Below are positions 1-64,000 of a DNA stretch of 64,000 bases, one piece after another. The stretch is taken from NCBI GenBank assembly GCA_017419165.1, contig JAFOLW010000028.1, positions 1 through 64,000 of the forward strand. The letters are read 5' to 3'. The position numbers were made by a program, and so were the translations under genes. Each line of letters starts with the position of its first letter. Within the stretch, counting starts at the first letter, position 1. Under the pieces are notes generated by a model. The model was not told the DNA's origin. It searched no databases and was given only the letters and a program-made list of their open reading frames with translations. Origin of the DNA: Erysipelotrichaceae bacterium (GTDB taxonomy: Bacteria; Bacillota_I; Bacilli_A; Erysipelotrichales; Erysipelotrichaceae).

Positions 1-210
1 AAGGTAACGGCAATTGATGATGCGTTTCAGAACCGTATGACAGACACAGTTGAACACATAGTGAACGTCCAGAATCATTTCCACAAGAAGGCCATCGAGA
101 GAATACCTTTGCTTATGCTATCAGGGCAGAAAGCAGAGATTGCAAAGAAACTAAAAGAGAATAGGCTCTCTGAACTTATTGCTAGATATAGAAGATCCAA
201 TAAGACATGA
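1..210 (+). CDS. C-terminal end of an unrecognised protein (5' truncated by window edge)
   Basis: Frame 1 is open from the first base to a TGA at 208-210 and gives 69 residues, rich in Lys, Arg, Glu and Ile, that look helical. The last stretch (KLKENRLSELIARYRR) resembles an amphipathic helix. I do not recognise the family. It lies 13 bases upstream of the next gene in the same direction, so the two may be co-transcribed. The N-terminus is outside the window. Confidence 0.55.
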   Translation, partial: KVTAIDDAFQNRMTDTVEHIVNVQNHFHKKAIERIPLLMLSGQKAEIAKKLKENRLSELIARYRRSNKT

Positions 211-223
211 AAAGGTGAAAATA

Positions 224-577
224 ATGAATGAAATCAAAAAGGAATGGCTGATCGATCGAGCCGAGTCTATGCTCGCCGTGATCGAATCAGAAATAGCAGA
301 ACTTCAACAGAGAATTGAAAGACGGGAATCCGACATCCTGCAGATGGAAACTAAATTTCGGGAAGAAGAGGCTGACCGGTATATTGCTTTAATGGATCAG
401 GAAGAAAACGAAGAAGCAGCGCTAAAACATGTTGCGGATCTGAAGAAAGAACACGACAAGGACAAGAGCCTGGTTCTTGAAAGAACGCTTCTGGAACGTG
501 AGCAGCTGCATCTGATTGCGCTCAGACAGGACAGAGAGATCTACCTGTTCTATCTCAAGCAGAACGAAGGAGAGTAA
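224..577 (+). CDS. Small coiled-coil protein of unknown function
   Basis: A 117-residue protein, almost entirely charged and heptad-like (IAELQQRIERRESDILQMETK), indicating a long coiled coil with no membrane segment or catalytic motif. I place the start at the ATG at 224 because AAAAGGTGA sits about 6 bases upstream; an in-frame ATG at 179 would lie inside the preceding gene and has no ribosome binding site. The reading frame ends at 577, but another frame continues with coding-like sequence to 650 (see findings). No function can be assigned. Confidence 0.6.
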   Translation: MNEIKKEWLIDRAESMLAVIESEIAELQQRIERRESDILQMETKFREEEADRYIALMDQEENEEAALKHVADLKKEHDKDKSLVLERTLLEREQLHLIALRQDREIYLFYLKQNEGE

Positions 578-736
578 CAATGCCTTTGAACAGATCGATG
601 AAAAGATTGCCGAAAAGATTAAGCTGTTGTTGCTTGATTCAGTCAAATAAAAAAGATTGAAAAAGTGTAGATTTATGAACGCTCAAAAAGTATACGGTCC
701 GTACGTTCGGGAAAGCATCAGAACCGGTTTACAGAT

Positions 737-774
737 GTTCGCGATACGGGCAGAGTGTTTGCGAACGTTTTTTT
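737..774 (+). terminator. Rho-independent terminator
   Basis: GTTCGC at 737-742 pairs with GCGAAC at 761-766 and is followed by a run of T. It closes the upstream transcription unit. A second hairpin follows directly. Confidence 0.6.
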
Positions 775-779
775 ATTTG

Positions 780-827
780 ATCTGCCGGCCGATGGCGACC
801 GCTTGGGTTTCATAGGCAGATTTTTTG
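780..827 (+). terminator. Second hairpin with T-tract before addB
   Basis: ATCTGCC (780-786) pairs with GGCAGAT (815-821), followed by six T. The loop is long (28 bases), so it is weaker than the preceding terminator. It leaves addB dependent on its own promoter. Confidence 0.4.
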
Positions 828-840
828 ATGCAAATTCAAA

Positions 841-846
841 TATAAT
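841..846 (+). promoter_or_regulatory. -10 box of leaderless addB promoter
   Basis: A perfect TATAAT ends 8 bases before the addB ATG at 855. No Shine-Dalgarno sequence fits in the gap, so transcription probably starts at or next to the start codon. The same arrangement recurs at eight other genes in the window. Confidence 0.6.
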
Positions 847-854
847 GAAATCAA

Positions 855-3218
855 ATGATGAAGATCGCAAAAGATATATTGGATCATTCTTTGATCATCT
901 GTCCGGATGAGACGAAGGAAGATCTGCTGAAACAGATGTATGAAGAAAAACTTCTTTGCGATGTGAAGTTCATGTCTTTGAACGAATACCGTAAGAAGAA
1001 GTGTTTTGATCATGATGACAAGGCACTGCGTTATCTCAAGGATCATTACGGTCTGACTGTCAATAATGCCAGGGAAATATTGGAGGCGATGTCGTTCGTC
1101 GATGCGGATAAGACATACGGAATTGAGAAGCTCGACCGGCTGGTCTTTTACCGGAAGAAGCTGGAAGAAGAAGGACTTCTGATCTTTGATCCGCTTTTTG
1201 AAGGAACACTGAAGGACAGGAAGGTCTATGTCCTGGGTTACGGGAAACTTAACAAAGAAGATGAGCGTCTGATCAAGGGCGAAGTGATCGCTTATGAAAA
1301 GAAGGATAAGACGTATGAAGTCTATGAATATGATCAGATCGAGGAGGAAGTGACCGCCTTATATGAGCGGATACAGGATCTGATCTTCTCCAAGGGCGTC
1401 GATATCAACAAAATCTATGTGCTGGGTGCCAATGAGGATCATTTTTCTTTGTTCCGGCGTTTCAACGATGCGTATCCGTTCACAGTCGAAGTTTTGAAGA
1501 AAGACAGTTTATACGGGACTAAGGCGGGAAAGGATTTCCTGGAACAGATCATGACCTTGGATAAGAAGGAACTTTATGATCTTTTGAGTGAAAACGAGGA
1601 TGAAGTTTCGGGGAAGCTCATTTCATTGATCAACCGCTATCCGGAAGATGAGCTTGCGGATGTCAGAGACCTCATCGAAGAGGATCTGAAACATATGAAG
1701 ATCTCTGCGGGACTGCAGAAAGATCTGGTCCGCTGTGTCGGCCTGTATCACCGTTTCGAAGACGACGACCACGTCTTCCTCCTGGGTTTCAACGACGCTT
1801 TTCCTGTCATGAAGAAGGATACGGATTATCTTACGGATTCTTTGGCAAAGATCCTGGATCTGTCACTGACGGAAGAAAAGAATGCCCTGATCAGGGAGAA
1901 TGTTTCATCTTATCTTTCCGGCATCGAAGATCTGCATATCTCTTACAGCAGGAAGACGCCGTTCCGGCAGTATGAGATCTCTTCGTTATTGGAAAAAGAG
2001 GAATACATCCTAAAGAAAGAAGATGTCGTTTTCACATCCTATAAGACCGATCAGGCTTTGCTTTCATATTGCCTGGATGAGGTCTACCGTTACGGCACGC
2101 TCGATGAGCGGCTGAGTCCGTTATATAAGACCGTGGATCCGAAAGCGTACCGCAGCTATGACAACCGTTTTTCCGGTCTGCGCAAGAATCAGACCGACGG
2201 GATCGGCAAGGTCGTCCTTTCGTTCTCTTCGATGGATCTTTTCTATAAGTGTTCCTTTGCCTACTATCTGAAGAACATCTTGCGTATCGATTCTTATGAT
2301 GATACGTTCTATACCAAGACCGGGACTTTATGTCACGATGTGCTCAAGGATCTGTTCACGGAAAAGGATTTCGATCTTGAAACATCATGGAAAAAGAATC
2401 TGAAGAAACTGCAGGATACGGGAAAAGGCTTTGAAAGTGAAAAGGAATCGTATTTCTTAAGCAGGTTTAAGGAAGAATTGAAAAAGGATGTCGGGATACT
2501 GAAGATGCAGAAGTCTTATTCGCATCTGGATCGGACGATGTGTGAAAACGAATTCTTCGTATGGAATGATGAGAAGATCGGTTTCAAGGGTTATATCGAC
2601 AAGGTGATGTATAAGGAACTGGAAGATGAAGTCATCATCGATGTCATCGACTATAAGACGGGAAATACGGTTTCGATCAAAGAGAGTCTGATGGAATTCG
2701 GACTGTCGATGCAGCTGCCTTCCTATATGTATCTTTTAAAACATTCCGGGATCTTTGATAAGAAACTGTCCTATGGCGGTTTCTATCTTCAGCATCTGAT
2801 CAACAACGATCTCAAATACGATGAGAAGAGGAATGAAGAAGAGATCAAGGAAGAGTCCATGAAGCTGGAAGGCTATACGACGGATGATCCGGGCAGACTT
2901 TCTTATTGCGACGAGAGTTTTTATGACGGTACTTCGAAGATCATCAAAGGCCTGCGGTTAAAAAAGGACGGCGGTTTCGATGCCCGCTCCAGGGTCATTT
3001 CGGATCAGCGGATCGATGAATTGATCGACCTGACGGAAGAGAAGATCGCAGATGCGGGAAGGGCGATCCTGAACGGGGAATTTGCGATCGATCCCAAAGA
3101 GATCGACGGGAACAATGAGTCCTGCCGGTTCTGTCCGTATGCGGGGATCTGTTATAAGCGGTATCGCGATGTGAAGCACCTTTCGTCGGAAGCGGAACAG
3201 GAGGAAGAAGATGATTGA
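855..3218 (+). CDS. addB: ATP-dependent helicase/nuclease subunit B (AddB/RexB)
   Basis: 787-residue AddB, partner of AddA in the helicase-nuclease that resects double-strand breaks for RecA-dependent repair. The C-terminal half has the RecB-like PD-(D/E)XK nuclease: Asp582 in GYIDKVM, then Asp599 and Lys601 in VIDYKTG. Cys466 together with Cys757, Cys760 and Cys766 (CRFCPYAGIC) forms the family's four-cysteine iron-sulfur staple. The N-terminal helicase-like part is degenerate, as in AddB generally, and the protein is shorter than the roughly 1,150 residues of Bacillus AddB. The next codon after 855 is also ATG (858), so the start is uncertain by one residue. It overlaps addA by 8 bases. Confidence 0.9.
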   Translation: MMKIAKDILDHSLIICPDETKEDLLKQMYEEKLLCDVKFMSLNEYRKKKCFDHDDKALRYLKDHYGLTVNNAREILEAMSFVDADKTYGIEKLDRLVFYRKKLEEEGLLIFDPLFEGTLKDRKVYVLGYGKLNKEDERLIKGEVIAYEKKDKTYEVYEYDQIEEEVTALYERIQDLIFSKGVDINKIYVLGANEDHFSLFRRFNDAYPFTVEVLKKDSLYGTKAGKDFLEQIMTLDKKELYDLLSENEDEVSGKLISLINRYPEDELADVRDLIEEDLKHMKISAGLQKDLVRCVGLYHRFEDDDHVFLLGFNDAFPVMKKDTDYLTDSLAKILDLSLTEEKNALIRENVSSYLSGIEDLHISYSRKTPFRQYEISSLLEKEEYILKKEDVVFTSYKTDQALLSYCLDEVYRYGTLDERLSPLYKTVDPKAYRSYDNRFSGLRKNQTDGIGKVVLSFSSMDLFYKCSFAYYLKNILRIDSYDDTFYTKTGTLCHDVLKDLFTEKDFDLETSWKKNLKKLQDTGKGFESEKESYFLSRFKEELKKDVGILKMQKSYSHLDRTMCENEFFVWNDEKIGFKGYIDKVMYKELEDEVIIDVIDYKTGNTVSIKESLMEFGLSMQLPSYMYLLKHSGIFDKKLSYGGFYLQHLINNDLKYDEKRNEEEIKEESMKLEGYTTDDPGRLSYCDESFYDGTSKIIKGLRLKKDGGFDARSRVISDQRIDELIDLTEEKIADAGRAILNGEFAIDPKEIDGNNESCRFCPYAGICYKRYRDVKHLSSEAEQEEEDD

Positions 3219-6200
3219 GCGTTGGACGGATCAGCAGAAAGCGGCGATCGAACATTACGGTCATAATATCCTGGTCTCTGCCGGTGCCGGTTCGGGCAAG
3301 ACGGCCGTCCTGTCGGAGCGGGTCTATACCAATGTCGGAAAGCGCAAGATCGATATCGATCGGATGCTGGTGCTGACCTTCACCAATAAGGCGGCAGCCG
3401 AGATGAAGTCGAGGATCCTGAAGAAGATCCGGGAAGATGCCATGGGCTATTTCACGGCGGAAGAGAAGAAGCGACAGACCAACAAGATCGATTCTTCGTT
3501 CATCATGACTTTCGATGCCTATGCCATGTTTCTGGTGCAGAAATATCACCAGCTTTTGGGCATCGATAAGCAGATCGGCATCATCGATGCCAATATCCTG
3601 GCCAATGAAAAGGAAAGGCTTCTGGAAGAGCTGCTGGAAGAAGGATACGGAAACAAGGATGCCGGTCAGCTGGCGCTGACGGAACGTTTCTGCGTACGGG
3701 ACGATCAGCCGCTCAAAGATGCGGTGCTGAAGATCCTCGATAAGATCGATGCGATCCCGGATAAGGAGGCATATTTTGAAGACTATGAACGCCGTTTCTA
3801 TTCCGATGAGGCCATCGATTCCTATGTCCGGCGTTTTGAACTTTATCTTTTGAACAGGATCAAAGAGATCTCTTCACTGACCGATGAATTCTCTTACGGC
3901 GTGGAGAACGTCTCAGAGTATTTCTTCAATCTCGACGGACTGCTTCATGCAAGGGATCTTCATGAGATCTTTCAGGCTCTGAGCCTTTGCGAGATGAGTA
4001 AGAAGCGTCTGCCGAAGGGTTCGGAAGTTTCGGAAGTCAAGAAGCAGATCAATGCGGCGATCAAGGAACTCAAATCTCTCTGTAACAGGGACGAGGAACA
4101 GATCAAAGAGGAACTGCGCTCGACCAAAGATCAGGACTTAAGCTTGCTGAAACTGTGTGGCAGACTCGATGCGAAGCTTTCGGCGTTCAAAAAGAAGAAG
4201 GGGCTTTATTCCTTTTCCGATATCTTTCATATGGCCATCTCCCTGGTCAGAGACCATCCCGAGATCAGGAAGGAGATCGCGGAGGGCTTTGACGAGATCC
4301 TGATCGATGAGTACCAGGACACCAACGACCTGCAGGACGGCTTCATCTCTCTGATCGAGAGGGACAACGTCTATATGGTCGGTGACGTTAAGCAGTCCAT
4401 CTATCGTTTCCGCAACGCCAATCCGTCTCTGTTCATGAAAAAGTATGCGGAGTATTCCGCCAACGGAAAGGATGAGCTGATACGGCTCCCGCATAATTTC
4501 CGTTCGCGCAAAGAGATCCTGGACGATGTCGATGTCATCTTCGATCGGGTCATGGATCTTTCGGTCGGCGGTGCCGATTATAAGGGATCGCATCACATGG
4601 CTAACGGAAGGAATGAGGAAGCTTACGAAGGACAGGATCCCGAACTGGAGATCCTGACCTACGGATACGACAAAAAGGAAGCGCCGTTTGATGAATTCTC
4701 CAAACACGAAGCGGAAGCCTTCATCATGGCGAAGGACATTCTCGATAAGCTCGGAACTTTTTTGATCAAAGACGGGGACGAAGTCCGTCCCTGCGGATAT
4801 AAGGATTTCTGCGTCATCGTCGACCGCGGAAACAACTTCGACCTATACAAACAGGTCTTCACGTTTTTCGATATCCCCTGTGTGATCGAACGGGACGAGA
4901 AGATGTCGGATTCCGATCTGATCGTCGCTTTGAAGGCTGTCTTTGTTTTGCTGGAAAAGCTGGCGGATCAGAATTTCGATGCGGATTTCCGGCTGGCTTT
5001 CCTGTCCCTGGCCAGGAGTTTTCTAAGCGATCTGAAAGACGATGCGATCTATGATGTCGTGAAGAAGGATGCGTACTTACGGACTTCGATCCTGGAAAAG
5101 CTGACGCCGGTCGCCGGACGTCTGGAGGGCCTGTCGGTCTCCATGGTCCTGGACGAGGTGATCGAAGCGTTCGATGTCTATGACCGGATACAGCGGATCG
5201 GTGATGTGAGAGACAACTACATCAAGATCGAATATCTCTATCAGCTCGCATCTTCCATGAATGAGAGCGGTTATGACATCCATGCCTTCAACGAATATCT
5301 CGATTCTCTGTTTGCGGATGAAAACAAGGACATCACCTACGGCATCGACCAGGAAGGTCTTGATGCCGTGAAGATCATCAACATCCACAAGTCCAAGGGA
5401 CTGCAGTACAAGATCTGTTACTTCCCGGCACTGGATGTGGATTTCAATCTGTCCGATGTCAATGACCGTTTCCTGTTCACGATGCAGGACGGGATCATCT
5501 CCCCGGTCTATGTCAAAGGCAGAGGACTGAAGGATTCTCTGCGCAAGAAGCTTTTTACGCAGGAATACTACCGTCAGGAGATCGGCGAGAAGATGCGTCT
5601 TCTTTACGTTGCCCTGACCAGGACCGAAGAGAAGATGGTCATGATCGCTCCGCTCAGCGATGAGACTGAAGACGGCAAGATCATCAGTGAAGAAAAGCGG
5701 ATCGCTTACCGCAATTTCAATGCCCTGTTAAGTTCGATCTACCGCGATCTTGAGGAACACGGTTTCCTGCATCCTCTGGATCTGACGTCTTATTCCTTCA
5801 GCAAGGACTACCGCAGTCTGAAAAACAAGGACATCCGCTCTTTGATCGACGCGGATGCCAAGCCTTATGAGATCCGTTCCTATGAAAAGATCCTTCCGAA
5901 AAAAGTCGAACGTTCTTCTTTCTCCAAGAAAGCGAAGCTGATCGATGCGGACATGATCCGGCGCATGGAACTGGGCACAAAACTGCACTATGATCTTGAG
6001 ACTCTGGATCTCAAAGATCCCGATCTCTCCGGGATCGAGAAAGGTCATGTGAAGTTCATTCAGGCGTTCCTAGATTCCGGCATCATGAAGGACCGCATGT
6101 CGGGCAAGGCTTACAAGGAATTTGAATTCCTTTATGAAGAAGACGATGAGGTGAAACACGGCTTCATCGACCTGCTGATGGAATACGAAGACCGTTTCGA

Positions 6201-6351
6201 CATCATCGACTACAAGACGAAAAACATCGATGACGAACATTATGACGAACAGTTGAACGGATATCGGCGTTATATTCAAAGCATTTCCGATAAAAAAGTG
6301 AATTGTTATCTCTACAGTATCGTCGATTCGACGTATCGGGAAGTAAAATAG
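3211..6351 (+). CDS. addA: ATP-dependent helicase/nuclease subunit A (AddA/RexA)
   Basis: 1046-residue UvrD-type superfamily 1 helicase with a C-terminal nuclease. Motif I is SAGAGSGKT at residues 23-31, motif II is DEYQDT at about 366-371, motif III is VGDVKQSIYRFR, motif V is IINIHKSKGLQY and motif VI is LLYVALTRTEEK. The C-terminal nuclease shows GFIDLL near 985 and IIDYKTK near 1000. It is somewhat shorter than Bacillus AddA (about 1,230 residues). The overlap with addB indicates translational coupling, and together they form a complete AddAB enzyme. Confidence 0.93.
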   Translation: MIERWTDQQKAAIEHYGHNILVSAGAGSGKTAVLSERVYTNVGKRKIDIDRMLVLTFTNKAAAEMKSRILKKIREDAMGYFTAEEKKRQTNKIDSSFIMTFDAYAMFLVQKYHQLLGIDKQIGIIDANILANEKERLLEELLEEGYGNKDAGQLALTERFCVRDDQPLKDAVLKILDKIDAIPDKEAYFEDYERRFYSDEAIDSYVRRFELYLLNRIKEISSLTDEFSYGVENVSEYFFNLDGLLHARDLHEIFQALSLCEMSKKRLPKGSEVSEVKKQINAAIKELKSLCNRDEEQIKEELRSTKDQDLSLLKLCGRLDAKLSAFKKKKGLYSFSDIFHMAISLVRDHPEIRKEIAEGFDEILIDEYQDTNDLQDGFISLIERDNVYMVGDVKQSIYRFRNANPSLFMKKYAEYSANGKDELIRLPHNFRSRKEILDDVDVIFDRVMDLSVGGADYKGSHHMANGRNEEAYEGQDPELEILTYGYDKKEAPFDEFSKHEAEAFIMAKDILDKLGTFLIKDGDEVRPCGYKDFCVIVDRGNNFDLYKQVFTFFDIPCVIERDEKMSDSDLIVALKAVFVLLEKLADQNFDADFRLAFLSLARSFLSDLKDDAIYDVVKKDAYLRTSILEKLTPVAGRLEGLSVSMVLDEVIEAFDVYDRIQRIGDVRDNYIKIEYLYQLASSMNESGYDIHAFNEYLDSLFADENKDITYGIDQEGLDAVKIINIHKSKGLQYKICYFPALDVDFNLSDVNDRFLFTMQDGIISPVYVKGRGLKDSLRKKLFTQEYYRQEIGEKMRLLYVALTRTEEKMVMIAPLSDETEDGKIISEEKRIAYRNFNALLSSIYRDLEEHGFLHPLDLTSYSFSKDYRSLKNKDIRSLIDADAKPYEIRSYEKILPKKVERSSFSKKAKLIDADMIRRMELGTKLHYDLETLDLKDPDLSGIEKGHVKFIQAFLDSGIMKDRMSGKAYKEFEFLYEEDDEVKHGFIDLLMEYEDRFDIIDYKTKNIDDEHYDEQLNGYRRYIQSISDKKVNCYLYSIVDSTYREVK

Positions 6352-6357
6352 AAGTAT

Positions 6358-7077
6358 ATGATCTACATCATGTCGGACATCCATGGCCAGTATCCCCGAT
6401 ACAAGGCCATGCTGGAAAAGATCGATCTCAAGGATGAGGACAAGCTCTATGTTTTGGGTGATGCCATCGACCGCGGTCCCGGGTCCATCGAGATCCTTTT
6501 CGATATCATGGAGCGGAAAAACTGCGAACTGTTTTTAGGCAACCACGAACACATGATGCTGACGTATCTGGAAGGAAGCGACCGGCAGTCCTGGTTCTTC
6601 GGCGTCAACGGCGGCAAGGTCACCTTTGAACGGCTGATGGCCCTGGATAAGGAAAGCAGGGACAGGATCATTGATTATCTGCTCGATCAAACGACGATCA
6701 AAAAAGATCTCCTCTTCCCTGAGCGAAGGATCGTCTTGTCGCATACCAGCGCCCTGAACGACGGGATCGACATGTATACCCGGGACTTCAAGGATCATCT
6801 GATGTATGTGCAGGACATCGTCTGGGACATGTCGGCCAATAACATCGCTTCGATCAAACATTTCCCCAAGACGGAGAAAAAGGCCTTCTTCATCTCGGGA
6901 CATGTCATCACAAGAAGACTGCACGACAGCGACGAGATCTACTTCGAAGAGTATGACAACAACTATACCTGGATCGATATCGACTGCGGCTGTGCCATGG
7001 GCAGCGAGTATGGCAATCTCGCCTGCCTGAAGGTCTCGGACGAAGGAGAGATCCTCGAAGTCTTATATGCGCATTAA
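6358..7077 (+). CDS. Metallophosphoesterase (PPP-type phosphatase)
   Basis: 239-residue calcineurin-like phosphoesterase. The metal-binding signatures are in order: MSDIHGQ at the N-terminus, GDAIDRGPG, LGNHEHM, and later His residues in VLSHTS and FISGHV. This set is typical of bacterial PPP-type serine/threonine or diadenosine tetraphosphate phosphatases. The substrate is not evident. It begins 6 bases after addA with no clear ribosome binding site, so it is probably translated from the addAB message. Confidence 0.85.
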   Translation: MIYIMSDIHGQYPRYKAMLEKIDLKDEDKLYVLGDAIDRGPGSIEILFDIMERKNCELFLGNHEHMMLTYLEGSDRQSWFFGVNGGKVTFERLMALDKESRDRIIDYLLDQTTIKKDLLFPERRIVLSHTSALNDGIDMYTRDFKDHLMYVQDIVWDMSANNIASIKHFPKTEKKAFFISGHVITRRLHDSDEIYFEEYDNNYTWIDIDCGCAMGSEYGNLACLKVSDEGEILEVLYAH

Positions 7078-7129
7078 AAAAGACCGGTTTACGAAGATCT
7101 GGAGATCTTATTGGACCGGTCTTTTCTTT
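7078..7129. terminator. Bidirectional terminator between convergent genes
   Basis: AAAAGACCGGT at 7078-7088 pairs with ACCGGTCTTTT at 7115-7125. A and T tracts flank both sides, so it can serve the phosphoesterase gene on one strand and the BtpA-family gene on the other. Confidence 0.85.
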
Positions 7130-7131
7130 GT

Positions 7132-7971
7132 TTACAGTGTTTTTCTGTATTCTCTGACGACATCCATGAATTCCTTGACCCTGTTGTAGTCGACAGGGTT
7201 TTCGAATTTGCCGTCGAACTTGAAGGTGGTCGCACAGACCGCGCCGTCGGATGCGGACAGTTGCCGTACGATGTTGTCCTTGTTACAGCCGGTGTTGCAG
7301 AAGATCGGCGTGCGGCTGACAGCGTTCTTAACCTTGGTCAGTACCTGGGTGTCGGTCTCGGCACCTGCGGTCAGGCCCGAGACGCAGATGGCGTCGGGCT
7401 TGCAGTTGAACTCGGTCGTCTTGGCGATCGCGGCGATGTCCCGCTCGGCGATGTAAACGGCAGCTTCCGGAACGATGTTGTATAACATCCGGATGTCATC
7501 GGCACCGATGCGGTGACGGTGTCTGGCCGTTGCGCCGGAATTGGTGTTCCAGATGCCGAAGTCGGAGGCATAGACACCCGAGATGATCTCTCTGATGAAC
7601 TTGCCGCCGGTGGCTTTGGCTACATCGAGCGAGGAGACCGGATCCCAGAGGCAGTTGATGCCGAAGGGGATATGAACATCTTCCGTGACACGGCCGACGA
7701 CATAGGCCATGGCGGCCAGCGTGATCGGCTCCATCTTGGTCAGATAAGGCAGGGAGTATTCGTTGGAGAACATGATGCCGTCGACGCCGCCTCTCTGCAG
7801 AGCATCGACGTCCGCTTTTGCGCGTTCCACGATCGCTTCCAGTCCTTTTTCCTCATCGTAATAAGGATCGCCCGGCAAAGGAAGCAGGTGACACATCGCA
7901 ATGATCGGTTTTTTCACATGGAAGAGGTCTTGAAGCCAGTTGCCGTTATCGGCAAAGAAATCTAAAGCCAT
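7132..7971 (-). CDS. BtpA/SgcQ family TIM-barrel protein
   Basis: 279-residue protein of the BtpA/SgcQ family, often found near sugar PTS genes; its enzymatic activity is not established. Family features include the N-terminal IIAMCHLLPLPGDP, GVDGIMFSNEYSLPY, PFGINCLWDP, and a C-terminal phosphate-binding-like SDGAVCATTFK. I choose the ATG at 7971 because GGAGGAATCC precedes it directly; an upstream in-frame ATG at 8001 contains that ribosome binding site and is unlikely. It is a single-gene unit whose upstream region carries the 20-bp repeats at 8042-8106. Confidence 0.85.
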   Translation of the reverse strand: MALDFFADNGNWLQDLFHVKKPIIAMCHLLPLPGDPYYDEEKGLEAIVERAKADVDALQRGGVDGIMFSNEYSLPYLTKMEPITLAAMAYVVGRVTEDVHIPFGINCLWDPVSSLDVAKATGGKFIREIISGVYASDFGIWNTNSGATARHRHRIGADDIRMLYNIVPEAAVYIAERDIAAIAKTTEFNCKPDAICVSGLTAGAETDTQVLTKVKNAVSRTPIFCNTGCNKDNIVRQLSASDGAVCATTFKFDGKFENPVDYNRVKEFMDVVREYRKTL

Positions 7972-8041
7972 TATGGATTCCTCCTTTTTTCCTGATTTCA
8001 TGATAATATATCCCGATTTTCCCGGACAACTTCTTTGATAT

Positions 8042-8106
8042 AACCGAACATATAAGCCATAAAACGGACATAAATCATATAAACGGCATATAAAAGTAGA
8101 AAACGG
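8042..8106. repeat. Four phased direct repeats (possible operator)
   Basis: Four copies of a unit close to AAACGGACATATAA start at 8042 (AACCGAACATATAA), 8062 (AACGGACATAAAT), 8081 (AAACGGCATATAAA) and 8101 (AAACGG, truncated). Spacing is 20, 19 and 20 bases, about two helical turns, so all copies face the same side of the DNA. They lie between the divergent BtpA-family gene and the small membrane protein gene. Binding-site function is inferred. Confidence 0.5.
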
Positions 8107-8166
8107 TCCTTATCTATGGAGTTTATGAAGCTTCGATCATGTAATTGAAAACAGAGGTAATTTTTT

Positions 8167-8412
8167 ATGCTGAGACATTATTCTTTCAAGCAGAAAGCGA
8201 GAATGATCATCAATCTGTGTTTCTATATCCTGTTTCTGATCATGGTCATCTATGCCGCCGTCAACAACAAAGGCGACATCGCTTCCATCCTGTTCGTCGT
8301 TCTCGGGATCGATTATCTGATCACTGATATCGAAGCCGATAAGGATGTGATCGACCATATTGCCAGGCACAATAAGATCTCTGTCATCAAGGAAGAACCG
8401 TTACAAAGGTAA
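8167..8412 (+). CDS. Small two-helix membrane protein
   Basis: 81 residues: a short basic N-terminus, a hydrophobic helix at about 13-32 (INLCFYILFLIMVIYAAV), a short polar turn, a second helix at about 38-52, and a charged cytoplasmic tail. I do not recognise a family. AGAGG lies 9 bases upstream of the ATG. A terminator follows directly, so it forms its own unit. Confidence 0.6.
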   Translation: MLRHYSFKQKARMIINLCFYILFLIMVIYAAVNNKGDIASILFVVLGIDYLITDIEADKDVIDHIARHNKISVIKEEPLQR

Positions 8413-8416
8413 AGAA

Positions 8417-8446
8417 AGGCTGTCATGTAAGGCAGCCTGTTTTATT
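8417..8446. terminator. Terminator hairpin
   Basis: AGGCTG (8417-8422) pairs with CAGCCT (8433-8438), followed by GTTTTATTT. It sits between convergent genes. Confidence 0.6.
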
Positions 8447-9224
8447 TGATGAAGGGTTCCGTGATGTAATCCAGATGCAGGTCCTCAAGTTCCTTGAGTC
8501 CTTCATCGATGAACTTCGTCTGCAGCAGATCGTCCGGCGAATGGGCGTCGATGCCGACGACCGCTTTGATATCGTATCGAGCGAGAATGGTCCAGAAGTT
8601 TTTGTTCGGGTACCAGTAGGCATCGCCGTCAGGGAAGGCTTTTTTGCCTTTCATGACGCCGCGGATGTTGACTTCGACCGGCAGACGGTTTCTTTCACAG
8701 GCCTCGCCGATCATATGGGCGGCTTTTTCGCAAGCCGGAGAGAAGACGCTCTGATGGTTCATGAAGACGTCCGGGTGGCACAGATAGGTATAGATGCCGG
8801 TATCCGCCGCTTCGCAGACGGCTTTCGCATAGCCGAGGATCTCTTCGTCGGTGTTTTCTTTGAAGTAGTTGACGCCGATCCCGGCCGGATGGGAATAGTG
8901 CTGTCCCAGCAGCATGTAGTCCAGACGGCTCAGCAGCTGTTTCCGTTCTTCCAGACAGTAGGGATAGTATTCGCTTTCCAGCCCGATCTTGATCTCTATC
9001 CGGTCTTTGTATCTCTCTTTCAGAGAGGCGATCGAAGAAAGATAATCCTCAAAGTATTCGATGTCCATGTGGGAACGTTTGAGCGGATAGTCTCTGTAAG
9101 GCGCATGATCGGAAAAACCAAGGACCTTATAGCCGGCCTCGATGGCGGCCAGGACATATTCTTCGTCACTGCCGGAGGCATGACCGCAGCGTTTCGTATG
9201 AGTGTGATAGTTATATGGAAACAT
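8442..9224 (-). CDS. PHP-family histidinol-phosphatase-like hydrolase
   Basis: 260-residue PHP phosphoesterase. Metal ligands are visible in order: YHTHTKRCGHA at residues 5-15, FSDHAPY, LESEYYP, CHPDVF and the terminal GIDAHSP. The layout matches the HisK/YtvP class of histidinol-phosphatases, but no histidine genes are nearby, so a different phosphorylated metabolite is equally possible. AGAAGGG lies 4 bases before the ATG on the minus strand. Confidence 0.83.
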   Translation of the reverse strand: MFPYNYHTHTKRCGHASGSDEEYVLAAIEAGYKVLGFSDHAPYRDYPLKRSHMDIEYFEDYLSSIASLKERYKDRIEIKIGLESEYYPYCLEERKQLLSRLDYMLLGQHYSHPAGIGVNYFKENTDEEILGYAKAVCEAADTGIYTYLCHPDVFMNHQSVFSPACEKAAHMIGEACERNRLPVEVNIRGVMKGKKAFPDGDAYWYPNKNFWTILARYDIKAVVGIDAHSPDDLLQTKFIDEGLKELEDLHLDYITEPFIK

Positions 9225-9335
9225 AGGCCCTTCTTTCTTCGTCTTTTCAATGCCATAATATCATATCACATGTCAAAGCGTTTTTCTTGAGCCGAAAGTC
9301 ATTTGGGCTATGAGATAATATTGTCATAAAGATAA

Positions 9336-10808
<1,473 letters not shown>

Positions 10809-10836
10809 TCAAAGCTTTCATCCGTATCTGACGAAA

Positions 10837-10865
10837 ATGGCCGGGAACTATCCGGCCGTTTTTAC
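10837..10865 (+). terminator. Terminator after GH1 gene
   Basis: GGCCGG (10839-10844) pairs with CCGGCC (10852-10857), with a 7-base loop, followed by GTTTTTAC. Confidence 0.65.
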
Positions 10866-10930
10866 TGTCCAAATATTTCCCCATGGCCGGATCGGGAAAG
10901 GATCTATGATGAGCTTGAGGAGGAAACGAT

Positions 10931-11107
10931 ATGAAAAAGGCAGAATCATTGAATGAGATCAGGATCGGACAGGACATCTATGACGATGAGAACGGCAAAA
11001 AGAGATATGTGGTGAGGTCTCTGGAAAACAAACTGGTGCCTTACATCGTGGCGACGGACAACAGCTGTCATACCTTATATAAAGGAGTCTGGATCAAGGA
11101 AAACTGA
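10931..11107 (+). CDS. Small protein of unknown function (58 residues)
   Basis: The frame runs from the ATG at 10931 to a TGA at 11105-11107. GAGGAGG lies 7 bases upstream, a strong ribosome binding site. The product is hydrophilic (NEIRIGQDIYDDENGKKRYVV) and looks like a small beta-rich domain. No family is recognised. It precedes the flavoenzyme gene by 63 bases and could share its transcript. Confidence 0.65.
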   Translation: MKKAESLNEIRIGQDIYDDENGKKRYVVRSLENKLVPYIVATDNSCHTLYKGVWIKEN

Positions 11108-11170
11108 CATAATGCCGTATCTGCAAAGATCTGCAATGGTAAAATATTACTATAGGAGAGTAAAAATAAT

Positions 11171-13147
11171 ATGAGCAAGTACGATGTTTTTGCGAGGCCT
11201 TATAAGATCTGCAATGTTGAGATCCCGAATCGTTTTGCGGTCATCCCGATGACGATGGGCGCTTTGTCTTACGATGCGGAAGGCGGCTTTTCCGACAATC
11301 TGATCAAGTATTTTGAACTCAGAGCCAAGGGCGGCTTCGGACTGATCATCCCGGGTGCGGCAGCGACCGACTATCACGTCGATCCGTATTCCGCATTGGG
11401 ACCTAACGTCAACACCAACAAGCACTGGCAGGAACGGGCAAAAGTTCTGACTGACACAATCCATCAGTACAAAACGAAGATCTTCTGTCAGCTGACCATG
11501 GGCTTGGGCAGGAACTATCCCGGCCTTCCGGGTCCTTCCGAGAATCCGGTCTGGCGGGATCCTTCACAAAAGTCTCCGGAGCTCACGATCGAACAGATCC
11601 GGCAGAAGATCGCCGACATGATCGAAGGTGCCGCCGTTGCCAAAGCCTGCGGCTATGACGGTGTCGAGATCCATGCGATGCATTGGGGCTATCTTTTGGA
11701 CCAGTTCGGCATGGCACTGTTCAACCGCAGAGAAGATGAATACGGCGGAAGTCTGGAAAACAGACTGCGTGCGGCAAGACAGATCGTGGAAGGCATCCAC
11801 GAAAAATGCGGTAAAGATTTCCCGGTCGGCATGCGTCTGGGACTCAAGACTTATATCAAAGACTATGATAAGGCCACTTTGACCGGTGAAGAGGAAGCCG
11901 GCAGGACTTTGGAAGAGGGCGTGGAGATCGCAAGGCTCCTGGAGAGCTATGGCTATGATTTCCTGGATGTCGATACCGGCACCTATGATTCCTTCTATTA
12001 TGCCTGCCCGCCAATGTACAATCCGCAGGGTTTCATGATCCCGCTGGCAGCAAAAGCCAAAGAGGTCACGAATATCCCGATCATTGCCGGCGGCAGGATG
12101 CAGAACTATGACCTGGCTGCGGAAGCGATCGAAAAGGGTGAGATCGATGCCGTCGGTCTGGGCAGACCGTCTCTGGCCGATCCGGAGTATCCGAACAAAG
12201 TCATGTCCGGTCATACCGAGAAGATCCGTCCTTGTATCGGCTGCAACATGGGCTGCTTCAGAAGATGTGTCGAGACAGGTGAGCCGGCATCCTGTGCGGT
12301 CAACCCGCAGGCGGCAAGAGAACTCGTCGTCGGTCTCAAACCGGGGGATGGAGAAAAGAAGGTCGTCGTGGTTGGCGGCGGTATCGCCGGCATGGAAGCG
12401 GCAAGGACTTCCGCATTGCGCGGCTACAAAGTCACGCTGTTTGAGAAGTCCGATCATCTCGGAGGCCATGTCGTTGAAGCCGGTGCGCATTCTTTCAAGT
12501 CGGAGATCGCCAAGCTCAATGCCTGGTATCAGAATGAACTGAAGGAACTGAAGGTCGATGTCAAGCTCGATCACGAGCCTTGTATCAACTGCATCAGGAA
12601 ACAAGAGCCGGATGCGATCATCCTTGCCACCGGGACCAATGAAGTGCATCCGAACATTCCGGGTCTTGATAAGGCGGTCCCGTCTCTGGATGCGATCGAC
12701 CATCCGGAAAAGCTCGGTCAGAAGGTCCTGATCGTCGGCGGAGGCCTGGTCGGCTGCGAGATCGCCCTTGATGAAGCCAACCGCGGCAAAGAGGTCACGG
12801 TCGTCGAAGCGCTCGATGACATCATGGCGGCAGGCGGAGCCGGCGCTCCTTATCCAAACAAGCAGATGATCGTCGACCTGTTTGAAAACAAAGGCGTCAG
12901 AGTCTGCACCTCCACAAAGCTCGTCGAGGTGACTGATGAAGGTGCGGTCGTTGAGACGGCAGACGGAAACAAGAACATGGTCAAGGCCGATACCGTAGTT
13001 TCCGCATTGGGCTTCAGACCGGCACCGAACCTCAAAGAGGAATGGAAAGAGTTAGGCGTTCCGATGTATGAAGTCGGCGATGCGACCGGCGCCGGAACGA
13101 TCATGAAGGCGATCTGGGATGCATATGAGGCTGCCAACAGCATCTGA
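11171..13147 (+). CDS. Fe-S flavoenzyme of the old yellow enzyme / 2,4-dienoyl-CoA reductase family
   Basis: 658 residues in three parts: an OYE-type FMN TIM barrel (about 1-340), a 4Fe-4S segment with Cys355, Cys358, Cys362 and probably Cys375, and a C-terminal FAD/NAD(P)H half with VVVGGGIAGMEAA near 398 and VLIVGGGLVGCEIA near 522. This is the layout of FadH, 2-enoate reductase and BaiCD/BaiH-type reductases, which reduce activated C=C bonds. The substrate cannot be told from the sequence. AGGAGAG precedes the start. A fragment of a second OYE-type gene lies at 17714-17896. Confidence 0.9.
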   Translation: MSKYDVFARPYKICNVEIPNRFAVIPMTMGALSYDAEGGFSDNLIKYFELRAKGGFGLIIPGAAATDYHVDPYSALGPNVNTNKHWQERAKVLTDTIHQYKTKIFCQLTMGLGRNYPGLPGPSENPVWRDPSQKSPELTIEQIRQKIADMIEGAAVAKACGYDGVEIHAMHWGYLLDQFGMALFNRREDEYGGSLENRLRAARQIVEGIHEKCGKDFPVGMRLGLKTYIKDYDKATLTGEEEAGRTLEEGVEIARLLESYGYDFLDVDTGTYDSFYYACPPMYNPQGFMIPLAAKAKEVTNIPIIAGGRMQNYDLAAEAIEKGEIDAVGLGRPSLADPEYPNKVMSGHTEKIRPCIGCNMGCFRRCVETGEPASCAVNPQAARELVVGLKPGDGEKKVVVVGGGIAGMEAARTSALRGYKVTLFEKSDHLGGHVVEAGAHSFKSEIAKLNAWYQNELKELKVDVKLDHEPCINCIRKQEPDAIILATGTNEVHPNIPGLDKAVPSLDAIDHPEKLGQKVLIVGGGLVGCEIALDEANRGKEVTVVEALDDIMAAGGAGAPYPNKQMIVDLFENKGVRVCTSTKLVEVTDEGAVVETADGNKNMVKADTVVSALGFRPAPNLKEEWKELGVPMYEVGDATGAGTIMKAIWDAYEAANSI

Positions 13148-13197
13148 TCATTAAAACAGAGGAGATCATTATGATCTCCCGTTCTTATCAAAAAAAT

Positions 13198-13244
13198 GCT
13201 TTACCGCATTCGGAAATCTGCGTCTGCGGTAAAGCTTTGTTTTT
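13198..13244. terminator. Strong bidirectional terminator
   Basis: GCTTTACCGCA (13198-13208) pairs with TGCGGTAAAGC (13225-13235). Seven A lie to the left and eight T to the right, so it ends transcripts from both directions. It also marks the left edge of the eroded ula locus. Confidence 0.85.
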
Positions 13245-13255
13245 TTTATTTTGTA

Positions 13256-13582
13256 TTATTCGCCCCAGATCTCGATGATCTTTTCTTTGATGCGCCTTGC
13301 CTCGGCTGCCGGATCGGCGGCACCGCGGATGCCTCTGCCGAAGATGAAGGTATCGACATCGATACCCTTGAACAGGTCGAGTTCGTCGTAGCCGATCGCA
13401 CCGGCGGCACAGACTTTGACGTCATATTCCGTGAGCTTCTTCAGGACGGCGAGCTCATCGGCTGTCCAGGTCCCCGGCAGGTCGCCGGAGTGCTGCAGGG
13501 TCAGCTGATCGATCCCGCATTCCAGCCATATCGGGATGTCATCGAAGGACCAGTGGTACGAAGTATTCTCTGGCTTCATCAA
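13256..13582 (-). pseudogene. ulaD: C-terminal fragment of 3-keto-L-gulonate-6-phosphate decarboxylase (UlaD-like)
   Basis: 108 codons matching the last half of the KGPDC/hexulose-6-phosphate synthase family: an HSGD-type segment, then DVKVCAAGAIGYDELDLFKG and FIFGRGIRGAADPAAEARRIK, which is the phosphate-binding end of the barrel. The first half, with the catalytic Asp and Lys region, is missing. Homology stops near 13560, where the opposite strand turns into UlaA sequence. The simplest reading is one deletion that removed the shared divergent promoter and the 5' ends of both genes. The enzyme cannot be functional. Confidence 0.8.
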
Positions 13583-14009
13583 GGCTACAGTCGGTTACAA
13601 AGTCCTCTTGGTCGGTTCCGGCGGTATATCCAGCACATTCAAGCCGATCATCACTGCACTTTCCAACAAGTTCGGTATCGACGCAATGATCCTCGACACT
13701 TATGTCGGTCAGGCCGCTGCACAGGGTGCTATTGAGACCGTCGGCAGATCCTTCGGCCAGGTCATGATCCTGCTGCTGATCGCGTTCATCTTCAACATCC
13801 TTCTGGCCAGATTCCAGAAAGTCACGAAGCTGAGAGCCGTCTTCACGACCGGCCACGTTCAGACACAGCAGGCGACATTCGCATTCTGGATCTTCCTGAC
13901 TTGCTTCCCGCAGTTACAGTACAGAAGGGATCCGGAGGGTTACTTCCTGTGCGTATCTGACTACGAAGCTTATAAGAAACACGTAGAAGAACTCAACGCA
14001 AAAAAATAG
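13563..14009 (+). pseudogene. ulaA: Truncated and internally deleted ascorbate PTS EIIC (UlaA-like)
   Basis: UlaA-like sequence starts abruptly at about 13563 (FSGFIKATVGYKVLLVG) and runs through LLARFQKVTKLRAVFTTGH. It then jumps after TFAFWIFL to a hydrophilic tail (PQLQYRRDPEGYFL) that looks like the cytoplasmic C-terminus of the same family. About 150 residues remain of an expected 430-450. An ATG at 13536 keeps the frame open but lies inside the UlaD fragment. Both a 5' truncation and an in-frame internal deletion are therefore inferred. No transport is expected. Confidence 0.75.
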
Positions 14010-14044
14010 TAAAATAATATCAGAAAAGAAAAGAGGCAAATTCA

Positions 14045-14332
14045 ATGATTAAAGTATTGGTTTGTTGTGCAAGCGGCTATGGCACAAGCATGATGATGAA
14101 GCTGACTGCGGAAAAGGCCTTCAAGGCTCTCGGTGTAGATGCAAAGGTCGAAAATGCCCCGATCGCAGAAGCGAAGTCCAGTGCGGGAAACTTTGATATC
14201 GTGATTACTTCTCCGACTTTCGTTTCCACATTCGATTCCATCAAGGATCGTGTCAAGATCGCTGCCGTAAAGAATCCGCTCTCGCAGCCGGAATATGTCA
14301 ATGCATTGAAAGAAAGCGGTCTTGTCAAATAA
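14045..14332 (+). CDS. ulaB: Ascorbate-class PTS EIIB component (UlaB-like)
   Basis: 95-residue EIIB of the lactose/ascorbate fold. The N-terminal phosphocysteine loop reads VLVCCASGYGTS, with Cys8 the likely phosphorylation site. Length and fold signals are normal, so this gene is intact although its EIIC partner next door is destroyed. AAGAGG lies about 10 bases upstream. It could only work with an EIIC and EIIA encoded elsewhere. Confidence 0.88.
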   Translation: MIKVLVCCASGYGTSMMMKLTAEKAFKALGVDAKVENAPIAEAKSSAGNFDIVITSPTFVSTFDSIKDRVKIAAVKNPLSQPEYVNALKESGLVK

Positions 14333-14345
14333 ATGAAAACTGAAT

Positions 14346-14373
14346 AGGGGCTGATTTCAGCCCCTCTTCTTTC
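14346..14373 (+). terminator. Terminator after ulaB
   Basis: AGGGGCTG (14346-14353) pairs with CAGCCCCT (14358-14365), loop ATTT, followed by CTTCTTTC. It separates ulaB from the following genes. Confidence 0.7.
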
Positions 14374-14404
14374 ATATTTAAATTTTAAATTCAGAGAGAG
14401 AACT

Positions 14405-14800
14405 ATGAGATTTGAAAAGACACATCTCGCCGATATCGACGGCGACGGAAACGAGGAGATCATGACGATCGAACCGTTCCATGGCAATACCATCCATGTC
14501 TACAAGCTGAAAGACGGAAAATACGAAGTCGACTATACGTATCCCAATGAGATCGATTTCGCTCACGCCCTGGTCGGCACGCATCTGACAGGCAAGCCGT
14601 GCTTCGTCGCCGGTATCCGCAGAGTGAACTGCGAAGCGTTCGTTCTGACTTATGAAGACGGTGACTATAAAGTGACGACGATCGAGACGGGCATCGGTCC
14701 GGCAAACCTCGATGTCGTACACCATCACGGCAGAGAGTTCGTCTTTGCGGCCAACCATACAAAAAACGAAGCAGCCATCTATGAAGTAAAGGAGGACTAA
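14405..14800 (+). pseudogene. C-terminal fragment of an FG-GAP/VCBS repeat protein
   Basis: 131 residues containing a calcium-loop-type DIDGDGNEE and beta-propeller-like blades (GHHGREFVFAANHTK-type sequence). Family members I know of are about 350-400 residues and start with further FG-GAP blades, so this looks like the last third only. There is no signal peptide, and only GAGAG stands before the ATG. It runs directly into the 4-epimerase gene. It could still be translated as a small protein; truncation is inferred from size. Confidence 0.5.
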
Positions 14801-15496
14801 ATGCTCGAACAACTCAAACAAGAAGTCTTTGAAGCCAATCTGCTTTTGCCGAAACACGGTCTGGTCATCTTTACCTGGGGCAACGTCTCCGGTATCGACA
14901 GGGAAAAAGGCCTGGTCGTCATCAAGCCGTCCGGTGTCGATTATGAAAAGATGACGGCAGACGACATGGTCGTCACCGATCTGGAAGGCAACCGCGTCGA
15001 AGGAAAGCTGAAACCTTCTTCCGACCTGATGACACACCTGGAGTTCTACAAGAACTTCCCGAACATCGGCGGTGTCGTCCACACTCATTCCATCAATGCC
15101 GTTGCCTGGGCACAGGCGGGAAAGGATATCCCGGCTTTGGGCACGACACATGGCGACTATTTCTACGGTTCCATCCCTTGCACGAGATATATGACGCCGG
15201 AAGAGATCGGCGGTGAATATGAACTCAATACCGGCAAGGTCATCGTCGAAGAATTCAAGAAACGCGGCATCGATCCCGATCAGATGCCGGCCGTCCTGGT
15301 CCATTCCCACGGTCCGTTCACCTGGGGCAAGGATCCATTCGACGCTGTTCACAATTCCGTCGTCTTGGAAGCACTTTCCGAGATGGCGATGAAGACTTTC
15401 CTGGTCAATCCTGAGACCAAGGATATGCAGCAGGAGCTCTTAGACAAGCACTTCTTAAGGAAACACGGTCCGGGAGCCTACTATGGCCAGGGATAA
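14801..15496 (+). CDS. ulaF: L-ribulose-5-phosphate 4-epimerase (UlaF/AraD family)
   Basis: 231-residue class II aldolase/epimerase that converts L-ribulose-5-P to D-xylulose-5-P. Motifs: [19 protein letters not shown], the zinc ligands in [12 protein letters not shown], and HSHGPFTWG. Length is normal and no lesion is visible. AAGGAGG lies 6 bases before the ATG. It is the only complete catabolic enzyme left in this ula cluster; its product would feed the transketolase genes just downstream. Confidence 0.9.
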
Positions 15497-15690
15497 AAAA
15501 ATCTCTTAGGCATGTATGAAAAATCCATGCCGATGACTCTGACCTGGGAAGAAAAGCTCAATGCCTGTAAGAATGCGGACTTTGACTGGGTGGAGATCTC
15601 GATCGATGAGACCGATGAGAAGATCGGCCGGCTCTATGACCGCGATACCATCGAGGAGATCAAAAAAGCCATCCGGACGACCGGTGTTCC
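15497..15690 (+). pseudogene. ulaE: N-terminal fragment of L-ribulose/L-xylulose-5-phosphate 3-epimerase (UlaE-like)
   Basis: In frame directly after the ulaF stop codon (15494-15496) the sequence reads KNLLGMYEKSMPMTLTWEEK and continues through WVEISIDETDEKIGRL to TTGVPIF. This matches the start of UlaE/SgaU, but the expected initiator Met before Lys is replaced by the ulaF TAA. The match ends after 65 codons of about 285. Beyond 15690 the frame reads unrelated residues to a stop at 15814. An ATG at 15512 could allow translation of a short useless peptide. Confidence 0.75.
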
Positions 15691-15834
15691 GATCTTTCGA
15701 TGCTGCAAAAGGCGGGGATCTCCGTTGCAATGGGCAACAGCGAACAGCCGATCAAAGACAGCTGCGACTTCGTCTGTCCGGACAATGAACATGACGGCGT
15801 GTCGTCATTTCTGAAGGACTATTTTAAACTATAA
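15691..15834 (+). pseudogene. C-terminal fragment of a HAD-IIB (Cof-type) phosphatase
   Basis: Starting exactly where UlaE homology ends, a different frame reads DLSMLQKAGISVAMGNSEQP and on to a stop at 15832-15834. This matches the family's last motif (GDxxNDxxML...VAMGNA). The rest of the gene, about 220 residues, is absent. The join sits in GATCTTTC, which fits the coding sequence of both parents, suggesting a microhomology deletion. Confidence 0.7.
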
Positions 15835-15835
15835 T
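15830..15835 (+). promoter_or_regulatory. -10 box for the split transketolase genes
   Basis: TATAAT overlaps the stop codon of the HAD fragment and lies 21 bases before the ATG at 15857. TGGAGGGA provides a ribosome binding site in between. Confidence 0.5.
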
Positions 15836-15856
15836 GATTATGGAGGGAATTTAATC

Positions 15857-16672
15857 ATGGATGTGAATAATCTGAAAAACCATGCGCTGAACATCCGCAG
15901 GAATATCGTGCAGATGGTCTATGCGGCGCAATCCGGCCATCCGGGAGGATCTCTCGGTGCAGCCGATATCCTCACGTATCTCTATTTCGAAGAGATGAAT
16001 ATCAACAAGGACAACGTCGCTTCCAAAGACAGAGACCGTTTCATCCTTTCCAAGGGCCACTGCTCCCCGGCATTGTATGCCGTCCTGCAGGAAGCCGGAC
16101 TGATGGATGAAGACCTGCTCAAGTTCCGGCAGCTCGGTTCCAGACTTCAGGGTCATCCGAACATGAACTACATCGACGGTGTCGATATGTCGACCGGCTC
16201 CTTAGGCCAGGGCATCTCCTGCGCCGTCGGTATGGCGCTCGCCAACAAGATCGACAAGAAAGACGACCGCGTCTACGTTTTGTGCGGTGACGGTGAATCC
16301 GAAGAAGGCATCGTCTGGGAAGCATTGATGGCTGCCTGCCACTACGGACTCGATGATCTTTGCGTCATCTTCGACCAGAACGGTCTGCAGATCGACGGCA
16401 ACGTCCAGGATGTCATCGGACCTCTGCCGCTGGTCGATAAGGCAAAGGCATTCGGTGCCAATGTCGTCGAATGCGACGGCAACGATTACGTTTCTTTGAA
16501 GGAAGCGTTCGATAACGCAAGGAACACCAAGGGCGTTCCGACGGTCATCGTCGCTCACACGGTCAAGGGCAAGGGCGTTTCCTATATGGAAAACAACTAT
16601 GCATGGCACGGTGCCGCACCTAAGGAAGAAGATTTCAAGACTGCAATGGAAGATCTGAAGGAGGTCAGATAA
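15857..16672 (+). CDS. Transketolase, N-terminal subunit
   Basis: 271-residue thiamine-diphosphate-binding half of a split transketolase. Visible features: SGHPGGSLGAADILTYLYF, FILSKGHCSPALYAVL, and the cofactor-binding GDGESEEGIVWEALMAA. The Mg/ThDP motif G-D-G...N is present (GDG, then DQNGLQID). It is followed one base later by the C-terminal subunit. Together they shuttle two-carbon units in the pentose phosphate pathway and would take up xylulose-5-P made by UlaF. Confidence 0.92.
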   Translation: MDVNNLKNHALNIRRNIVQMVYAAQSGHPGGSLGAADILTYLYFEEMNINKDNVASKDRDRFILSKGHCSPALYAVLQEAGLMDEDLLKFRQLGSRLQGHPNMNYIDGVDMSTGSLGQGISCAVGMALANKIDKKDDRVYVLCGDGESEEGIVWEALMAACHYGLDDLCVIFDQNGLQIDGNVQDVIGPLPLVDKAKAFGANVVECDGNDYVSLKEAFDNARNTKGVPTVIVAHTVKGKGVSYMENNYAWHGAAPKEEDFKTAMEDLKEVR

Positions 16673-16673
16673 T

Positions 16674-17582
16674 ATGGCACAGGAGACAAGAGTCGCCTAT
16701 GGCGAGAAATTGGCTGAGCTGATCAAAGAAAATGAAAACATCATCGTTTTGGATGCTGACCTGACGAAATCGACCAAGACGATCGAGGCGAAGAAAGCCT
16801 GTCCGGAAAGACACTTCAACGCCGGTATCGCCGAAGCCAACATGATGGGCATGGCAGCCGGTCTGGCTGCTTCCGGCAAGACCGTCTTTGCGTCTTCGTT
16901 TGCGATGTTTGCCTCAGGCAGAGCCTGGGAGATCATCCGCAATTCCATCTGCTACCCGAAACTGAACGTCAAAGTCTGCGCAACGCATGCCGGCCTGTCG
17001 GTCGGTGAAGACGGCGCATCCCACCAGGCTTGCGAAGATGTCGCGATCATGCGCGTGCTTCCGAACATGAAGGTCTTCGTTCCGTGCGACCAGTATGAGA
17101 CCAAGGCGGTCATCGACTATGTCGCCAAGATCGACTGCCCATGCTATGTCAGAATGGGCAGAGGCAAGGTCGAAGATGTCTACAACGAGAATACCGTCTT
17201 TGATTTCGACAAGGTCGATGTCTTAAGAAAAGGCAACGGCGATGTCGTGCTGTTTGCGATGGGCCTGATGGTCCAGGAAGCTCTGAAGGCCGCTGAAGAA
17301 CTCGATGCGACCGTCGTCAACGTTTCCTGCATCAAGCCTTGCGATGAGGAAGACATCAAAGAACTGCTGGCAAGCCACAAGAGAGCTTATACGCTGGAAG
17401 AACATTCGATCATCGGCGGTCTGTTCTCTCTGGTCGCCGAGATCAAGGCAAAGACCGATATCCGTACACCGGTCACGCCGATCGGCGTCAACGATACTTT
17501 CGGTGAATCCGGCAAGATGAATGACGTCCTCAAGAAGTTCGGTCTGACTGCCGATCACATCAAGGAAGTCGTCAACGGATAA
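16674..17582 (+). CDS. Transketolase, C-terminal subunit
   Basis: 302-residue partner with the pyrimidine-binding domain (RHFNAGIAEANMMGMAAGLAASG, containing the catalytic Glu), then VCATHAGLSVGEDGASHQACEDV, and the C-terminal transketolase domain (YTLEEHSIIGGL). Split transketolases of this size are common in Bacillota and archaea. The tight spacing after the N-terminal subunit indicates co-translation. Confidence 0.92.
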   Translation: MAQETRVAYGEKLAELIKENENIIVLDADLTKSTKTIEAKKACPERHFNAGIAEANMMGMAAGLAASGKTVFASSFAMFASGRAWEIIRNSICYPKLNVKVCATHAGLSVGEDGASHQACEDVAIMRVLPNMKVFVPCDQYETKAVIDYVAKIDCPCYVRMGRGKVEDVYNENTVFDFDKVDVLRKGNGDVVLFAMGLMVQEALKAAEELDATVVNVSCIKPCDEEDIKELLASHKRAYTLEEHSIIGGLFSLVAEIKAKTDIRTPVTPIGVNDTFGESGKMNDVLKKFGLTADHIKEVVNG

Positions 17583-17595
17583 GAATATCGTTTAA

Positions 17596-17629
17596 GAAAG
17601 CATCTTGAAAAAGATGCTTTCTTTTTGGA
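17596..17629 (+). terminator. Terminator after transketolase genes
   Basis: GAAAGCATCTT (17596-17606) pairs with AAGATGCTTTC (17611-17621), loop GAAA, then TTTTT. Confidence 0.85.
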
Positions 17630-17643
17630 TTTCCGTTAATGTT

Positions 17644-17666
17644 AAAGCCGTATCGCGCGGCTTTTC
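17644..17666 (+). terminator. Second hairpin with T-tract
   Basis: AAAGCCG (17644-17650) pairs with CGGCTTT (17658-17664), followed by TCTG. It may be the leftover terminator of a lost gene at the edge of the AT-rich island. Confidence 0.4.
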
Positions 17667-17713
17667 TGATGTTTTCTATTTGATTTTATTGATATGGTCT
17701 CTGAGAAAATTGA

Positions 17714-17896
17714 CGAAAATTGAAGGATGTCGTGCATATCCCGGTTATTGGAGCCGGCAGGATCAACGAACCTCTTTTGGCTTTGCTGGCGGTCAAGGGA
17801 AACTATATGGATCTGGTCGCAACCGGCAGAGCTTCAATTGCCGACCCACATTTCCCAAAGAAAATCAGAGAATCAAGCTGTGAGAATCTGAATTAA
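17714..17896 (+). pseudogene. Remnant of an old yellow enzyme-type NADH:flavin oxidoreductase
   Basis: A 60-codon open stretch ending at TAA 17894-17896 reads VVHIPVIGAGRINEPLLALL and then DLVATGRASIADPHFPKKIR. This is the FMN-phosphate-binding end of an OYE TIM barrel. Nothing upstream (a stop at 17711-17713) or downstream (no Fe-S cysteine segment) continues it. It is related to the same region of the gene at 11171 but clearly a different paralog. TTG at 17720 is the only plausible start, so it is almost surely a relic. Confidence 0.7.
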
Positions 17897-17905
17897 TTAA
17901 ACAAG

Positions 17906-17952
17906 AACTCTGATCAATATTCTTTTATAGGATTAAAATCAGAGTTTTTGTT
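17906..17952 (+). terminator. Terminator behind the oxidoreductase remnant
   Basis: AACTCTGAT (17906-17914) pairs with ATCAGAGTT (17938-17946) and is followed by TTTG. The loop is 23 bases. Confidence 0.55.
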
Positions 17953-18270
17953 ATCCCCGAACCGCAAGAAAACCGAATTGAGTATCTTGGCACCATCGCC
18001 TTCATATTGACCCTCACCGGTTTTTGTTCATTCCTGCAGACTTAACAGATGCATCATCTACAGCGGAGTTTAAGTTTTGCTTTTTTAATTCGTATTTTAC
18101 AGCAATCATTTGATTGTCTCTTTGCGCCTAGCTGTTATTATTTCACGACTGCAAGTGAGAACTATTATGTTTCATCTGTTTCTGAAAACCGGTTTGTTTA
18201 TCTGTGTTTTTTATCAGATCGGTATTCAAAATAAACATATTTTAAAGACTATTTGAAATATGAGAAACAA

Positions 18271-18306
18271 AAAAGTCCTTTACGAAAAGTCCTTTACGGA
18301 CTTCTT
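18271..18306 (+). repeat. Tandem 14-bp repeat forming a small hairpin
   Basis: AAAAGTCCTTTACG occurs twice back to back (18271-18284 and 18285-18298). The second copy pairs as AAGTCC/GGACTT with a 5-base loop and could act as a weak terminator ahead of the AbiE operon. Confidence 0.55.
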
Positions 18307-18453
18307 GTTATCAATGGTGATTCCCTAAAGACCGCAACCCTAGACCCCCTGATCAAGAGATATCTGGCAATGCTTAAAATGATACAGTATTTACATTTGT
18401 TTTAAGCATATGCAGATTTTCTCTACGGCTCTTATAACGACATACTTTAATAT

Positions 18454-18483
18454 ATTTCGGCAAATAATTATAACTGCCGAAAT
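18454..18483. promoter_or_regulatory. Inverted repeat, likely AbiEi operator
   Basis: ATTTCGGCA (18454-18462) and TGCCGAAAT (18475-18483) form perfect 9-bp arms around a 12-base AT-rich spacer, 51 bases before the AbiEi start. AbiEi antitoxins are known to repress their own operon by binding inverted repeats in the promoter. A TATAG-type -10 lies at about 18510-18520. Binding is inferred from position and symmetry. Confidence 0.6.
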
Positions 18484-18534
18484 TAGTTGAAATACATTTT
18501 GTATTTTTGTATAGTATAGGTAGAGGTAATTCAT

Positions 18535-19113
18535 GTGAAGGGAATCGCTGAAAACAAGAAGTTTATCACGACCTCAGAACTGAAAGACATGGGCTATTCC
18601 TATTACAGGATCGGTAAACTGGAAGAGGATGGCATCCTTTCCCGTGTAAATCGAAGCACATATGAAAACCTCATATACAAAGGGGATGAAAATGACTTTT
18701 TCAGCGCTGAAGCCTTTGTGCCGAGCGGTGTGATTTGTTTGATGAGCGCAGCCCGATATTACGAGCTTACCAATTATCTGCCGGATGCCGTGGATGTTGC
18801 TATTGAACGCAAGAAAAAGGTCAATACTCTGCCTGAATGGCCCAGGATCAGGATCTTCTATTTTGATCGATCCCGGATGGATCTTGGTGTAACTGAAGTA
18901 CAGGAAGGCAAGAACCGCTTCCATATCTTTGATATTGAGAAAACTGTAGTCGACATAATTTACTACAGGAATAAGATCGGTATAGAAGAGACGTCTGAGA
19001 TACTCAGAAATTACCTGAAACGAAAGGACAGGCAGATCGATATACTTTACGAGTATGCAAAGCGTCTGCGCTGTGAGAAGATCGTAAGAACATATCTGGA
19101 GGTTCTCGTGTAA
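18535..19113 (+). CDS. abiEi: AbiEi-type antitoxin, transcriptional autorepressor
   Basis: 192 residues: an N-terminal winged helix (FITTSELKDMGYSYYRIGKLEEDG) followed by the AbiEi C-terminal domain (VICLMSAARYYELTNYLPD, IFDIEKTVVDII). In type IV AbiE systems this protein represses the operon and neutralises AbiEii. The start is a GTG at 18535, preceded by TAGAGG; the overlapping ATG at 18533 runs into a stop. The gene is more AT-rich, with more AGA and ATA codons than its neighbours, consistent with transfer. It overlaps the toxin gene by one base. Confidence 0.85.
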   Translation: MKGIAENKKFITTSELKDMGYSYYRIGKLEEDGILSRVNRSTYENLIYKGDENDFFSAEAFVPSGVICLMSAARYYELTNYLPDAVDVAIERKKKVNTLPEWPRIRIFYFDRSRMDLGVTEVQEGKNRFHIFDIEKTVVDIIYYRNKIGIEETSEILRNYLKRKDRQIDILYEYAKRLRCEKIVRTYLEVLV

Positions 19114-20012
19114 TGAATGCTGATTCAGTGAAGTCTAGACTTAAGAATTTCGCAATAAAAAACGGCTGCACTTTCCAGGAGGCCCTTACATATTATGGGC
19201 TGGAGAGAACGATCTATCGGATCTCAGTGTCCAAATATGCGGAACACTTCGTATTGAAGGGCGGTATCTTTTTGTATGCGATATTCGATCGCAATTACGA
19301 ACGGGCAACAACAGATGTAGATTTGCTTGCAAGGCGTATATCAAATAGCGGAGAAGAAATGAAGAACATATTCCGGGATATACTTTCTCTGAACTGTGAT
19401 GATGCGCTTGTCTATGATACAGGTTCCATTGTCGTGGAAGATATCACTGAGTTTAAGGAATATCACGGTCTCCATGTTTCAGCAGCAGGATATCTTGATC
19501 GGACAAAAATCCCAATCGGCATTGATATCGGCTTTGGCGATGTGATCTATCCCGATGCAGTAAAAATGGACTTCCCCGTTATACTCGATATGGATCCGCC
19601 CAGAGTAAACGTCTATTCACTGGAATCATCTATAGCAGAGAAATTGGAAGCTATCATACATAACGGATATCTCAACAGCAGGTATAAGGATTTTTATGAT
19701 ATCTATGTCCTTTCACAGAGATACAAATTCTCATACAAAGCGCTTAGGGAAGCCGTTACAGAGACCTTTGAGAACAGGAAAACACAGATGACAATGGATT
19801 CTGCAGTTTTCGGGGATGAATTTCTGAACGATCCGATGCATCAGAAGAGATGGGATGCATTTTTGAAAAAGAAGAAAGCACATGTTCAGGTATCTATGGA
19901 AGAAATGATGGATCGAATAAAAGCTTTTGCCTCTCCATTGCTCAAAGGAATAGAAAAAGAAAAGTGGAGTCCTGAAAAAGGCATCTGGGAAAACGGCGAT
20001 TGCAATAATTGA
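19113..20012 (+). CDS. abiEii: AbiEii-type nucleotidyltransferase toxin
   Basis: 299-residue nucleotidyltransferase of the AbiEii/AbiGii family. The signature HFVLKGGIFLYAIF with YERATTDVDLLARR gives the GG and Asp-x-Asp catalytic pattern; IDIGFGDVIYPD and SIAEKLEAIIH are the later family motifs. Members cause abortive infection or growth arrest, probably by modifying tRNA. It starts within the stop of the antitoxin gene (TAATG). All family motifs look intact, so the pair is likely functional. Confidence 0.87.
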   Translation: MNADSVKSRLKNFAIKNGCTFQEALTYYGLERTIYRISVSKYAEHFVLKGGIFLYAIFDRNYERATTDVDLLARRISNSGEEMKNIFRDILSLNCDDALVYDTGSIVVEDITEFKEYHGLHVSAAGYLDRTKIPIGIDIGFGDVIYPDAVKMDFPVILDMDPPRVNVYSLESSIAEKLEAIIHNGYLNSRYKDFYDIYVLSQRYKFSYKALREAVTETFENRKTQMTMDSAVFGDEFLNDPMHQKRWDAFLKKKKAHVQVSMEEMMDRIKAFASPLLKGIEKEKWSPEKGIWENGDCNN

Positions 20013-20170
20013 AAGTGAGTAAAACATATTGCTCATTTTTTTTATTCAAAACAGGATACAAATTAAAACCTTATTAAAAGGGAGGTACCGGGAACGAAAA
20101 ACAATGATGAATATAGACCAAAATAAAAGCGGGTATCCACAAATCAACCCACTTTCATGTATGAAGAGCC

Positions 20171-20205
20171 AAAAAAGTCTTCTTTTTTTTGAAGACTTTG
20201 GAGAT
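20171..20205. terminator. Terminator for the minus-strand membrane protein gene
   Basis: AAAGTCTTC (20174-20182) pairs with GAAGACTTT (20191-20199) around eight T. Six A on the left give a T-tract on the minus strand. Confidence 0.6.
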
Positions 20206-20801
20206 CATTTTTTGTTCAGTGAATCTTTATAGGATTCCAGCAGCAGTCCGTCGTTGATGTAGGCATTCAGGTATTTTGGCTTGAGTGCTTTTTCATAGGC
20301 ATCGGTCAGCACCTTGTATTCCGGAATGGAAGAGATGATGACGTTGGGGATGATCAGACAATCGTTTTCTTTTCCTTCGACGTAGGTGACATAGACATCG
20401 CCTTTGGGGATGGATGTCTGATGAAGGGAGAACTTTTCGATGATCTGTCCGTCGAACTTTTTCATGTCGTTGTCGTAGATCTCGACGTCCAGTTTCCAAA
20501 AGACGTGGTTCTTGAAACGGGCATCTCTGGCGAAACGGACGAAGGAGCCGTCTTTGATGCGGGCCAATGCGACATCGCCGTTGGATACGGCTTTGCGGAT
20601 CAGTCTTTTGTCGCTGTTGAGATCATACCAGGAATACAGTACCGTTAGTAAAAACATGAAAAAGACGAAGCCCAGGATCACCATAAGAGCTCTGTCCTGC
20701 CAGACCTGCCGCGTCTTTAAAAGTGTTATGATCGCTGCGATCTCTATAATTACGATACAAGTTAATATAAATGTTGACCTTTTATACAATTTTAACTGCA
20801 T
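20205..20801 (-). CDS. Membrane protein with two N-terminal helices, unknown function
   Basis: 198 residues. Two hydrophobic segments at about 9-28 (STFILTCIVIIEIAAIITLL) and 37-58 form a hairpin, followed by a soluble domain with beta-strand character that ends in a helical tail. No family is recognised. A gene with similar layout, but no obvious sequence match, is at 23133. Its upstream region abuts the palindrome at 20838-20861 that also serves the PTS promoter. Confidence 0.65.
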   Translation of the reverse strand: MQLKLYKRSTFILTCIVIIEIAAIITLLKTRQVWQDRALMVILGFVFFMFLLTVLYSWYDLNSDKRLIRKAVSNGDVALARIKDGSFVRFARDARFKNHVFWKLDVEIYDNDMKKFDGQIIEKFSLHQTSIPKGDVYVTYVEGKENDCLIIPNVIISSIPEYKVLTDAYEKALKPKYLNAYINDGLLLESYKDSLNKK

Positions 20802-20837
20802 GGTTTTTCTTACCTCTCAAATAGATTTTACCACCCG

Positions 20838-20861
20838 CACACAATTTATGGGAATTGTGTG
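20838..20861. promoter_or_regulatory. Perfect 24-bp palindrome upstream of the PTS operon
   Basis: CACACAATT (20838-20846) and AATTGTGTG (20853-20861) are exact inverted arms with a 6-base spacer. The right arm overlaps the first of the 11-bp repeats. A dimeric repressor or activator site is likely. Confidence 0.55.
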
Positions 20862-20908
20862 ATAACTGTGTGAAAATTGTTGAAATCGCTTTCGGTATGT
20901 CCTACAAT
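20857..20908 (+). promoter_or_regulatory. PTS operon promoter with 11-bp direct repeats and a cre-like box
   Basis: Three units with exact 11-base spacing, GTGTGATAACT (20857), GTGTGAAAATT (20868) and GTTGAAATCGC (20879), run into the promoter. The -35 is TTGAAA (20880-20885) and the -10 is TACAAT (20903-20908), with a 17-base spacer. TGAAATCGCTTTCG (20881-20894) fits the CcpA cre consensus at 13 of 14 positions and covers the -35. The repeats recur before the ABC and ECF transporter genes. Confidence 0.6.
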
Positions 20909-20937
20909 CAAATTGTAAGGAGGTTCATATAACTATT

Positions 20938-21663
20938 ATGAGCAATTTAATGTTAGGTATAATCCTCGGCTTATGGTCAGGTGTGGCTATGGTCCTGGAT
21001 TTGTCCGGTTTAGGTGTCCGTACTCCTATCATCACCGGTCTCCTGGCTGGTCTTTGCACAGGTAATGTCGGCATGGGCTTGCAAGTCGGTTCCGTCATGC
21101 TGATCAACAGCTTGGGCTTCTACACTTACGGCGGAGCTACGATCCCTGACTTCATCACCGGTTCCATCTTCGGTACTGTCGTCGGTGCCAAAGCAGGTAA
21201 CGTTGATGCAGGTATCGTCGTTGCACAGGGTATCGCCCTTCTGATGTCTGAAATGGATATCTTAGGTCGTGCTTCCACAACGGTCTTCCAGCACTTAGGT
21301 GAAAAAGCATTGGCTGACAACAACATTCCTAAGTTCGAGACATTCACCTTATTAGGTGTCCTGCCTTGGGCTCTGTCAAGAATGCTGCCGGTCGTCCTGG
21401 GCATGGTCCTGATCGACAACGTCGTTGCATTGACGAACTTCGCTACGAGCATCGAATGGATCGCTAACGGTCTGAGAGTCGTCGGTAAAGTCTTACCGGC
21501 TGTCGGTTTCGCTCTTCTGTTATCCTACATGGATCTCAAGAAGTACTGGCCGTTCTTCGTTATCGGCTTCGTTCTGTTCGCATACGCCGGTATGGGTACG
21601 GTAGCTCTGGCTTTAGTCGGTCTCGCTGCTGCCAGCTTCTTTGTAAAGGGAGGTGTTGAATAA
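20938..21663 (+). CDS. Mannose-class PTS EIIC component
   Basis: 241-residue, very hydrophobic EIIC of the mannose/fructose/sorbose family. Diagnostic segments include LGLWSGVAMVLDLSGLGVRTP, GLCTGNVGMGLQVGSVMLIN and GIALLMSEMDILGR. It forms the sugar channel together with EIID. AAGGAGG lies 14 bases before the ATG, a long but usable spacing. The stop overlaps the EIID start by one base. Sugar specificity cannot be read from sequence. Confidence 0.93.
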   Translation: MSNLMLGIILGLWSGVAMVLDLSGLGVRTPIITGLLAGLCTGNVGMGLQVGSVMLINSLGFYTYGGATIPDFITGSIFGTVVGAKAGNVDAGIVVAQGIALLMSEMDILGRASTTVFQHLGEKALADNNIPKFETFTLLGVLPWALSRMLPVVLGMVLIDNVVALTNFATSIEWIANGLRVVGKVLPAVGFALLLSYMDLKKYWPFFVIGFVLFAYAGMGTVALALVGLAAASFFVKGGVE

Positions 21664-22478
21664 TGTCTAAAAAGTTAACACAAGCTGCTTTAAAGAAAGC
21701 ATGTTCAAGACATAACTGGGCATTACAGTGGTGCTGGAACTATGAAAAGATGCAGGCTGCAGGCTATGCATACGCAATGGTTCCTGTCGTAAAAGAATTA
21801 TATGATGGCAATGAAGAACAGTGCAGACAGCTCGAAAGGCATATGCAGTTCTATAACACTCACCCGGGAGCTTCCGCTCTGATCTGCGGTGCAGGTGTTG
21901 CCCTTGAAGAAGGCGGACAGCCGGAAGTTCACGACAGCTTAAAGGTCGCTTTGATGGGTCCTTTAGCCGGTATCGGTGATACGATCCAGGCCGTCTTAGT
22001 CACTCCTCCGTTCAATATCATTGCTGCAGGTCTGGCTTCCGAAGGCAATGCGATCGGTGCGATCCTTGCTTCCACGCTTCCTGTATTGGCTCTGTTCATC
22101 TTAAGATGGCCGTTGTTCAACTACGGTTACAAACAGGGTGCTAACGTTATCAACGATGTTGCAGGTGCCGGTATGATCGACAAGCTGCAGGTCGGTGCTA
22201 ATATCTTAGGTGTCACCGTCATGGGCGGATTCGTTCCTTCAATGATCGGTGCTACTCTTCCTGTCAAATTAGGTAAGGATTTGACGATCGACGGTGCTAC
22301 TGTTGAAGCTAAGACTTTACAGCAGGTCCTCGATGCCATCTTCCCGTACCTGGTACCTCTGGCACTGACATTCGGCTGCTACTATCTGATCAAGGTCAGA
22401 AAGATGTCTCCGCTGTCTGTCATCCTGATCCTCTTCGTCGTCGCATTCGTTCTGGGTGCTCTCGGCTGGATGGCTTAA
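21663..22478 (+). CDS. Mannose-class PTS EIID component
   Basis: 271-residue EIID. Family hallmarks: HNWALQWCWNYEKMQAAGYA at about 18-37, FYNTHPGASALICGAGVALEE, and LMGPLAGIGDTIQAVLVTP. The C-terminal half contains several membrane helices. Length is normal for EIID. It is translationally coupled to EIIC (TAATG) and followed by a terminator, so the EIIB gene is transcribed separately or by readthrough. Confidence 0.94.
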   Translation: MSKKLTQAALKKACSRHNWALQWCWNYEKMQAAGYAYAMVPVVKELYDGNEEQCRQLERHMQFYNTHPGASALICGAGVALEEGGQPEVHDSLKVALMGPLAGIGDTIQAVLVTPPFNIIAAGLASEGNAIGAILASTLPVLALFILRWPLFNYGYKQGANVINDVAGAGMIDKLQVGANILGVTVMGGFVPSMIGATLPVKLGKDLTIDGATVEAKTLQQVLDAIFPYLVPLALTFGCYYLIKVRKMSPLSVILILFVVAFVLGALGWMA

Positions 22479-22496
22479 TACCAAGACAGAAGATTC

Positions 22497-22530
22497 AAAG
22501 CGCAGGTCGGAAGATCTGCGCTTTCTTTTT
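22497..22530 (+). terminator. Terminator after EIID
   Basis: AAAGCGCAG (22497-22505) pairs with CTGCGCTTT (22516-22524) and is followed by CTTTTT. Confidence 0.85.
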
Positions 22531-22537
22531 GTAAAAA

Positions 22538-22567
22538 TGTAAACGCTTTACTACTCAGTGCTATAAT
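22538..22567 (+). promoter_or_regulatory. cre box and -10 of the EIIB promoter
   Basis: TGTAAACGCTTTA at 22538-22550 is a near-consensus CcpA site. TATAAT follows at 22562-22567, placing the cre box over the -35 position, as in catabolite-repressed promoters of Bacillota. Confidence 0.65.
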
Positions 22568-22588
22568 GAGTTATGGAGGTATGATTTT

Positions 22589-23074
22589 ATGATCAAACAT
22601 TTAAGAATAGACAACAGACTGATCCACGGTCAGGTCGCCGTTACCTGGATGAACTCGATCGGCGCAGACAAGATCATCGTCTGCAATGACAAGGTCGCTG
22701 CCGACCCGATCCAGAAGATGGCTTTGCCGATGGCCGCAAGAGGAAATACCGTTTATGTATTCTCTGTTGCAGAGACCATCAAATATGCGCAGGAACATCC
22801 GGATGAGACGATGTTCGTCATCTGCAAGTTCCCATCCGATGCTCTGCAGGTCTTAGAGTCCGGTGTTGAAGTCAAGGAAGTCAATGTCGGTAATGCCGCT
22901 CCGATCCAGGGAACGAATTACAAGATGGTCACGAAATCCATCGCTGTCACCGAAGATGATGCGAAGTGCTACCGCAAGATCGCCGAAATGCGCGGCGGTG
23001 TACTGACCAGCAGACTGACGACGATGAACGAAACGGAAAACTTCCTGGACCTGCTGTCCAAGAACGGATTGTAA
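22589..23074 (+). CDS. Mannose-class PTS EIIB component
   Basis: 161-residue EIIB. The phosphorylated residue is His13 in RIDNRLIHGQVAVTW, the family signature. KMALPMAARG and CKFPSDALQVLESG follow as expected. ATGGAGGT is the ribosome binding site. It passes phosphate from EIIA (50646, minus strand) to sugar entering through the EIIC/EIID channel. Confidence 0.94.
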   Translation: MIKHLRIDNRLIHGQVAVTWMNSIGADKIIVCNDKVAADPIQKMALPMAARGNTVYVFSVAETIKYAQEHPDETMFVICKFPSDALQVLESGVEVKEVNVGNAAPIQGTNYKMVTKSIAVTEDDAKCYRKIAEMRGGVLTSRLTTMNETENFLDLLSKNGL

Positions 23075-23084
23075 AAACAAGTTC

Positions 23085-23114
23085 GATGGCCGGATCACCG
23101 GCCATCTTTTTTTG
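23085..23114 (+). terminator. Terminator after EIIB
   Basis: GATGGCCGG (23085-23093) pairs with CCGGCCATC (23098-23106), loop ATCA, followed by eight T. Confidence 0.88.
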
Positions 23115-23132
23115 TGCTAGAATCATAGTTGT

Positions 23133-23657
23133 ATGAATGAGATCAAATATGTCGATATCGCAGACTGCAAGAGCCAGGGGAACTTTCTCAAGGCAGTCTG
23201 TTTCAAACCGAAGAAGGCACCGCTGATCTGCCTGATCCTGGGGGTCTTGCTGATGATCCCCAATAATTCTTATGTGCGTCTTTTAGGTGTCTTTTTCATC
23301 TTCATGTCGTTTCTGGTCATCAAGCTGGTGAGAGACTTCAAAGTCATGGACATCTTTGACAAGGGCATCATGTTCTACGGCGACGAGGAAGCAAAGACCG
23401 CTTATTTCCTCCCGTTCGAGGAGATGGAAAGCTGGATCGTCAGGCACGAGAACGGCCACGATACGATCGAGGTCAAAACGAAAAACGGGGAGATGATCAT
23501 CAAGGACAGTTTCGAGGCCGACAAAGCGTATAAGGCATTGTATTCGCTGGTGAGGGAAAAGGATGAGAAATACATTCAGGCACTCAAGAACCGCGAACAT
23601 GAACTGTCGATCCCGGATGCCTTCAACAACATCAAACGTTCCTTCCGTAAGAAATAA
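23133..23657 (+). CDS. Membrane-anchored protein of unknown function
   Basis: 174 residues. Two adjacent hydrophobic helices at about 29-43 (APLICLILGVLLMIP) and 47-66 form a hairpin. A soluble domain follows with alternating strands (GIMFYGDEEAKTAYFLPFEEM) and a Lys-rich C-terminal tail. It resembles a small PH-like membrane protein, which is a guess. A TAGAAT -10 at 23118-23123 ends 9 bases before the ATG and no ribosome binding site is present, so it is probably leaderless. Confidence 0.65.
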   Translation: MNEIKYVDIADCKSQGNFLKAVCFKPKKAPLICLILGVLLMIPNNSYVRLLGVFFIFMSFLVIKLVRDFKVMDIFDKGIMFYGDEEAKTAYFLPFEEMESWIVRHENGHDTIEVKTKNGEMIIKDSFEADKAYKALYSLVREKDEKYIQALKNREHELSIPDAFNNIKRSFRKK

Positions 23658-23769
23658 GTCTTACGGATTTTTTTATTGGTCTTTCACATGGATGACACGG
23701 CAAAATGATAAAATGGATTCAGATCTATAAAAGCGGAAAAAACGTCTTTGATCATGACGGGACGTTTGA

Positions 23770-25248
<1,479 letters not shown>

Positions 25249-25260
25249 ACGCTTACATGG

Positions 25261-25299
25261 AAAGGTCTCTGTAAAATAACGCAGAGACCTTTCTTTTTT
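25261..25299 (+). terminator. Terminator after second GH1 gene
   Basis: AAAGGTCTCTG (25261-25271) pairs with CAGAGACCTTT (25282-25292), then CTTTTTT. Confidence 0.88.
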
Positions 25300-25338
25300 G
25301 TGTTTCCATCGAAGAAAAATGCGCTATGATTGTAGGGC

Positions 25339-26508
25339 ATGAATCCTTTGGAGAAAAAGACGGTATTGCTGAATACCGTGTTCAATTTCGGTGCGACCCT
25401 GGTGTCGCAGTTCATCTCGGTGTACCTGTACATCTATACAGGTTCTTTGCCGCTGATGTGTTTATACATCATCGTGCGGATCGGACTGTTTCCGGTCTTC
25501 TTTGCCCTGGGCAATCACCTGTCCAAGAAACATTCCTTCACGCTGACTTATACATTGGGACTCATCTTCATCACGTTAGGCCTGGTCTTCTCTTTGCTTG
25601 CCGGACCTTTGTTTGAAATGAATCCTTTCTATGTGCTGATCGTGGCGGCGATCATCGGCTCCGGTGAAGGTTTCTATTATTTTTCCGCCAATACCTGCAA
25701 CCAGATCGTCTCCGGCGTGGAGAGCCGGGCGGCCTTCCTGTCCTACAACGGGGTCTTCTCCAATATGACGAGCTTACTGGCGCCGATCTTCTCCGGCTTC
25801 GTTCTGGCCCATACGGCATCGGAGATGGAAGGCTACCGTTTCATCTTATTGACGATCATCGTCATCTTCGTCTTTGTCATCTTCATGGCTTTATCGGTCT
25901 CCGCCCATTCCAGAGACAAGGATGCTTCTTTGCTGAAGGCGCTGTCTTTGAAGGACAAAGTCTGGCGGGATCACTGCATCGCCGTCTTCTTTTACGGATT
26001 AAGAGACGGGGTCGGGCTCAATGTCATCGGTCTTCTGATCTATGAGGCGGCGGGAAACGGCGGGACGTATTCGAAGCTGCAGACTTTGTTTTCGTTTATC
26101 ATGATCTTTTCTTACTATCTTTTGAAGAAGGTGCTGAGAAAAGACCGCATCGCAGCGACGATGCGGATCGGTGTCTTCTTCAAGATCCTGTCGACGTATT
26201 CCCTGATCTTCGTGCCCAATACGGTCGGTGCGGTCTTCTACGGCATCGGCAATGCCATGGCGGCGGCTTTCTATGACAACAGTTATTCTTATCTGTCCGC
26301 CAACATCATCGGCCGTTATGCCGATGAGATGACGGTCAGGATCGTGGCGAAGGAGACCTATCTTTCTTTGGCGAGATGCACGTCGATGGCTCTGGTGATC
26401 CTGGCGTATTTCCTTCTGCCGGAAGCGTACTATCTGAAGATCTCAGTCACGCTCATCACTCTGGCGACGATCGTAACGACGAAGATCCTGCTCAAGTACA
26501 GGTCATAA
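25339..26508 (+). CDS. MFS transporter
   Basis: 389 residues with about twelve hydrophobic helices in the major facilitator pattern and a central charged loop (SAHSRDKDASLLKALSLKDK) between the two six-helix halves. The substrate is unknown. A TATGAT -10 at 25325-25330 ends 8 bases before the ATG, so it is probably leaderless; GTAGGG is too close to act as a ribosome binding site. Confidence 0.82.
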   Translation: MNPLEKKTVLLNTVFNFGATLVSQFISVYLYIYTGSLPLMCLYIIVRIGLFPVFFALGNHLSKKHSFTLTYTLGLIFITLGLVFSLLAGPLFEMNPFYVLIVAAIIGSGEGFYYFSANTCNQIVSGVESRAAFLSYNGVFSNMTSLLAPIFSGFVLAHTASEMEGYRFILLTIIVIFVFVIFMALSVSAHSRDKDASLLKALSLKDKVWRDHCIAVFFYGLRDGVGLNVIGLLIYEAAGNGGTYSKLQTLFSFIMIFSYYLLKKVLRKDRIAATMRIGVFFKILSTYSLIFVPNTVGAVFYGIGNAMAAAFYDNSYSYLSANIIGRYADEMTVRIVAKETYLSLARCTSMALVILAYFLLPEAYYLKISVTLITLATIVTTKILLKYRS

Positions 26509-26536
26509 AAAAAGAAGGAACTTCGTCAGTTCCTTC
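26507..26536. terminator. Terminator between convergent genes
   Basis: GAAGGAACT (26514-26522) pairs with AGTTCCTTC (26528-26536) around TCGTC. The A-tract at 26507-26513 makes it a good terminator for the minus-strand operon; it overlaps the end of the hydrolase gene. Confidence 0.75.
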
Positions 26537-27701
26537 CGATGTTTTGAAGGGTCGAGATGATCCTTTTTTTCGTTTCTTCAGTCAAAGTATCAGTAAACAT
26601 CTCGTAGGTGATGTATTGAAACCCGATCGGCAAGACATAAGGACCGTAGCCGTTGGAATAGGAGACCAGCAGCTCCCGGTCTTTGTCGAGAAAGTCCATA
26701 TATTCCGAGAAGATCTCATTCGGGAAGAAGATGAGCCTTACGGCAGAGAGATCCAATGAGGCGATGAGGGCTTCCTCGACCGGCTTGCCGAAGATCTGAT
26801 TCTTTTTATTTTCCAGTTTTGCCCGTTCGATCTGACCCAGACGTATCGTCTCCAGTTCCCGCTCCGAAAGGTCGGCGCGGATCTTCGAGAGATCGATCGG
26901 GGTGAACTCGTGATCGAAGCGGACCGTCTCTTCTTTGCACTGCAGTCTGAGCTTTTCCTTCCTGACATCCTGTTTCATGAGACTGTCGATGTCGGAAAGA
27001 AGATGATCGCCCAGTCTGCTCAGAGCGTCATAATCCTGGCCGTCTCGGACGAACCTCGAGGAGATGTCGCCGGCCGCCCCCTGTAAGAAGGAGAAGTCCC
27101 GTTCGGGGCAGGTCTCTTCGAGCTTACGCAAGACGTAGCCCGGATATTCGGCAGAGAAGTAGGGAACGTTGGCCTGTAAGATCGTGGGGTGGCAGTTATA
27201 ATACAGCAGATCGAAGAATTCGTTTTCTCTTTCATAGAAGCGGATTAAGCCCAGGGTCTCGTTGTCTGTCTCGTATCCGGAGATCCTCGACTTGCCGACC
27301 GCCGTCGTATGAAGCCTTTGATAGGAGATTTGAACATCGCTCAATTGTCTGAAGCTGAGCTTGACGGTCTCTTTCTTCAGCAGATCGCAGAGGTAGTTCA
27401 CATAGTCGGGATCCCTGACCGAATTGGCATAGTGGGTATGGGTCGTCGAGGTGATGACTCTGAGTTTTTTGTCGTTATAATATCCCTGGAAATATTCCTG
27501 CAGTTCGTTGCGGTGCTGCAGATCGAAGGCCAGCAGGTCCATCGAGAGATGGATGAGGAAGTGTTCTTCATCTTTGAAGGAGAAGACACGGGCATAGAGC
27601 GGATCGTGGTAGTCGAAGAGCTTCTCTGTCTGGCAGGAATGTCCGCACTGCGTCGTAGGGAAAGGAGAGCGGATATCGATCTTCATGAATGCATATTGCA
27701 T
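26526..27701 (-). CDS. Neutral/alkaline ceramidase-like hydrolase
   Basis: 391-residue protein resembling the catalytic domain of neutral/alkaline non-lysosomal ceramidases. Family-type zinc and active-site segments are present: STTHTHYAN, YYNCHPTILQ and QGAAGDISSR. There is no signal peptide, so it acts in the cytoplasm, unlike secreted ceramidases. Similar domains occur in glycan-use loci, where the substrate is not a ceramide; that is likely here. GGAGG precedes the ATG at 27701. It is the last gene of a three-gene minus-strand operon with two HAD phosphatases. Confidence 0.78.
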   Translation of the reverse strand: MQYAFMKIDIRSPFPTTQCGHSCQTEKLFDYHDPLYARVFSFKDEEHFLIHLSMDLLAFDLQHRNELQEYFQGYYNDKKLRVITSTTHTHYANSVRDPDYVNYLCDLLKKETVKLSFRQLSDVQISYQRLHTTAVGKSRISGYETDNETLGLIRFYERENEFFDLLYYNCHPTILQANVPYFSAEYPGYVLRKLEETCPERDFSFLQGAAGDISSRFVRDGQDYDALSRLGDHLLSDIDSLMKQDVRKEKLRLQCKEETVRFDHEFTPIDLSKIRADLSERELETIRLGQIERAKLENKKNQIFGKPVEEALIASLDLSAVRLIFFPNEIFSEYMDFLDKDRELLVSYSNGYGPYVLPIGFQYITYEMFTDTLTEETKKRIISTLQNIGRN

Positions 27702-27712
27702 GGTTTGACCTC

Positions 27713-28486
27713 CTAGATCAGCCGGTAGTGTTTCAATGCGTTATATAAGCCGTCGTCATCGATGTCATCGGTGACATAGTCGGCCGCTTCTTTGGTGCTT
27801 GGTGCGGCATTGCCCATGGCGATGCCGATGGCGCAGTGTTTCAGCATCCCGATGTCGTTTTCGCCGTCACCGACGCCTAAGGTCTCTTGATCCGTGATGC
27901 CGAAGAGCTTGCAGACCTGGTCGATGCCGTTGGCTTTGGAGATGCCTTTGGGAACGATGTCCACCGCACCCAGGTGCCACCAGGTGATCTCGGCCAGATC
28001 GGAGAGTTCATAGATCGTTTTCACGTCCTCTTCGCTGTTGAAAAAAGCGGAAGCCATATAGACGTCTTCTCCTTCGTATTCCTTGATGCGCGGGATCCCG
28101 GAGGAGACGGCATCCTGTACCTCGTAGACCGTCTCGTTGACGTCGTTGAGGTAGATATCATCTCTGGTGACCATGTACATCGGGAAGCGTTTTTCATTGA
28201 ACAGGGAGATGACTCTTTCCTTGAGTTCGCCTTCGATGGACTGTTCGTAGATCAGTTCGTCGTTCTCATCGAAGACCATCTGTCCGTTGGACAGGATACG
28301 TCCGTCGATATGAAGACGTGTCAGATCGAAATCTTTGAATTCCGCCGGCGCCCGGCCGGTACATAAGAAGACTTTGATGCCGTTTTCCCTGAGCTTGTCG
28401 ATCGCTTCGTAGGCGGAAGCGGGGATGGAAGCACTGCGATGGGAAAAGAGCGTCCCGTCAAAATCCAGGAAGACCGCTTTGATCAT
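27713..28486 (-). CDS. HAD-IIB (Cof-type) phosphatase
   Basis: 257 residues. Motif I FLDFDGTLF near the N-terminus supplies the nucleophile Asp, motif II is LCTGRAPAE, motif III Lys lies in PKGISKANGID, and motif IV is GVGDGENDIGML, followed by GIAMGNAAP. Such enzymes dephosphorylate sugar phosphates. It overlaps the upstream HAD gene by 4 bases (ATGA) and so is translationally coupled. Confidence 0.9.
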   Translation of the reverse strand: MIKAVFLDFDGTLFSHRSASIPASAYEAIDKLRENGIKVFLCTGRAPAEFKDFDLTRLHIDGRILSNGQMVFDENDELIYEQSIEGELKERVISLFNEKRFPMYMVTRDDIYLNDVNETVYEVQDAVSSGIPRIKEYEGEDVYMASAFFNSEEDVKTIYELSDLAEITWWHLGAVDIVPKGISKANGIDQVCKLFGITDQETLGVGDGENDIGMLKHCAIGIAMGNAAPSTKEAADYVTDDIDDDGLYNALKHYRLI

Positions 28487-29292
28487 AAGACGTGCCTCCG
28501 GACGAATTTGGCGAAACCGTCTTGCGCGCAGCCTTCTTCGGTGACGTATTCGGCGATTTTTTTGGTGTTCTCGTTGCCGTCGGAAAGACAGACGCCGTGG
28601 CTGATCTTCAGCATCTCGTTGTCGTTGTCCGTATCGCCGAAGGAAAGGACGTCATCCATGGAAATGCCGTGCATAGCGCAGTATTGTTTCAATGCATAGC
28701 CTTTGTTGGAATTTTTATGGGAGAATTCCAAAAGGTCTTTCTGCGTATTGAAGCCGATGTAGGGCTTGTCTTTGAGCAGTTTGAGTTTTTCATGGATCGC
28801 TTCATCGTATTTCAGATCGTAGCGGAACATGATGCCGCAGTTATCCTGGCCATAGAAGACCGACAGGTCATCGGTGACTTCGTATTTCCGGCGGTTCTTG
28901 TAGGCGGAATACCAGGCACGGTCGGTATCGCTGGAGGCGATGTAGCGGCCGGGCAGATACATGTGGATATTGGCATCGAATTCAGCCATGAAATCGATGA
29001 TCTCTTTGATCCATTCTTTTTTCAGTCTGTTGAACTCGTAGTGTTCATCGCTGCTGAAGTCGATGAGCTGGCAGCCGTTCCAGCCGATGATGAAATCGAA
29101 TTGCCGGTGAGCGTTCCAGATCTTATATTTGTCGGTCAGGTCATCTGCCGGCCGTCCGCTGGCCAGTCCGAAAAGGATGCCTTTATCCTGGATCGCTTTG
29201 ATCGTATCCAGGGTGTAAGCGGAAGGATTGACGGCAGTCTTGGCGAGCGTGCCGTCGATGTCGGCGGCGATGACTTTGATGTTTTCGAACAT
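28483..29292 (-). CDS. HAD-IIB (Cof-type) phosphatase
   Basis: 269 residues with motif I IAADIDGTLAK, motif II FGLASGRPAD, Lys of motif III in NSNKGYALK and motif IV SFGDTDNDNEML. It is a paralog of the following gene and the first of the operon. A TATAAT on the minus strand (29301-29306) ends 8 bases before the ATG, indicating a leaderless transcript divergent from the Gfo/Idh gene. Confidence 0.9.
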   Translation of the reverse strand: MFENIKVIAADIDGTLAKTAVNPSAYTLDTIKAIQDKGILFGLASGRPADDLTDKYKIWNAHRQFDFIIGWNGCQLIDFSSDEHYEFNRLKKEWIKEIIDFMAEFDANIHMYLPGRYIASSDTDRAWYSAYKNRRKYEVTDDLSVFYGQDNCGIMFRYDLKYDEAIHEKLKLLKDKPYIGFNTQKDLLEFSHKNSNKGYALKQYCAMHGISMDDVLSFGDTDNDNEMLKISHGVCLSDGNENTKKIAEYVTEEGCAQDGFAKFVRRHVL

Positions 29293-29300
29293 ACGTCATC

Positions 29301-29334
29301 ATTATAGCATTGAGTCTTCTTTTCCATGTACAAT
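29301..29334. promoter_or_regulatory. Divergent pair of leaderless promoters
   Basis: ATTATA at 29301-29306 is a minus-strand TATAAT serving the HAD gene start at 29292. TACAAT at 29329-29334 serves the plus-strand ATG at 29341, only 6 bases further. The two start codons are just 48 bases apart. Confidence 0.55.
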
Positions 29335-29340
29335 GGAGAT

Positions 29341-30318
29341 ATGGATAAGATCAATATCGGTATCATCGGTTCAGGATTCATCGTTCCTGTTTTCATCGGC
29401 GCCTGCAGGCAGTTCGATGTCTTTCATCTGCGGGCGATCTGGGGAAGGCATGAGGAAAAGCTCCTGCATTTCAAGGATGAGGTCGATTATCATACGACCG
29501 ATCTGGAAAAGATCATGGCCGATGAAGACATCGATGTCATTTATGTGGCACTGCCCAACAAGCTGCATTACGAATATGCCCTGAAGGCTCTTGAACATGA
29601 CAAGCACGTCATCGTGGAAAAGCCGTTCACCGTTTACCACAAGGAAGCCAAGAAGCTCATCGGCCTGGCGGAAACGAAGGGAAAGATCATCTTCGAAGCC
29701 ATACCTTCCGGCTATTCCGTGCCGTACAAGGAAGCCAGGGAACATCTGGATGAGCTCGGTGAGATCCGCCTTGTCATCTGCAACTTCTCGCAATATTCAA
29801 GGCGCTATGACAAGTTCAAGAACGGCATCGTCCTTCCGGCGTTCGACAAGAAACTGGCCGGCGGGGCTTTGATGGATCTCGGGGTCTATAACGTGCGCTT
29901 CGTGATCTCCGCCTTCGGCATGCCTAAAAACGTCGAATATCGCGCCAATAAGAGAAAAGGCGTGGATACTTCCGGTGTCCTGGTCATGGATTACGGGAAG
30001 TTCAAGGCGGTCTGCATCGCGGCGAAGGACTGCAAAGCGGAATCGTACGGTCTCATACAGGGGGATCAAGGCTATCTTCGCTGCAACACGACGACCAGCC
30101 GTGCGGCCGATTTGACTTTGCATCTCAATGACGGCAAAGAACTGTCGTTTACCCAGGAGGAACAGGGGGAATTCGCTTCCTGGAGCTATCAGTTGAAGGA
30201 ATTCATCCGGATCTATGAGCACATGGATCTTGAAAAAGCACGGGAATACAATGAGCTGACGCTGATCGAGACGAAGGTCATCGAAAAGGCTCTGAAGTCG
30301 GCGGGTCTGAATTATTAG
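29341..30318 (+). CDS. Gfo/Idh/MocA-family dehydrogenase
   Basis: 325 residues with an N-terminal Rossmann fold (INIGIIGSGFIVPVFI), the YVALPNKLHYEYALKAL segment and the EKPF motif that carries the catalytic Lys. The C-terminal beta domain is typical of NAD-dependent sugar dehydrogenases. I take the ATG at 29341, since an in-frame ATG at 29326 overlaps the -10 box. It is paired with a close paralog 10 bases downstream. Confidence 0.9.
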   Translation: MDKINIGIIGSGFIVPVFIGACRQFDVFHLRAIWGRHEEKLLHFKDEVDYHTTDLEKIMADEDIDVIYVALPNKLHYEYALKALEHDKHVIVEKPFTVYHKEAKKLIGLAETKGKIIFEAIPSGYSVPYKEAREHLDELGEIRLVICNFSQYSRRYDKFKNGIVLPAFDKKLAGGALMDLGVYNVRFVISAFGMPKNVEYRANKRKGVDTSGVLVMDYGKFKAVCIAAKDCKAESYGLIQGDQGYLRCNTTTSRAADLTLHLNDGKELSFTQEEQGEFASWSYQLKEFIRIYEHMDLEKAREYNELTLIETKVIEKALKSAGLNY

Positions 30319-30328
30319 GAGGGAAACC

Positions 30329-31306
30329 ATGATCAATGTAGGTATCATCGGTGCAGGCGGCATCGTTCCGTTCTTCATCGAGACGACAAAGAAAGTCAAA
30401 GGTTACAAGTATGTCGGCATCGCTTCCAGAAGCGAAGAAAAAGTGAGGGCCGTCAAGGAAAAGTACGGGATCTCGTATCATACGACGGACAATGATGTCG
30501 TTTTGAGCGATCCGAAGATCGACGTCATCTACGTGGCCGTGCCCAATTCCCTGCATTACGAGATCGGCAGGAAGGCATTGGAGAACGGCAAGCATGTCAT
30601 CATGGAGAAACCGTTCTGTGCCAATTACCGGGAAGCGAAGAAGCTGATCGATCTGGCCAATGAGAAGGGGCTCATCATCTTTGACGCGGTGACGATGCTG
30701 CACATGCCAAACTATGCCAAGATCAAGGACCTGATCAAGGAAGTCGGGGACCTGAAGATGGTCGACATCAATTTTTCGCAATACTCTTCCCGCTACGACA
30801 AGTTCAAGAAAGGCATCATCTTACCGGCGCTGGACCGCAAGATGGCAGGCGGAGCTTTGATGGATCTGGGCATCTACAACATCAATTTCACGCTCGGACT
30901 CTTCGGCATGCCCAAGAAGGTGGAGTATTACGCCAATAAGAAAAAGGGCATCGACACCTCCGGCGTGCTGATCATGGACTACGGAAACTTCAAGGTCAAT
31001 GCGGTCTGCGCCAAGGACTGCAAGGCGCCGCTGCTGGTCTGCATACAGGGCGACAAGGGCTTCATCCGAAGCAGTGATGCTTCAAGCGTCCTGAAGAAAG
31101 TGGAACTGGTCGACAATGCCGGCAAAGTCAAAGAGTATGCCTTGAACAAATATCCGGATGTGCCGCATTACGATGAATACGTGATGTTCAAGAAGCTCTT
31201 CAGTCAGAAGGATCTGGAGACGGCAAGGAAGTTCAATGAGCTGACGCTGATGACCATGAAGGTGCTCGACAAGGCTCTGAAGAGCGCACAGATCGATTTC
31301 AAGTGA
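30329..31306 (+). CDS. Gfo/Idh/MocA-family dehydrogenase (paralog)
   Basis: 325 residues, same length as its neighbour and roughly half identical by eye, including INVGIIGAGGIVPFFI, YVAVPNSLHYEIGRKAL, MEKPF and AGGALMDLGIYNINF. A tandem duplication is evident. TTAGGAGGG precedes the ATG. Retention of both suggests different sugar substrates or a two-step oxidation-reduction. Confidence 0.92.
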   Translation: MINVGIIGAGGIVPFFIETTKKVKGYKYVGIASRSEEKVRAVKEKYGISYHTTDNDVVLSDPKIDVIYVAVPNSLHYEIGRKALENGKHVIMEKPFCANYREAKKLIDLANEKGLIIFDAVTMLHMPNYAKIKDLIKEVGDLKMVDINFSQYSSRYDKFKKGIILPALDRKMAGGALMDLGIYNINFTLGLFGMPKKVEYYANKKKGIDTSGVLIMDYGNFKVNAVCAKDCKAPLLVCIQGDKGFIRSSDASSVLKKVELVDNAGKVKEYALNKYPDVPHYDEYVMFKKLFSQKDLETARKFNELTLMTMKVLDKALKSAQIDFK

Positions 31307-31328
31307 AGAAGGCGAAAGCCTTCTTTTA
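31307..31328 (+). terminator. Terminator after the Gfo/Idh pair
   Basis: AGAAGGC (31307-31313) pairs with GCCTTCT (31318-31324), loop GAAA, then TTTAA. Confidence 0.75.
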
Positions 31329-31429
31329 ATATGAGCCGAAGGGCTGCGCTCCGATCTCACGGATCGGAAAGAATATAAAAATTTTTTTAAATTTTATGTT
31401 TACAAAAATGCCCGTATTTAAAGGCTTTT

Positions 31430-31462
31430 GTTAAATTTCTGTGTGAAAATCGTGTGAAAGGC
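31430..31462 (+). promoter_or_regulatory. 11-bp direct repeats upstream of the ABC transporter
   Basis: GTTAAATTTCT (31430), GTGTGAAAATC (31441) and GTGTGAAAGGC (31452) have exact 11-base spacing and stop 3 bases before the -35. The spacing and position are those of OmpR/PhoB-family activator sites. The same units occur at 20857 and 60546. Confidence 0.6.
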
Positions 31463-31465
31463 CTC

Positions 31466-31507
31466 TTAACATGGCTACCGGTTGGTGTTATAATGTAAAC
31501 GCTTGCT
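31466..31507 (+). promoter_or_regulatory. ABC transporter promoter with cre box
   Basis: The -35 is TTAACA (31466-31471) and the -10 is TATAAT (31489-31494), with a 17-base spacer. TGTAAACGCTTGCT at 31494-31507 fits the cre consensus and covers the transcription start, a position where CcpA represses. Confidence 0.75.
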
Positions 31508-31544
31508 ATAGCAAGGGGCTATTACTAGAAAGAAGGATAATTAA

Positions 31545-32894
31545 ATGAAAAAGATTCTGATGGTAATGCTGAGCATCGTTTTGGCATTAACGACTTTTGT
31601 CGGCTGCTCACCTAAAGAACAACCGGCACCTTCCGGCGGAGACGCATCCAACCTTTCCGCCGTACAGCAGATCATCGCTGAAGCTCAGGGAATGACTCTG
31701 GAAGAACTGGCGAAGAAAGCGATCGAAGAATCCAACGGCAAGACATTCTATGGCGTCGGTAACTCTTCCCGCGGCAAATCCGCACTTCCTCTGTTCATCG
31801 AATATCTGCAGACGATCGATTCCAGCTACAAGCTCGACTTCGAATGGCAGCAGCCGAAGAACAACAAGATCTTCGATCAGCTGACCGCCGACAGCTTGAA
31901 GGAGACCGGCACATTCGCCATGACTCTGATCCAGGACGGCAACCAGATCGAATCCAAGATGGTCCAGACAGGCGTTCTGGATACCTTCATCCCGAAAGAG
32001 TGGGCGGAAGCCAACGGTACGACGCCGGAGGCTTACGAAGGTTATCTGCCTTTGCAGACACTGAACAAGATCTTCGAATACAACTGTGTCAATCCGGACA
32101 AGACCTATGACAACTGCTGGGACTTCGTTGCCGAAGGTGAACACGGTCTGTTCATGGATATCGATTCCGAGATCGTCGGCAAGAACTTCTTATATATGCT
32201 GACGAAGGACGAGTATTCCGCATATCTGAAGGATGCTTATGACAAGCTCTCTGCCGAGGAACAGGCATACTTCCAGCCGACGGTCGACGCCATGGCAAAA
32301 GATGCTGAGGAATTAGGCTTAGGCGAAAACGGCAAATACGCTCTGGCTTGGATCAAGCTCTGGGTCAACAGCTACAATGCCGTGACCGATGACGGCCCGA
32401 TCTGCAACACTCTGGTCGATGCATCCGCTGTCGATAAATTCGGTCTTCTGGTCTATTCCAAGGTCCGTTCCGTCGAAGAGACCGATACCGTTTCCGTCAA
32501 CAACATCAAGGTCGCCGCTTACCAGCCGGGTTACGAAGGCATCGGCGGCTACGCATATTGCCACTATCTGTTCGTTACCGATAACTCACCGCTTCCTTGG
32601 ACGGCTTGTGCGTTCATTGCTTACATGACCGAGACCGTCGACGGTTTCTCTGCATGGGGCAAGGACTTAGGCGGTTACTCTTCCAACCCGGAAGTCGCAA
32701 AGGGCACCGAAGAGAAGTATCACCACTCTGAAGGCTTATCCGCAAAGGTCGCATGCGAGACCACGATGGATAAGGGCTATGACTGGTGGACGACGGACGG
32801 CAAACTGGTCGTCGAAGATCCGAAGTACTGCGCATCCGTTGCCTTCACTGTCGGTTCCTGGATCGAAATGCTCGATAAGTATACTCCGGAATAA
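31545..32894 (+). CDS. ABC transporter substrate-binding lipoprotein
   Basis: 449 residues. Residues 1-21 are a lipoprotein signal (MKKILMVMLSIVLALTTFVGC) with lipobox TFVGC and Cys21 as the lipidated residue. After a Pro/Ser-rich linker comes an extracellular solute-binding fold of the iron/polyamine/phospho-sugar class (ESNGKTFYGVGNSSRGK and on). The ligand is not readable. GAAGGA is the ribosome binding site. A hairpin after the gene likely lets it be made in excess over the permease. Confidence 0.85.
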   Translation: MKKILMVMLSIVLALTTFVGCSPKEQPAPSGGDASNLSAVQQIIAEAQGMTLEELAKKAIEESNGKTFYGVGNSSRGKSALPLFIEYLQTIDSSYKLDFEWQQPKNNKIFDQLTADSLKETGTFAMTLIQDGNQIESKMVQTGVLDTFIPKEWAEANGTTPEAYEGYLPLQTLNKIFEYNCVNPDKTYDNCWDFVAEGEHGLFMDIDSEIVGKNFLYMLTKDEYSAYLKDAYDKLSAEEQAYFQPTVDAMAKDAEELGLGENGKYALAWIKLWVNSYNAVTDDGPICNTLVDASAVDKFGLLVYSKVRSVEETDTVSVNNIKVAAYQPGYEGIGGYAYCHYLFVTDNSPLPWTACAFIAYMTETVDGFSAWGKDLGGYSSNPEVAKGTEEKYHHSEGLSAKVACETTMDKGYDWWTTDGKLVVEDPKYCASVAFTVGSWIEMLDKYTPE

Positions 32895-32933
32895 GCTGTA
32901 AAAGTTTTTAGGAGTATTCATCAGTAAATGACG

Positions 32934-32970
32934 TAGTGCCTTTGTAGTTAATATCTACGAAGGCACTTTC
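32934..32970 (+). terminator. Intercistronic hairpin between binding protein and permease
   Basis: AGTGCCTTTGTAG (32934-32946) pairs with CTACGAAGGCACT (32954-32966), followed by TTCTATAA. It probably acts as a partial terminator or stabilises the binding-protein message. Confidence 0.7.
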
Positions 32971-32987
32971 TATAAGAGAGGTAACTT

Positions 32988-34793
32988 ATGTCGAAATCAA
33001 TGAAAATCCGTCTGAACTCTTTGAAGACGTATCTCAGTAAGCCTCAAAACATCATCCTGATCCTGACGGGCATCTTAGTGACGTTCACGACGATCGCCCC
33101 GATCTATGCGATCATCCGCGATACTTTCCAGGTCCATCCGGGCACCATCGACCAGTATCTGTCAGGCAAGGCGAGCGGTTATACCATCGCCAACTATACC
33201 GATCTGTTCACTTCCCGACTGGCCAAGACCAATCTGTGGACGCCGTTGATGAATACGACGATCCTGGCGATCGGTTCCTGTACCTTTGCGATCCTGTTCG
33301 GCGGCGTCTTCGCTTATCTGATCACCAGGACCAACATGGCGTTCAAGAAGTATCTGAGTTCGATCTTCATCTTCCCGTACATCATGCCGCAGTGGACGCT
33401 GGCCGTCGTATGGCAGAACCTGTTCAACTCCAATCAGGTCACCGGGACGTCCAACGGCTTGCTGGCATCGTTATTCAACATCACGATGCCGGCCTGGTGG
33501 TGCGTGGGGCTCTTCCCCTGCATCATCGTCTTAGGCATGCACTATGCGCCGTTCGCCTATATCCTGATCGGCGGCATCTTCAAGAACATGGATGCAAACC
33601 TCGAGGAGGCGGCAACGATCCTGGATACGCCGCGCTGGAAGATCTTCACGCGCGTCACGATCCCGATGGTCAAACCTGCCATCCTGTCGACGATCCTGCT
33701 GGTCGCGGGTTCGACGATCGGTTCCTATCCGGTCCCGCACTATCTGGGCCTGACGACGCTGGCGACCAAGTATGTCTCGATGAACGACAAGTATACGGGC
33801 GAAGCATCGATCATCGGCATCATCATGATGCTGTTCGGTGTGGCGATCATGTATCTCAACCAGAGGTCACTGCATTCCCGCAAGTCCTATACGACCGTCA
33901 CCGGTAAGTCCGGTCAGACGACCAAGGTCAATCTGGGCTCCGGAAGATATATCATCGCGGTCATCTTTGTGATCATCACGTTCTTCACATCGATCTACCC
34001 GATCATCTCCTTCGCCTTTGAGACTTTCTTACCGAATCCGGGCGACTATTCCTTCCTGTATACGGGCAATACCAACAACCTGACCACCAAATGGTGGGTG
34101 ACCAATGAGAACGTCACCGAAAACGGTATGTACGGTCAGATGGGTATCCTTCATAACAAGACGATCTGGCATGCCTTCGGCGGCACAGTCTTAGTCTCGA
34201 TCATCTGCTGTCTGACGGCCGGTGTCATCGGAACTTTGATCGGTTATGCGGTATCGAAGGACCGTCACAGCAAGCTGGCAAGCTATGTCAACTCCATGGC
34301 CTTCCTGCCTTACCTGATGCCGTCGGTCGCCGTCGGTGCGGCTTACTTCATCCTGTTCTCTTCGGGAAAGGTGAACCTGTTCAATACCTATACCGCGCTG
34401 ATCATCGTCGGTACGGTCAAGTATATCCCGTTCGCTTCCAGGAGCTCTCTGAACTCGATGCTGCAGCTGTCCAATGAGATCGAGGAGTCAGCCATCATCC
34501 AGGACGTCCCCTGGATCAAACGCATGACCAGGATCATCATCCCGATCCAGAAGTCTTCAATCGTTTCCGGTTTCCTGCTTCCGTTCATGACCTGTCTGAG
34601 AGAACTGTCTCTGTTCATGCTGCTGTGTGTGCAGGGCTTCATCTTATCCACGACGCTGGATTATTTCGATGAAATGGGTCTCTATGCGTTCTCGAGCGGC
34701 ATCAACCTGATACTGATCGTGACGATCTTAATTTCCAACTATGCAGTCAATAAGATCACCGGCGCAAGCCTGGATGAAGGAATTGGAGGATAA
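32988..34793 (+). CDS. ABC transporter permease, two fused domains
   Basis: 601 residues containing two binding-protein-dependent permease domains of about six helices each. The EAA loops that dock the ATPase are EEAATILDTPRWKIF near 205 and EIEESAIIQDVPWIKRM near 500. Fused permeases of this kind occur in FbpB-like importers, including AfuB of the AfuABC hexose-phosphate system. The fused form means only one permease gene is needed with the ATPase that follows 5 bases later. Confidence 0.88.
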   Translation: MSKSMKIRLNSLKTYLSKPQNIILILTGILVTFTTIAPIYAIIRDTFQVHPGTIDQYLSGKASGYTIANYTDLFTSRLAKTNLWTPLMNTTILAIGSCTFAILFGGVFAYLITRTNMAFKKYLSSIFIFPYIMPQWTLAVVWQNLFNSNQVTGTSNGLLASLFNITMPAWWCVGLFPCIIVLGMHYAPFAYILIGGIFKNMDANLEEAATILDTPRWKIFTRVTIPMVKPAILSTILLVAGSTIGSYPVPHYLGLTTLATKYVSMNDKYTGEASIIGIIMMLFGVAIMYLNQRSLHSRKSYTTVTGKSGQTTKVNLGSGRYIIAVIFVIITFFTSIYPIISFAFETFLPNPGDYSFLYTGNTNNLTTKWWVTNENVTENGMYGQMGILHNKTIWHAFGGTVLVSIICCLTAGVIGTLIGYAVSKDRHSKLASYVNSMAFLPYLMPSVAVGAAYFILFSSGKVNLFNTYTALIIVGTVKYIPFASRSSLNSMLQLSNEIEESAIIQDVPWIKRMTRIIIPIQKSSIVSGFLLPFMTCLRELSLFMLLCVQGFILSTTLDYFDEMGLYAFSSGINLILIVTILISNYAVNKITGASLDEGIGG

Positions 34794-34797
34794 TACA

Positions 34798-36441
34798 ATG
34801 CCAAAAATCGTACTGGAACACGTTACGAAACGTTATGACAGATTCTATGCAGTCGATGACCTCAACCTGGTCATCGAAGATAATGCGTTCGTCACTCTGC
34901 TGGGTCCTTCGGGCTGCGGCAAGACGACGACTTTAAGGATGATCGCGGGTCTTGAGACCCCGACGACCGGCAAGATCACGATCGGTGACCGCGTCGTGTT
35001 CGATTCTTCGGAAGGCATCAATATCCCGGCCAACAAACGTAAGGTTGGATTTCTCTTCCAGAACTACGCTCTGTGGCCGAACATGACGGTCTATGAGAAC
35101 ATCTCATTCGGTCTGACCAACGTCAAGGAAGCTCTGCCGGTCATCGATTTCGATGCCCGCACTTCCGCCCAGCTGATCAAAGCCCTGCAGAGACCGGCGG
35201 ATATCGCCCGCATCATCAACGAGTGCTACGACAAGAAGGGCAAGCTCGATGAAAAGAAAGCCCTGGTCAAGCTGATCGATGCTTACGAGATCTCGCAGTT
35301 CTCGGCTAAGAAGCTTTTGAGTTACAATCTGCACAAGTCTTCCGATGCCATTGCGGAAGCACAGAAACATGTCGGGGAACTGAATCAGGTCATCGAAGAT
35401 GCCAGGAGGAAGGCTTCGGAAAAAGGCTATACGCTCGATGAAAACTTCACTGCCGTGAAAAACGGCGAAACGGTCAAGGAAGTCCGCAAGCTCACCAAGG
35501 AAGAGATGGATCTTTCCGTAAGAAGAGTCGCCCGTATCGCCAATATCGGCATGTTCATGGACCGTTATCCGGCGGAACTGTCCGGCGGCCAGCAGCAGCG
35601 TGTCGCGATCGCCAGGACTCTGGCACCGGAACCGACCGTCTTGTTCATGGATGAACCGCTGTCCAACCTGGATGCCAAGCTGCGTCTGGAGATGCGTTCC
35701 GAGCTGCAGAGACTGCACCTGGATACCGGATCGACGTTCGTCTATGTCACGCATGACCAGATGGAAGCCATGACGCTGGCGACCAAGATCTGTCTGATCG
35801 ACAACGGCGATCTTCAGCAATACGATGCGCCGCTCGATGTCTACAACAAGCCGAACAACCTCTTCGTTGCCGACTTCGTAGGCAACCCGGCGATCAACTT
35901 CATCGATGCCCGCGGCAAACAGGAGAACGGCGAGTTCGTATTCGATGTCTTCAACGGCAAGAAGCTGCGCTTCATCCCGAATGAGCCGCTGGATATCGGC
36001 GCATGGCGTGAAGGACTGAAGGAAAAGGCGGAAGAAGCGGCGAAGGAACTCAACGAGAAAGCTTCCAAGAAGGGCTATGTCGAGCGTTCCAACAAGGAGA
36101 CTTCGTTCAAGTATCACGTAGCACAGGTCAACGAACCGGAAGACTACGATGATGAGGTCGCCTATACGGATGATGACTATGTCATCGGCATCCGTCCGGA
36201 ATTCGTGGAGATCTCCAAGGATGCGAAATTCGAAGGTGAAGTCTATTCGTCCATGCCGACCGGTATGGAGACGACCGTCCGCGTCGCGATCGGCAATTAT
36301 CTTCTGACCGGTGTCATGTTCGGCGGCGTCGTCTACAAGCTGGGCGACAAAGTCAAGGTCGGTTTCAAGGGAAACAATGCGATCTTGTTCGACCGCAAGT
36401 CTTCGCAGATCATCACCTTAGGTTCTCTGAAAGAAGAATAA
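34798..36441 (+). CDS. ABC transporter ATPase with a large helical-domain insertion
   Basis: 547 residues. Walker A GPSGCGKTT (36-44), Q-loop Gln88, signature LSGGQQQR (261-268), Walker B VLFMDEP (281-287) and H-loop His319 are all intact, typical of PotA/FbpC-type ATPases. Between the Q-loop and the signature there are 173 residues where about 50 are usual; residues about 108-232 are a Lys/Glu-rich, helix-like insertion. The C-terminal regulatory domain also has a charged insertion near 405-460. Start chosen at 34798 (GGAGG upstream). Confidence 0.9.
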   Translation: MPKIVLEHVTKRYDRFYAVDDLNLVIEDNAFVTLLGPSGCGKTTTLRMIAGLETPTTGKITIGDRVVFDSSEGINIPANKRKVGFLFQNYALWPNMTVYENISFGLTNVKEALPVIDFDARTSAQLIKALQRPADIARIINECYDKKGKLDEKKALVKLIDAYEISQFSAKKLLSYNLHKSSDAIAEAQKHVGELNQVIEDARRKASEKGYTLDENFTAVKNGETVKEVRKLTKEEMDLSVRRVARIANIGMFMDRYPAELSGGQQQRVAIARTLAPEPTVLFMDEPLSNLDAKLRLEMRSELQRLHLDTGSTFVYVTHDQMEAMTLATKICLIDNGDLQQYDAPLDVYNKPNNLFVADFVGNPAINFIDARGKQENGEFVFDVFNGKKLRFIPNEPLDIGAWREGLKEKAEEAAKELNEKASKKGYVERSNKETSFKYHVAQVNEPEDYDDEVAYTDDDYVIGIRPEFVEISKDAKFEGEVYSSMPTGMETTVRVAIGNYLLTGVMFGGVVYKLGDKVKVGFKGNNAILFDRKSSQIITLGSLKEE

Positions 36442-36463
36442 GGACAGAAAAGAATAAAAAAAG

Positions 36464-36497
36464 AATGCCATGGAGAAGCTCCATGGCATTTTTCTTT
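36464..36497. terminator. Bidirectional terminator
   Basis: AATGCCATGGAG (36464-36475) pairs with CTCCATGGCATT (36479-36490), loop AAG, flanked by A and T tracts. Confidence 0.88.
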
Positions 36498-36498
36498 C

Positions 36499-37044
36499 TT
36501 AATAGTTGTTTTTGTTTTTGATGATCAGCGAGATCACCGTGATGATGAATCCGACGAAGGTCGCTGCCGCCAGCAGATAGGCTGCATAGAGGTTGATGCC
36601 TTCAAAGTGTTCCTGTCTGGCATAGAAGGGCATCAGGATGCTCAGGGCCAGTAACAGCAGGATCAGGATGGCCAGACGCTGCTTGCTGTAGCCCCTTGCC
36701 ATGTAGAGGAAGACGCTTTCTTTCTTCACCGGCTTGAAGCGCTGGGCGACCGGAAGTTTATAGAAGAAGGTGAAGCGGAACCACATGGCGGCGATCAGAT
36801 ACAGCGCCAGGAAGATGATCGCTGCAGCCAGGTAGTTGATGCGGAACAGCTGTACGCACATCAGCGCCAGCACCAGGCACAGCGGAAGCATGGCTGTATA
36901 GATCGTATAGGTGCTGACATCGGAAGATGTCAGGATATAGCCCTTGCGGCTCAATATATCATAGTAGATCGTGCCCTTTTTCGGATCCTGATAGATGAAG
37001 ATCCCGGACAGGTCACTCGCTTTGATGATCCTTCTTTTCGGCAT
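36499..37044 (-). CDS. Four-helix membrane protein, unknown function
   Basis: 181 residues with a basic N-terminus and about four hydrophobic helices in two pairs (IYTAMLPLCLVLALMCVQLF, then ILILLLLALSILMPF and a last one near the C-terminus). The start is set at 37044 because AAGGGGT precedes it by 9 bases; an upstream in-frame ATG at 37071 overlaps the TATAAT (37070-37075). No family is recognised. Confidence 0.7.
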   Translation of the reverse strand: MPKRRIIKASDLSGIFIYQDPKKGTIYYDILSRKGYILTSSDVSTYTIYTAMLPLCLVLALMCVQLFRINYLAAAIIFLALYLIAAMWFRFTFFYKLPVAQRFKPVKKESVFLYMARGYSKQRLAILILLLLALSILMPFYARQEHFEGINLYAAYLLAAATFVGFIITVISLIIKNKNNY

Positions 37045-37223
37045 GTGAATGTTACCCCTTACCATCTTCATTATACACGTTTTGTTATAGGATGCCGAAA
37101 GATGATCTTTGCGATAAAAGAGAGTCTTGAACGGCAGGCAGATGTGATCTTTGATGCATGAGACCGATGTTCATTCATGTTTGAACAATAGTGATAAGAT
37201 AAAGATGAGGAGATAAAGAAAAA

Positions 37224-38363
37224 ATGATCATTCAAAGTAAAAGAGTCTATATCGCTTCTTCTTTGATCCCTGCCCAGGTGGAGATCGAAGACGGTAAGAT
37301 CAAAGCGGTCTATCCATATGGAACGAAGTCCGTCGATGAGGATTACGGCGATCTCAGGATCGTTCCGGGTTTCTATGACCTGCATACCCACGGCTATCAC
37401 GGTTACGATACGACGGCCGGCGGCAAGGACGGCCTGAAAGCCTGGCTGAAGGATCTGCCTAAGGAAGGGGTCTGCGGCATCTGCCCGACGACACTGACGC
37501 AGGCACATGATACTTTGAAGAAAGCGGTCGCCGAAGTTGCGGAAGTCAAGAAAGAAGATCCGCAGGGAGCACAGATCCTCGGCATCCATTTCGAAGGTCC
37601 TTACCTCGATGTCAAATACAAAGGCGCCCAGCCGGAAGAATACATCGTCAAGGGAACGGTGGAAGAATTCAAGGAATATCAGGAAGCCTGCGGCGGTCTG
37701 ATCAAGATCATCACGATGGCACCGGAACATGACGAAGATTTCGCTTTGACCCGCTATTGCGCGCAGACCGGTGTCTGTGTCTCGATCGGCCATACCGATA
37801 CGGATTACGACACGGCAATCATGGCTCTGGCCAACGGCGCAAAGGGCTTCACCCATACCTACAACGGCATGACCGGTTTCTCTCACCGCGCCAACGGTGC
37901 GGTCGGTGCGGCGTTCCGCTGCCACGATACCTATGCGGAATGCATCTGCGACGGCAACCATTCGACTTTGGCTTCTTTGAACATCTTCTTCAGAGAGAAG
38001 CAGGGCTTCGGCATCATGATCACCGATTCGCTCATGTGCAAGGGCTATAAGGTCGGTTCGGTCTTTGATTTCGGCGGTCAGGATGTCGAGATCTATCCGG
38101 ACGGTTCCGCCCATATCACGACCGGCAAGAAACAGCTGGCCGGTTCGACGTTAAAGGTCAACGAAGGCCTGAAGATCCTGGTCGAGAAGGCGCTGGTGCC
38201 GTTTGAGACGGCTCTGGATGCCGCGACAGTCAACCCGATGCGTTATCTGGGTCTGGATGATCACAAGGGACGCATCAAGGCGGGTTTCGATGCCGATATC
38301 GTCGTTCTGGAAGACGATTATTCCGTCAAACAGACGTACTGTCTGGGAAAGAAACAGTTATAA
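37224..38363 (+). CDS. nagA: NagA-like N-acetylglucosamine-6-phosphate deacetylase
   Basis: 379-residue amidohydrolase. Metal and substrate motifs: YDLHTHGYHGYD, HFEGPYLD, SIGHTDTDYDTA, GFTHTYNGMTG, and the catalytic Asp in MITDSLMCKG. The usual NagA segments GAH and HLFNAM read GAQ and THTYNGM here, as in the paralog at 58367, so both belong to a divergent branch. It yields glucosamine-6-P for glycolysis if the usual substrate holds. GAGGAG precedes the ATG. Confidence 0.85.
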   Translation: MIIQSKRVYIASSLIPAQVEIEDGKIKAVYPYGTKSVDEDYGDLRIVPGFYDLHTHGYHGYDTTAGGKDGLKAWLKDLPKEGVCGICPTTLTQAHDTLKKAVAEVAEVKKEDPQGAQILGIHFEGPYLDVKYKGAQPEEYIVKGTVEEFKEYQEACGGLIKIITMAPEHDEDFALTRYCAQTGVCVSIGHTDTDYDTAIMALANGAKGFTHTYNGMTGFSHRANGAVGAAFRCHDTYAECICDGNHSTLASLNIFFREKQGFGIMITDSLMCKGYKVGSVFDFGGQDVEIYPDGSAHITTGKKQLAGSTLKVNEGLKILVEKALVPFETALDAATVNPMRYLGLDDHKGRIKAGFDADIVVLEDDYSVKQTYCLGKKQL

Positions 38364-38369
38364 GCAGAT

Positions 38370-38398
38370 ACGGCTGTGGACAGACACAGCCGTTTTTC
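38370..38398 (+). terminator. Terminator after nagA
   Basis: ACGGCTGTG (38370-38378) pairs with CACAGCCGT (38385-38393), followed by TTTTC. Confidence 0.8.
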
Positions 38399-38402
38399 AA
38401 CG

Positions 38403-39263
38403 ATGAGAAAGATCTTTGTACTTATCCTTGTCTTATTGTTTCTTGAAGGATGCGGATCATCCGGGACCTTTGATATGGGAAAAAAAGAAGTGACGCTCGA
38501 GTCGCTGAAACGGAAAGGGCCGAAATACGAAGGCCTCATCTCTGTTTCCTATTACATAGGCGGAGGCATGGAGATCGAAAGCCAGAGGATCACTTTAAAG
38601 AAAGACGATGGGCATATCGTTATTGAAAACGAACTTCAGAAAGCTGATCTTTGCCGTATCTACGCTTATGAAGGGGATCTTGGATCGTTTCAGATCTTTG
38701 AAGACTATGTAAATGAGTATAATCTCTCCGTCTGGGATGAACTGGAAGAAAGCGAAGAATTTGCCCTGGATGCGCCAAGCAGGATCCTCGCTCTGGGTTT
38801 TGAAAACGGAGAAACTCTGATCGACTATGATGATCAGTTTCCGCAGGGCGGCTACGAGATCACCAACCGGCTGGTCAAAGAAATGGCCGGGCTCTTCGGG
38901 ATCTGTGAACTGAAAGAAGTGCAGTTATTGAAAGACGGTGCTTCGATCGATTGCGGAAAGACGGTCGAGAATACCGACGAAGAGATCTTCGATCTGGTCC
39001 GGGGCCGTTGGACGGACGAAAAAGTCAGCGTCTATCTCTATGAACCGGAGATGATGCAGGTCTTCTTTGATGACGGAACGGCGGAAAAGGAGTACGATCT
39101 CAAGCAGACCGTGCACGAGCCTTTAGGAGACGCCGATGCATCGTGGCATCTGGTCTATGAGAATACGGAAGATGCTTCCGACCGTCTGTATCTGAGCATC
39201 GATCGGGGACGCTTATATATGACGAATGAACAGGGAGAACTGTTCCTGGGGGACTGGTATTAG
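38403..39263 (+). CDS. Lipoprotein of unknown function
   Basis: 286 residues. The start at 38403 gives a clear lipoprotein signal (MRKIFVLILVLLFLEGCGSS) with Cys17 as the lipidation site. The remainder is acidic and beta-rich with no recognised domain. There is no ribosome binding site, and the nagA terminator ends only 5 bases upstream; expression may depend on readthrough or on an unrecognised promoter. The next gene starts immediately after the stop codon. Confidence 0.7.
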   Translation: MRKIFVLILVLLFLEGCGSSGTFDMGKKEVTLESLKRKGPKYEGLISVSYYIGGGMEIESQRITLKKDDGHIVIENELQKADLCRIYAYEGDLGSFQIFEDYVNEYNLSVWDELEESEEFALDAPSRILALGFENGETLIDYDDQFPQGGYEITNRLVKEMAGLFGICELKEVQLLKDGASIDCGKTVENTDEEIFDLVRGRWTDEKVSVYLYEPEMMQVFFDDGTAEKEYDLKQTVHEPLGDADASWHLVYENTEDASDRLYLSIDRGRLYMTNEQGELFLGDWY

Positions 39264-39791
39264 ATGAAGCTGGAATTCAAAGAGATCGCAGAGAATAAGG
39301 ATCTGCTTCCCATACAGGTCTACGAGTTCATCCGGGACTTTGACAGGGAAGGCCTCGTCAAAGCGGCAAAGATCGATCCGGCGTTTGCGGACGGAGAATC
39401 TCTGAGCAGGGAATATGAGGTCCCGTATGAGATGGAACTCAACTGTCTGATCGTCGAGGGACAGAGAGGCGATACGGTCAAATATGCGGCACTGGTCGTG
39501 CCGTATGGCAAACGGGCAAACATGAATGCCAAGGTCAGGACGCCGCTGGATGTCAAGAAAGTGAGTTTTGCCGACCTGAACTATGTATGTGAAGTCACCG
39601 GCATGGAATACGGTTCGATCACGCCGGTCGGGTTGCCCGAGGGTTTTATGATATTGATCGATGAAAGTATCTTTTTGCAGAAAGAGGTCATCGTCGGTTC
39701 CGGCAAAGCCAACGGCAAACTCTTATTGCCGTCGGATCTGTTCAAGAAGATGGACAACTGCATCGTTGTCGAAGGCCTGGCAAAAGAATAA
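39264..39791 (+). CDS. YbaK/EbsC-type aminoacyl-tRNA deacylase domain protein
   Basis: 175 residues. The C-terminal part has the YbaK/ProX fold signature: YGSITPVGLPEGFMILIDES, then EVIVGSGKANGKLLLPSDL. Such proteins hydrolyse mischarged aminoacyl-tRNA, for example Cys- or Ala-tRNAPro. The conserved Lys of YbaK is not obvious at the N-terminus, so catalytic status is open. Its ATG follows the lipoprotein stop with no gap. Confidence 0.75.
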   Translation: MKLEFKEIAENKDLLPIQVYEFIRDFDREGLVKAAKIDPAFADGESLSREYEVPYEMELNCLIVEGQRGDTVKYAALVVPYGKRANMNAKVRTPLDVKKVSFADLNYVCEVTGMEYGSITPVGLPEGFMILIDESIFLQKEVIVGSGKANGKLLLPSDLFKKMDNCIVVEGLAKE

Positions 39792-39792
39792 G

Positions 39793-39839
39793 AAAAGCCG
39801 TTCCTCATCATTCGTTATGAATGGGGGAATGGCTTTTTC
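39793..39839 (+). terminator. Imperfect terminator hairpin
   Basis: AAAGCCGTTCC with ATTC pairs with GAAT and GGAATGGCTTT, ending in TTT. The stem is long with mismatches. Confidence 0.55.
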
Positions 39840-39932
39840 AAGTCCGGCGGAATGGACACTGCAGCTGCGGATAGATTAAAATAGAGTCAGAACAAACGGT
39901 AAAAAATCATCAGATAAAAATGGAGGTGTGTC

Positions 39933-40439
39933 ATGAAATTTACTTCGGCTTCTGCAAGCAAGATGATCAAGACGCTCGAGGATAAGAAGAGCTACCTTTT
40001 ACAGAGAGAATCCAACGATTCGACCTATGTCCTGGCGGCGGATGAAAAGCAGGAGATCCCTGACTATGATTTCCGGAAATACAACGTTGAGATCGACGCT
40101 CTGGATGAAAAGATACAGACTTTGAAACATGCCCTGAACGTCTTCAATACGGTGACAGTCCTGCCGATCGGGATCACCATCGACCAGGCGCTGGTCGAGA
40201 TGGCCCAGCTCAACAAGAAGCTGCCGCGTCTGGATATGATGCGCAAGGCCAAAAACAAGACCCGTCTGTCCGGCTACAATGCCGGCCGCAGGGACGTGGC
40301 GGAGTACCAGTTCCTCAACTATGATCCCAATGTCGTAGAGGAAGTCTACGAGCGGAATATGCTAAGAGTCCAGCAGATACAGCTGGCACTCGACAAGGCC
40401 AATCAGACTCTGGAGTTTGAGGCCGAAATTCAGGAATAG
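39933..40439 (+). CDS. Conserved cytoplasmic helical protein, unknown function
   Basis: 168 residues, mostly helical and charged, with a heptad-like segment (YNVEIDALDEKIQTLKHALN) and a second helical pair at the C-terminus. I recall similar uncharacterised proteins in other Bacillota but can give no function. TGGAGGTGT is a strong ribosome binding site 5 bases before the ATG. It is a single-gene unit. Confidence 0.75.
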   Translation: MKFTSASASKMIKTLEDKKSYLLQRESNDSTYVLAADEKQEIPDYDFRKYNVEIDALDEKIQTLKHALNVFNTVTVLPIGITIDQALVEMAQLNKKLPRLDMMRKAKNKTRLSGYNAGRRDVAEYQFLNYDPNVVEEVYERNMLRVQQIQLALDKANQTLEFEAEIQE

Positions 40440-40710
40440 AATTTTTCCCTCGGCCTTTCTCATTCCTTTATGGAACTGCACTGGCGAAATCGATCCTGAT
40501 AGAAGTTCATGATTATTTGTTATTTAACTTATAGGTGAAAGTTAGAGTTCGTCGAATCTGTTACGGAACAGACTGATCTAAAAAGAGAAGGCCGTAAAAA
40601 CTTTTTCGGGTCTTAAGAAGTAGCGGGTTATAATTTGACCCACCCGTAAAAAACAAAAAAGGCGGCAGGCTGTATCTTAATTGACACAGCACTGCCGCTT
40701 TTCTCATGTC
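40440..40710. other. Intergenic region with hairpins, no gene
   Basis: The 270 bases hold a small perfect hairpin, TCTGTT/AACAGA, near 40557-40572, the palindromic stretch around GGGTTATAATTTGACCC near 40625-40641, and a terminator at 40667-40704. I see no coding frame. Confidence 0.5.
40667..40704. terminator. Bidirectional terminator
   Basis: GGCGGCAG with GCTGT (40671-40683) pairs with ACAGC and CTGCCGC (40686-40698), flanked by AAAAAA and TTTT. It mainly serves the minus-strand DUF4349 operon. Confidence 0.7.
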
Positions 40711-41757
40711 TTATTTCTTTCTGCTGCGGAAGCGTTTGTAGAGGCGGTAGCCGACAAAGCCCAGCAGGATCAGGAACAGGATGGTCCAGATGTTGTAGAC
40801 GAAGTCGACGATGAAGTCGCCGATGCTGTCACAGAAGTCGCTGAAGCCTTCGGAGAAGGAACTGCCCAGTCTCTGCAAGAAGGACGGGGAGACCGGTGTA
40901 TAGACCTTGGTCTCATTGACGGTCAGATTGAGCGTGGAGTAGGAGACCAGAAGGTCATAGTTCTTGATCTGCGCTTCGTAGGCTTCGATCTGGTAACGGA
41001 TATCGGAGAGCCGCGATTCGACGGTGATCAGATCCTGCAGGTCTTCCGCCTTGTCATAGAACTCCATGACTTTGGCTTCCTGCGCTCTCAAGGAAGACAG
41101 CCGGGCTTCGATGTCCGCATAGGAATCGGTGATGTCCTTGACTTCTTCCGAATAGGATAAGGCATTGCCTTCCCCCTTCAATTCAGCCAGGAAGGCTTCA
41201 TAGTTGGCCGCAGGGATGCGGATGGAAGAATCGTAGGTGCGCCGGTCGGACGTCTTATTGTAGATCGAAGACCTTTGAACGTAGCCGCCGTATTTGGCGA
41301 TCAGGGAACTGATCTTTTCCAAGAGCTCGTCCATGTTCTGGGTCTCCATCGTCATGTAGGAAGTCAGGATCAGTTTCTTTCCCTGGCGCGCATTGGCATT
41401 TCCCTGAGAGGCGGCATCGACCTTCGCTTCTTCATCCGAAACGTAGTATTCCGCTTCTGCCGGTGCTTCCATCGCTTCCTGCGCATAGTAGGAACCGTTG
41501 TAGGATCCCGGATAGGCGGAATCGGAGGCCATGTAGGATCCTCCGGCGGAAGAGCCTTTCCTGTTGAAGGAATGGAAGAGGACCGGGAAGAGGTTGATCA
41601 CCAGCAGGAGGGCACAGGCCGCTGCCGCGAGTTTGCCGAAGGTGTTCCAGCTGAAGCTGATTTTCGGCAGGCTGAATCTTCTTTTTTCGGCGTGAGCCTC
41701 TTCTATATACTTATCATCGATATCGTTGATGGCACGGATCAGTTTTTCTGCTTTCAT
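40711..41757 (-). CDS. DUF4349 membrane protein, probable anti-sigma partner
   Basis: 348 residues. A cytoplasmic N-terminus (about 1-48), one membrane helix (FGKLAAAACALLLVINLFPV), a Ser/Gly/Tyr-rich linker, the DUF4349 coiled-coil domain (MTMETQNMDELLEKISSLIA on), and a second helix close to the C-terminus with a basic tail. The start at 41757 overlaps the sigma factor gene by 4 bases. DUF4349 proteins behind ECF sigma genes are likely to sequester the sigma factor; that role is inferred. Confidence 0.85.
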   Translation of the reverse strand: MKAEKLIRAINDIDDKYIEEAHAEKRRFSLPKISFSWNTFGKLAAAACALLLVINLFPVLFHSFNRKGSSAGGSYMASDSAYPGSYNGSYYAQEAMEAPAEAEYYVSDEEAKVDAASQGNANARQGKKLILTSYMTMETQNMDELLEKISSLIAKYGGYVQRSSIYNKTSDRRTYDSSIRIPAANYEAFLAELKGEGNALSYSEEVKDITDSYADIEARLSSLRAQEAKVMEFYDKAEDLQDLITVESRLSDIRYQIEAYEAQIKNYDLLVSYSTLNLTVNETKVYTPVSPSFLQRLGSSFSEGFSDFCDSIGDFIVDFVYNIWTILFLILLGFVGYRLYKRFRSRKK

Positions 41758-42314
41758 AGTATGACTCCTTCCTTGATGAGATAGTCTCTGAGCTTGTCTC
41801 TTGTGCGTTTCAGCATCATTTTGGTCTTGCTGGAGGAATAAGAAAAGCGTTTGGCGATGTCCTCGACCGGATCGAAGTACCAGTAGCGGCAGACGAAGAC
41901 GTTCCGCTCGTTCTCCTTGAGTCCGGCCAGAAATTCGTTGATGGTCTCGGTCAGGGCTTTTTCTTCCAGGCTTTCCCGGAAGCGGCGGTCTTCGCCGATG
42001 CACCCTTCCAGTTCGTCGAACGATAAAGTCACCCGGTCTCCGCCGCGTTTTTCGGCGGAAAGATAGCGCCACTTGTTCAGTGACAGGTTGCGGCAGATCT
42101 TGCCGATGAAGGTGGCCAGATTCAGCGGATGATGCGGCGGGATGGCGTTCCATACGGCAAGATAGGTGTCGTTGAGCGTCTCTTCGCAATCCTGCTGGTC
42201 ATGAAGGACCGAGTAGGAGATCGAGAAACAGTAGTTCTCGTATTTCGCTTTGGTCTCAGCGATCGCATTCTCGTCGCGGTCCAGATAAAGCTGCACGATC
42301 TTGTTGTCTTCCAT
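41754..42314 (-). CDS. RNA polymerase sigma factor, sigma-70 family (ECF type)
   Basis: 186 residues with region 2 (YENYCFSISYSVLHDQQDCE, TYLAVWNAIPP) and region 4 (LKENERNVFVCRYWYFDPVED, then SSSKTKMMLKRTRDKL as the recognition helix). The size is typical of ECF sigma factors. GAAAGGAGGAAGG lies before the ATG. Coupled by ATGA overlap to its membrane partner. Confidence 0.9.
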   Translation of the reverse strand: MEDNKIVQLYLDRDENAIAETKAKYENYCFSISYSVLHDQQDCEETLNDTYLAVWNAIPPHHPLNLATFIGKICRNLSLNKWRYLSAEKRGGDRVTLSFDELEGCIGEDRRFRESLEEKALTETINEFLAGLKENERNVFVCRYWYFDPVEDIAKRFSYSSSKTKMMLKRTRDKLRDYLIKEGVIL

Positions 42315-42335
42315 ATCCTTCCTCCTTTCACCTAT

Positions 42336-42863
42336 CTACTGTGTTTTTATTTCGGTTCGGTCACATTTTTTTTCGATCTCTTTGAGATGATCGAGATATA
42401 AGTAGTCGTGATAGATATAAGCCAGTTTTCCCAAGCCGTTTTCGATGATCTTTTCCTGCATGAGCTCTCCGTCCACCCAGACCCAGGCCAGCAGGCGTTC
42501 ATACGCGTCATAGCGTTCGGAATTGGGATCAAGTTCGATGAGTATCCTGGAAGCTTTTTCCAGGGTGTTGTCGGTGAAACGCTTGGCTTCTTCGTAGCCT
42601 TCTTCGCCGATCTCCGGCGTATCGACCGCCAGGAAACGGCAGGTCACGGTCTCCCCGTTCTCAAGGGAGAAGACGGCCGTATCGCCGTCATGGATATACT
42701 GATAGACGGCCTCATGTTTCTCCGAATAAGGAGACGGCGCGATCTTGTAGTCGGGCTCATGGAAGATGCCGTAGGCCACGGCAGCCAGGATCAAAAGACC
42801 GATCGCAAGACCGATCCGTTTCTTCATCCTGCGGGTGATCCGGAAGCCTTTTTTCTTTGCCAT
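42336..42863 (-). CDS. Membrane-anchored thermonuclease (SNase-like)
   Basis: 175 residues: a basic N-terminus, one hydrophobic helix at about 17-34 (IGLAIGLLILAAVAYGIF), then a staphylococcal-nuclease fold with DGDTAVF, CRFLAVDTPE, a Glu-rich segment, and YERLLAWVWVDG. The SNase catalytic Arg and Glu positions appear filled. It probably degrades DNA/RNA at the cell surface. Start set at 42863 (AGGAAAG upstream), 5 bases after cutC ends. Confidence 0.87.
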   Translation of the reverse strand: MAKKKGFRITRRMKKRIGLAIGLLILAAVAYGIFHEPDYKIAPSPYSEKHEAVYQYIHDGDTAVFSLENGETVTCRFLAVDTPEIGEEGYEEAKRFTDNTLEKASRILIELDPNSERYDAYERLLAWVWVDGELMQEKIIENGLGKLAYIYHDYLYLDHLKEIEKKCDRTEIKTQ

Positions 42864-42868
42864 CTTTC

Positions 42869-43573
42869 CTATAAAGAAGCGATCTGCTTCAACATGGCCT
42901 GCAGCTGTTCCTCGTCCAGGCACAGATAGCCGCCTTCGTTCATCTTTTTGGCGGTCATGTGGACCTGGCCGGAACCGGCGGTCAGGATGACGTCCCTGAT
43001 GTTCTCGATGCGGACGCCTCCGCCCGGCAAGAACTGCAGCCGGTCGCCGTAGCTTTCAAACAGCCGGTGGATGTTCTTGCATCCGCCGAGGATATCGGGA
43101 TAGACGGCGGCACCGCTGGTCAATACGCGGTCGATCCCGCATCCGATCAGGGCGTTTGCCGCTTCATCGAGGTCTTTGGTCTCATCGAAAGCTTTATGAA
43201 AGACAGCTTGTGCATGATGAGAATGGATGAGCTCCGTCATCTTCTGTGTCCTTTCGCTATCGACCGTAAAGTCTGGCTGAAGGAAACCGAAGACGATGCC
43301 GTCCGCTCCGGCCTGCAGGAAGTTTTCGGCGTCTTTCAGCATCGTCAGATATTCGCTCTCGCTGTAAAAGAAATCGCCGCCTCTTGGCCGGACCATGCAG
43401 CAGATCTGTTTGCCGATCTTTTCCTTGAGGTATCTGAGGGTCTCCAAAGACGGAGAACAGCCGCCCAGTTCCAGGGCAGAATTGAGTTCGATCCGGTCGA
43501 TCGGGTATTTGTCTGCGAGCAGTGCATCGTCGATATTGCCGATGCAGATCTCGACTTGGATGTTGTTGATCAT
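42869..43573 (-). CDS. cutC: CutC family protein
   Basis: 234-residue TIM-barrel CutC. Motifs: VEICIGN at the N-terminus, RIELNSALELGGCSPS, CMVRPRGGDFFYSE, DGIVFGFL, FHKAFDET and DRVLTSGAA. It was named for copper tolerance, but its activity is unproven. A minus-strand TATAAT (43580-43585) ends 6 bases before the ATG, so it appears leaderless. It heads a run of four minus-strand genes. Confidence 0.92.
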   Translation of the reverse strand: MINNIQVEICIGNIDDALLADKYPIDRIELNSALELGGCSPSLETLRYLKEKIGKQICCMVRPRGGDFFYSESEYLTMLKDAENFLQAGADGIVFGFLQPDFTVDSERTQKMTELIHSHHAQAVFHKAFDETKDLDEAANALIGCGIDRVLTSGAAVYPDILGGCKNIHRLFESYGDRLQFLPGGGVRIENIRDVILTAGSGQVHMTAKKMNEGGYLCLDEEQLQAMLKQIASL

Positions 43574-43579
43574 ACCTAA

Positions 43580-43599
43580 ATTATAGCGTATGTTAATAT
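43580..43599. promoter_or_regulatory. Divergent leaderless promoters of cutC and the HAD fusion
   Basis: ATTATA at 43580-43585 is the minus-strand -10 for cutC, and TAATAT at 43594-43599 is the plus-strand -10 for the gene starting at 43606. Each lies 6 bases from its start codon, with no ribosome binding site. Confidence 0.5.
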
Positions 43600-43605
43600 G
43601 TAATT

Positions 43606-45171
43606 ATGATCAAGGGCATATTATTTGATATTGATGACACTCTCTTTTCCCATGAGACGGAAGAAGTGCCGAAGCAGACTTTGAAGGCACTCGACAAGCT
43701 GAAGGAGAAGGGCTATAAACTGGGCGTCTGCACCTCCCGGATCGCTGCCGAACTGGGGAAGTTTCCCAAAGACTTCCTGGAGCGTTTCGACTGCAAGATC
43801 ATCGGGACCGGAGCGACGACGATCGTCGAAGACGCATATTTCAAGAGCTATACGATCGACAAGGAGAAGGCGAGAGCCTATACGAAGTTTTTCGAGGATC
43901 ACGGGATCTCCTACCACTACGCTGACATCAACGGCGATGTGTACTACTGGGGCGATCTGAGCGAGGTCAATAACGGTCACTGGCTTTCTTATGCCAAGGG
44001 CAATGTCATGTTCAAGCCGTATGAGGACGAGGAAGTCACCAATCTGTTTTATTATCACGCCAAAGAGGAAGAGGTCCCTTTGATCGCACAGATCGATGAA
44101 GGAGCTCTGATCTCGACCTGGGGCAATTCCGGCAACATCTGCGCGCCGCTGGTCGACAAGAGCTTCGGTCTCTTGAAGTTCTGTCAGGTCTTTTCTTTCA
44201 CGACCGATGAGGTCGCGGCAGCCGGCGACGGCAGCAATGACGATGTGATGCTGCAGATGGCGGGGATCGGCATCGCCGTATCCGATGCCAAAGACAACAC
44301 CAAGGCGGCAGCGGACTATGTCTGCAAGAAGTCCATCGAGGAAGGCGGTCTTTACGATGCTTTCGTCGATCTCGGACTGATCGAAGAAGACCGTTACAAG
44401 ATGAAGATGTTCTGTTTCGACAACGATTCAACGCTGCTGGACCATGGAGTCCACAGATTCCATGAGAGCACTTTATCTTCCCTGAAAAAGCTGAAGGAAA
44501 AGGGCTATGTCCTGGCGATGAACACTTCCCGCTCCTATGAAGAACTGTTCAACATACCGCAGAGCGTCCTGGATCTGATGGACGCCCTGATCCTGCTCAA
44601 CGGTGCCTACATCGTGAAGAAGGGTGAAGTTCAGGTCAGTTATATCGAAGATGAGACCGTAAGGAAGCTGATCGCTTTCATGGATGAACATGAGATCCCG
44701 TACCGCTATTGTACGGATGACGGCAAGGGTTATCTGTCAGTCGATGATAAAGAAAAAGCGGCGTTGTTCGATATCCTTTACGGCATCATCCCGGAAGTCA
44801 AGAAGTATGAAGGAGAGAGGGTCATTCAGATCCTTTATTACGCGCAAGGCGATCTCAGGGAAGAGGTCATTTCCCTGGCAAAGGACTGCGAATGCGACCG
44901 TCTGGCGATCGCCGGGGAGATCTCTCCGCCTCACAAAAACAAAGGGGAAGCGATGCTGGAAGTAGCGGCGTCATTCGGCATTTCGCCGGAAGAGATCTGC
45001 GCCTTCGGCGACGGGGGCAACGACATCGAGATGCTGAAGCTGGCGGGCTTGGGCATTGCGATGGGCAACGGGGCAAAGGAATGCCGCTATGCGGCGGACT
45101 ATGTCACCGATAAGGTGTCGGAAGACGGTGTCTGTAATGCGTTGATCCATTTCGGATTCATTGAAAAATAA
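43606..45171 (+). CDS. Tandem HAD-IIB phosphatase (two fused domains)
   Basis: 521 residues made of two complete Cof-type domains. Domain 1 (about 1-262) has ILFDIDDTLFS, VCTSRIAAE and AAGDGSNDDVML. Domain 2 (about 268-521) has MFCFDNDSTLLD, MNTSRSYEE, the Lys-containing PHKNKGEAM, and AFGDGGNDIEML. Both keep the Asp nucleophile (DxDxT pattern), so both may be active. Single-domain relatives are at 27713 and 28483. Fusion of two HAD units is uncommon and suggests a pair of related substrates. Confidence 0.9.
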   Translation: MIKGILFDIDDTLFSHETEEVPKQTLKALDKLKEKGYKLGVCTSRIAAELGKFPKDFLERFDCKIIGTGATTIVEDAYFKSYTIDKEKARAYTKFFEDHGISYHYADINGDVYYWGDLSEVNNGHWLSYAKGNVMFKPYEDEEVTNLFYYHAKEEEVPLIAQIDEGALISTWGNSGNICAPLVDKSFGLLKFCQVFSFTTDEVAAAGDGSNDDVMLQMAGIGIAVSDAKDNTKAAADYVCKKSIEEGGLYDAFVDLGLIEEDRYKMKMFCFDNDSTLLDHGVHRFHESTLSSLKKLKEKGYVLAMNTSRSYEELFNIPQSVLDLMDALILLNGAYIVKKGEVQVSYIEDETVRKLIAFMDEHEIPYRYCTDDGKGYLSVDDKEKAALFDILYGIIPEVKKYEGERVIQILYYAQGDLREEVISLAKDCECDRLAIAGEISPPHKNKGEAMLEVAASFGISPEEICAFGDGGNDIEMLKLAGLGIAMGNGAKECRYAADYVTDKVSEDGVCNALIHFGFIEK

Positions 45172-45190
45172 ATAAAAAAGAGGGCAGCAC

Positions 45191-46195
45191 ATGGAAGCTT
45201 GGTTTGTGGAACTGACAGGGGTCGGAGAGTCTCATCTAAGCAGAGAAGAGATCTCTTCGGATCTGCAGGAAGATGAAGTTTTGATCAAAACGGAATATTC
45301 GATGATCTCCGCCGGTACGGAGCTTTCCCGGGCATACGCTTTGAAGAAGGGTTTCAAGTATCCGGTGCGGCCGGGTTACTGTTCGGTCGGCAAGATCGTC
45401 AAAGCCGGAGCGGCCATGGACTTCAAAGAAGGCGATACCGTCTTTTTCAATGCGCCGCACGCTTCCCTGGTGAAATGGAAGACATCGGATTCCGTGCAGG
45501 GACCTTTGGTCCTGAAACTGGAGGAAGGTGTCGATCCTATTGATGCGACGGCGCTCAATCTGATGCTGGTGGCACTGCAAGGGGTCAATCTGGCAAAGGT
45601 GCGGCTGGGCGATAACGCTGCGGTCTTCGGCCTGGGCAATATCGGTATCCTGACGGCACTGATATTTCAGAAGATGGGCTGCAATGTCCTGGGCATCGAT
45701 CCGATGGCTCACCGCTGCGCTTTGGCGGAAACGATGGGTCTGAAGCATACTGTTCACGAAAATAAGGAAGACGTCTTTCAAAACTTCACGCAGGGAAAGG
45801 GTTTCGACATCACGGTGGATGCCACAGGATTATCCGCTGTCATCGAAGAATGCATAAGCTGCTGCGGCAAGTACGGACAAGTCATTCTGCTGGGTTCGCC
45901 GAGGCAGTCTTACGAAGGGGATCTGACTTCGGTCTTTTCCAGGATCCATATGAAAGATCTCAAGATCCTCGGCGCCTTCAATGAGACGGTACCGGTCAAG
46001 GCGGTCCCGGGATCCAACGATTCCATGGAACGCAATTTCAAGGTCTGTGAAGATCTTCTGAAGGATAAGTCAGTCGATATCCATAAGCTGATCGGCAGGA
46101 TCATCGATCCGAAAGACTGCCGGAAAGCTTATGAAGATCTGATGTACCGCAAGGATGAAGTCAGCTGCATCGTTTACGACTGGAGGTCTTATTAG
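45191..46195 (+). CDS. Medium-chain zinc-type alcohol/sugar dehydrogenase
   Basis: 334 residues of the MDR superfamily. N-terminal GroES-like domain (YSMISAGTELSR, RPGYCSVGKI) and NAD-binding VFGLGNIGILTALIFQKMG. The four-Cys structural zinc loop is absent, and the usual Cys of the catalytic zinc site is not obvious, so it may be a zinc-independent member. It sits 20 bases after the HAD fusion and overlaps the Nudix gene, in an operon with SIS and MATE genes. Confidence 0.85.
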   Translation: MEAWFVELTGVGESHLSREEISSDLQEDEVLIKTEYSMISAGTELSRAYALKKGFKYPVRPGYCSVGKIVKAGAAMDFKEGDTVFFNAPHASLVKWKTSDSVQGPLVLKLEEGVDPIDATALNLMLVALQGVNLAKVRLGDNAAVFGLGNIGILTALIFQKMGCNVLGIDPMAHRCALAETMGLKHTVHENKEDVFQNFTQGKGFDITVDATGLSAVIEECISCCGKYGQVILLGSPRQSYEGDLTSVFSRIHMKDLKILGAFNETVPVKAVPGSNDSMERNFKVCEDLLKDKSVDIHKLIGRIIDPKDCRKAYEDLMYRKDEVSCIVYDWRSY

Positions 46196-46731
46196 TGGAG
46201 CTTTGGGACTTGTACGATCTTGACCGGAAGCTGACCGGCGAGACGATGATCCGCGGGGAACGGCAGCCTCAGGACAGGTATCGCATCATCGTGCACATCT
46301 GCCTGTTCAATTCCAAGGGACAGATGCTGATACAGAAGCGGCAGCCGTTCAAATCCGGTTTTTCCGGCATGTGGGACATCACGGTGGGCGGTTCCGCCGT
46401 AAAGGGCGACGATTCCCATCTCGCAGCGATGCGCGAACTCAAGGAAGAGCTCGGCATCGATGTCGATCTGAAGGATCAAAGGCCGGCTTTGACTGTAAAT
46501 TTCCGGCTGGGTTTCGATGACATGTATGTCGTCAATCAAGATGTCGATATCGCTTCTTTGAAGCTGCAGTATGAAGAAGTGGAAAAAGTGAAGTGGGCGG
46601 ATAAGGAAGAGATCTTTTCTTTGATCGATGAAGGGACCTTCATCCCGTATCACAAGTCTCTGATCGATCTGCTGTTTTATATGAGAGATCACGAAGGTGC
46701 CCACACGGTAGCCGATAAAACGGCAAAATAA
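46195..46731 (+). CDS. Nudix hydrolase
   Basis: 178 residues. The Nudix box is GGSAVKGDDSHLAAMRELKEELGI: the REUxEExGU half is perfect and the upstream Glu is replaced by Asp. The layout resembles the IDI-like YfcD subgroup. The start is GTG at 46195, overlapping the previous stop by one base, with TGGAGG 9 bases upstream. Substrate unknown. Confidence 0.87.
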   Translation: MELWDLYDLDRKLTGETMIRGERQPQDRYRIIVHICLFNSKGQMLIQKRQPFKSGFSGMWDITVGGSAVKGDDSHLAAMRELKEELGIDVDLKDQRPALTVNFRLGFDDMYVVNQDVDIASLKLQYEEVEKVKWADKEEIFSLIDEGTFIPYHKSLIDLLFYMRDHEGAHTVADKTAK

Positions 46732-46751
46732 ATAGCGGAAAGGAAGAGACC

Positions 46752-47501
46752 ATGAAGGCATTTGAAAAGTATTTCGAAGAACTGGAAGCGATCGTAAAGA
46801 AAGTCAGGCAGACGCAGGCGGAAAACATCATGAAGGCGGCGCAGATCCTGGCGGATACGACGGAGAAGGGCGGTCTGATCTACGGTTTCGGGACCGGACA
46901 TTCCCATCTGGTCGTCGATGATGCCTTCTGGCGGGCGGCGACGCCGGCCAACTATGTCGCTCTGCTGGAACCGTCAGCCACCGGCAACCAGGAGATCACC
47001 AAATCGTATTATGTGGAGAACACCTATGGCATCGGGAAACTGATCGTGGACTATCACCGCATCACGCCCAACGACTGCATGATCATCATCTCCAATTCCG
47101 GCAACAACATCGCACCGGTCGATGCGGCTCTGCGGGCGAAGGAGAAGGGGATCCCGGTGATCGCCATCACCAATGTCGAGTATTCAAAATATCTTACCTG
47201 CAAACATAAGGACGGCGTCAAGCTCATGGATGTCGCCGATGTGGTCTTAGACAACTGTTCGGCGATCGGCGATGCCGCCGTTGACATCGACGGTTTTGAA
47301 ATGAAAGTGGGTTCGACGTCGTCGATCCCCAACATCTATCTGCAGAATGCGATCCTTTGCGAAATGGTCGCCATCCTGACGGAGAAAGGCATCCATGCGG
47401 ATGTCTACTATAACGGGCATATGGCATTCATGAACGAAGAGTTTGCCGATCACAACGACAGGCTCGTCGATAAATACTTCTATCGCATAAGGAATCTTTG
47501 A
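46752..47501 (+). CDS. SIS-domain phosphosugar-binding protein
   Basis: 249 residues of the UPF0309/SgaP-like SIS group. The sugar-phosphate loop reads GLIYGFGTGHSHLVVDD, followed by MIIISNSGNNIAPVDAAL. It is probably an isomerase or deaminase acting on phosphorylated amino sugars. It is related to the three SIS genes at 51168-53334. It overlaps the MATE gene by one base. Confidence 0.88.
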   Translation: MKAFEKYFEELEAIVKKVRQTQAENIMKAAQILADTTEKGGLIYGFGTGHSHLVVDDAFWRAATPANYVALLEPSATGNQEITKSYYVENTYGIGKLIVDYHRITPNDCMIIISNSGNNIAPVDAALRAKEKGIPVIAITNVEYSKYLTCKHKDGVKLMDVADVVLDNCSAIGDAAVDIDGFEMKVGSTSSIPNIYLQNAILCEMVAILTEKGIHADVYYNGHMAFMNEEFADHNDRLVDKYFYRIRNL

Positions 47502-48847
47502 TGGCAAAACAAAAAGCAGTCTCTCTGACAGAGGGGAACATCCTTTCACTGATCCTTTCCTTTTCCTGGCCGGTCTTCATCTCGATGATCTTCCAGGAGC
47601 TTTATAATGTCACCAATTCCCTGATCGTAGGCAACTACGTCTCTTTGAAGGCGCTGAGTGCCGTGTCGGCTTGCACCTGGATCTGCAACATCTTTAATTA
47701 CACGTTCTTCGGTCTGGGCATGGGGACCGGGATCCTGGTGGCGAAATATTACGGAGCGAAGGATCATCAAAGTCTGAAGCGGACGCTGGATACGGCCGTC
47801 GTCTTTGCGTTCGCCGGCGGAGCCATCCTGACTCTGGCGGCGGAACTGGGTCTTCCGTTCATGATGGGCTTATGCAAGATCGGTCCGGACATCTACGCCG
47901 ATGCCCGATCCTATCTGATCGTCTATATCCTGGGCTCGACCGCCGTTTTGACCTCACAGATGTGTTTCTACATCCTGCGCAGTTTCGGCGATACGAAACA
48001 TCAGCTGTATTATTCGATCATCTCCTCGATCGTCAATATCTCTTTGGGTCTGTTGTTCGTCCGTGTCTTTCATCTCGATGTGGTGGGGACGGCTCTGGCG
48101 ACCATCATCTCCCAGTTCGTCATGGTCGTATTGGCTTTACGGCTCATCTTCAATTATGACGGCATCGATTTCGATATCCGCAATATCGACTTTTCGCTGA
48201 GCGTCGTCCGCGACATCTGTGCTTTGGGCATCCCGGCCGGTTTTCAGAACATGTTGATCGCCTTCAGTTCGATGCTGGTGCAATCCTACATCAACCAGTT
48301 CCCCAACGAAGTGATCGCCGGCATCGGCGTCGCCGAAAAAGTGGCTTCCTGGGGCCAGCTGGTCTCCGTGGCGGTCTCCTCGGCGACGATGTCACTGGTC
48401 GCCCAGAACATGGGAGCGGAGAAGTATGACCGGGTCAAGGAATCGGTCACGGGCTCGGCGCTGGTCTCCGGCATCGGCACGCTGATCTGCATCGCGCTGA
48501 TCTTTGCCCTGGCACCGTTCCTGGTCGGCCGTTTCAATGAAGATCAGAAGGTCATTTACTATGGGACACAGATGATCCGCTATTCGATCTTTTCGATGTT
48601 TTTCATCCATCTTTCCCATATCTACAACGCCGCCTGCCGCGGTGCGGGCAACGTGCGTTTTCCGATGCTGATCGCGATCTTCTCGCAAGTCCTGTGCAAG
48701 TATCTCTTCGTCAGGATCGGTCTGTCTTTGTATCACGATGTCCGCATCTTGTATTTGGGCACGGCATTCGGCTATGTCCTGGCCGGTACACTGGCGACCT
48801 GTTATTTCTATTTCTCTTCCTGGACGAAGAAAAACGGGCTTCGCTGA
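47501..48847 (+). CDS. MATE family efflux transporter
   Basis: 448 residues with about twelve membrane helices in two related halves (LSFSWPVFISMIFQELYNVT at the N-terminus, and ALGIPAGFQNMLIAFSSMLV in the second half), typical of MATE cation-coupled exporters. The ATG at 47501 lies in the stop of the SIS gene (TGATG). The substrate is unknown; its operon suggests export of a sugar-derived compound or simply polycistronic convenience. Confidence 0.9.
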   Translation: MAKQKAVSLTEGNILSLILSFSWPVFISMIFQELYNVTNSLIVGNYVSLKALSAVSACTWICNIFNYTFFGLGMGTGILVAKYYGAKDHQSLKRTLDTAVVFAFAGGAILTLAAELGLPFMMGLCKIGPDIYADARSYLIVYILGSTAVLTSQMCFYILRSFGDTKHQLYYSIISSIVNISLGLLFVRVFHLDVVGTALATIISQFVMVVLALRLIFNYDGIDFDIRNIDFSLSVVRDICALGIPAGFQNMLIAFSSMLVQSYINQFPNEVIAGIGVAEKVASWGQLVSVAVSSATMSLVAQNMGAEKYDRVKESVTGSALVSGIGTLICIALIFALAPFLVGRFNEDQKVIYYGTQMIRYSIFSMFFIHLSHIYNAACRGAGNVRFPMLIAIFSQVLCKYLFVRIGLSLYHDVRILYLGTAFGYVLAGTLATCYFYFSSWTKKNGLR

Positions 48848-48863
48848 GACATCCCCTGTCTCA
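48845..48863 (+). terminator. Short hairpin at the end of the MATE gene
   Basis: TGAGACA (48845-48851) pairs with TGTCTCA (48857-48863). Only three T follow, so termination would be weak. Confidence 0.35.
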
Positions 48864-48950
48864 TTTCACGAAAAAGCAGGAATGCTCAGTCTGTGTCCTG
48901 TTATGGAAAAGAGAGTTTCGCTAAACTGAAAGCCGAAAGGAGGATTGCTT

Positions 48951-49472
48951 ATGGATCTTGTAAAGATAGGAAATTTTCTGAAACAGCTTCGCAAGGAAAA
49001 AGGGCTGACCCAGGAAGAGCTGGCGGAGAAGATGGGCGTTGCCCGCCGGACCGTGTCGCGCTGGGAGACCGGAAACAACATGCCGGACCTCGATATCCTG
49101 ATCGAACTGTCCGATCTTTATGAAACGGACTTGAGGGAGATCCTGAGCGGGGAAAGAAAAAGCGGAAAGATGAATGAAGAAATGAAGGAGACGGTCGAGA
49201 AGATCGCCGAATACAGTGCGGAAGAAAAAGAAAAGAGAAGAAAGAAGCTGAACCGTTATTTTATCCTGGGAGAGATCTTCATCCTGCTGGTGATCCTGGA
49301 TCATCAGTTCGGAATACTGTCGAAGATCTTCGTTTCCCCGATCGATGACTTTGCGGCGGGTGTATTGACCGGACTGTCGCTGCTGTTCAACTTCATCGGA
49401 TTCTACGACAACAGCCACGAAGTCAGTCTCAGGAAACGCAAACGGGAACTGTTTCTGAAGAAAGGATCTTAA
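48951..49472 (+). CDS. XRE-type transcriptional regulator with membrane tail
   Basis: 173 residues. Residues about 4-60 are a helix-turn-helix (FLKQLRKEKGLTQEELAEKMG, then RRTVSRWETGNNMPDLDIL). After a charged coiled segment come two hydrophobic helices (YFILGEIFILLVIL and a second near 130-150) and a basic tail. Such membrane-tethered XRE proteins are common in Bacillota. AAAGGAGG precedes the ATG at 48951. Confidence 0.87.
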   Translation: MDLVKIGNFLKQLRKEKGLTQEELAEKMGVARRTVSRWETGNNMPDLDILIELSDLYETDLREILSGERKSGKMNEEMKETVEKIAEYSAEEKEKRRKKLNRYFILGEIFILLVILDHQFGILSKIFVSPIDDFAAGVLTGLSLLFNFIGFYDNSHEVSLRKRKRELFLKKGS

Positions 49473-49498
49473 GATGCATGAACTGCATCTTTTTTTCT
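49471..49498 (+). terminator. Terminator overlapping the regulator stop codon
   Basis: AAGATGCA (49471-49478) pairs with TGCATCTT (49484-49491), then TTTTTC. Confidence 0.8.
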
Positions 49499-49573
49499 TC
49501 TTGAAAATGATTTTTAAACCCCTTATCCTTTCTTTGTAAGCAGATCAACAACGATAAAAAGGAGAACGGCGGG

Positions 49574-50566
49574 ATGAAAAAAGAAGCTTTGCACGGATAC
49601 ATCGAAACAAGCACCGGCAATGAAAGCAACATCTGTCAGATCGTTGCGATCGCCGATGAGAGAACGGTCTACGAGGACTGCTGGCGCGGATATGCGAAGG
49701 ACGATCCGGTCAATGTCAATTCGGTCACCAAAGGCGTCATGGCTCTTCTGACCGGGATCGCGGTCGATAAAGACTACATCAGAGATGTCGATCAGAAGGT
49801 ACTGGACTTTTTTCCGGACTATGAGGTCAGACGCGGGGAGAAGACGATCTATGATGTGACATTGAGGCATCTTTTGACGATGACAGCACCTTACAAGTAC
49901 AAGTCGGAGCCGTGGAAGAAGGTCTGCACGTCACAAGACTGGACGCTGGCTGCCCTGGATCTTCTGGGCGGAAGAAAAGGCCTGACGGGGGAATTCAAGT
50001 ATGCCACCCTGGGCATACAGATCCTTTCCGGGATCATCGAGCATGCAAGCAATGAACGATGCATCGATTTTGCCAACCGGCATCTCTTCCTTCCTTTGGA
50101 CATCCCGGAACACGTGATCCACGGCGACAGCAGTGCGGAAGATCAGTTCGCTTTCTTCATGAACAAGGGTCCCCGGAAGAATGAATGGTATTCCGATCCG
50201 CAGGGCACCGTCACGGCCGGCTGGGGCTTGTGTCTCAGCGGCGAAGATCTGGCGAAGATCGGCATGCTGGTGCTGAATGACGGCGTATACAAGGGAAAGC
50301 GGATCGTTTCCGAAAGTTATCTCAAAGAGATGACGGCGGCACATCTCAAACTCGGCGAACGCTTCGGGAATATGAACTACGGTTATCTGTGGTATAAACC
50401 CTTCGATGACCGGGAGGTATTTGCGGCGATCGGCGATTCGGGCAACATCATCTATGTCAACAAGGAGAAGAACGTTTCGGTCGGCATCACCGGGACCTTC
50501 AGACCGAGGATCTTCGACCGGGTTGACTTCATCGAGAAGACGGTCCTTCCGGCGATCGGGAAATAA
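49574..50566 (+). CDS. Serine hydrolase of the class C beta-lactamase family
   Basis: 330 residues. The Ser-x-x-Lys motif is VNSVTKGVMAL, with the nucleophile Ser near residue 50. The second motif is a YAT where Tyr-x-Asn is usual (FKYATLGIQI), and the third is AIGDSGNI. There is no signal peptide. These proteins include esterases and D-aminopeptidases; resistance to antibiotics should not be assumed. AAAAGGAG precedes the ATG. Confidence 0.85.
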   Translation: MKKEALHGYIETSTGNESNICQIVAIADERTVYEDCWRGYAKDDPVNVNSVTKGVMALLTGIAVDKDYIRDVDQKVLDFFPDYEVRRGEKTIYDVTLRHLLTMTAPYKYKSEPWKKVCTSQDWTLAALDLLGGRKGLTGEFKYATLGIQILSGIIEHASNERCIDFANRHLFLPLDIPEHVIHGDSSAEDQFAFFMNKGPRKNEWYSDPQGTVTAGWGLCLSGEDLAKIGMLVLNDGVYKGKRIVSESYLKEMTAAHLKLGERFGNMNYGYLWYKPFDDREVFAAIGDSGNIIYVNKEKNVSVGITGTFRPRIFDRVDFIEKTVLPAIGK

Positions 50567-50596
50567 ACGGATCTCACTATTATATCCGAACTAAAA

Positions 50597-50630
50597 AACG
50601 GCACAGTTCATGACTGCGCCGTTATGTTTT
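50597..50630. terminator. Bidirectional terminator
   Basis: AACGGCACAGT (50597-50607) pairs with ACTGCGCCGTT (50613-50623), with A and T tracts on both sides. Confidence 0.82.
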
Positions 50631-50645
50631 TTGGCCGGTTCCGGT

Positions 50646-51056
50646 CTACATGTTGGCTTTTAAGATCGCTTTGAGATCGGCGATGCCGTCCGTTCCGGAT
50701 TTGAGCAGTTCTTCGACTTCGCAGTCGGCGGCTTCTCTGACCGAGAGGATCTGAAGGATCATTGCCAGGTTGACACCGGTGATGACCTGCAGCTTGTCGC
50801 TTTCGATATCTTCCGCAACGATCCTGGCCATGCAGTTGCACGGTGAACCGAACAACATGTCGCAGAAGACGATGACGCCGTCGCCTGTATCGACTTCCTT
50901 CACGGCATCTTTCAGTGTATCGACGAAATCGTCGGGATTATCTTCTGCGGAAAGGCAGCAGGCCTTCATCTGCGGCTGCTCGCCGAAAAACAGTTTTGAA
51001 GTTTCAAGGATCCCTTGTGCCATCGGACCGTGGCTTGTGATCACAATACCTTTCAT
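50646..51056 (-). CDS. Mannose-class PTS EIIA component
   Basis: 136-residue EIIA, with phosphohistidine His9 in VITSHGPMAQG, FFGEQPQ, and VIVFCDMLFGSPCN. It would accept phosphate from HPr and donate it to the EIIB at 22589. It stands alone on the minus strand, 28 kb from the other components, next to the SIS gene array. GGGGG lies 11 bases before the ATG and a TATACT -10 further up. Confidence 0.92.
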   Translation of the reverse strand: MKGIVITSHGPMAQGILETSKLFFGEQPQMKACCLSAEDNPDDFVDTLKDAVKEVDTGDGVIVFCDMLFGSPCNCMARIVAEDIESDKLQVITGVNLAMILQILSVREAADCEVEELLKSGTDGIADLKAILKANM

Positions 51057-51167
51057 ATGATTTGTACCCCCATTTACTTTAGTATACCATCAAAACCGCA
51101 CACTGACTCTCTGCCGGCACTGCTTAGGCGTATAATGAGGTTAAGGAAGGATGGTAATACAGATCAT

Positions 51168-51887
51168 ATGGATGTGAAGAAGCAGTACTTCGATCTGCTC
51201 AAGGACAAGATCGAAGAAGCTTATGATAAGCAGGCTGAAAAACTGACACAGATCGCCGCTCTTTTCGGTGAAGCCATGAATGCCGGCGGTATCGTGCAGC
51301 TGTTCGGTGTGCGCCATGGCGAAGAGTTCGTCAACGAACTCAACTACCGGGCAGGGGGCATCGCCTTGTATCATGCCCTGCGGCTCAAGGACCTCGTCCT
51401 GAAGGAAAAGATCGATCAAAAGGACATCGATTCCGGAAAGATCTATGCGGATATCTCGGTCGCCGACCGTTTTGCGGAAATTTATGACCTGGACGACCGG
51501 GACGTGTATTGTCTGGTCAGTTTCTATGGCAATGAACCGCTCGTGGTCGAGCTGGCAAGACGGGCCAAGGAAAAGGGACAGAAGGTCGTCGCTGTCGTCA
51601 ACAAGAAGTCGTATGATGCCGTGAAAGGTACTCTATTGGAGTATTGCGACTTATGGCTCGATATGGATTCCAGGGATCCTGACTTGGCTCTGGATATCGA
51701 TGGAACTTGTGTCGGACAGCTGTCTTCGACGGTCTCCAACGTCATGGCACAGATGCTGACGGCGGAGGTCTACAAGTATTTCATCGACCATAAGATGGAA
51801 GCTCCGGTCTTACTGTCGGCGAACTTCAAGGGTGCCGATGTGCACAACAATTCTCTGACTGATCCCTATGGAAGGAGGATCCGCTGA
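51168..51887 (+). CDS. SIS-domain protein with altered sugar-phosphate loop
   Basis: 239 residues. The SIS fold is recognisable, but the loop that reads FGTGHSH or FGSGHSV in its neighbours is FGVRHGEEF here, and the second SNSG motif is replaced by VSFYGNEPL. It may therefore bind another ligand or act as a non-catalytic partner. I take the ATG at 51168, after AAGGAAGG; TATAAT lies at 51131-51136. It overlaps the next SIS gene by one base. Confidence 0.75.
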   Translation: MDVKKQYFDLLKDKIEEAYDKQAEKLTQIAALFGEAMNAGGIVQLFGVRHGEEFVNELNYRAGGIALYHALRLKDLVLKEKIDQKDIDSGKIYADISVADRFAEIYDLDDRDVYCLVSFYGNEPLVVELARRAKEKGQKVVAVVNKKSYDAVKGTLLEYCDLWLDMDSRDPDLALDIDGTCVGQLSSTVSNVMAQMLTAEVYKYFIDHKMEAPVLLSANFKGADVHNNSLTDPYGRRIR

Positions 51888-52615
51888 TGATCGACGCAAA
51901 ACGTTTCAAGGATGAGATGAAAGCTCTTCTGGATGAGCTGTATGAGACTCAGAAAGACAATATCGAAAAGACGGCCGGGCTGATCGCCGGCTGCATCGAA
52001 AAAGGAGGCGTCGTCCATGTCTTCGGTTCGGGACATTCCGTAGGTCTGGGCATCGATATCAAGGACCGTCCGGGTGCTCTGGTACCGATCCACATCATGG
52101 AGATGTCCGACTTCGTCACCAAAGGCGGTGTATCCGTGGAAGAGTTCATGGACAAGAAGAACATCTTCGAAAGGAAACCGGGCGTGGCGTCCAAACTGTA
52201 TGATCTTTACGATATCAAGCCGCAGGACGTCTTCATCGTCATTTCCAACTCCGGGATCAACGGCATCGTCATCGACATCGCCGACCTGGCGAAGAAGAAC
52301 GGTCACAAGGTCGTGATCATCACGTCGATGAAACATACGCTGGCCGAAGAACCGCGGCATCCGTCCGGCAAGAAGCTGTATGAATTCGGTGACATCGTCA
52401 TCGACAACTGCGGTCCGCACGGTGATGCCCTGCTGGAGACGGAAGGTGTGGCGAAAGTCTGTTCCGTTTCCTCCATCTGCAACAACTGCATCGCCCAGTC
52501 CATGGCGGCGAGAGTCATCGAGATCTTGAAGGAAGACGGCTTTGAGCCGCCGATCCTGACCGGCGATGAGAAACATGACGCGGAAATGAAAAAGAAATAT
52601 GAGGGGAGAGCATAA
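51887..52615 (+). CDS. SIS-domain phosphosugar-binding protein
   Basis: 242 residues. Intact loops VVHVFGSGHSVGLG and FIVISNSGINGIVIDIA, followed by the Ser/Arg-rich EPRHPSGKKLYE and a GDALLE segment, as in the UPF0309 group. GGAGG stands before the ATG, which overlaps the previous stop. Likely an aldose-ketose isomerase for an amino sugar phosphate. Confidence 0.88.
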   Translation: MIDAKRFKDEMKALLDELYETQKDNIEKTAGLIAGCIEKGGVVHVFGSGHSVGLGIDIKDRPGALVPIHIMEMSDFVTKGGVSVEEFMDKKNIFERKPGVASKLYDLYDIKPQDVFIVISNSGINGIVIDIADLAKKNGHKVVIITSMKHTLAEEPRHPSGKKLYEFGDIVIDNCGPHGDALLETEGVAKVCSVSSICNNCIAQSMAARVIEILKEDGFEPPILTGDEKHDAEMKKKYEGRA

Positions 52616-53334
52616 TGATCTACGAATATGGCGATAAGATTATCGAACTGCTGAAAAAGGCGGAAGAGAAAAACAAGGATGTCATCGACTTGCTGGCACA
52701 GAAGGTCGCGGAAAACATCGAGAACGACAAGGTCATCCATACCTTCGGTACGGGACATTCCCACATGCTGGGGATCGAACTGTTTGCCAGAGCCGGCGGC
52801 TTGGGCAACGTGGATGCGATGCTGGATCCCGATACTCTGACTTCCTTCGGTGCGCAGCGTTCCGGAGCGATGGAAAAGACGCCCGGCGTCTCCGATGTCA
52901 TCTATGATTCCTACAACATCGAAAAAGGCGACATGATGATCATCACGTCCAATTCCGGCAGGAATGCGATGCCGATCGAAATGGCGATGCGCTGTCAGAA
53001 GGAAGGCGTCTATGTGGTCGCTCTGACCAATGTTGAACAGTCGAAGAATCAGACTTCCAGACACCCGTCCGGCAAGCGGCTGTTCGAATGTGCCGACTGC
53101 ATCGTCGATACCTGCGTTCCGGCAGGCGATGCGACGCTCGATCTTGACGGCATCAAGACCGGTCCGGCGTCTTCGATCGTCACGATGTTCTTAGTCGATA
53201 CGATCGTTTCCGAAGCGATCAGGATCGTCCTGTCGCACGGCAAGCGTCCGTACGTCTTCCAGTCACAGAACGTCGACGGTTTTGACAACGATGCCATCTA
53301 CGAACATTTCAAGGGAAGAGTCAAACATTTCTAA
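52615..53334 (+). CDS. SIS-domain phosphosugar-binding protein
   Basis: 239 residues. Loops VIHTFGTGHSHMLG and MIITSNSGRNAMPIEMA are intact, and TSRHPSGKRLFE matches its upstream neighbour. It is the closest of the three to the SIS protein at 46752. The start overlaps the previous stop codon. The three genes are thus translationally chained. Confidence 0.9.
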   Translation: MIYEYGDKIIELLKKAEEKNKDVIDLLAQKVAENIENDKVIHTFGTGHSHMLGIELFARAGGLGNVDAMLDPDTLTSFGAQRSGAMEKTPGVSDVIYDSYNIEKGDMMIITSNSGRNAMPIEMAMRCQKEGVYVVALTNVEQSKNQTSRHPSGKRLFECADCIVDTCVPAGDATLDLDGIKTGPASSIVTMFLVDTIVSEAIRIVLSHGKRPYVFQSQNVDGFDNDAIYEHFKGRVKHF

Positions 53335-53351
53335 AATTAAAAGCGATCACG

Positions 53352-53390
53352 GGCACATGGCAGTTCGAAAAGGCCATGTGCCTTTCTTTC
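53352..53390 (+). terminator. Terminator after the SIS genes
   Basis: GGCACATGGC (53352-53361) pairs with GCCATGTGCC (53373-53382), followed by TTTCTTTC. Confidence 0.82.
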
Positions 53391-53411
53391 GGGAAAAGAA
53401 AGGAGAGGATC

Positions 53412-53816
53412 ATGTGGAAGTGCGAAAAGTGCGGAAGGACATTTGCGAAAAAAGATCAGCCGCATTACTGCGGCAAGCCGGAAACGGTCGATGAATACAT
53501 CGAGGCGCAGGATGAAGCCGTCAGAGGAGAACTTTACGAGATGCGAAGGATCCTGAAGAAGGCCCTTCCCGATGCACGGGAATGCATCTCCTGGTCGATG
53601 CCGACGTATAAGAAGGGCGTCAATCTCATCCACTTTGCCGCTTCCAAGAAGCACATCGGACTTTATCCGGGCGGGGAAGCGACAGGTGTCTTTGAAGAAG
53701 AGCTCAAAGACTACGATCATTCCAAGGGAACGATCCGTTTTCCTTACGGAAAGAAGCTTCCGGAGGAACTGATCATGAAGATCGCCGTGTGGTGTGAGAA
53801 AGAATACGGAAGATAA
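53412..53816 (+). CDS. DUF1801 protein with N-terminal zinc ribbon
   Basis: 134 residues. The N-terminus has a short zinc-ribbon-like motif, WKCEKCGRTF and then HYCG, followed by the DUF1801/YdhG domain (MPTYKKGVNLIHFAASKKHIG, GTIRFPYGKKLP). AAAGGAGAGG precedes the ATG at 53412; an upstream in-frame ATG at 53376 is in the terminator stem. DUF1801 proteins have no settled biochemical role. Confidence 0.85.
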   Translation: MWKCEKCGRTFAKKDQPHYCGKPETVDEYIEAQDEAVRGELYEMRRILKKALPDARECISWSMPTYKKGVNLIHFAASKKHIGLYPGGEATGVFEEELKDYDHSKGTIRFPYGKKLPEELIMKIAVWCEKEYGR

Positions 53817-53962
53817 GGCCTATACATCTTCTTATTTTGACAGGACTCTTACACAAAGGGCTTTTTTCAAAGTATAATGAAACTTAGGAAACAAATTCGG
53901 GTATCCGGCTGATCGGATGCACATTCAACGATCATAATGATCTGACTGACGGGGGAAAAGAC

Positions 53963-56275
53963 ATGACGTACTCGATCATCGGGATCCTTGCGAGCATCAT
54001 CCTGCTCATGATCAACAGGGATGTCCTTTGGCATCGCAAAGAAGAATCGGAAAAGCAGTCGCAGCGGTATTACCGCTACTTCCTTTTCGGTGTGCTTTCC
54101 TACTATGTCACCGATATGCTCTGGGGGATCCTGGAACAGGAAAAACTGACCGGTATCCTGTATGCGGACACGGCCCTTCATTTCATAGCGATGGCCGCGG
54201 CCGTGATGCTCTGGACGCGCTACGTCGTCTCTTATCTGGGAGCGGAAGATGCGTTCAGTTCGTTCATCGCCAAAGCAGGGAAGCTCTTTCTCATTTTTGA
54301 GGTCCTGACGGTCGCCGTCAATTTCTTTGTTCCGGTCTTGTTTTATTTCGATGAAAGCGGCGCTTATCATGCGGGCAAGGCGAGATATCTGACTCTGGCG
54401 ATACAGATCATTCTGTTTTTGCTGACGTCGGTCTATACGATCTCGGCGGCTTTGAAGAGCGAAGGCTCCTTGCGGCGGCGCAATCTGACGGTCGGACTCT
54501 TCGGCATCGCGATGGTCGCCTTGATCGCCATCCAGGTCTTTTATCCGCTGCTGCCGTTTTATGCGATGGGTTATATGCTGGGGACCTGCGTCCTTCACAG
54601 TTATGTACTTGAAGATGAGAAGGCAGAATATCGGAGGGAACTGGAGCTATCGGTTCAGCGGGAGCGGGAACAGAAGAAGGAGCTTGCGGAAAACAGGGAA
54701 GCTTTGAAAGATGCCCTGTCGGCAGCCGAGCAGGCCAACAAGGCCAAGACCGCTTTCCTATCGAATATGTCGCATGAGATCCGTACGCCGCTCAATGCGA
54801 TCATCGGTCTCAACAACATCGCCCTGAACGATCCCGATACGACCGACAGAGTGAAGGATCATCTGGTGCGGATCGACAGTTCGGCTCAGCACCTGCTGTC
54901 GATCATCAACGATATCCTGGATATGTCGCGCATCGAATCGGGCAGGATGGTCATACGCAACGAGGAGTTCTCTTTTGCCAGAGTCCTCGAACAGGTCAAT
55001 ACGATGATCTCCGGCCAATGCCGGGAAAAGGGGCTGAACTACGACTGCCGCATCGAAGGAAAAGTCGATGATTATTACATCGGCGACGAGATGAAGATCC
55101 GGCAGACTTTATTGAATATCTTAGGCAATGCCGTCAAATTCACTCCGGAAGGGGGAAGCGTCGATTTCCTGATCGAAGAAGGAAAGCGTTATGACGATCA
55201 GGCGACACTGAAGTTCGTCATCTCCGATACGGGCATCGGCATGTCGAAGGACTACCTGCCGCATATCTTCGATTCCTTCTCGCAGGAGGATTCTTCTTCC
55301 ACTTCCAAATACGGTTCGACCGGTCTGGGCATGCCGATCACCAAGTCCATCGTGGAACTGATGAACGGATCCATCGAGGTGGAAAGCGAAAAAGGCAAAG
55401 GGACCGTGTTCACCGTGATGCTGACACTGAAGGAGTCCAAGCGTAAGGACAGCACATTGGAAAGCGACGAGCTCGATCCGCATTCTTTGAGCGTCCTGGT
55501 CATCGATGACGATGAGATCGCCTTGGATCATGCAAAGATCGTCCTGAGCCAGGTCGGCATCAGCTGCGATACCGCGATATCCGGTCCGGAAGGCGTGGAG
55601 AAAGTCAAGATCGCGCACGGCCGCCGTCATGACTATGATCTGATCCTGGTCGACTGGAAGATGCCGGAGATGGACGGTGTGGAGGTCAGCCGGCAGATCC
55701 GCAGCATCGTCGGAAGCGAGACGCCGATCATCATCCTGACCTCGTTCAACTGGGACGATGTCGCCGATGAAGCCAGAGAGGCCGGTGTCGATTCGTTCGT
55801 CGCCAAGCCTTTGTTTGCCGGAACGGTCTTAGAAGAATTCAGGGAAGCGTTCAAGCGCAAGAACGAGAAATTCGTCAATGAGACCGTCGAACTCAAGGGA
55901 AAACGGGTCCTGCTGGCCGAAGACGTGGAGATCAACGCCCAGATCATGAAGATGGTCCTGTCGCTGCGGGAGATCGAATGCGACCTGGCCGAGAACGGCA
56001 AGATCGCTCTGGAGAAATATCTGACTCATGAGGCCGGTTACTACGATGCGGTCTTGATGGATATGCGCATGCCGGAGATGGACGGCATCACCGCCAGCAA
56101 GGCGATCCGCGGCTCTGCCAGGGAAGATGCGGCAACGATCCCGATCATCGCTCTGACGGCCAACGCTTTTGATGAAGACGTGCAGCGTTCCCTGCAGGCG
56201 GGGCTCAATGCCCACCTGTCCAAGCCGGTGGAACCGGATGTCTTGTTTGAAACGCTGCAGAATCTGATCCGTTAG
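53963..56275 (+). CDS. Hybrid sensor histidine kinase with two receiver domains
   Basis: 770 residues. About seven hydrophobic helices (1-215) form a membrane sensor, followed by a coiled linker, a HisKA domain with phosphorylated His271 (SNMSHEIRTPLNAIIG), a HATPase domain (NILGNAVKFTPEGG, SDTGIGM, STGLGMPI), and two receivers with phospho-acceptors Asp564 (LVDWKMPEMDG) and Asp700 (LMDMRMPEMDG). No DNA-binding output or Hpt domain is attached, so a separate partner is needed. TATAAT at 53873-53878 and GGGGGAAAAG serve it. Confidence 0.92.
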   Translation: MTYSIIGILASIILLMINRDVLWHRKEESEKQSQRYYRYFLFGVLSYYVTDMLWGILEQEKLTGILYADTALHFIAMAAAVMLWTRYVVSYLGAEDAFSSFIAKAGKLFLIFEVLTVAVNFFVPVLFYFDESGAYHAGKARYLTLAIQIILFLLTSVYTISAALKSEGSLRRRNLTVGLFGIAMVALIAIQVFYPLLPFYAMGYMLGTCVLHSYVLEDEKAEYRRELELSVQREREQKKELAENREALKDALSAAEQANKAKTAFLSNMSHEIRTPLNAIIGLNNIALNDPDTTDRVKDHLVRIDSSAQHLLSIINDILDMSRIESGRMVIRNEEFSFARVLEQVNTMISGQCREKGLNYDCRIEGKVDDYYIGDEMKIRQTLLNILGNAVKFTPEGGSVDFLIEEGKRYDDQATLKFVISDTGIGMSKDYLPHIFDSFSQEDSSSTSKYGSTGLGMPITKSIVELMNGSIEVESEKGKGTVFTVMLTLKESKRKDSTLESDELDPHSLSVLVIDDDEIALDHAKIVLSQVGISCDTAISGPEGVEKVKIAHGRRHDYDLILVDWKMPEMDGVEVSRQIRSIVGSETPIIILTSFNWDDVADEAREAGVDSFVAKPLFAGTVLEEFREAFKRKNEKFVNETVELKGKRVLLAEDVEINAQIMKMVLSLREIECDLAENGKIALEKYLTHEAGYYDAVLMDMRMPEMDGITASKAIRGSAREDAATIPIIALTANAFDEDVQRSLQAGLNAHLSKPVEPDVLFETLQNLIR

Positions 56276-56279
56276 GTAC

Positions 56280-56301
56280 AAGGCTCGAAAGAGCCTTTTC
56301 T
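56280..56301 (+). terminator. Terminator after the histidine kinase
   Basis: AAGGCTC (56280-56286) pairs with GAGCCTT (56291-56297), loop GAAA, then TTCTTTC. Confidence 0.78.
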
Positions 56302-56324
56302 TTCAGCGTATAATGAAGACAGAG

Positions 56325-57412
<1,088 letters not shown>

Positions 57413-57416
<4 letters not shown>

Positions 57417-58363
57417 AACTGGTGATCTTCGGATGCGGCAGGATCGCAAACCGCATCGCAAAATCGGCAAAGCTGGTCGAGACGATCGACCTGGCCGGTT
57501 TCGCTTCCAAGGATATCGAAAAAGCGAAAGCTTATTGTGAGACCTATGACTGCCGGGACTATGGAAACTACGATCATTTTCTAAGCGGCGACGTCGATGC
57601 GGTCTATATCGCCGGCTACAATCCCGGTCATTATGACCTGATCAGACTGTGTCTGGAACATCAAAAGAACGTCATCTGCGAGAAGCCGATGTTGTTCGAT
57701 GTCAGACAGACTGAAGAGGTCTTTGAACTGGCAGAAAAGAACGGTGTCTTACTGATGGAGGCGCTGAAATCGGTCTTCCTGCCTTCGATCGCGGAAGTCA
57801 AGAAGATGATGAAGGAAGGACAGATCGGTGAGATCAAAAGCATTTCCGCTTCTTTCATGCGGGCAGGTCATCATCCTCAGACCCACTGGATCCATGACTT
57901 GACGACCGGCGGTGTGTTCAAGGATCTGGGTTCTTATTGCATCGGCACGATGAACTTTTTGATGGACGGACGTCCAAAACTGCTGAAACTGGAATCGGAC
58001 CGCACGGCCGAGGTCTCGGAATCCACGGCTTATGCCGATCTTTCCTACGGCGGGATCCCGGCAAGAGCTTCGGTCTCCAATTCCCTGGACGGGGACAATC
58101 ATCTGTTTGTGGAGGGCGACAAGGGATCTATCCGTGTGAAGAATTACTGGAAAGAAGGAAGGATCGAATACCGGATCGGGCAGGAGACTTTTGTGAAAGA
58201 GGTCCCGCTGATCTCGGATTTCTATTATGAACTGAAACATTTTGCCGGTCTGTGCGATGCGGGAAAGAAGATGTCCGATGTGATGTCCGACAAGGCGTCA
58301 CTTGACATCATCGCTGTCACGTCACAGATCGACTCCACGGTCGGAGGACTTCAAAGGGGGTAA
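57413..58363 (+). CDS. Gfo/Idh/MocA-family dehydrogenase
   Basis: 316 residues: Rossmann GxGxxA motif (LVIFGCGRIANRIA), then YIAGYNPGHYDLIRLCLE, the CEKPM motif with catalytic Lys, and a C-terminal domain with WIHDLTTGGVFKDLGSY. It is a different subfamily from the pair at 29341. It overlaps mutY by 4 bases (ATGA) and precedes the deacetylase by 3, linking it to amino-sugar genes. Confidence 0.9.
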
Positions 58364-58366
58364 ATC

Positions 58367-59521
58367 ATGATCATTCAATCGAAAAACGTCTATTACGAGG
58401 AAAAGCTTCAGCCTAAACAGATCAAGATCGTCAAAGACAGGATCGAAGCGGTCTATCCTTACGGTCTGTTCAAGGTGGATAAGGATTACGGCGACCTGCT
58501 GATCCTGCCGGGTCTTTGTGATGTGCACAATCACGGCTACAACGGCGGGGAGTCTAATACGGCCACGAAGAAGTGGCTGAAGGAGTGGACGGAATATCTT
58601 CCTTCCGAAGGTGTGACTTCGACTTTGGCTTCGATCTCTTCGTTTCCGAAAGAGGGCCTGCTGACGGCATTAAAGAATATCGGCGATTTCATCGAGAAGG
58701 ACAATAAGAAGGGCACCCATATCTTAGGTGTCTATGAGGAAGGACCATTCATCTGCTCCGGCAAGGAGAGAGGCGCACAGTCTCTCGACTTTCAGATCAT
58801 CCCGACAAAGAAGGTCATCGACGAGTTCAACGATGCCTGCAAGGGCCACCTGATCTACGTCATGATCGCCCCGGAAATGTTGAAAGGGGACTATCGGGTC
58901 ATCGACTACTGTGTCTCCAAGGGAATGAAGGTGGCTTTGGGACATACCGGTGCGACCTTCGATGTCTGCAAGGAAGCGATCGAACACGGTGCGATCAGCT
59001 TCACCCATACGTATAACGGCATGCGGGGCCTGCATCACAGGGAACCGGGCGTTGTCGGTGCGGCGATGTATTTTGATGAGTGTTATGCGGAGTGCATCTG
59101 CGATGACATCCATGTCCATAAGGTCGCTGCCAATATCCTGGCGAAGACCAAGAGCAAAGACAAATTCATCCTGATCACCGACTCGGTCTCCATCAAGGGC
59201 TTCAAGCCGGGGATCTACGGAGATGAAAAGAAGGGAAGGACGACGACCGTGACGGCGGAAGGCGTCGGTTATCTCACCGGCACGGATACTTTGGCCGGTT
59301 CCTGTCACAGGCTCAATCACATCCTCGATCTGGCGATCCGTGAGGCGAAGATCGACACGGTCACGGCGATCAATGCGGTGACCGTCAATCCGATGCGGAT
59401 GCTCGGGATTAACGACCGCGGTCTGATCAAGGAGAACTACAAGGCCGATCTGGCGGTCTTTGATGATAAGTTCAACAACGTCGACACCTACATCGACGGA
59501 AGACGATTCGAAAGGAAGTAA
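58367..59521 (+). CDS. NagA-like deacetylase (second copy)
   Basis: 384 residues, clearly paralogous to the enzyme at 37224 with the same start pattern (MIIQSKNVYYEEKLQPKQ). Motifs: CDVHNHGYNGGE, YEEGPFICSGKERGAQ, ALGHTGATFD, FTHTYNGMRGLHHREPG, and Asp in LITDSVSIKG. Metal ligands look intact, but the N-terminal HxH lies in HNH, not HTH. The position beside murQ suggests a role in muropeptide or GlcNAc-6-P recycling. Confidence 0.85.
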   Translation: MIIQSKNVYYEEKLQPKQIKIVKDRIEAVYPYGLFKVDKDYGDLLILPGLCDVHNHGYNGGESNTATKKWLKEWTEYLPSEGVTSTLASISSFPKEGLLTALKNIGDFIEKDNKKGTHILGVYEEGPFICSGKERGAQSLDFQIIPTKKVIDEFNDACKGHLIYVMIAPEMLKGDYRVIDYCVSKGMKVALGHTGATFDVCKEAIEHGAISFTHTYNGMRGLHHREPGVVGAAMYFDECYAECICDDIHVHKVAANILAKTKSKDKFILITDSVSIKGFKPGIYGDEKKGRTTTVTAEGVGYLTGTDTLAGSCHRLNHILDLAIREAKIDTVTAINAVTVNPMRMLGINDRGLIKENYKADLAVFDDKFNNVDTYIDGRRFERK

Positions 59522-59526
59522 ATGTT

Positions 59527-60417
59527 ATGGCAGTCGATATCGAAGGATTATCTACCGAAAAAAGGAATGAATTGAGCAAGGACATCGATCTGTTGTCCAC
59601 GGCACAGATCCTGAAGCTGATGAATGAGGAAGATCTCAAGGTGGTGGATGCGGTGAAAAGCGCATTGCCGGCCGTTGAGGAAGTCATCGATGCCTGTGTG
59701 AAGGCGTACAAGAAAGGCGGACGCATCATCTACATCGGTGCCGGAACATCGGGCAGACTCGGTCTGATGGATGCGGTCGAGGTCGTACCGACGTTCAACA
59801 GCGAGCGTTTCGTCGGCCTGATCGCCGGCGGTGAGGGAGCGTTCATCAAGGCGGTCGAAGGCGCCGAGGATTCCATGGAGCTGGCCGTCAAAGATCTGCA
59901 AGGTCTGGCTTTGAATGAAAACGATATGGTCATCGGCATCGCCGCTTCCGGCAGGACGCCGTACGTCATCGGCGGGCTCGACTATGCCCGAAGCATCGGC
60001 GCGGATACCGGGTGTCTGTGCTGCAACTTGGATACGAAGATCGCCAAGCACTGTGCACATCCGATCGAACTGAGTGCCGGTCCGGAGATCATGACCGGTT
60101 CGACGAGGCTCAAATCCGGGACCTGTCAGAAGATCATCCTGAATATGATCTCGACGGTGACGATGATCAAAGTCGGCAAGGTCTACGGCAATCTGATGGT
60201 GGATGTGCGGGCGACCAACGAAAAGCTCGTCGAACGCTGCCGGCGCATCGTCATGGAAGCGACCGGCTGCGATCATGACAAGGCGGACGAGGTCTTGAAT
60301 GAAACGGGCAATGACTGCCGCAAGGCGATCGTGATGATCCTGTTAGGCATCAGCCGCGAGGAAGCGGAGGAGCGGATCGAAAAGGCCGGCGGTTATATCC
60401 GCGAGGCGATCAGATAG
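59527..60417 (+). CDS. murQ: N-acetylmuramic acid 6-phosphate etherase
   Basis: 296 residues. MurQ signature YIGAGTSGRLGLMDAVEVVP at about 70-89, GGEGAFIKAVEGAEDS, IGIAASGRTPYVIGG, and SAGPEIMTGSTRLKSGT. It splits MurNAc-6-P into GlcNAc-6-P and D-lactate. The product would pass to the NagA-like enzyme encoded immediately upstream, making a short cell-wall-recycling operon. Confidence 0.95.
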   Translation: MAVDIEGLSTEKRNELSKDIDLLSTAQILKLMNEEDLKVVDAVKSALPAVEEVIDACVKAYKKGGRIIYIGAGTSGRLGLMDAVEVVPTFNSERFVGLIAGGEGAFIKAVEGAEDSMELAVKDLQGLALNENDMVIGIAASGRTPYVIGGLDYARSIGADTGCLCCNLDTKIAKHCAHPIELSAGPEIMTGSTRLKSGTCQKIILNMISTVTMIKVGKVYGNLMVDVRATNEKLVERCRRIVMEATGCDHDKADEVLNETGNDCRKAIVMILLGISREEAEERIEKAGGYIREAIR

Positions 60418-60427
60418 ACAAAGAAAA

Positions 60428-60456
60428 AGCAGCATCGGAAGATGCTGCTGTTTTCT
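60428..60456 (+). terminator. Terminator after murQ
   Basis: AGCAGCATC (60428-60436) pairs with GATGCTGCT (60441-60449), loop GGAA, then GTTTT. Confidence 0.85.
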
Positions 60457-60545
60457 GAATCAAGGTATTTGGGATCGTTCCCGTTTGGAGAATTAAATGA
60501 AAAAATTATTTTACACTGTCATATTAACCGATGATTGTGAATCGT

Positions 60546-60625
60546 TGGTGAAATGATTGTGATATATTTGTGAAAATGCGATTTTCCAAAGTGCGGAAAG
60601 AGGAACAGAGGTCTTATTGTATAAT
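60546..60625 (+). promoter_or_regulatory. ECF transporter promoter region with 11-bp direct repeats
   Basis: TGGTGAAATGA (60546), TTGTGATATAT (60557) and TTGTGAAAATG (60568) are spaced by exactly 11 bases, and a further TTGTGA may lie just upstream. TATAAT at 60620-60625 ends 7 bases before the ATG at 60633. The -35 is poor, consistent with activation. Repeats match those at 20857 and 31430. Confidence 0.55.
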
Positions 60626-60632
60626 TTAGAGT

Positions 60633-62345
60633 ATGGAACCGATCATTTCATTCAAGGATTTTTCATTTCAATATACGGCACAGAAACAGCCGACGCTCAA
60701 GAACATCGACCTTGAGATCTATCCGGGCGAGAAGATCCTGATCTGCGGTGCTTCCGGTTCGGGCAAGTCCACTCTGGGAAACTGCATCAACGGGCTGATC
60801 CCGTTCTCCCTGACCGGGAAGATGGAAGGGCAGTGCACCGTCGACGGGATAGAGACAAGGAATTCTTCGATCTTTGAACTGTCGACCCGTGTCGGTACGG
60901 TCCTGCAGGATCCCGACGGCCAGTTCGTCGGTCTGACCGTTGCCGAAGACATCGCTTTTGCTCTGGAGAACGACTGTGTGGAGCAGCAACGGATGAACGA
61001 GCAGATCCTGGAGGCGGCCAAGACCGTCAGCATCGAGCAGCGCCTGAAGAATGCCCCGTACGATCTTTCCGGCGGGCAGAAACAGAGAGTTTCGATGGCC
61101 GGCGTCATCGTCGACGATGTCAGGATCCTGCTGTTCGATGAGCCTTTGGCGAACCTCGATCCGGCGACCGGCAAGTCGGCGATCGAACTCATCGATCTGC
61201 TGAAGAAGGAGACCGATACGACGGTATTGATCATCGAACACCGTATCGAAGACGTCTTGTGGAAAAAGGTCGACCGCATCATCCTGATGGATGACGGAAG
61301 GATCGTGGCCGATCTGCGGCCGGAAGAACTGCTGGCTTCTTCTCTTCTGAAGGACCACGGTATCCGGGAGCCTTTGTATCTGACACTGCTGAAATATGCG
61401 GGTGCCGATCTTAAGAAGCTTCGGGGGATCGACGGGATCAATGAGCTCGTGCTGGATGAAAAGACCAAAGAGAATGTTAAAAGCTGGTATGCCCGGGCCA
61501 ATAAAGAAGAAGTCTATAACGACAACGATGTCATCCTGAAAGTGGAGGATCTCGATTTCTCCTATCAGGAAGGCGATCCGATCCTGCACAGCGTTTCTTT
61601 TGAAGTGAAGAAGGGCGAGATGATGGCGATCGTCGGACAGAACGGTGCCGGCAAGTCCACCTTATGTAAGGTGATCTGCGGTTTTGAAAAGCCGTCCAAG
61701 GGGAAAGTCTTCTTTGAAGGCGGGGACATCACGGAGGATTCCATCCGTTCCCGCGCATCCAAGATCGGTTACGTCATGCAGAACCCCAACCAGATGATCT
61801 CACAGGCGATGATCTTCGATGAGGTGGCGATGGGAATACGCAATACGGGCTTGAGTGAAGAAGAGATCAGGGAAAAGGTCTATGCGACGCTTAAGATCTG
61901 CGGCTTGTATGAGTTCCGCAACTGGCCGATCTCGGCATTGTCGTTCGGTCAGAAGAAACGTGTGACGATCGCTTCGATCCTGGTCATGGGACCGAAGATC
62001 ATCATTCTGGATGAACCGACAGCCGGTCAGGATTTTGCCCATTATACCGACATCATGGAATTCCTCAAGGAGCTGAACGGCAAAGGCATCACCATCATCA
62101 TGATCACGCATGACATGCATCTGATGCTGGAATATACAAAGAGGTCCCTGGTCTTTACCGACGGAAGGATCGTCGCGGATGCTTCCGGTTCGGCGGTGCT
62201 TTGCGATGAGGACCTGGTCAAAAAGGCATCTTTGAAAGAGACTTCTTTATTCAAGATCGCGACCGACTGCGGCATTGCGGATCCGGTGGATTTCGTCGAC
62301 TGTTTCATCGATTACGACAGGAAGGAGCGCGAACATGGCAAGTAA
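60633..62345 (+). CDS. ECF transporter ATPase, two fused domains
   Basis: 570 residues with two complete ATPase domains. Domain 1: Walker A GASGSGKST (39-47), signature LSGGQKQR (145-152), Walker B ILLFDEP. Domain 2: GQNGAGKST near 335, signature LSFGQKKR near 436, and IIILDEP. It corresponds to EcfA1 plus EcfA2 in one chain, as in YkoD-like proteins, and powers uptake of a vitamin or similar micronutrient. The gene appears leaderless and overlaps the EcfT gene by 11 bases. Confidence 0.92.
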   Translation: MEPIISFKDFSFQYTAQKQPTLKNIDLEIYPGEKILICGASGSGKSTLGNCINGLIPFSLTGKMEGQCTVDGIETRNSSIFELSTRVGTVLQDPDGQFVGLTVAEDIAFALENDCVEQQRMNEQILEAAKTVSIEQRLKNAPYDLSGGQKQRVSMAGVIVDDVRILLFDEPLANLDPATGKSAIELIDLLKKETDTTVLIIEHRIEDVLWKKVDRIILMDDGRIVADLRPEELLASSLLKDHGIREPLYLTLLKYAGADLKKLRGIDGINELVLDEKTKENVKSWYARANKEEVYNDNDVILKVEDLDFSYQEGDPILHSVSFEVKKGEMMAIVGQNGAGKSTLCKVICGFEKPSKGKVFFEGGDITEDSIRSRASKIGYVMQNPNQMISQAMIFDEVAMGIRNTGLSEEEIREKVYATLKICGLYEFRNWPISALSFGQKKRVTIASILVMGPKIIILDEPTAGQDFAHYTDIMEFLKELNGKGITIIMITHDMHLMLEYTKRSLVFTDGRIVADASGSAVLCDEDLVKKASLKETSLFKIATDCGIADPVDFVDCFIDYDRKEREHGK

Positions 62346-63168
62346 GGTATTGAACTATATCCCGAAGAAGTCATTCATCCACTCCCTTTCCGGGACGACC
62401 AAGCTGGTCATCTTCTTAAGTTTCTCATTTCTCTGCGGACTGTCTTTCGATACGAGAGTCCTGCTGTTTCTTTTATGTATGTCATTCCTGGGTTTTGCCT
62501 TAAGCAGGATCAAGCTTTCCGAGATCCGGCTGATGTCGACTTTCCTGGTGATCTTCATCGTCATGAATGCGATCTTGTTGTTCCTGTTCAATCCGGAATA
62601 CGGACCGGAGCTTTACGGTTCCAGGACGGTCTTGTTTCATATCGCAGGGAAATATGACATGACTTTGGAACAGCTCTTCTATCAGTTCAATGTGTCTTTG
62701 AAGTATGTCATCGGTTTCCCGATCGCGATCTTGTTCATATCGACGACCAATCCGAGTGAGTTCGCTTCCTCGTTGTCGTCGCTCGGTGTTCCTTACCGGA
62801 TCTCTTATTCGGTCTCGCTGGCGCTCCGTTATATCCCGGATATCCAGCAGGAGTATCATGAGATCTCCCAGTCTCAGGAAGCCAGAGGCGTGGCTTTGGG
62901 CAAGGATGTGAAGTTCTTCGAGCGGATCAAGAATTCCGCCAAGATCCTGCTTCCGCTGGTGCTGAATTCGCTGAACCGCATCGATCAGATCTCCAATTCG
63001 ATGCAGCTGAGAAGTTTCGGCAAGCACAAGAAGCGTACCTGGTTCATGAGAAAGAAGATGACGGCGGCGGATTACGGCGTCATCGGCTTATGTGTTTTGA
63101 TCTTCGTTGTCGGACTGATCATCACCAATCAGGGCGGCAACAATCTGTACAATCCGTTCATGAGGTAA
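62335..63168 (+). CDS. ECF transporter transmembrane component EcfT
   Basis: 277 residues with about five membrane helices. The coupling motifs that touch the ATPases are QEARGVALG near 200 (Ala-Arg-Gly core) and a second downstream, SMQLRSFGKHKKR. The start at 62335 follows AAGGAG. Together with the fused ATPase it makes the energy-coupling module; no substrate-binding S component is seen within the window. Confidence 0.9.
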   Translation: MASKVLNYIPKKSFIHSLSGTTKLVIFLSFSFLCGLSFDTRVLLFLLCMSFLGFALSRIKLSEIRLMSTFLVIFIVMNAILLFLFNPEYGPELYGSRTVLFHIAGKYDMTLEQLFYQFNVSLKYVIGFPIAILFISTTNPSEFASSLSSLGVPYRISYSVSLALRYIPDIQQEYHEISQSQEARGVALGKDVKFFERIKNSAKILLPLVLNSLNRIDQISNSMQLRSFGKHKKRTWFMRKKMTAADYGVIGLCVLIFVVGLIITNQGGNNLYNPFMR

Positions 63169-63172
63169 GAAT

Positions 63173-64000
63173 ATGAAAAAGATGTTGGTATTTCAGACAG
63201 ACTTTACTTATAAAGAAGGCGCGGTCGCGGCGATGTACGGCGTGGTCAAGTCGGTGGATCCCGGGATCGAGATCCTGACGGCGACCCACGAGATCCCGCA
63301 GTACGATACCTGGTCGGCTTCCTACCGTTTATATCAGTACATCGACTTCTGGCCGAAAGGTACGATCTTCGTTTCCGTCGTCGATCCCGGCGTGGGGACT
63401 TCGAGGAGGGCGTGCGTCGCCAGAACGAAGAACGGTTATTATATCGTCACCCCGGACAACGGATCTTTGACCCATGTCGACCGTTATTTCGGCATCGAAG
63501 AAGTCCGTCAGATCGATGAAACGGTCAACCGGCTGCACAGAGAAGACAACGGTGCCGTTTCGATCTTCCACGGAAGAGACCTGTTCAGTTATTGCGCCGC
63601 CAGACTTGCTTCGGGGATCATCTCCTACGAAGAGGTCGGTCCCGCATATCCGATCGAAGAGATCAAGCGTCATGAGATCTTCGAGGCAAAGGTCTTCGAA
63701 GATCATATCGAAGGGATGTTCGAGATCAACGATCCGAATTTCGGCAACTTGTGGACCAATGTCCTACTGAGCGATTTCAAGAAGCTGTTCAAGATGGGCG
63801 ATCATGTCCATACGCTCATTTATATGGGAGATGAAGTCGTTTTTGATGAAACGATCCCGTATTACGATTCCTTCGGCAAGGCAGAGGATCATACGGTCAT
63901 GATCTACAATAACGAGATCAATAAGATGGGTCTGGCGGAAGTGGTCGGCAATCTTTGCGAAGACTATCATCTTTCTTACGGACAGGAATATAAGGTGGTC
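63173..64000 (+). CDS. SAM hydroxide adenosyltransferase (DUF62 family), 3' truncated by window edge
   Basis: The frame is open for 276 codons to the last base. Family signatures: QTDFTYKEGAVAAMYGVV at the N-terminus, VSVVDPGVGTSRRACVA, VTPDNGSLTHV and FHGRDLFSYCAARL. These enzymes hydrolyse S-adenosylmethionine to adenosine and methionine. Only 4 bases separate it from EcfT, so it belongs to the ECF operon. The C-terminus is missing only because the window ends. Confidence 0.9.
   Translation, partial: MKKMLVFQTDFTYKEGAVAAMYGVVKSVDPGIEILTATHEIPQYDTWSASYRLYQYIDFWPKGTIFVSVVDPGVGTSRRACVARTKNGYYIVTPDNGSLTHVDRYFGIEEVRQIDETVNRLHREDNGAVSIFHGRDLFSYCAARLASGIISYEEVGPAYPIEEIKRHEIFEAKVFEDHIEGMFEINDPNFGNLWTNVLLSDFKKLFKMGDHVHTLIYMGDEVVFDETIPYYDSFGKAEDHTVMIYNNEINKMGLAEVVGNLCEDYHLSYGQEYKVV

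Follow-up and report, generated by a model that had tools for sequence, protein, structure and literature searches.

Nine genes of the window, by which we mean the whole 64,000-nt stretch of DNA analysed here, start within a few bases of a sequence resembling a -10 promoter box (Table 1). This window comprises the initial 64 kb of contig 1 in an Erysipelotrichaceae genome (G000; 1.786 Mb, 77 contigs, 72.6% complete). Judged by the protein starting at 43606, its nearest named relatives are Erysipelotrichaceae bacterium RGIG2701 from goat omasum (86%) and Solobacterium sp. UBA3303 (84%); genomes like these we take to belong to the GTDB genus Bulleidia. Neither Rfam families nor tRNAs were found in the 64-kb window. 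A preliminary description had reported a -10 box 6-10 nt upstream of these nine start codons and no fitting Shine-Dalgarno (SD) sequence. A direct reading confirms a -10-like hexamer at this distance and no usable SD site at all nine, with a hexamer no more than one mismatch from TATAAT at every start except 43606, where it is weak. GGAG is present before 29341, but only 2 nt from the ATG (judged by eye). In that gene (29329-29341), as at a mutY locus (L144), the arrangement TACAATGGAGAT(A)ATG makes a -10 box and GGAG share the few bases in front of the start, which might thus be readable either way. The window has 50 genes that do not belong to the class; an SD-like site precedes 34 of them, and neither signal is present at the other 16.

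Table 1. Proximal -10-like hexamers at nine gene starts of the window.
Hexamer position	Strand	Hexamer	Distance to start codon (nt)	Start codon	Gene product
841..846	+	TATAAT	8	ATG 855	AddB-like PD-(D/E)XK nuclease
23118..23123	+	TAGAAT	9	ATG 23133	174 aa, no family match
25325..25330	+	TATGAT	8	ATG 25339	MFS transporter
29301..29306	-	TATAAT	8	ATG 29292	HAD-IIB/Cof hydrolase; divergent from 29341
29329..29334	+	TACAAT	6	ATG 29341	Gfo/Idh/MocA oxidoreductase
43580..43585	-	TATAAT	6	ATG 43573	CutC
43594..43599	+	TAATAT (weak, 4/6 matches)	6	ATG 43606	Double HAD protein
56309..56314	+	TATAAT	10	ATG 56325	MutY
60620..60625	+	TATAAT	7	ATG 60633	Fused two-domain ECF-type ATPase

The ATG at 29292 is preceded, one codon away, by an in-frame stop, and the open frame there (270 codons) barely exceeds the protein (269 aa); an upstream start is therefore impossible. 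At 60633 an in-frame TAG occupies the same position (open frame 571 codons, protein 570 aa), and the open frame is 571 codons in nine further genomes of the genus too. Slightly longer ORFs exist for 25339 (from 25326), 56325 (from 56313) and 29341 (from 29326). The ATGs at 25326 and 56313 overlap the -10 hexamer and that at 29326 precedes it, and therefore none of them could be transcribed from the proximal promoter. Genes were called with a simple caller of our own, which uses a hexamer coding score and picks the start on coding score alone, blind to SD sites and promoters. Combined with a filter for at most one mismatch to TATAAT and a hexamer ending 5-10 nt before the start, it recovered seven of the nine starts blindly. 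The start at 29341 was missed because the caller preferred the upstream ATG at 29326, and 43606 because of its weak -10. Three extra starts (392, 6358 and 20950) were also flagged, and their membership of the class is doubtful.

Two of the arrangements are divergent, with start codons separated by 48 bp at 29292(-)/29341(+) and by 32 bp at 43573(-)/43606(+). A promoter scan of 29200-29420 found none. The second pair was aligned with loci L025 and L026 (84-86% protein identity), and in both the 32-bp gap and the two 6-nt spacings are kept. The minus-strand TATAAT of 43573 is kept in both as well, and the plus-strand hexamer of 43606 reads TAAGAT in both, with TGT in front. Two further loci, L027 (28% identity, AAAGGAG before the start) and the truncated L028, were not part of the alignment. 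The 521-aa protein encoded at 43606-45171 consists of two fused HAD-IIB domains and is full length in two named relatives too. The 570-aa protein at 60633-62345 is likewise a fusion, of two ECF-type ATPase domains with a DUF3744 linker, and is complete or almost complete in 24/36 genomes of the genus. Elsewhere in the window, an AbiEi-like antitoxin and an AbiEii nucleotidyltransferase toxin form a type IV toxin-antitoxin pair (18535-20012), preceded by about 950 bp without a called gene. A short open stretch at 17700-17900 resembles the C-terminal end of a flavin oxidoreductase, and is perhaps a gene remnant adjoining the AbiE pair.

The genome of the window was sampled as the window itself plus 20 further stretches (310.8 kb including 6,111 N, 290 genes, 17% of the genome). 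In this sample the histogram of distances between near-consensus -10 boxes and starts, a check that the preliminary description had proposed at genome scale, peaks sharply at 6-9 nt. In 31 of 290 genes a near-consensus -10 ends 5-9 nt upstream of the start codon, compared with a mean of 8.4 (sd 3.3, maximum 17) in 100 dinucleotide shuffles of the same genes' upstream regions. The excess over chance amounts to about 8% of genes; about 8 of the 31 members are expected by chance, so that single genes in the class are unproven. SD sites are excluded from the class, being found in 0/31 of its genes in this genome and in 50% of all genes. Widening the range to 4-11 nt gave an SD-like site in 1/38, and across seven genomes of the genus (g1) an SD was present in 1/103 class genes. 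In the whole genome, TATAATN{6,8}ATG occurs 108 times forward and 7 times when the pattern is read backwards. TATAATN{20,22}ATG did not qualify as a neutral control for spacing, since that is where ordinary leadered promoters lie, and it served only as the denominator of a ratio. A positive control was weak (2/36 plasmid genes of Deinococcus deserti matched, at 7 and 8 nt), and a run on E. coli matched 1/38 genes (at 9 nt). No 16S gene of the genome's own was found from which to read the anti-SD.

The excess differs between lineages. Within genus g1 it was found in 7/7 sampled genomes with at least 34 genes, including that of the window (z 4.4-6.9); genome G009 (22 kb, 16 genes, 2 matches against a background of 1.1) was left out of the enrichment and SD counts as too small. 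Samples outside g1 were small (20-128 genes), and in these the excess was absent from four of six other genera of the same family (f1) and from three genomes of a neighbouring family, f2. Genus g24 gave z of 3.4 and 2.1 and g26 gave 1.6, while g35, g34, g28 and g31 ranged from -1.2 to 0.6. The three f2 genomes had 0-1 class genes each (z -0.5 to -1.8), and families f3 and f9 gave z of 0.2 and -0.1. In the AT-rich families f4 and f5 counts equalled those of the shuffles (z 0.3 and 0.5), and the -10 word is uninformative there. Stretches of G339 were dropped (GC 0.00, no genes). A stronger excess than in g1 was seen in family f8 of the same taxonomic class (G238 and G272, stretches L061-L068 and L129-L136; GC 61-62%), with z of 16.4 and 12.1. 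The whole-genome ratio of TATAATN{6,8}ATG to TATAATN{20,22}ATG agrees in part with these scores: the genome of the window scores 1.69, g24 gives 1.55 and 1.71, and ten f2 genomes range from 0.75 to 1.05. The ratio is untidy, however, reaching 1.36 in G207 and 1.33 in G317, yet neither has a class gene in its small sample. In G181 and G296, which lie outside the gene samples, it is 1.27.

A start-base signature was examined in 107 class genes pooled from the seven g1 genomes (spacing 5-10 nt, no SD). The commonest spacing is 6 nt (45 genes); with the hexamer taken as -12 to -7, this therefore places +1 on the A of the ATG. Transcription prefers to start at a purine preceded by a pyrimidine, and T or C is found at -1 in 41 of these 45 genes. 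Across the class, A at -1 is depleted compared with SD genes (8/107 vs 107/360, p = 7e-7). At spacings of 7-9 nt, G is the 7th base after the hexamer in 25/56 genes, where 7.4 would be predicted from the corresponding positions of SD genes (p = 8e-9), which suggests leaders of 0-3 nt. The pyrimidine at -1 and the G at the 7th base both fit a polymerase start at the 7th base. Ordinary promoters do not pin that base, since in SD genes whose -10 is 16-40 nt away, positions 7, 8 and 9 carry G equally often (38, 38 and 35 of 125). The dinucleotide TG lies one base 5′ of the hexamer in 29/107 class genes. A point against the promoter reading is the weakness of the -35 boxes, whose best match to TTGACA is most often 3/6.

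Class genes are biased towards first genes, defined as those more than 40 nt from their upstream neighbour or with a divergent one (85/107, vs 151/360 SD genes; Fisher p = 6e-12). Conservation is partial. The g1 samples contain 65 reciprocal-best pairs, of which 10 were class-class, 5 class-SD and 5 class-unclassified. Half of the class-class pairs link two closely similar genomes, G013 and G023; the other five have 54-68% identity and represent three gene families, with the spacing the same in some and shifted by 1-3 nt in others. At least one class-unclassified pair is a start miscall (G023, L035:234), in which an ATG slightly upstream has a close TATAAT. A search of the family for mutY gave some match in 74/76 genomes. 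Among the 30 loci listed, 11, which include that of the window and a doubtful one (L155), have a listed start with a near-consensus -10 at 5-10 nt and no SD, and in 8 of the 11, L155 among them, the spacing is exactly 6 nt. Ten of the other listed loci have SD-like sites and nine have neither, and therefore the start mode of mutY differs between genera. The exact arrangement TGnTATAAT-6 nt-ATG occurs at 4 of the 30 listed loci. In G335, of genus g35, the -10 lies six nt before the mutY ATG, and in the g35 sample G343 the class comprises 1/56 genes.

The preliminary description had suggested that leaderless starts serve repair, HAD and transport genes, a bias for which we find no support. In the window's own genome, 24 class genes lie beyond its borders. 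Ten of these, hand-picked and partly chosen for familiar-looking N-termini, were scanned for function; they include core genes (parE, murD, typA) and encode ScpA, AsnA, TypA, an acylphosphatase, ParE, MurD, an FtsE-like ATPase, TsaE, Rex and one protein without a match. Together with the AddB-like, MutY, CutC, HAD and ECF-type ATPase proteins of the window, these make the class a general one, not confined to repair or transport. No multi-S1-domain frame was found at E 0.001 in 19 g1 genomes, 10 of them at least 90% complete. In 12 f2 genomes such a frame was found only in G041 and G046, which serve as internal positive controls. Loss of ribosomal protein S1 was rejected as a sufficient cause of the class, as f2 genomes without the class (G039, G044 and G047) lack S1 too; it may permit leaderless use but does not explain it.

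It is very likely that g1 as a whole genus possesses a real class of genes with leaderless or near-leaderless mRNAs, produced by sigma-A-type promoters whose -10 box directly abuts the coding sequence. RNA polymerase would initiate near the 7th base past the hexamer, so that the mRNA would begin on the A of the start codon at a spacing of 6 and 1-3 nt earlier at spacings of 7-9, with no SD in either case. By analogy with E. coli, the ribosome may then start on the 5′-terminal AUG by the 70S, IF2-dependent route known there. For the class genes, both the 5′ ends of the transcripts and the way they are translated are predictions from sequence. Leaderless initiation would be a standing mode in g1 for about 8-11% of genes, mostly those first in transcription units, and about half of all genes, typically operon-internal ones, have an SD. 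As to the earlier suggestion that this organism uses leaderless mRNAs routinely, the statistics bear out a recurrent genome-wide class, mostly of first genes, standing beside SD-led genes.

Other explanations of the same pattern were considered. AT-rich intergenic DNA might yield TATAAT-like words near starts by chance, as the shuffle-like counts in AT-rich f4 and f5 illustrate. However, the genome of the window is 50% GC and lies above every one of its 100 shuffles, the excess in f8 is found at a GC of 61-62%, and in AT-rich f2 genomes only 1/71 and 0/61 genes have a -10 this close, fewer than their shuffles give on average. We consider chance extremely unlikely. For the class as a whole it is refuted by the shuffles and the AT-rich f2 genomes; this does not extend to single genes, for example those at 392, 6358 and 20950.

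It is very improbable that the proximal -10 boxes are real but the annotated starts wrong, with translation beginning at an SD-led codon downstream. The gene caller may choose an overlong ORF, and 12 of the 107 class members start with GTG or TTG, which could be read in this sense. Nevertheless, within the 19 codons that follow, an SD-led start is found no more often in the class (4/107) than in SD genes (17/360). In all ten class-class ortholog pairs the alignment of the proteins begins at residue 1, and a comparison by eye of the 14 codons that follow the ATG of 43606 shows synonymous changes only in L025 and L026. The boxes could also be secondary promoters, the main transcripts coming from further upstream with ordinary leaders in which the SD is absent or weak. 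Some class members do sit 40-60 nt behind a gene, but this too is a highly unlikely account of the class, given that all 31 members in the genome of the window lack an SD and that divergent gaps of 32 and 48 bp would force a longer-leader promoter into the neighbouring gene.

Leaderless initiation is a known but unevenly spread mode, treated in general in the available text of PMC5397173, and 21.6% of bacterial species are cited as predicted leaderless users in PMC9581028. The available text of Zheng et al. 2011 (PMC3160421) reports a TA-led signal in 207/953 bacterial genomes: TANNNT about 12 bp (10-12) upstream, without an SD and beside SD-led genes, as in g1. In its low-GC Firmicutes the motif is TAtAAT, in several genomes with a TG peak in front, which is partly seen here (29/107). 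Those Firmicutes cases are concentrated in Lactobacillales and Mycoplasma, and no Erysipelotrichaceae are named in the text available. The same survey describes leaderless classes with a proximal -10 in Actinobacteria (about 20% of genes) and Deinococcus-Thermus (about 40%), compared with 8-11% here. Streptococci have 8.6-9% leaderless mRNAs by dRNA-seq, with 81% of the S. pyogenes set common to S. agalactiae (available text of PMC6431027); the fraction is similar to that in g1 and conservation between species is a common feature, but the streptococcal set is experimentally mapped and belongs to another order. Mycoplasma pneumoniae, which also lacks S1, has 16% leaderless-like transcripts (5′ UTR of at most 8 nt), but an SD in only 8.1% of genes compared with about half in the genome of the window (available text of PMC10568206). 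A leaderless fraction or count is given for M. gallisepticum in PMC4245973, and leaderless transcripts are below 1% in enterococci according to the part of PMC7724050 available. The usual view that leaderless mRNAs are rare in Bacillota, cited in the preliminary description, is therefore too broad and only in part correct, given the fractions in streptococci and M. pneumoniae. In the literature searched, no earlier report of leaderless genes in Erysipelotrichaceae was found, although the GeneMarkS-2 survey may already include such genomes. Neither mapped RNA 5′ ends for the family nor a transcription-start-site study of Solobacterium moorei was found, and in the available text of PMC10783764 Erysipelotrichia appear solely in an anti-SD table.

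Taken together, these data would add a lineage to those that use leaderless initiation. Start-site annotation in such gut MAGs may err if tools demand an SD. Moreover, antibiotics that spare leaderless translation exist (available text of PMC9581028) and could act unevenly in g1. A more tentative idea, which we hold to be possible though on balance unlikely, is that genera of a single family have switched between SD-only initiation and a mixture of SD-led and leaderless first genes, with S1-less ribosomes, and that some genes, mutY above all, are leaderless even where the general class is absent. If so, the family would serve as a natural experiment on the origin of leaderless initiation, and leaderlessness itself would be selected for genes such as mutY, for example for translation when 30S initiation is limited. 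The genus and its sister groups provide a close comparison for what makes a lineage adopt leaderless initiation, one that already argues against S1 loss as a sufficient cause.

Follow-up and report, generated by a model that had tools for sequence, protein, structure and literature searches.

Three transporter operons in a stretch of Erysipelotrichaceae DNA (64,000 nucleotides, hereafter the window) are preceded by the same element, a direct repeat of TGTGAA-like hexamers. We consider the element to mark a genuine two-component regulon that spans the lineage, is of a familiar kind and seems not to have been described. The repeats are probably tandem binding sites of a response regulator of the OmpR/PhoB family, most likely a protein encoded outside the window that we call RR-A. 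Binding by RR-A and its signal are what we infer; the motif, its spacing, enrichment, conservation and promoter geometry, and the site before the RR-A gene itself, can be read directly in the sequences.

The window's genome assembly comprises 1.79 Mb and is 72.6% complete; the closest relatives of its ABC binding protein are found in Erysipelotrichaceae genomes from ruminant-gut metagenomes. The genome was examined by pattern searches and through the stretches around the matches. Counts for the genus cover 36 genomes, with the reversed pattern as the control.

The repeat at three importer promoters

The sequences and coordinates quoted in the sequence-only reading of this DNA are present in the window. 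That reading placed three units before each operon. A shared direct repeat was indeed found, with a different number of units at each promoter: two for ABC, two plus one at 9 bp for PTS, and four for ECF (Table 1). Upstream of the ABC operon, the true copies are GTGTGAAAATC (31441) and GTGTGAAAGGC (31452). The supposed first copy, GTTAAATTTCT (31430), is identical to GTGTGAAAATC at 3/11 positions and is not retained in ABC orthologs; the ABC element therefore has two units rather than three with an exact 11-base period. The gap of 3 bases between these repeats and the -35 hexamer was given correctly. Two TGTGA units at 11 bp are kept in 13/18 aligned ABC orthologs, and the promoter is kept in the close ones. 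Moreover, close orthologs show TGTAAACGCTTGCA-like sequence at the position of TGTAAACGCTTGCT, which, like TTGAAATCGCTTTCGG of the PTS promoter, we take to resemble a cre site; sites of this type are pseudo-palindromes centred on CG. The binding protein of the ABC operon had no match in Pfam, NCBIfam or PDB sequences, and its 74 homologous loci belong to Bacillota and Spirochaetes. The ATPase domain of the same operon appears interrupted by an insert of ~80-100 residues, with matches at residues 39-148 and from ~231.

Table 1. Features of the three operons and of the candidate regulator; promoter elements were read from the sequence.
Feature	Position	Strand	Remarks
Extra TGGGAA before PTS pair	20849-20854	+	9 bp upstream of first box; TGTGAA in most orthologs
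PTS pair, TGTGAT-N5-TGTGAA	20858-20874	+	boxes 20858-20863 and 20869-20874
PTS promoter	20880-20908	+	-35 TTGAAA 20880-20885; spacer 17; -10 TACAAT 20903-20908
cre-like TTGAAATCGCTTTCGG at PTS promoter	20880-20895	+	overlaps -35
Mannose/sorbose-class PTS genes IIC, IID, IIB	20938-23074	+	
ABC pair, TGTGAA-N5-TGTGAA	31442-31458	+	boxes 31442-31447 and 31453-31458
ABC promoter	31466-31494	+	-35 TTAACA 31466-31471; 17-bp spacer; -10 TATAAT 31489-31494
cre-like TGTAAACGCTTGCT at ABC promoter	31494-31507	+	covers expected transcription start
Lipoprotein-type binding protein	31545-32894	+	first gene of ABC operon
Fused two-domain ABC permease and ABC ATPase	32988-36441	+	permease 32988-34793 (BPD_transp_1 x2); ATPase 34741-36441 (ABC_tran)
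Four TGTGAA-like boxes before ECF operon	60536-60574	+	starts 60536, 60547, 60558, 60569; exact 11-bp steps
ECF -10 TATAAT	60620-60625	+	45 bp past last box
ECF transporter	60633-63168	+	double ATPase 60633-62345; CbiQ-type T component 62275-63168
RR-A, OmpR/PhoB-type regulator gene (Trans_reg_C)	G000 contig C50:344-1006		outside window; adjoins HAMP/HisKA sensor kinase

At the PTS operon, the first two of the reported units (20857 and 20868) hold, but the third (20879) is the -35 TTGAAA, which lies inside TTGAAATCGCTTTCGG. The PTS promoter is kept in orthologs, and across 18 PTS sequences from the genus, conservation of the TGTGA letters roughly equals that of the -35 and of the ribosome site. 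We also observed that the third TGTGAA of PTS orthologs (region 20849-20874) precedes the pair by 9 bp instead of 11. Before the ECF operon, the 11-bp repeat was recognised correctly, although the first of its four units (60536) had been overlooked. Arrays resembling it occur in only ~5 close relatives, and the site is poorly kept in distant orthologs. Conservation ahead of orthologous operons, on which the proposed regulon had been made to depend, was thus found for PTS and ABC, and for ECF in close relatives only.

Enrichment of the repeat and its two promoter geometries

The window contains seven period-11 triples at a score of at least 14/18 and three at at least 16/18, against means of 0.46 and 0.005 in 200 simulated third-order Markov windows. 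None of the 200 simulated windows attained the observed counts of triples or pairs. With periods of 8-10 and 12-15, the window holds 0-2 triples at the lower threshold and none at the higher. In the window's genome, 14 places match the pair with at most one mismatch, compared with one for the reversed control. Among the 36 genus genomes, exact TGTGAA-N5-TGTGAA occurs 98 times and its reversed counterpart 7 times, and this 11-bp repeat of two half-sites bears out the direct-repeat element of OmpR/PhoB type that had been proposed. When spacers of 2 to 9 bases were allowed, 197 pairs were counted in total; the seven spacings other than N5 together gave 99, or ~14 each, which makes N5 ~7 times as frequent as the other spacings on average. 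The frequency of the motif is far above the random rate that would have spoken against it, as the simulation, reversed-pattern and spacing controls all show. For the whole set, a chance pattern is refuted by these controls, and we assign it next to no probability; single sites could be due to chance, and some individual loci, ECF among them, show poor conservation in distant orthologs.

All 98 exact sites of the genus were read on both strands, and a -10 hexamer was called TATAAT-like if at least 5 of 6 positions matched. On the TTCACA side, such a -10 lies at exactly 9 bp in 43/98 sites. On the TGTGAA side, it lies at 28-32 bp in ~30/98 sites, which places the TGTGAA pair just upstream of the -35. 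The opposite orientation at a fixed distance of 9 bp from the -10 is a second use of the same element.

Genes on the TGTGAA side are mostly importers, as judged from sequence clusters and domain matches. In the genus they include MglB-type and OppA-type binding proteins, the ABC transporter of the window, PTS components, ECF, an OppB-type permease and a DUF3798 protein. In the window's genome, intergenic sites of this orientation lie ahead of the three window operons and also of genes for an MglB-type protein, an OppB-type permease and a membrane pair (DUF969/DUF979). The TTCACA side is mixed, with AATase-like and (by eye) DegV-type proteins, a group adjoining ychF, and a VTC/DUF4956 operon of the polyphosphate polymerase type, in which TTCAGA-N5-TTCACA stands 9 bp before a TATCAT -10 (L187:12734-12750). 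Sites in genus g31 precede a more mixed set, comprising RR-A, a PTS component and binding proteins, and by eye also esterases, one aldolase-like protein and one protease-like protein.

The AAA runs that recur at 11-bp intervals just upstream of the -35 could be phased A-tracts or UP elements aiding RNA polymerase directly, with no regulator involved. We find this reading hardly credible. PTS orthologs conserve the TGTGA letters and not just the A run, the reversed pattern retains the A run yet is far rarer, and a specific protein is indicated by the TTCACA pairs spaced 9 bp from a -10.

RR-A as the candidate regulator

Four Trans_reg_C regulators are encoded in the window's genome. One of them, RR-A, is found in 31/36 genus genomes at 70-95% identity, always with the kinase adjacent. 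With the 9-bp geometry, the sequence TTCAG.-N5-TTCACA precedes the RR-A start codon at -38/-39 in 29 of 30 genus rows; the thirtieth row has no upstream sequence. This promoter pair scores 10-11 out of 12, compared with 7-9 for the reversed control, and its first box (TTCAGT) is imperfect. Exact or near-exact pairs also precede RR-A homologs in genera g20, g30, g31, g58 and g7. On a tree of 71 regulators, including the 30 genus RR-A rows, the site label changes 8 times compared with a mean of 21.9 after shuffling, a clustering of the kind that near-copies inflate. In G005, which is 99% complete, RR-A and its paralog RR-B are the sole regulators of the OmpR/PhoB family, and the motif is kept. 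RR-A is the best candidate because the pair precedes it in all readable genus orthologs and recurs in other genera. The idea of a common response regulator for the three importers consequently gains a candidate that carries the element before its own gene, although the ECF site is kept in close relatives only.

Across the family, motif abundance and RR-A do not coincide perfectly. Motif sites are kept without a detected RR-A in G025 (97% complete) and G027 (78%). The motif abounds in genera g10 and g21, yet no site precedes any RR-A homolog there, and g21 gave no RR-A homolog at 1e-58; in g18 and g57, the RR-A site is present and exact motifs are few. A search for RR-A at 1e-85 suggested little link with the motif outside the genus, and a looser search of chosen genomes found site-bearing homologs. 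Since G025, G027, g10, g21, g18 and g31 do not fit, we regard RR-A and the motif as the best match and not as a proven pair. In two genomes of g21 (G055 and G104), we observed several TGTGAATTTAATGTGAA-type repeats, which perhaps serve another regulator.

It is conceivable, though unlikely, that RR-B, encoded behind dnaE, binds the sites alone or together with RR-A, the two orientations perhaps being meant for different regulators. The recognition helices of RR-A and RR-B are nearly alike (RTLDTHMKLLRKDL and RTIDTHIKMLRKDL), RR-B is present where RR-A was undetected, e.g. in G025 and G023, and in genus g7 a TTCACA pair stands before an RR-B-like gene. In the home genus, however, no TTCACA pair precedes RR-B, whereas RR-A carries the pair throughout.

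Relation to known systems and proposed mode of action

Every known binding site of the OmpR/PhoB family is a direct repeat (PMC4832192). A CRP-type site was rejected, as the units are direct rather than inverted. PhoP of M. tuberculosis depends on 7-bp motifs spaced strictly 4 bp apart, TCACAGC-N4-TCACAGC (PMC4832192), and thus shares with our element the TCACA core, the direct repeat and the 11-bp period. Among PDB sequences, it is also one of the best matches to RR-A. In the alignment, the recognition helix reads NVVESYVSY in PhoP and RTLDTHMKL in RR-A, with different base-contacting residues, and the targets differ too. Because the base-contacting residues of PhoP are not kept in RR-A, we treat the common core as a resemblance only.

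Pho boxes, bound by PhoB/PhoP in Escherichia and Bacillus, are 11-bp direct repeats located ~10 bp upstream of the -10, where they replace the -35. Our element resembles them in its period and, at 9 bp from the -10, in taking the -35 place, but it has other letters and importers rather than phosphate genes as targets. The Pho interpretation raised by the sequence-only reading is disfavoured, since a separate PhoB-like regulator/kinase pair adjoins a Na/Pi-cotransporter gene and RR-A stays below the cut-off of the PhoB model TIGR02154 (195 bits against 296). The promoter of the PhoB-like regulator itself has a weak match only (9/12), and the PstS model gave three matches above its cut-off in the genus. 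ResD of Bacillus recognises TTTGTGAAT; it has the tandem TGTGAA core in common with our element and differs in governing an anaerobic respiration regulon.

The spacing and orientation are also those of WalR/VicR sites, TGTWAH-N5-TGTWAH (PMC4168254): two direct-repeat hexamers with a 5-bp spacer and an 11-bp period, upstream of the -35 at activated promoters. We nevertheless consider it very unlikely that the repeats belong to a WalR/VicR-type or another unrelated regulator with a similar TGTNA half-site. The fourth base of the conserved units is G, not A/T, and the targets are importers, not cell-wall genes. The four regulators of the window's genome reach 159-192 bits against a YycF cut-off of 340, in an assembly that is 72.6% complete. 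Moreover, RR-A is favoured by the site in front of its own gene.

With RR-A as the regulator, a head-to-tail dimer would read a pair of hexamers spaced by one helical turn, TGTGAA-N5-TGTGAA or, on the other strand, TTCACA-N5-TTCACA. At importer promoters, including those of the window's ABC and PTS operons, the TGTGAA pair would act from just upstream of the -35. At the RR-A gene and the VTC/DUF4956 operon, the TTCACA pair would act from 9 bp upstream of the -10, in the place of the -35, as in Pho-box promoters. Positive control would be the simplest reading of both geometries, and the position of the sites suggests activation rather than repression. At the ABC and PTS promoters, CcpA may in addition bind the putative cre-like sites and repress when a preferred sugar is present. 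A broader view, in which one regulator uses one repeat in two orientations and two activation geometries, the reversed one setting many nutrient importers of gut Erysipelotrichaceae together with CcpA as a lineage-specific master switch for nutrient uptake, is possible, and we offer it tentatively as the less probable case.

No two-component regulon was found described for Erysipelotrichaceae in the open full-text literature (subscription papers being outside this scope), and a literature search for a regulator of TTCACA/TGTGAA repeats in this family returned nothing relevant. With the motif defined, a regulator/kinase pair proposed and targets listed, it can be tested directly whether importers of the sugar, peptide and vitamin type are under two-component control in bacteria of the ruminant gut. 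The use of opposite orientations at two types of promoter would also inform how tandem OmpR-family dimers activate transcription. We must also note that the RR-A start codon lies ~6 nt past the predicted -10, with no ribosome site in between (L016/L188, G000:C50:306-344), in nearly all genus orthologs, which suggests that the RR-A mRNA is leaderless.
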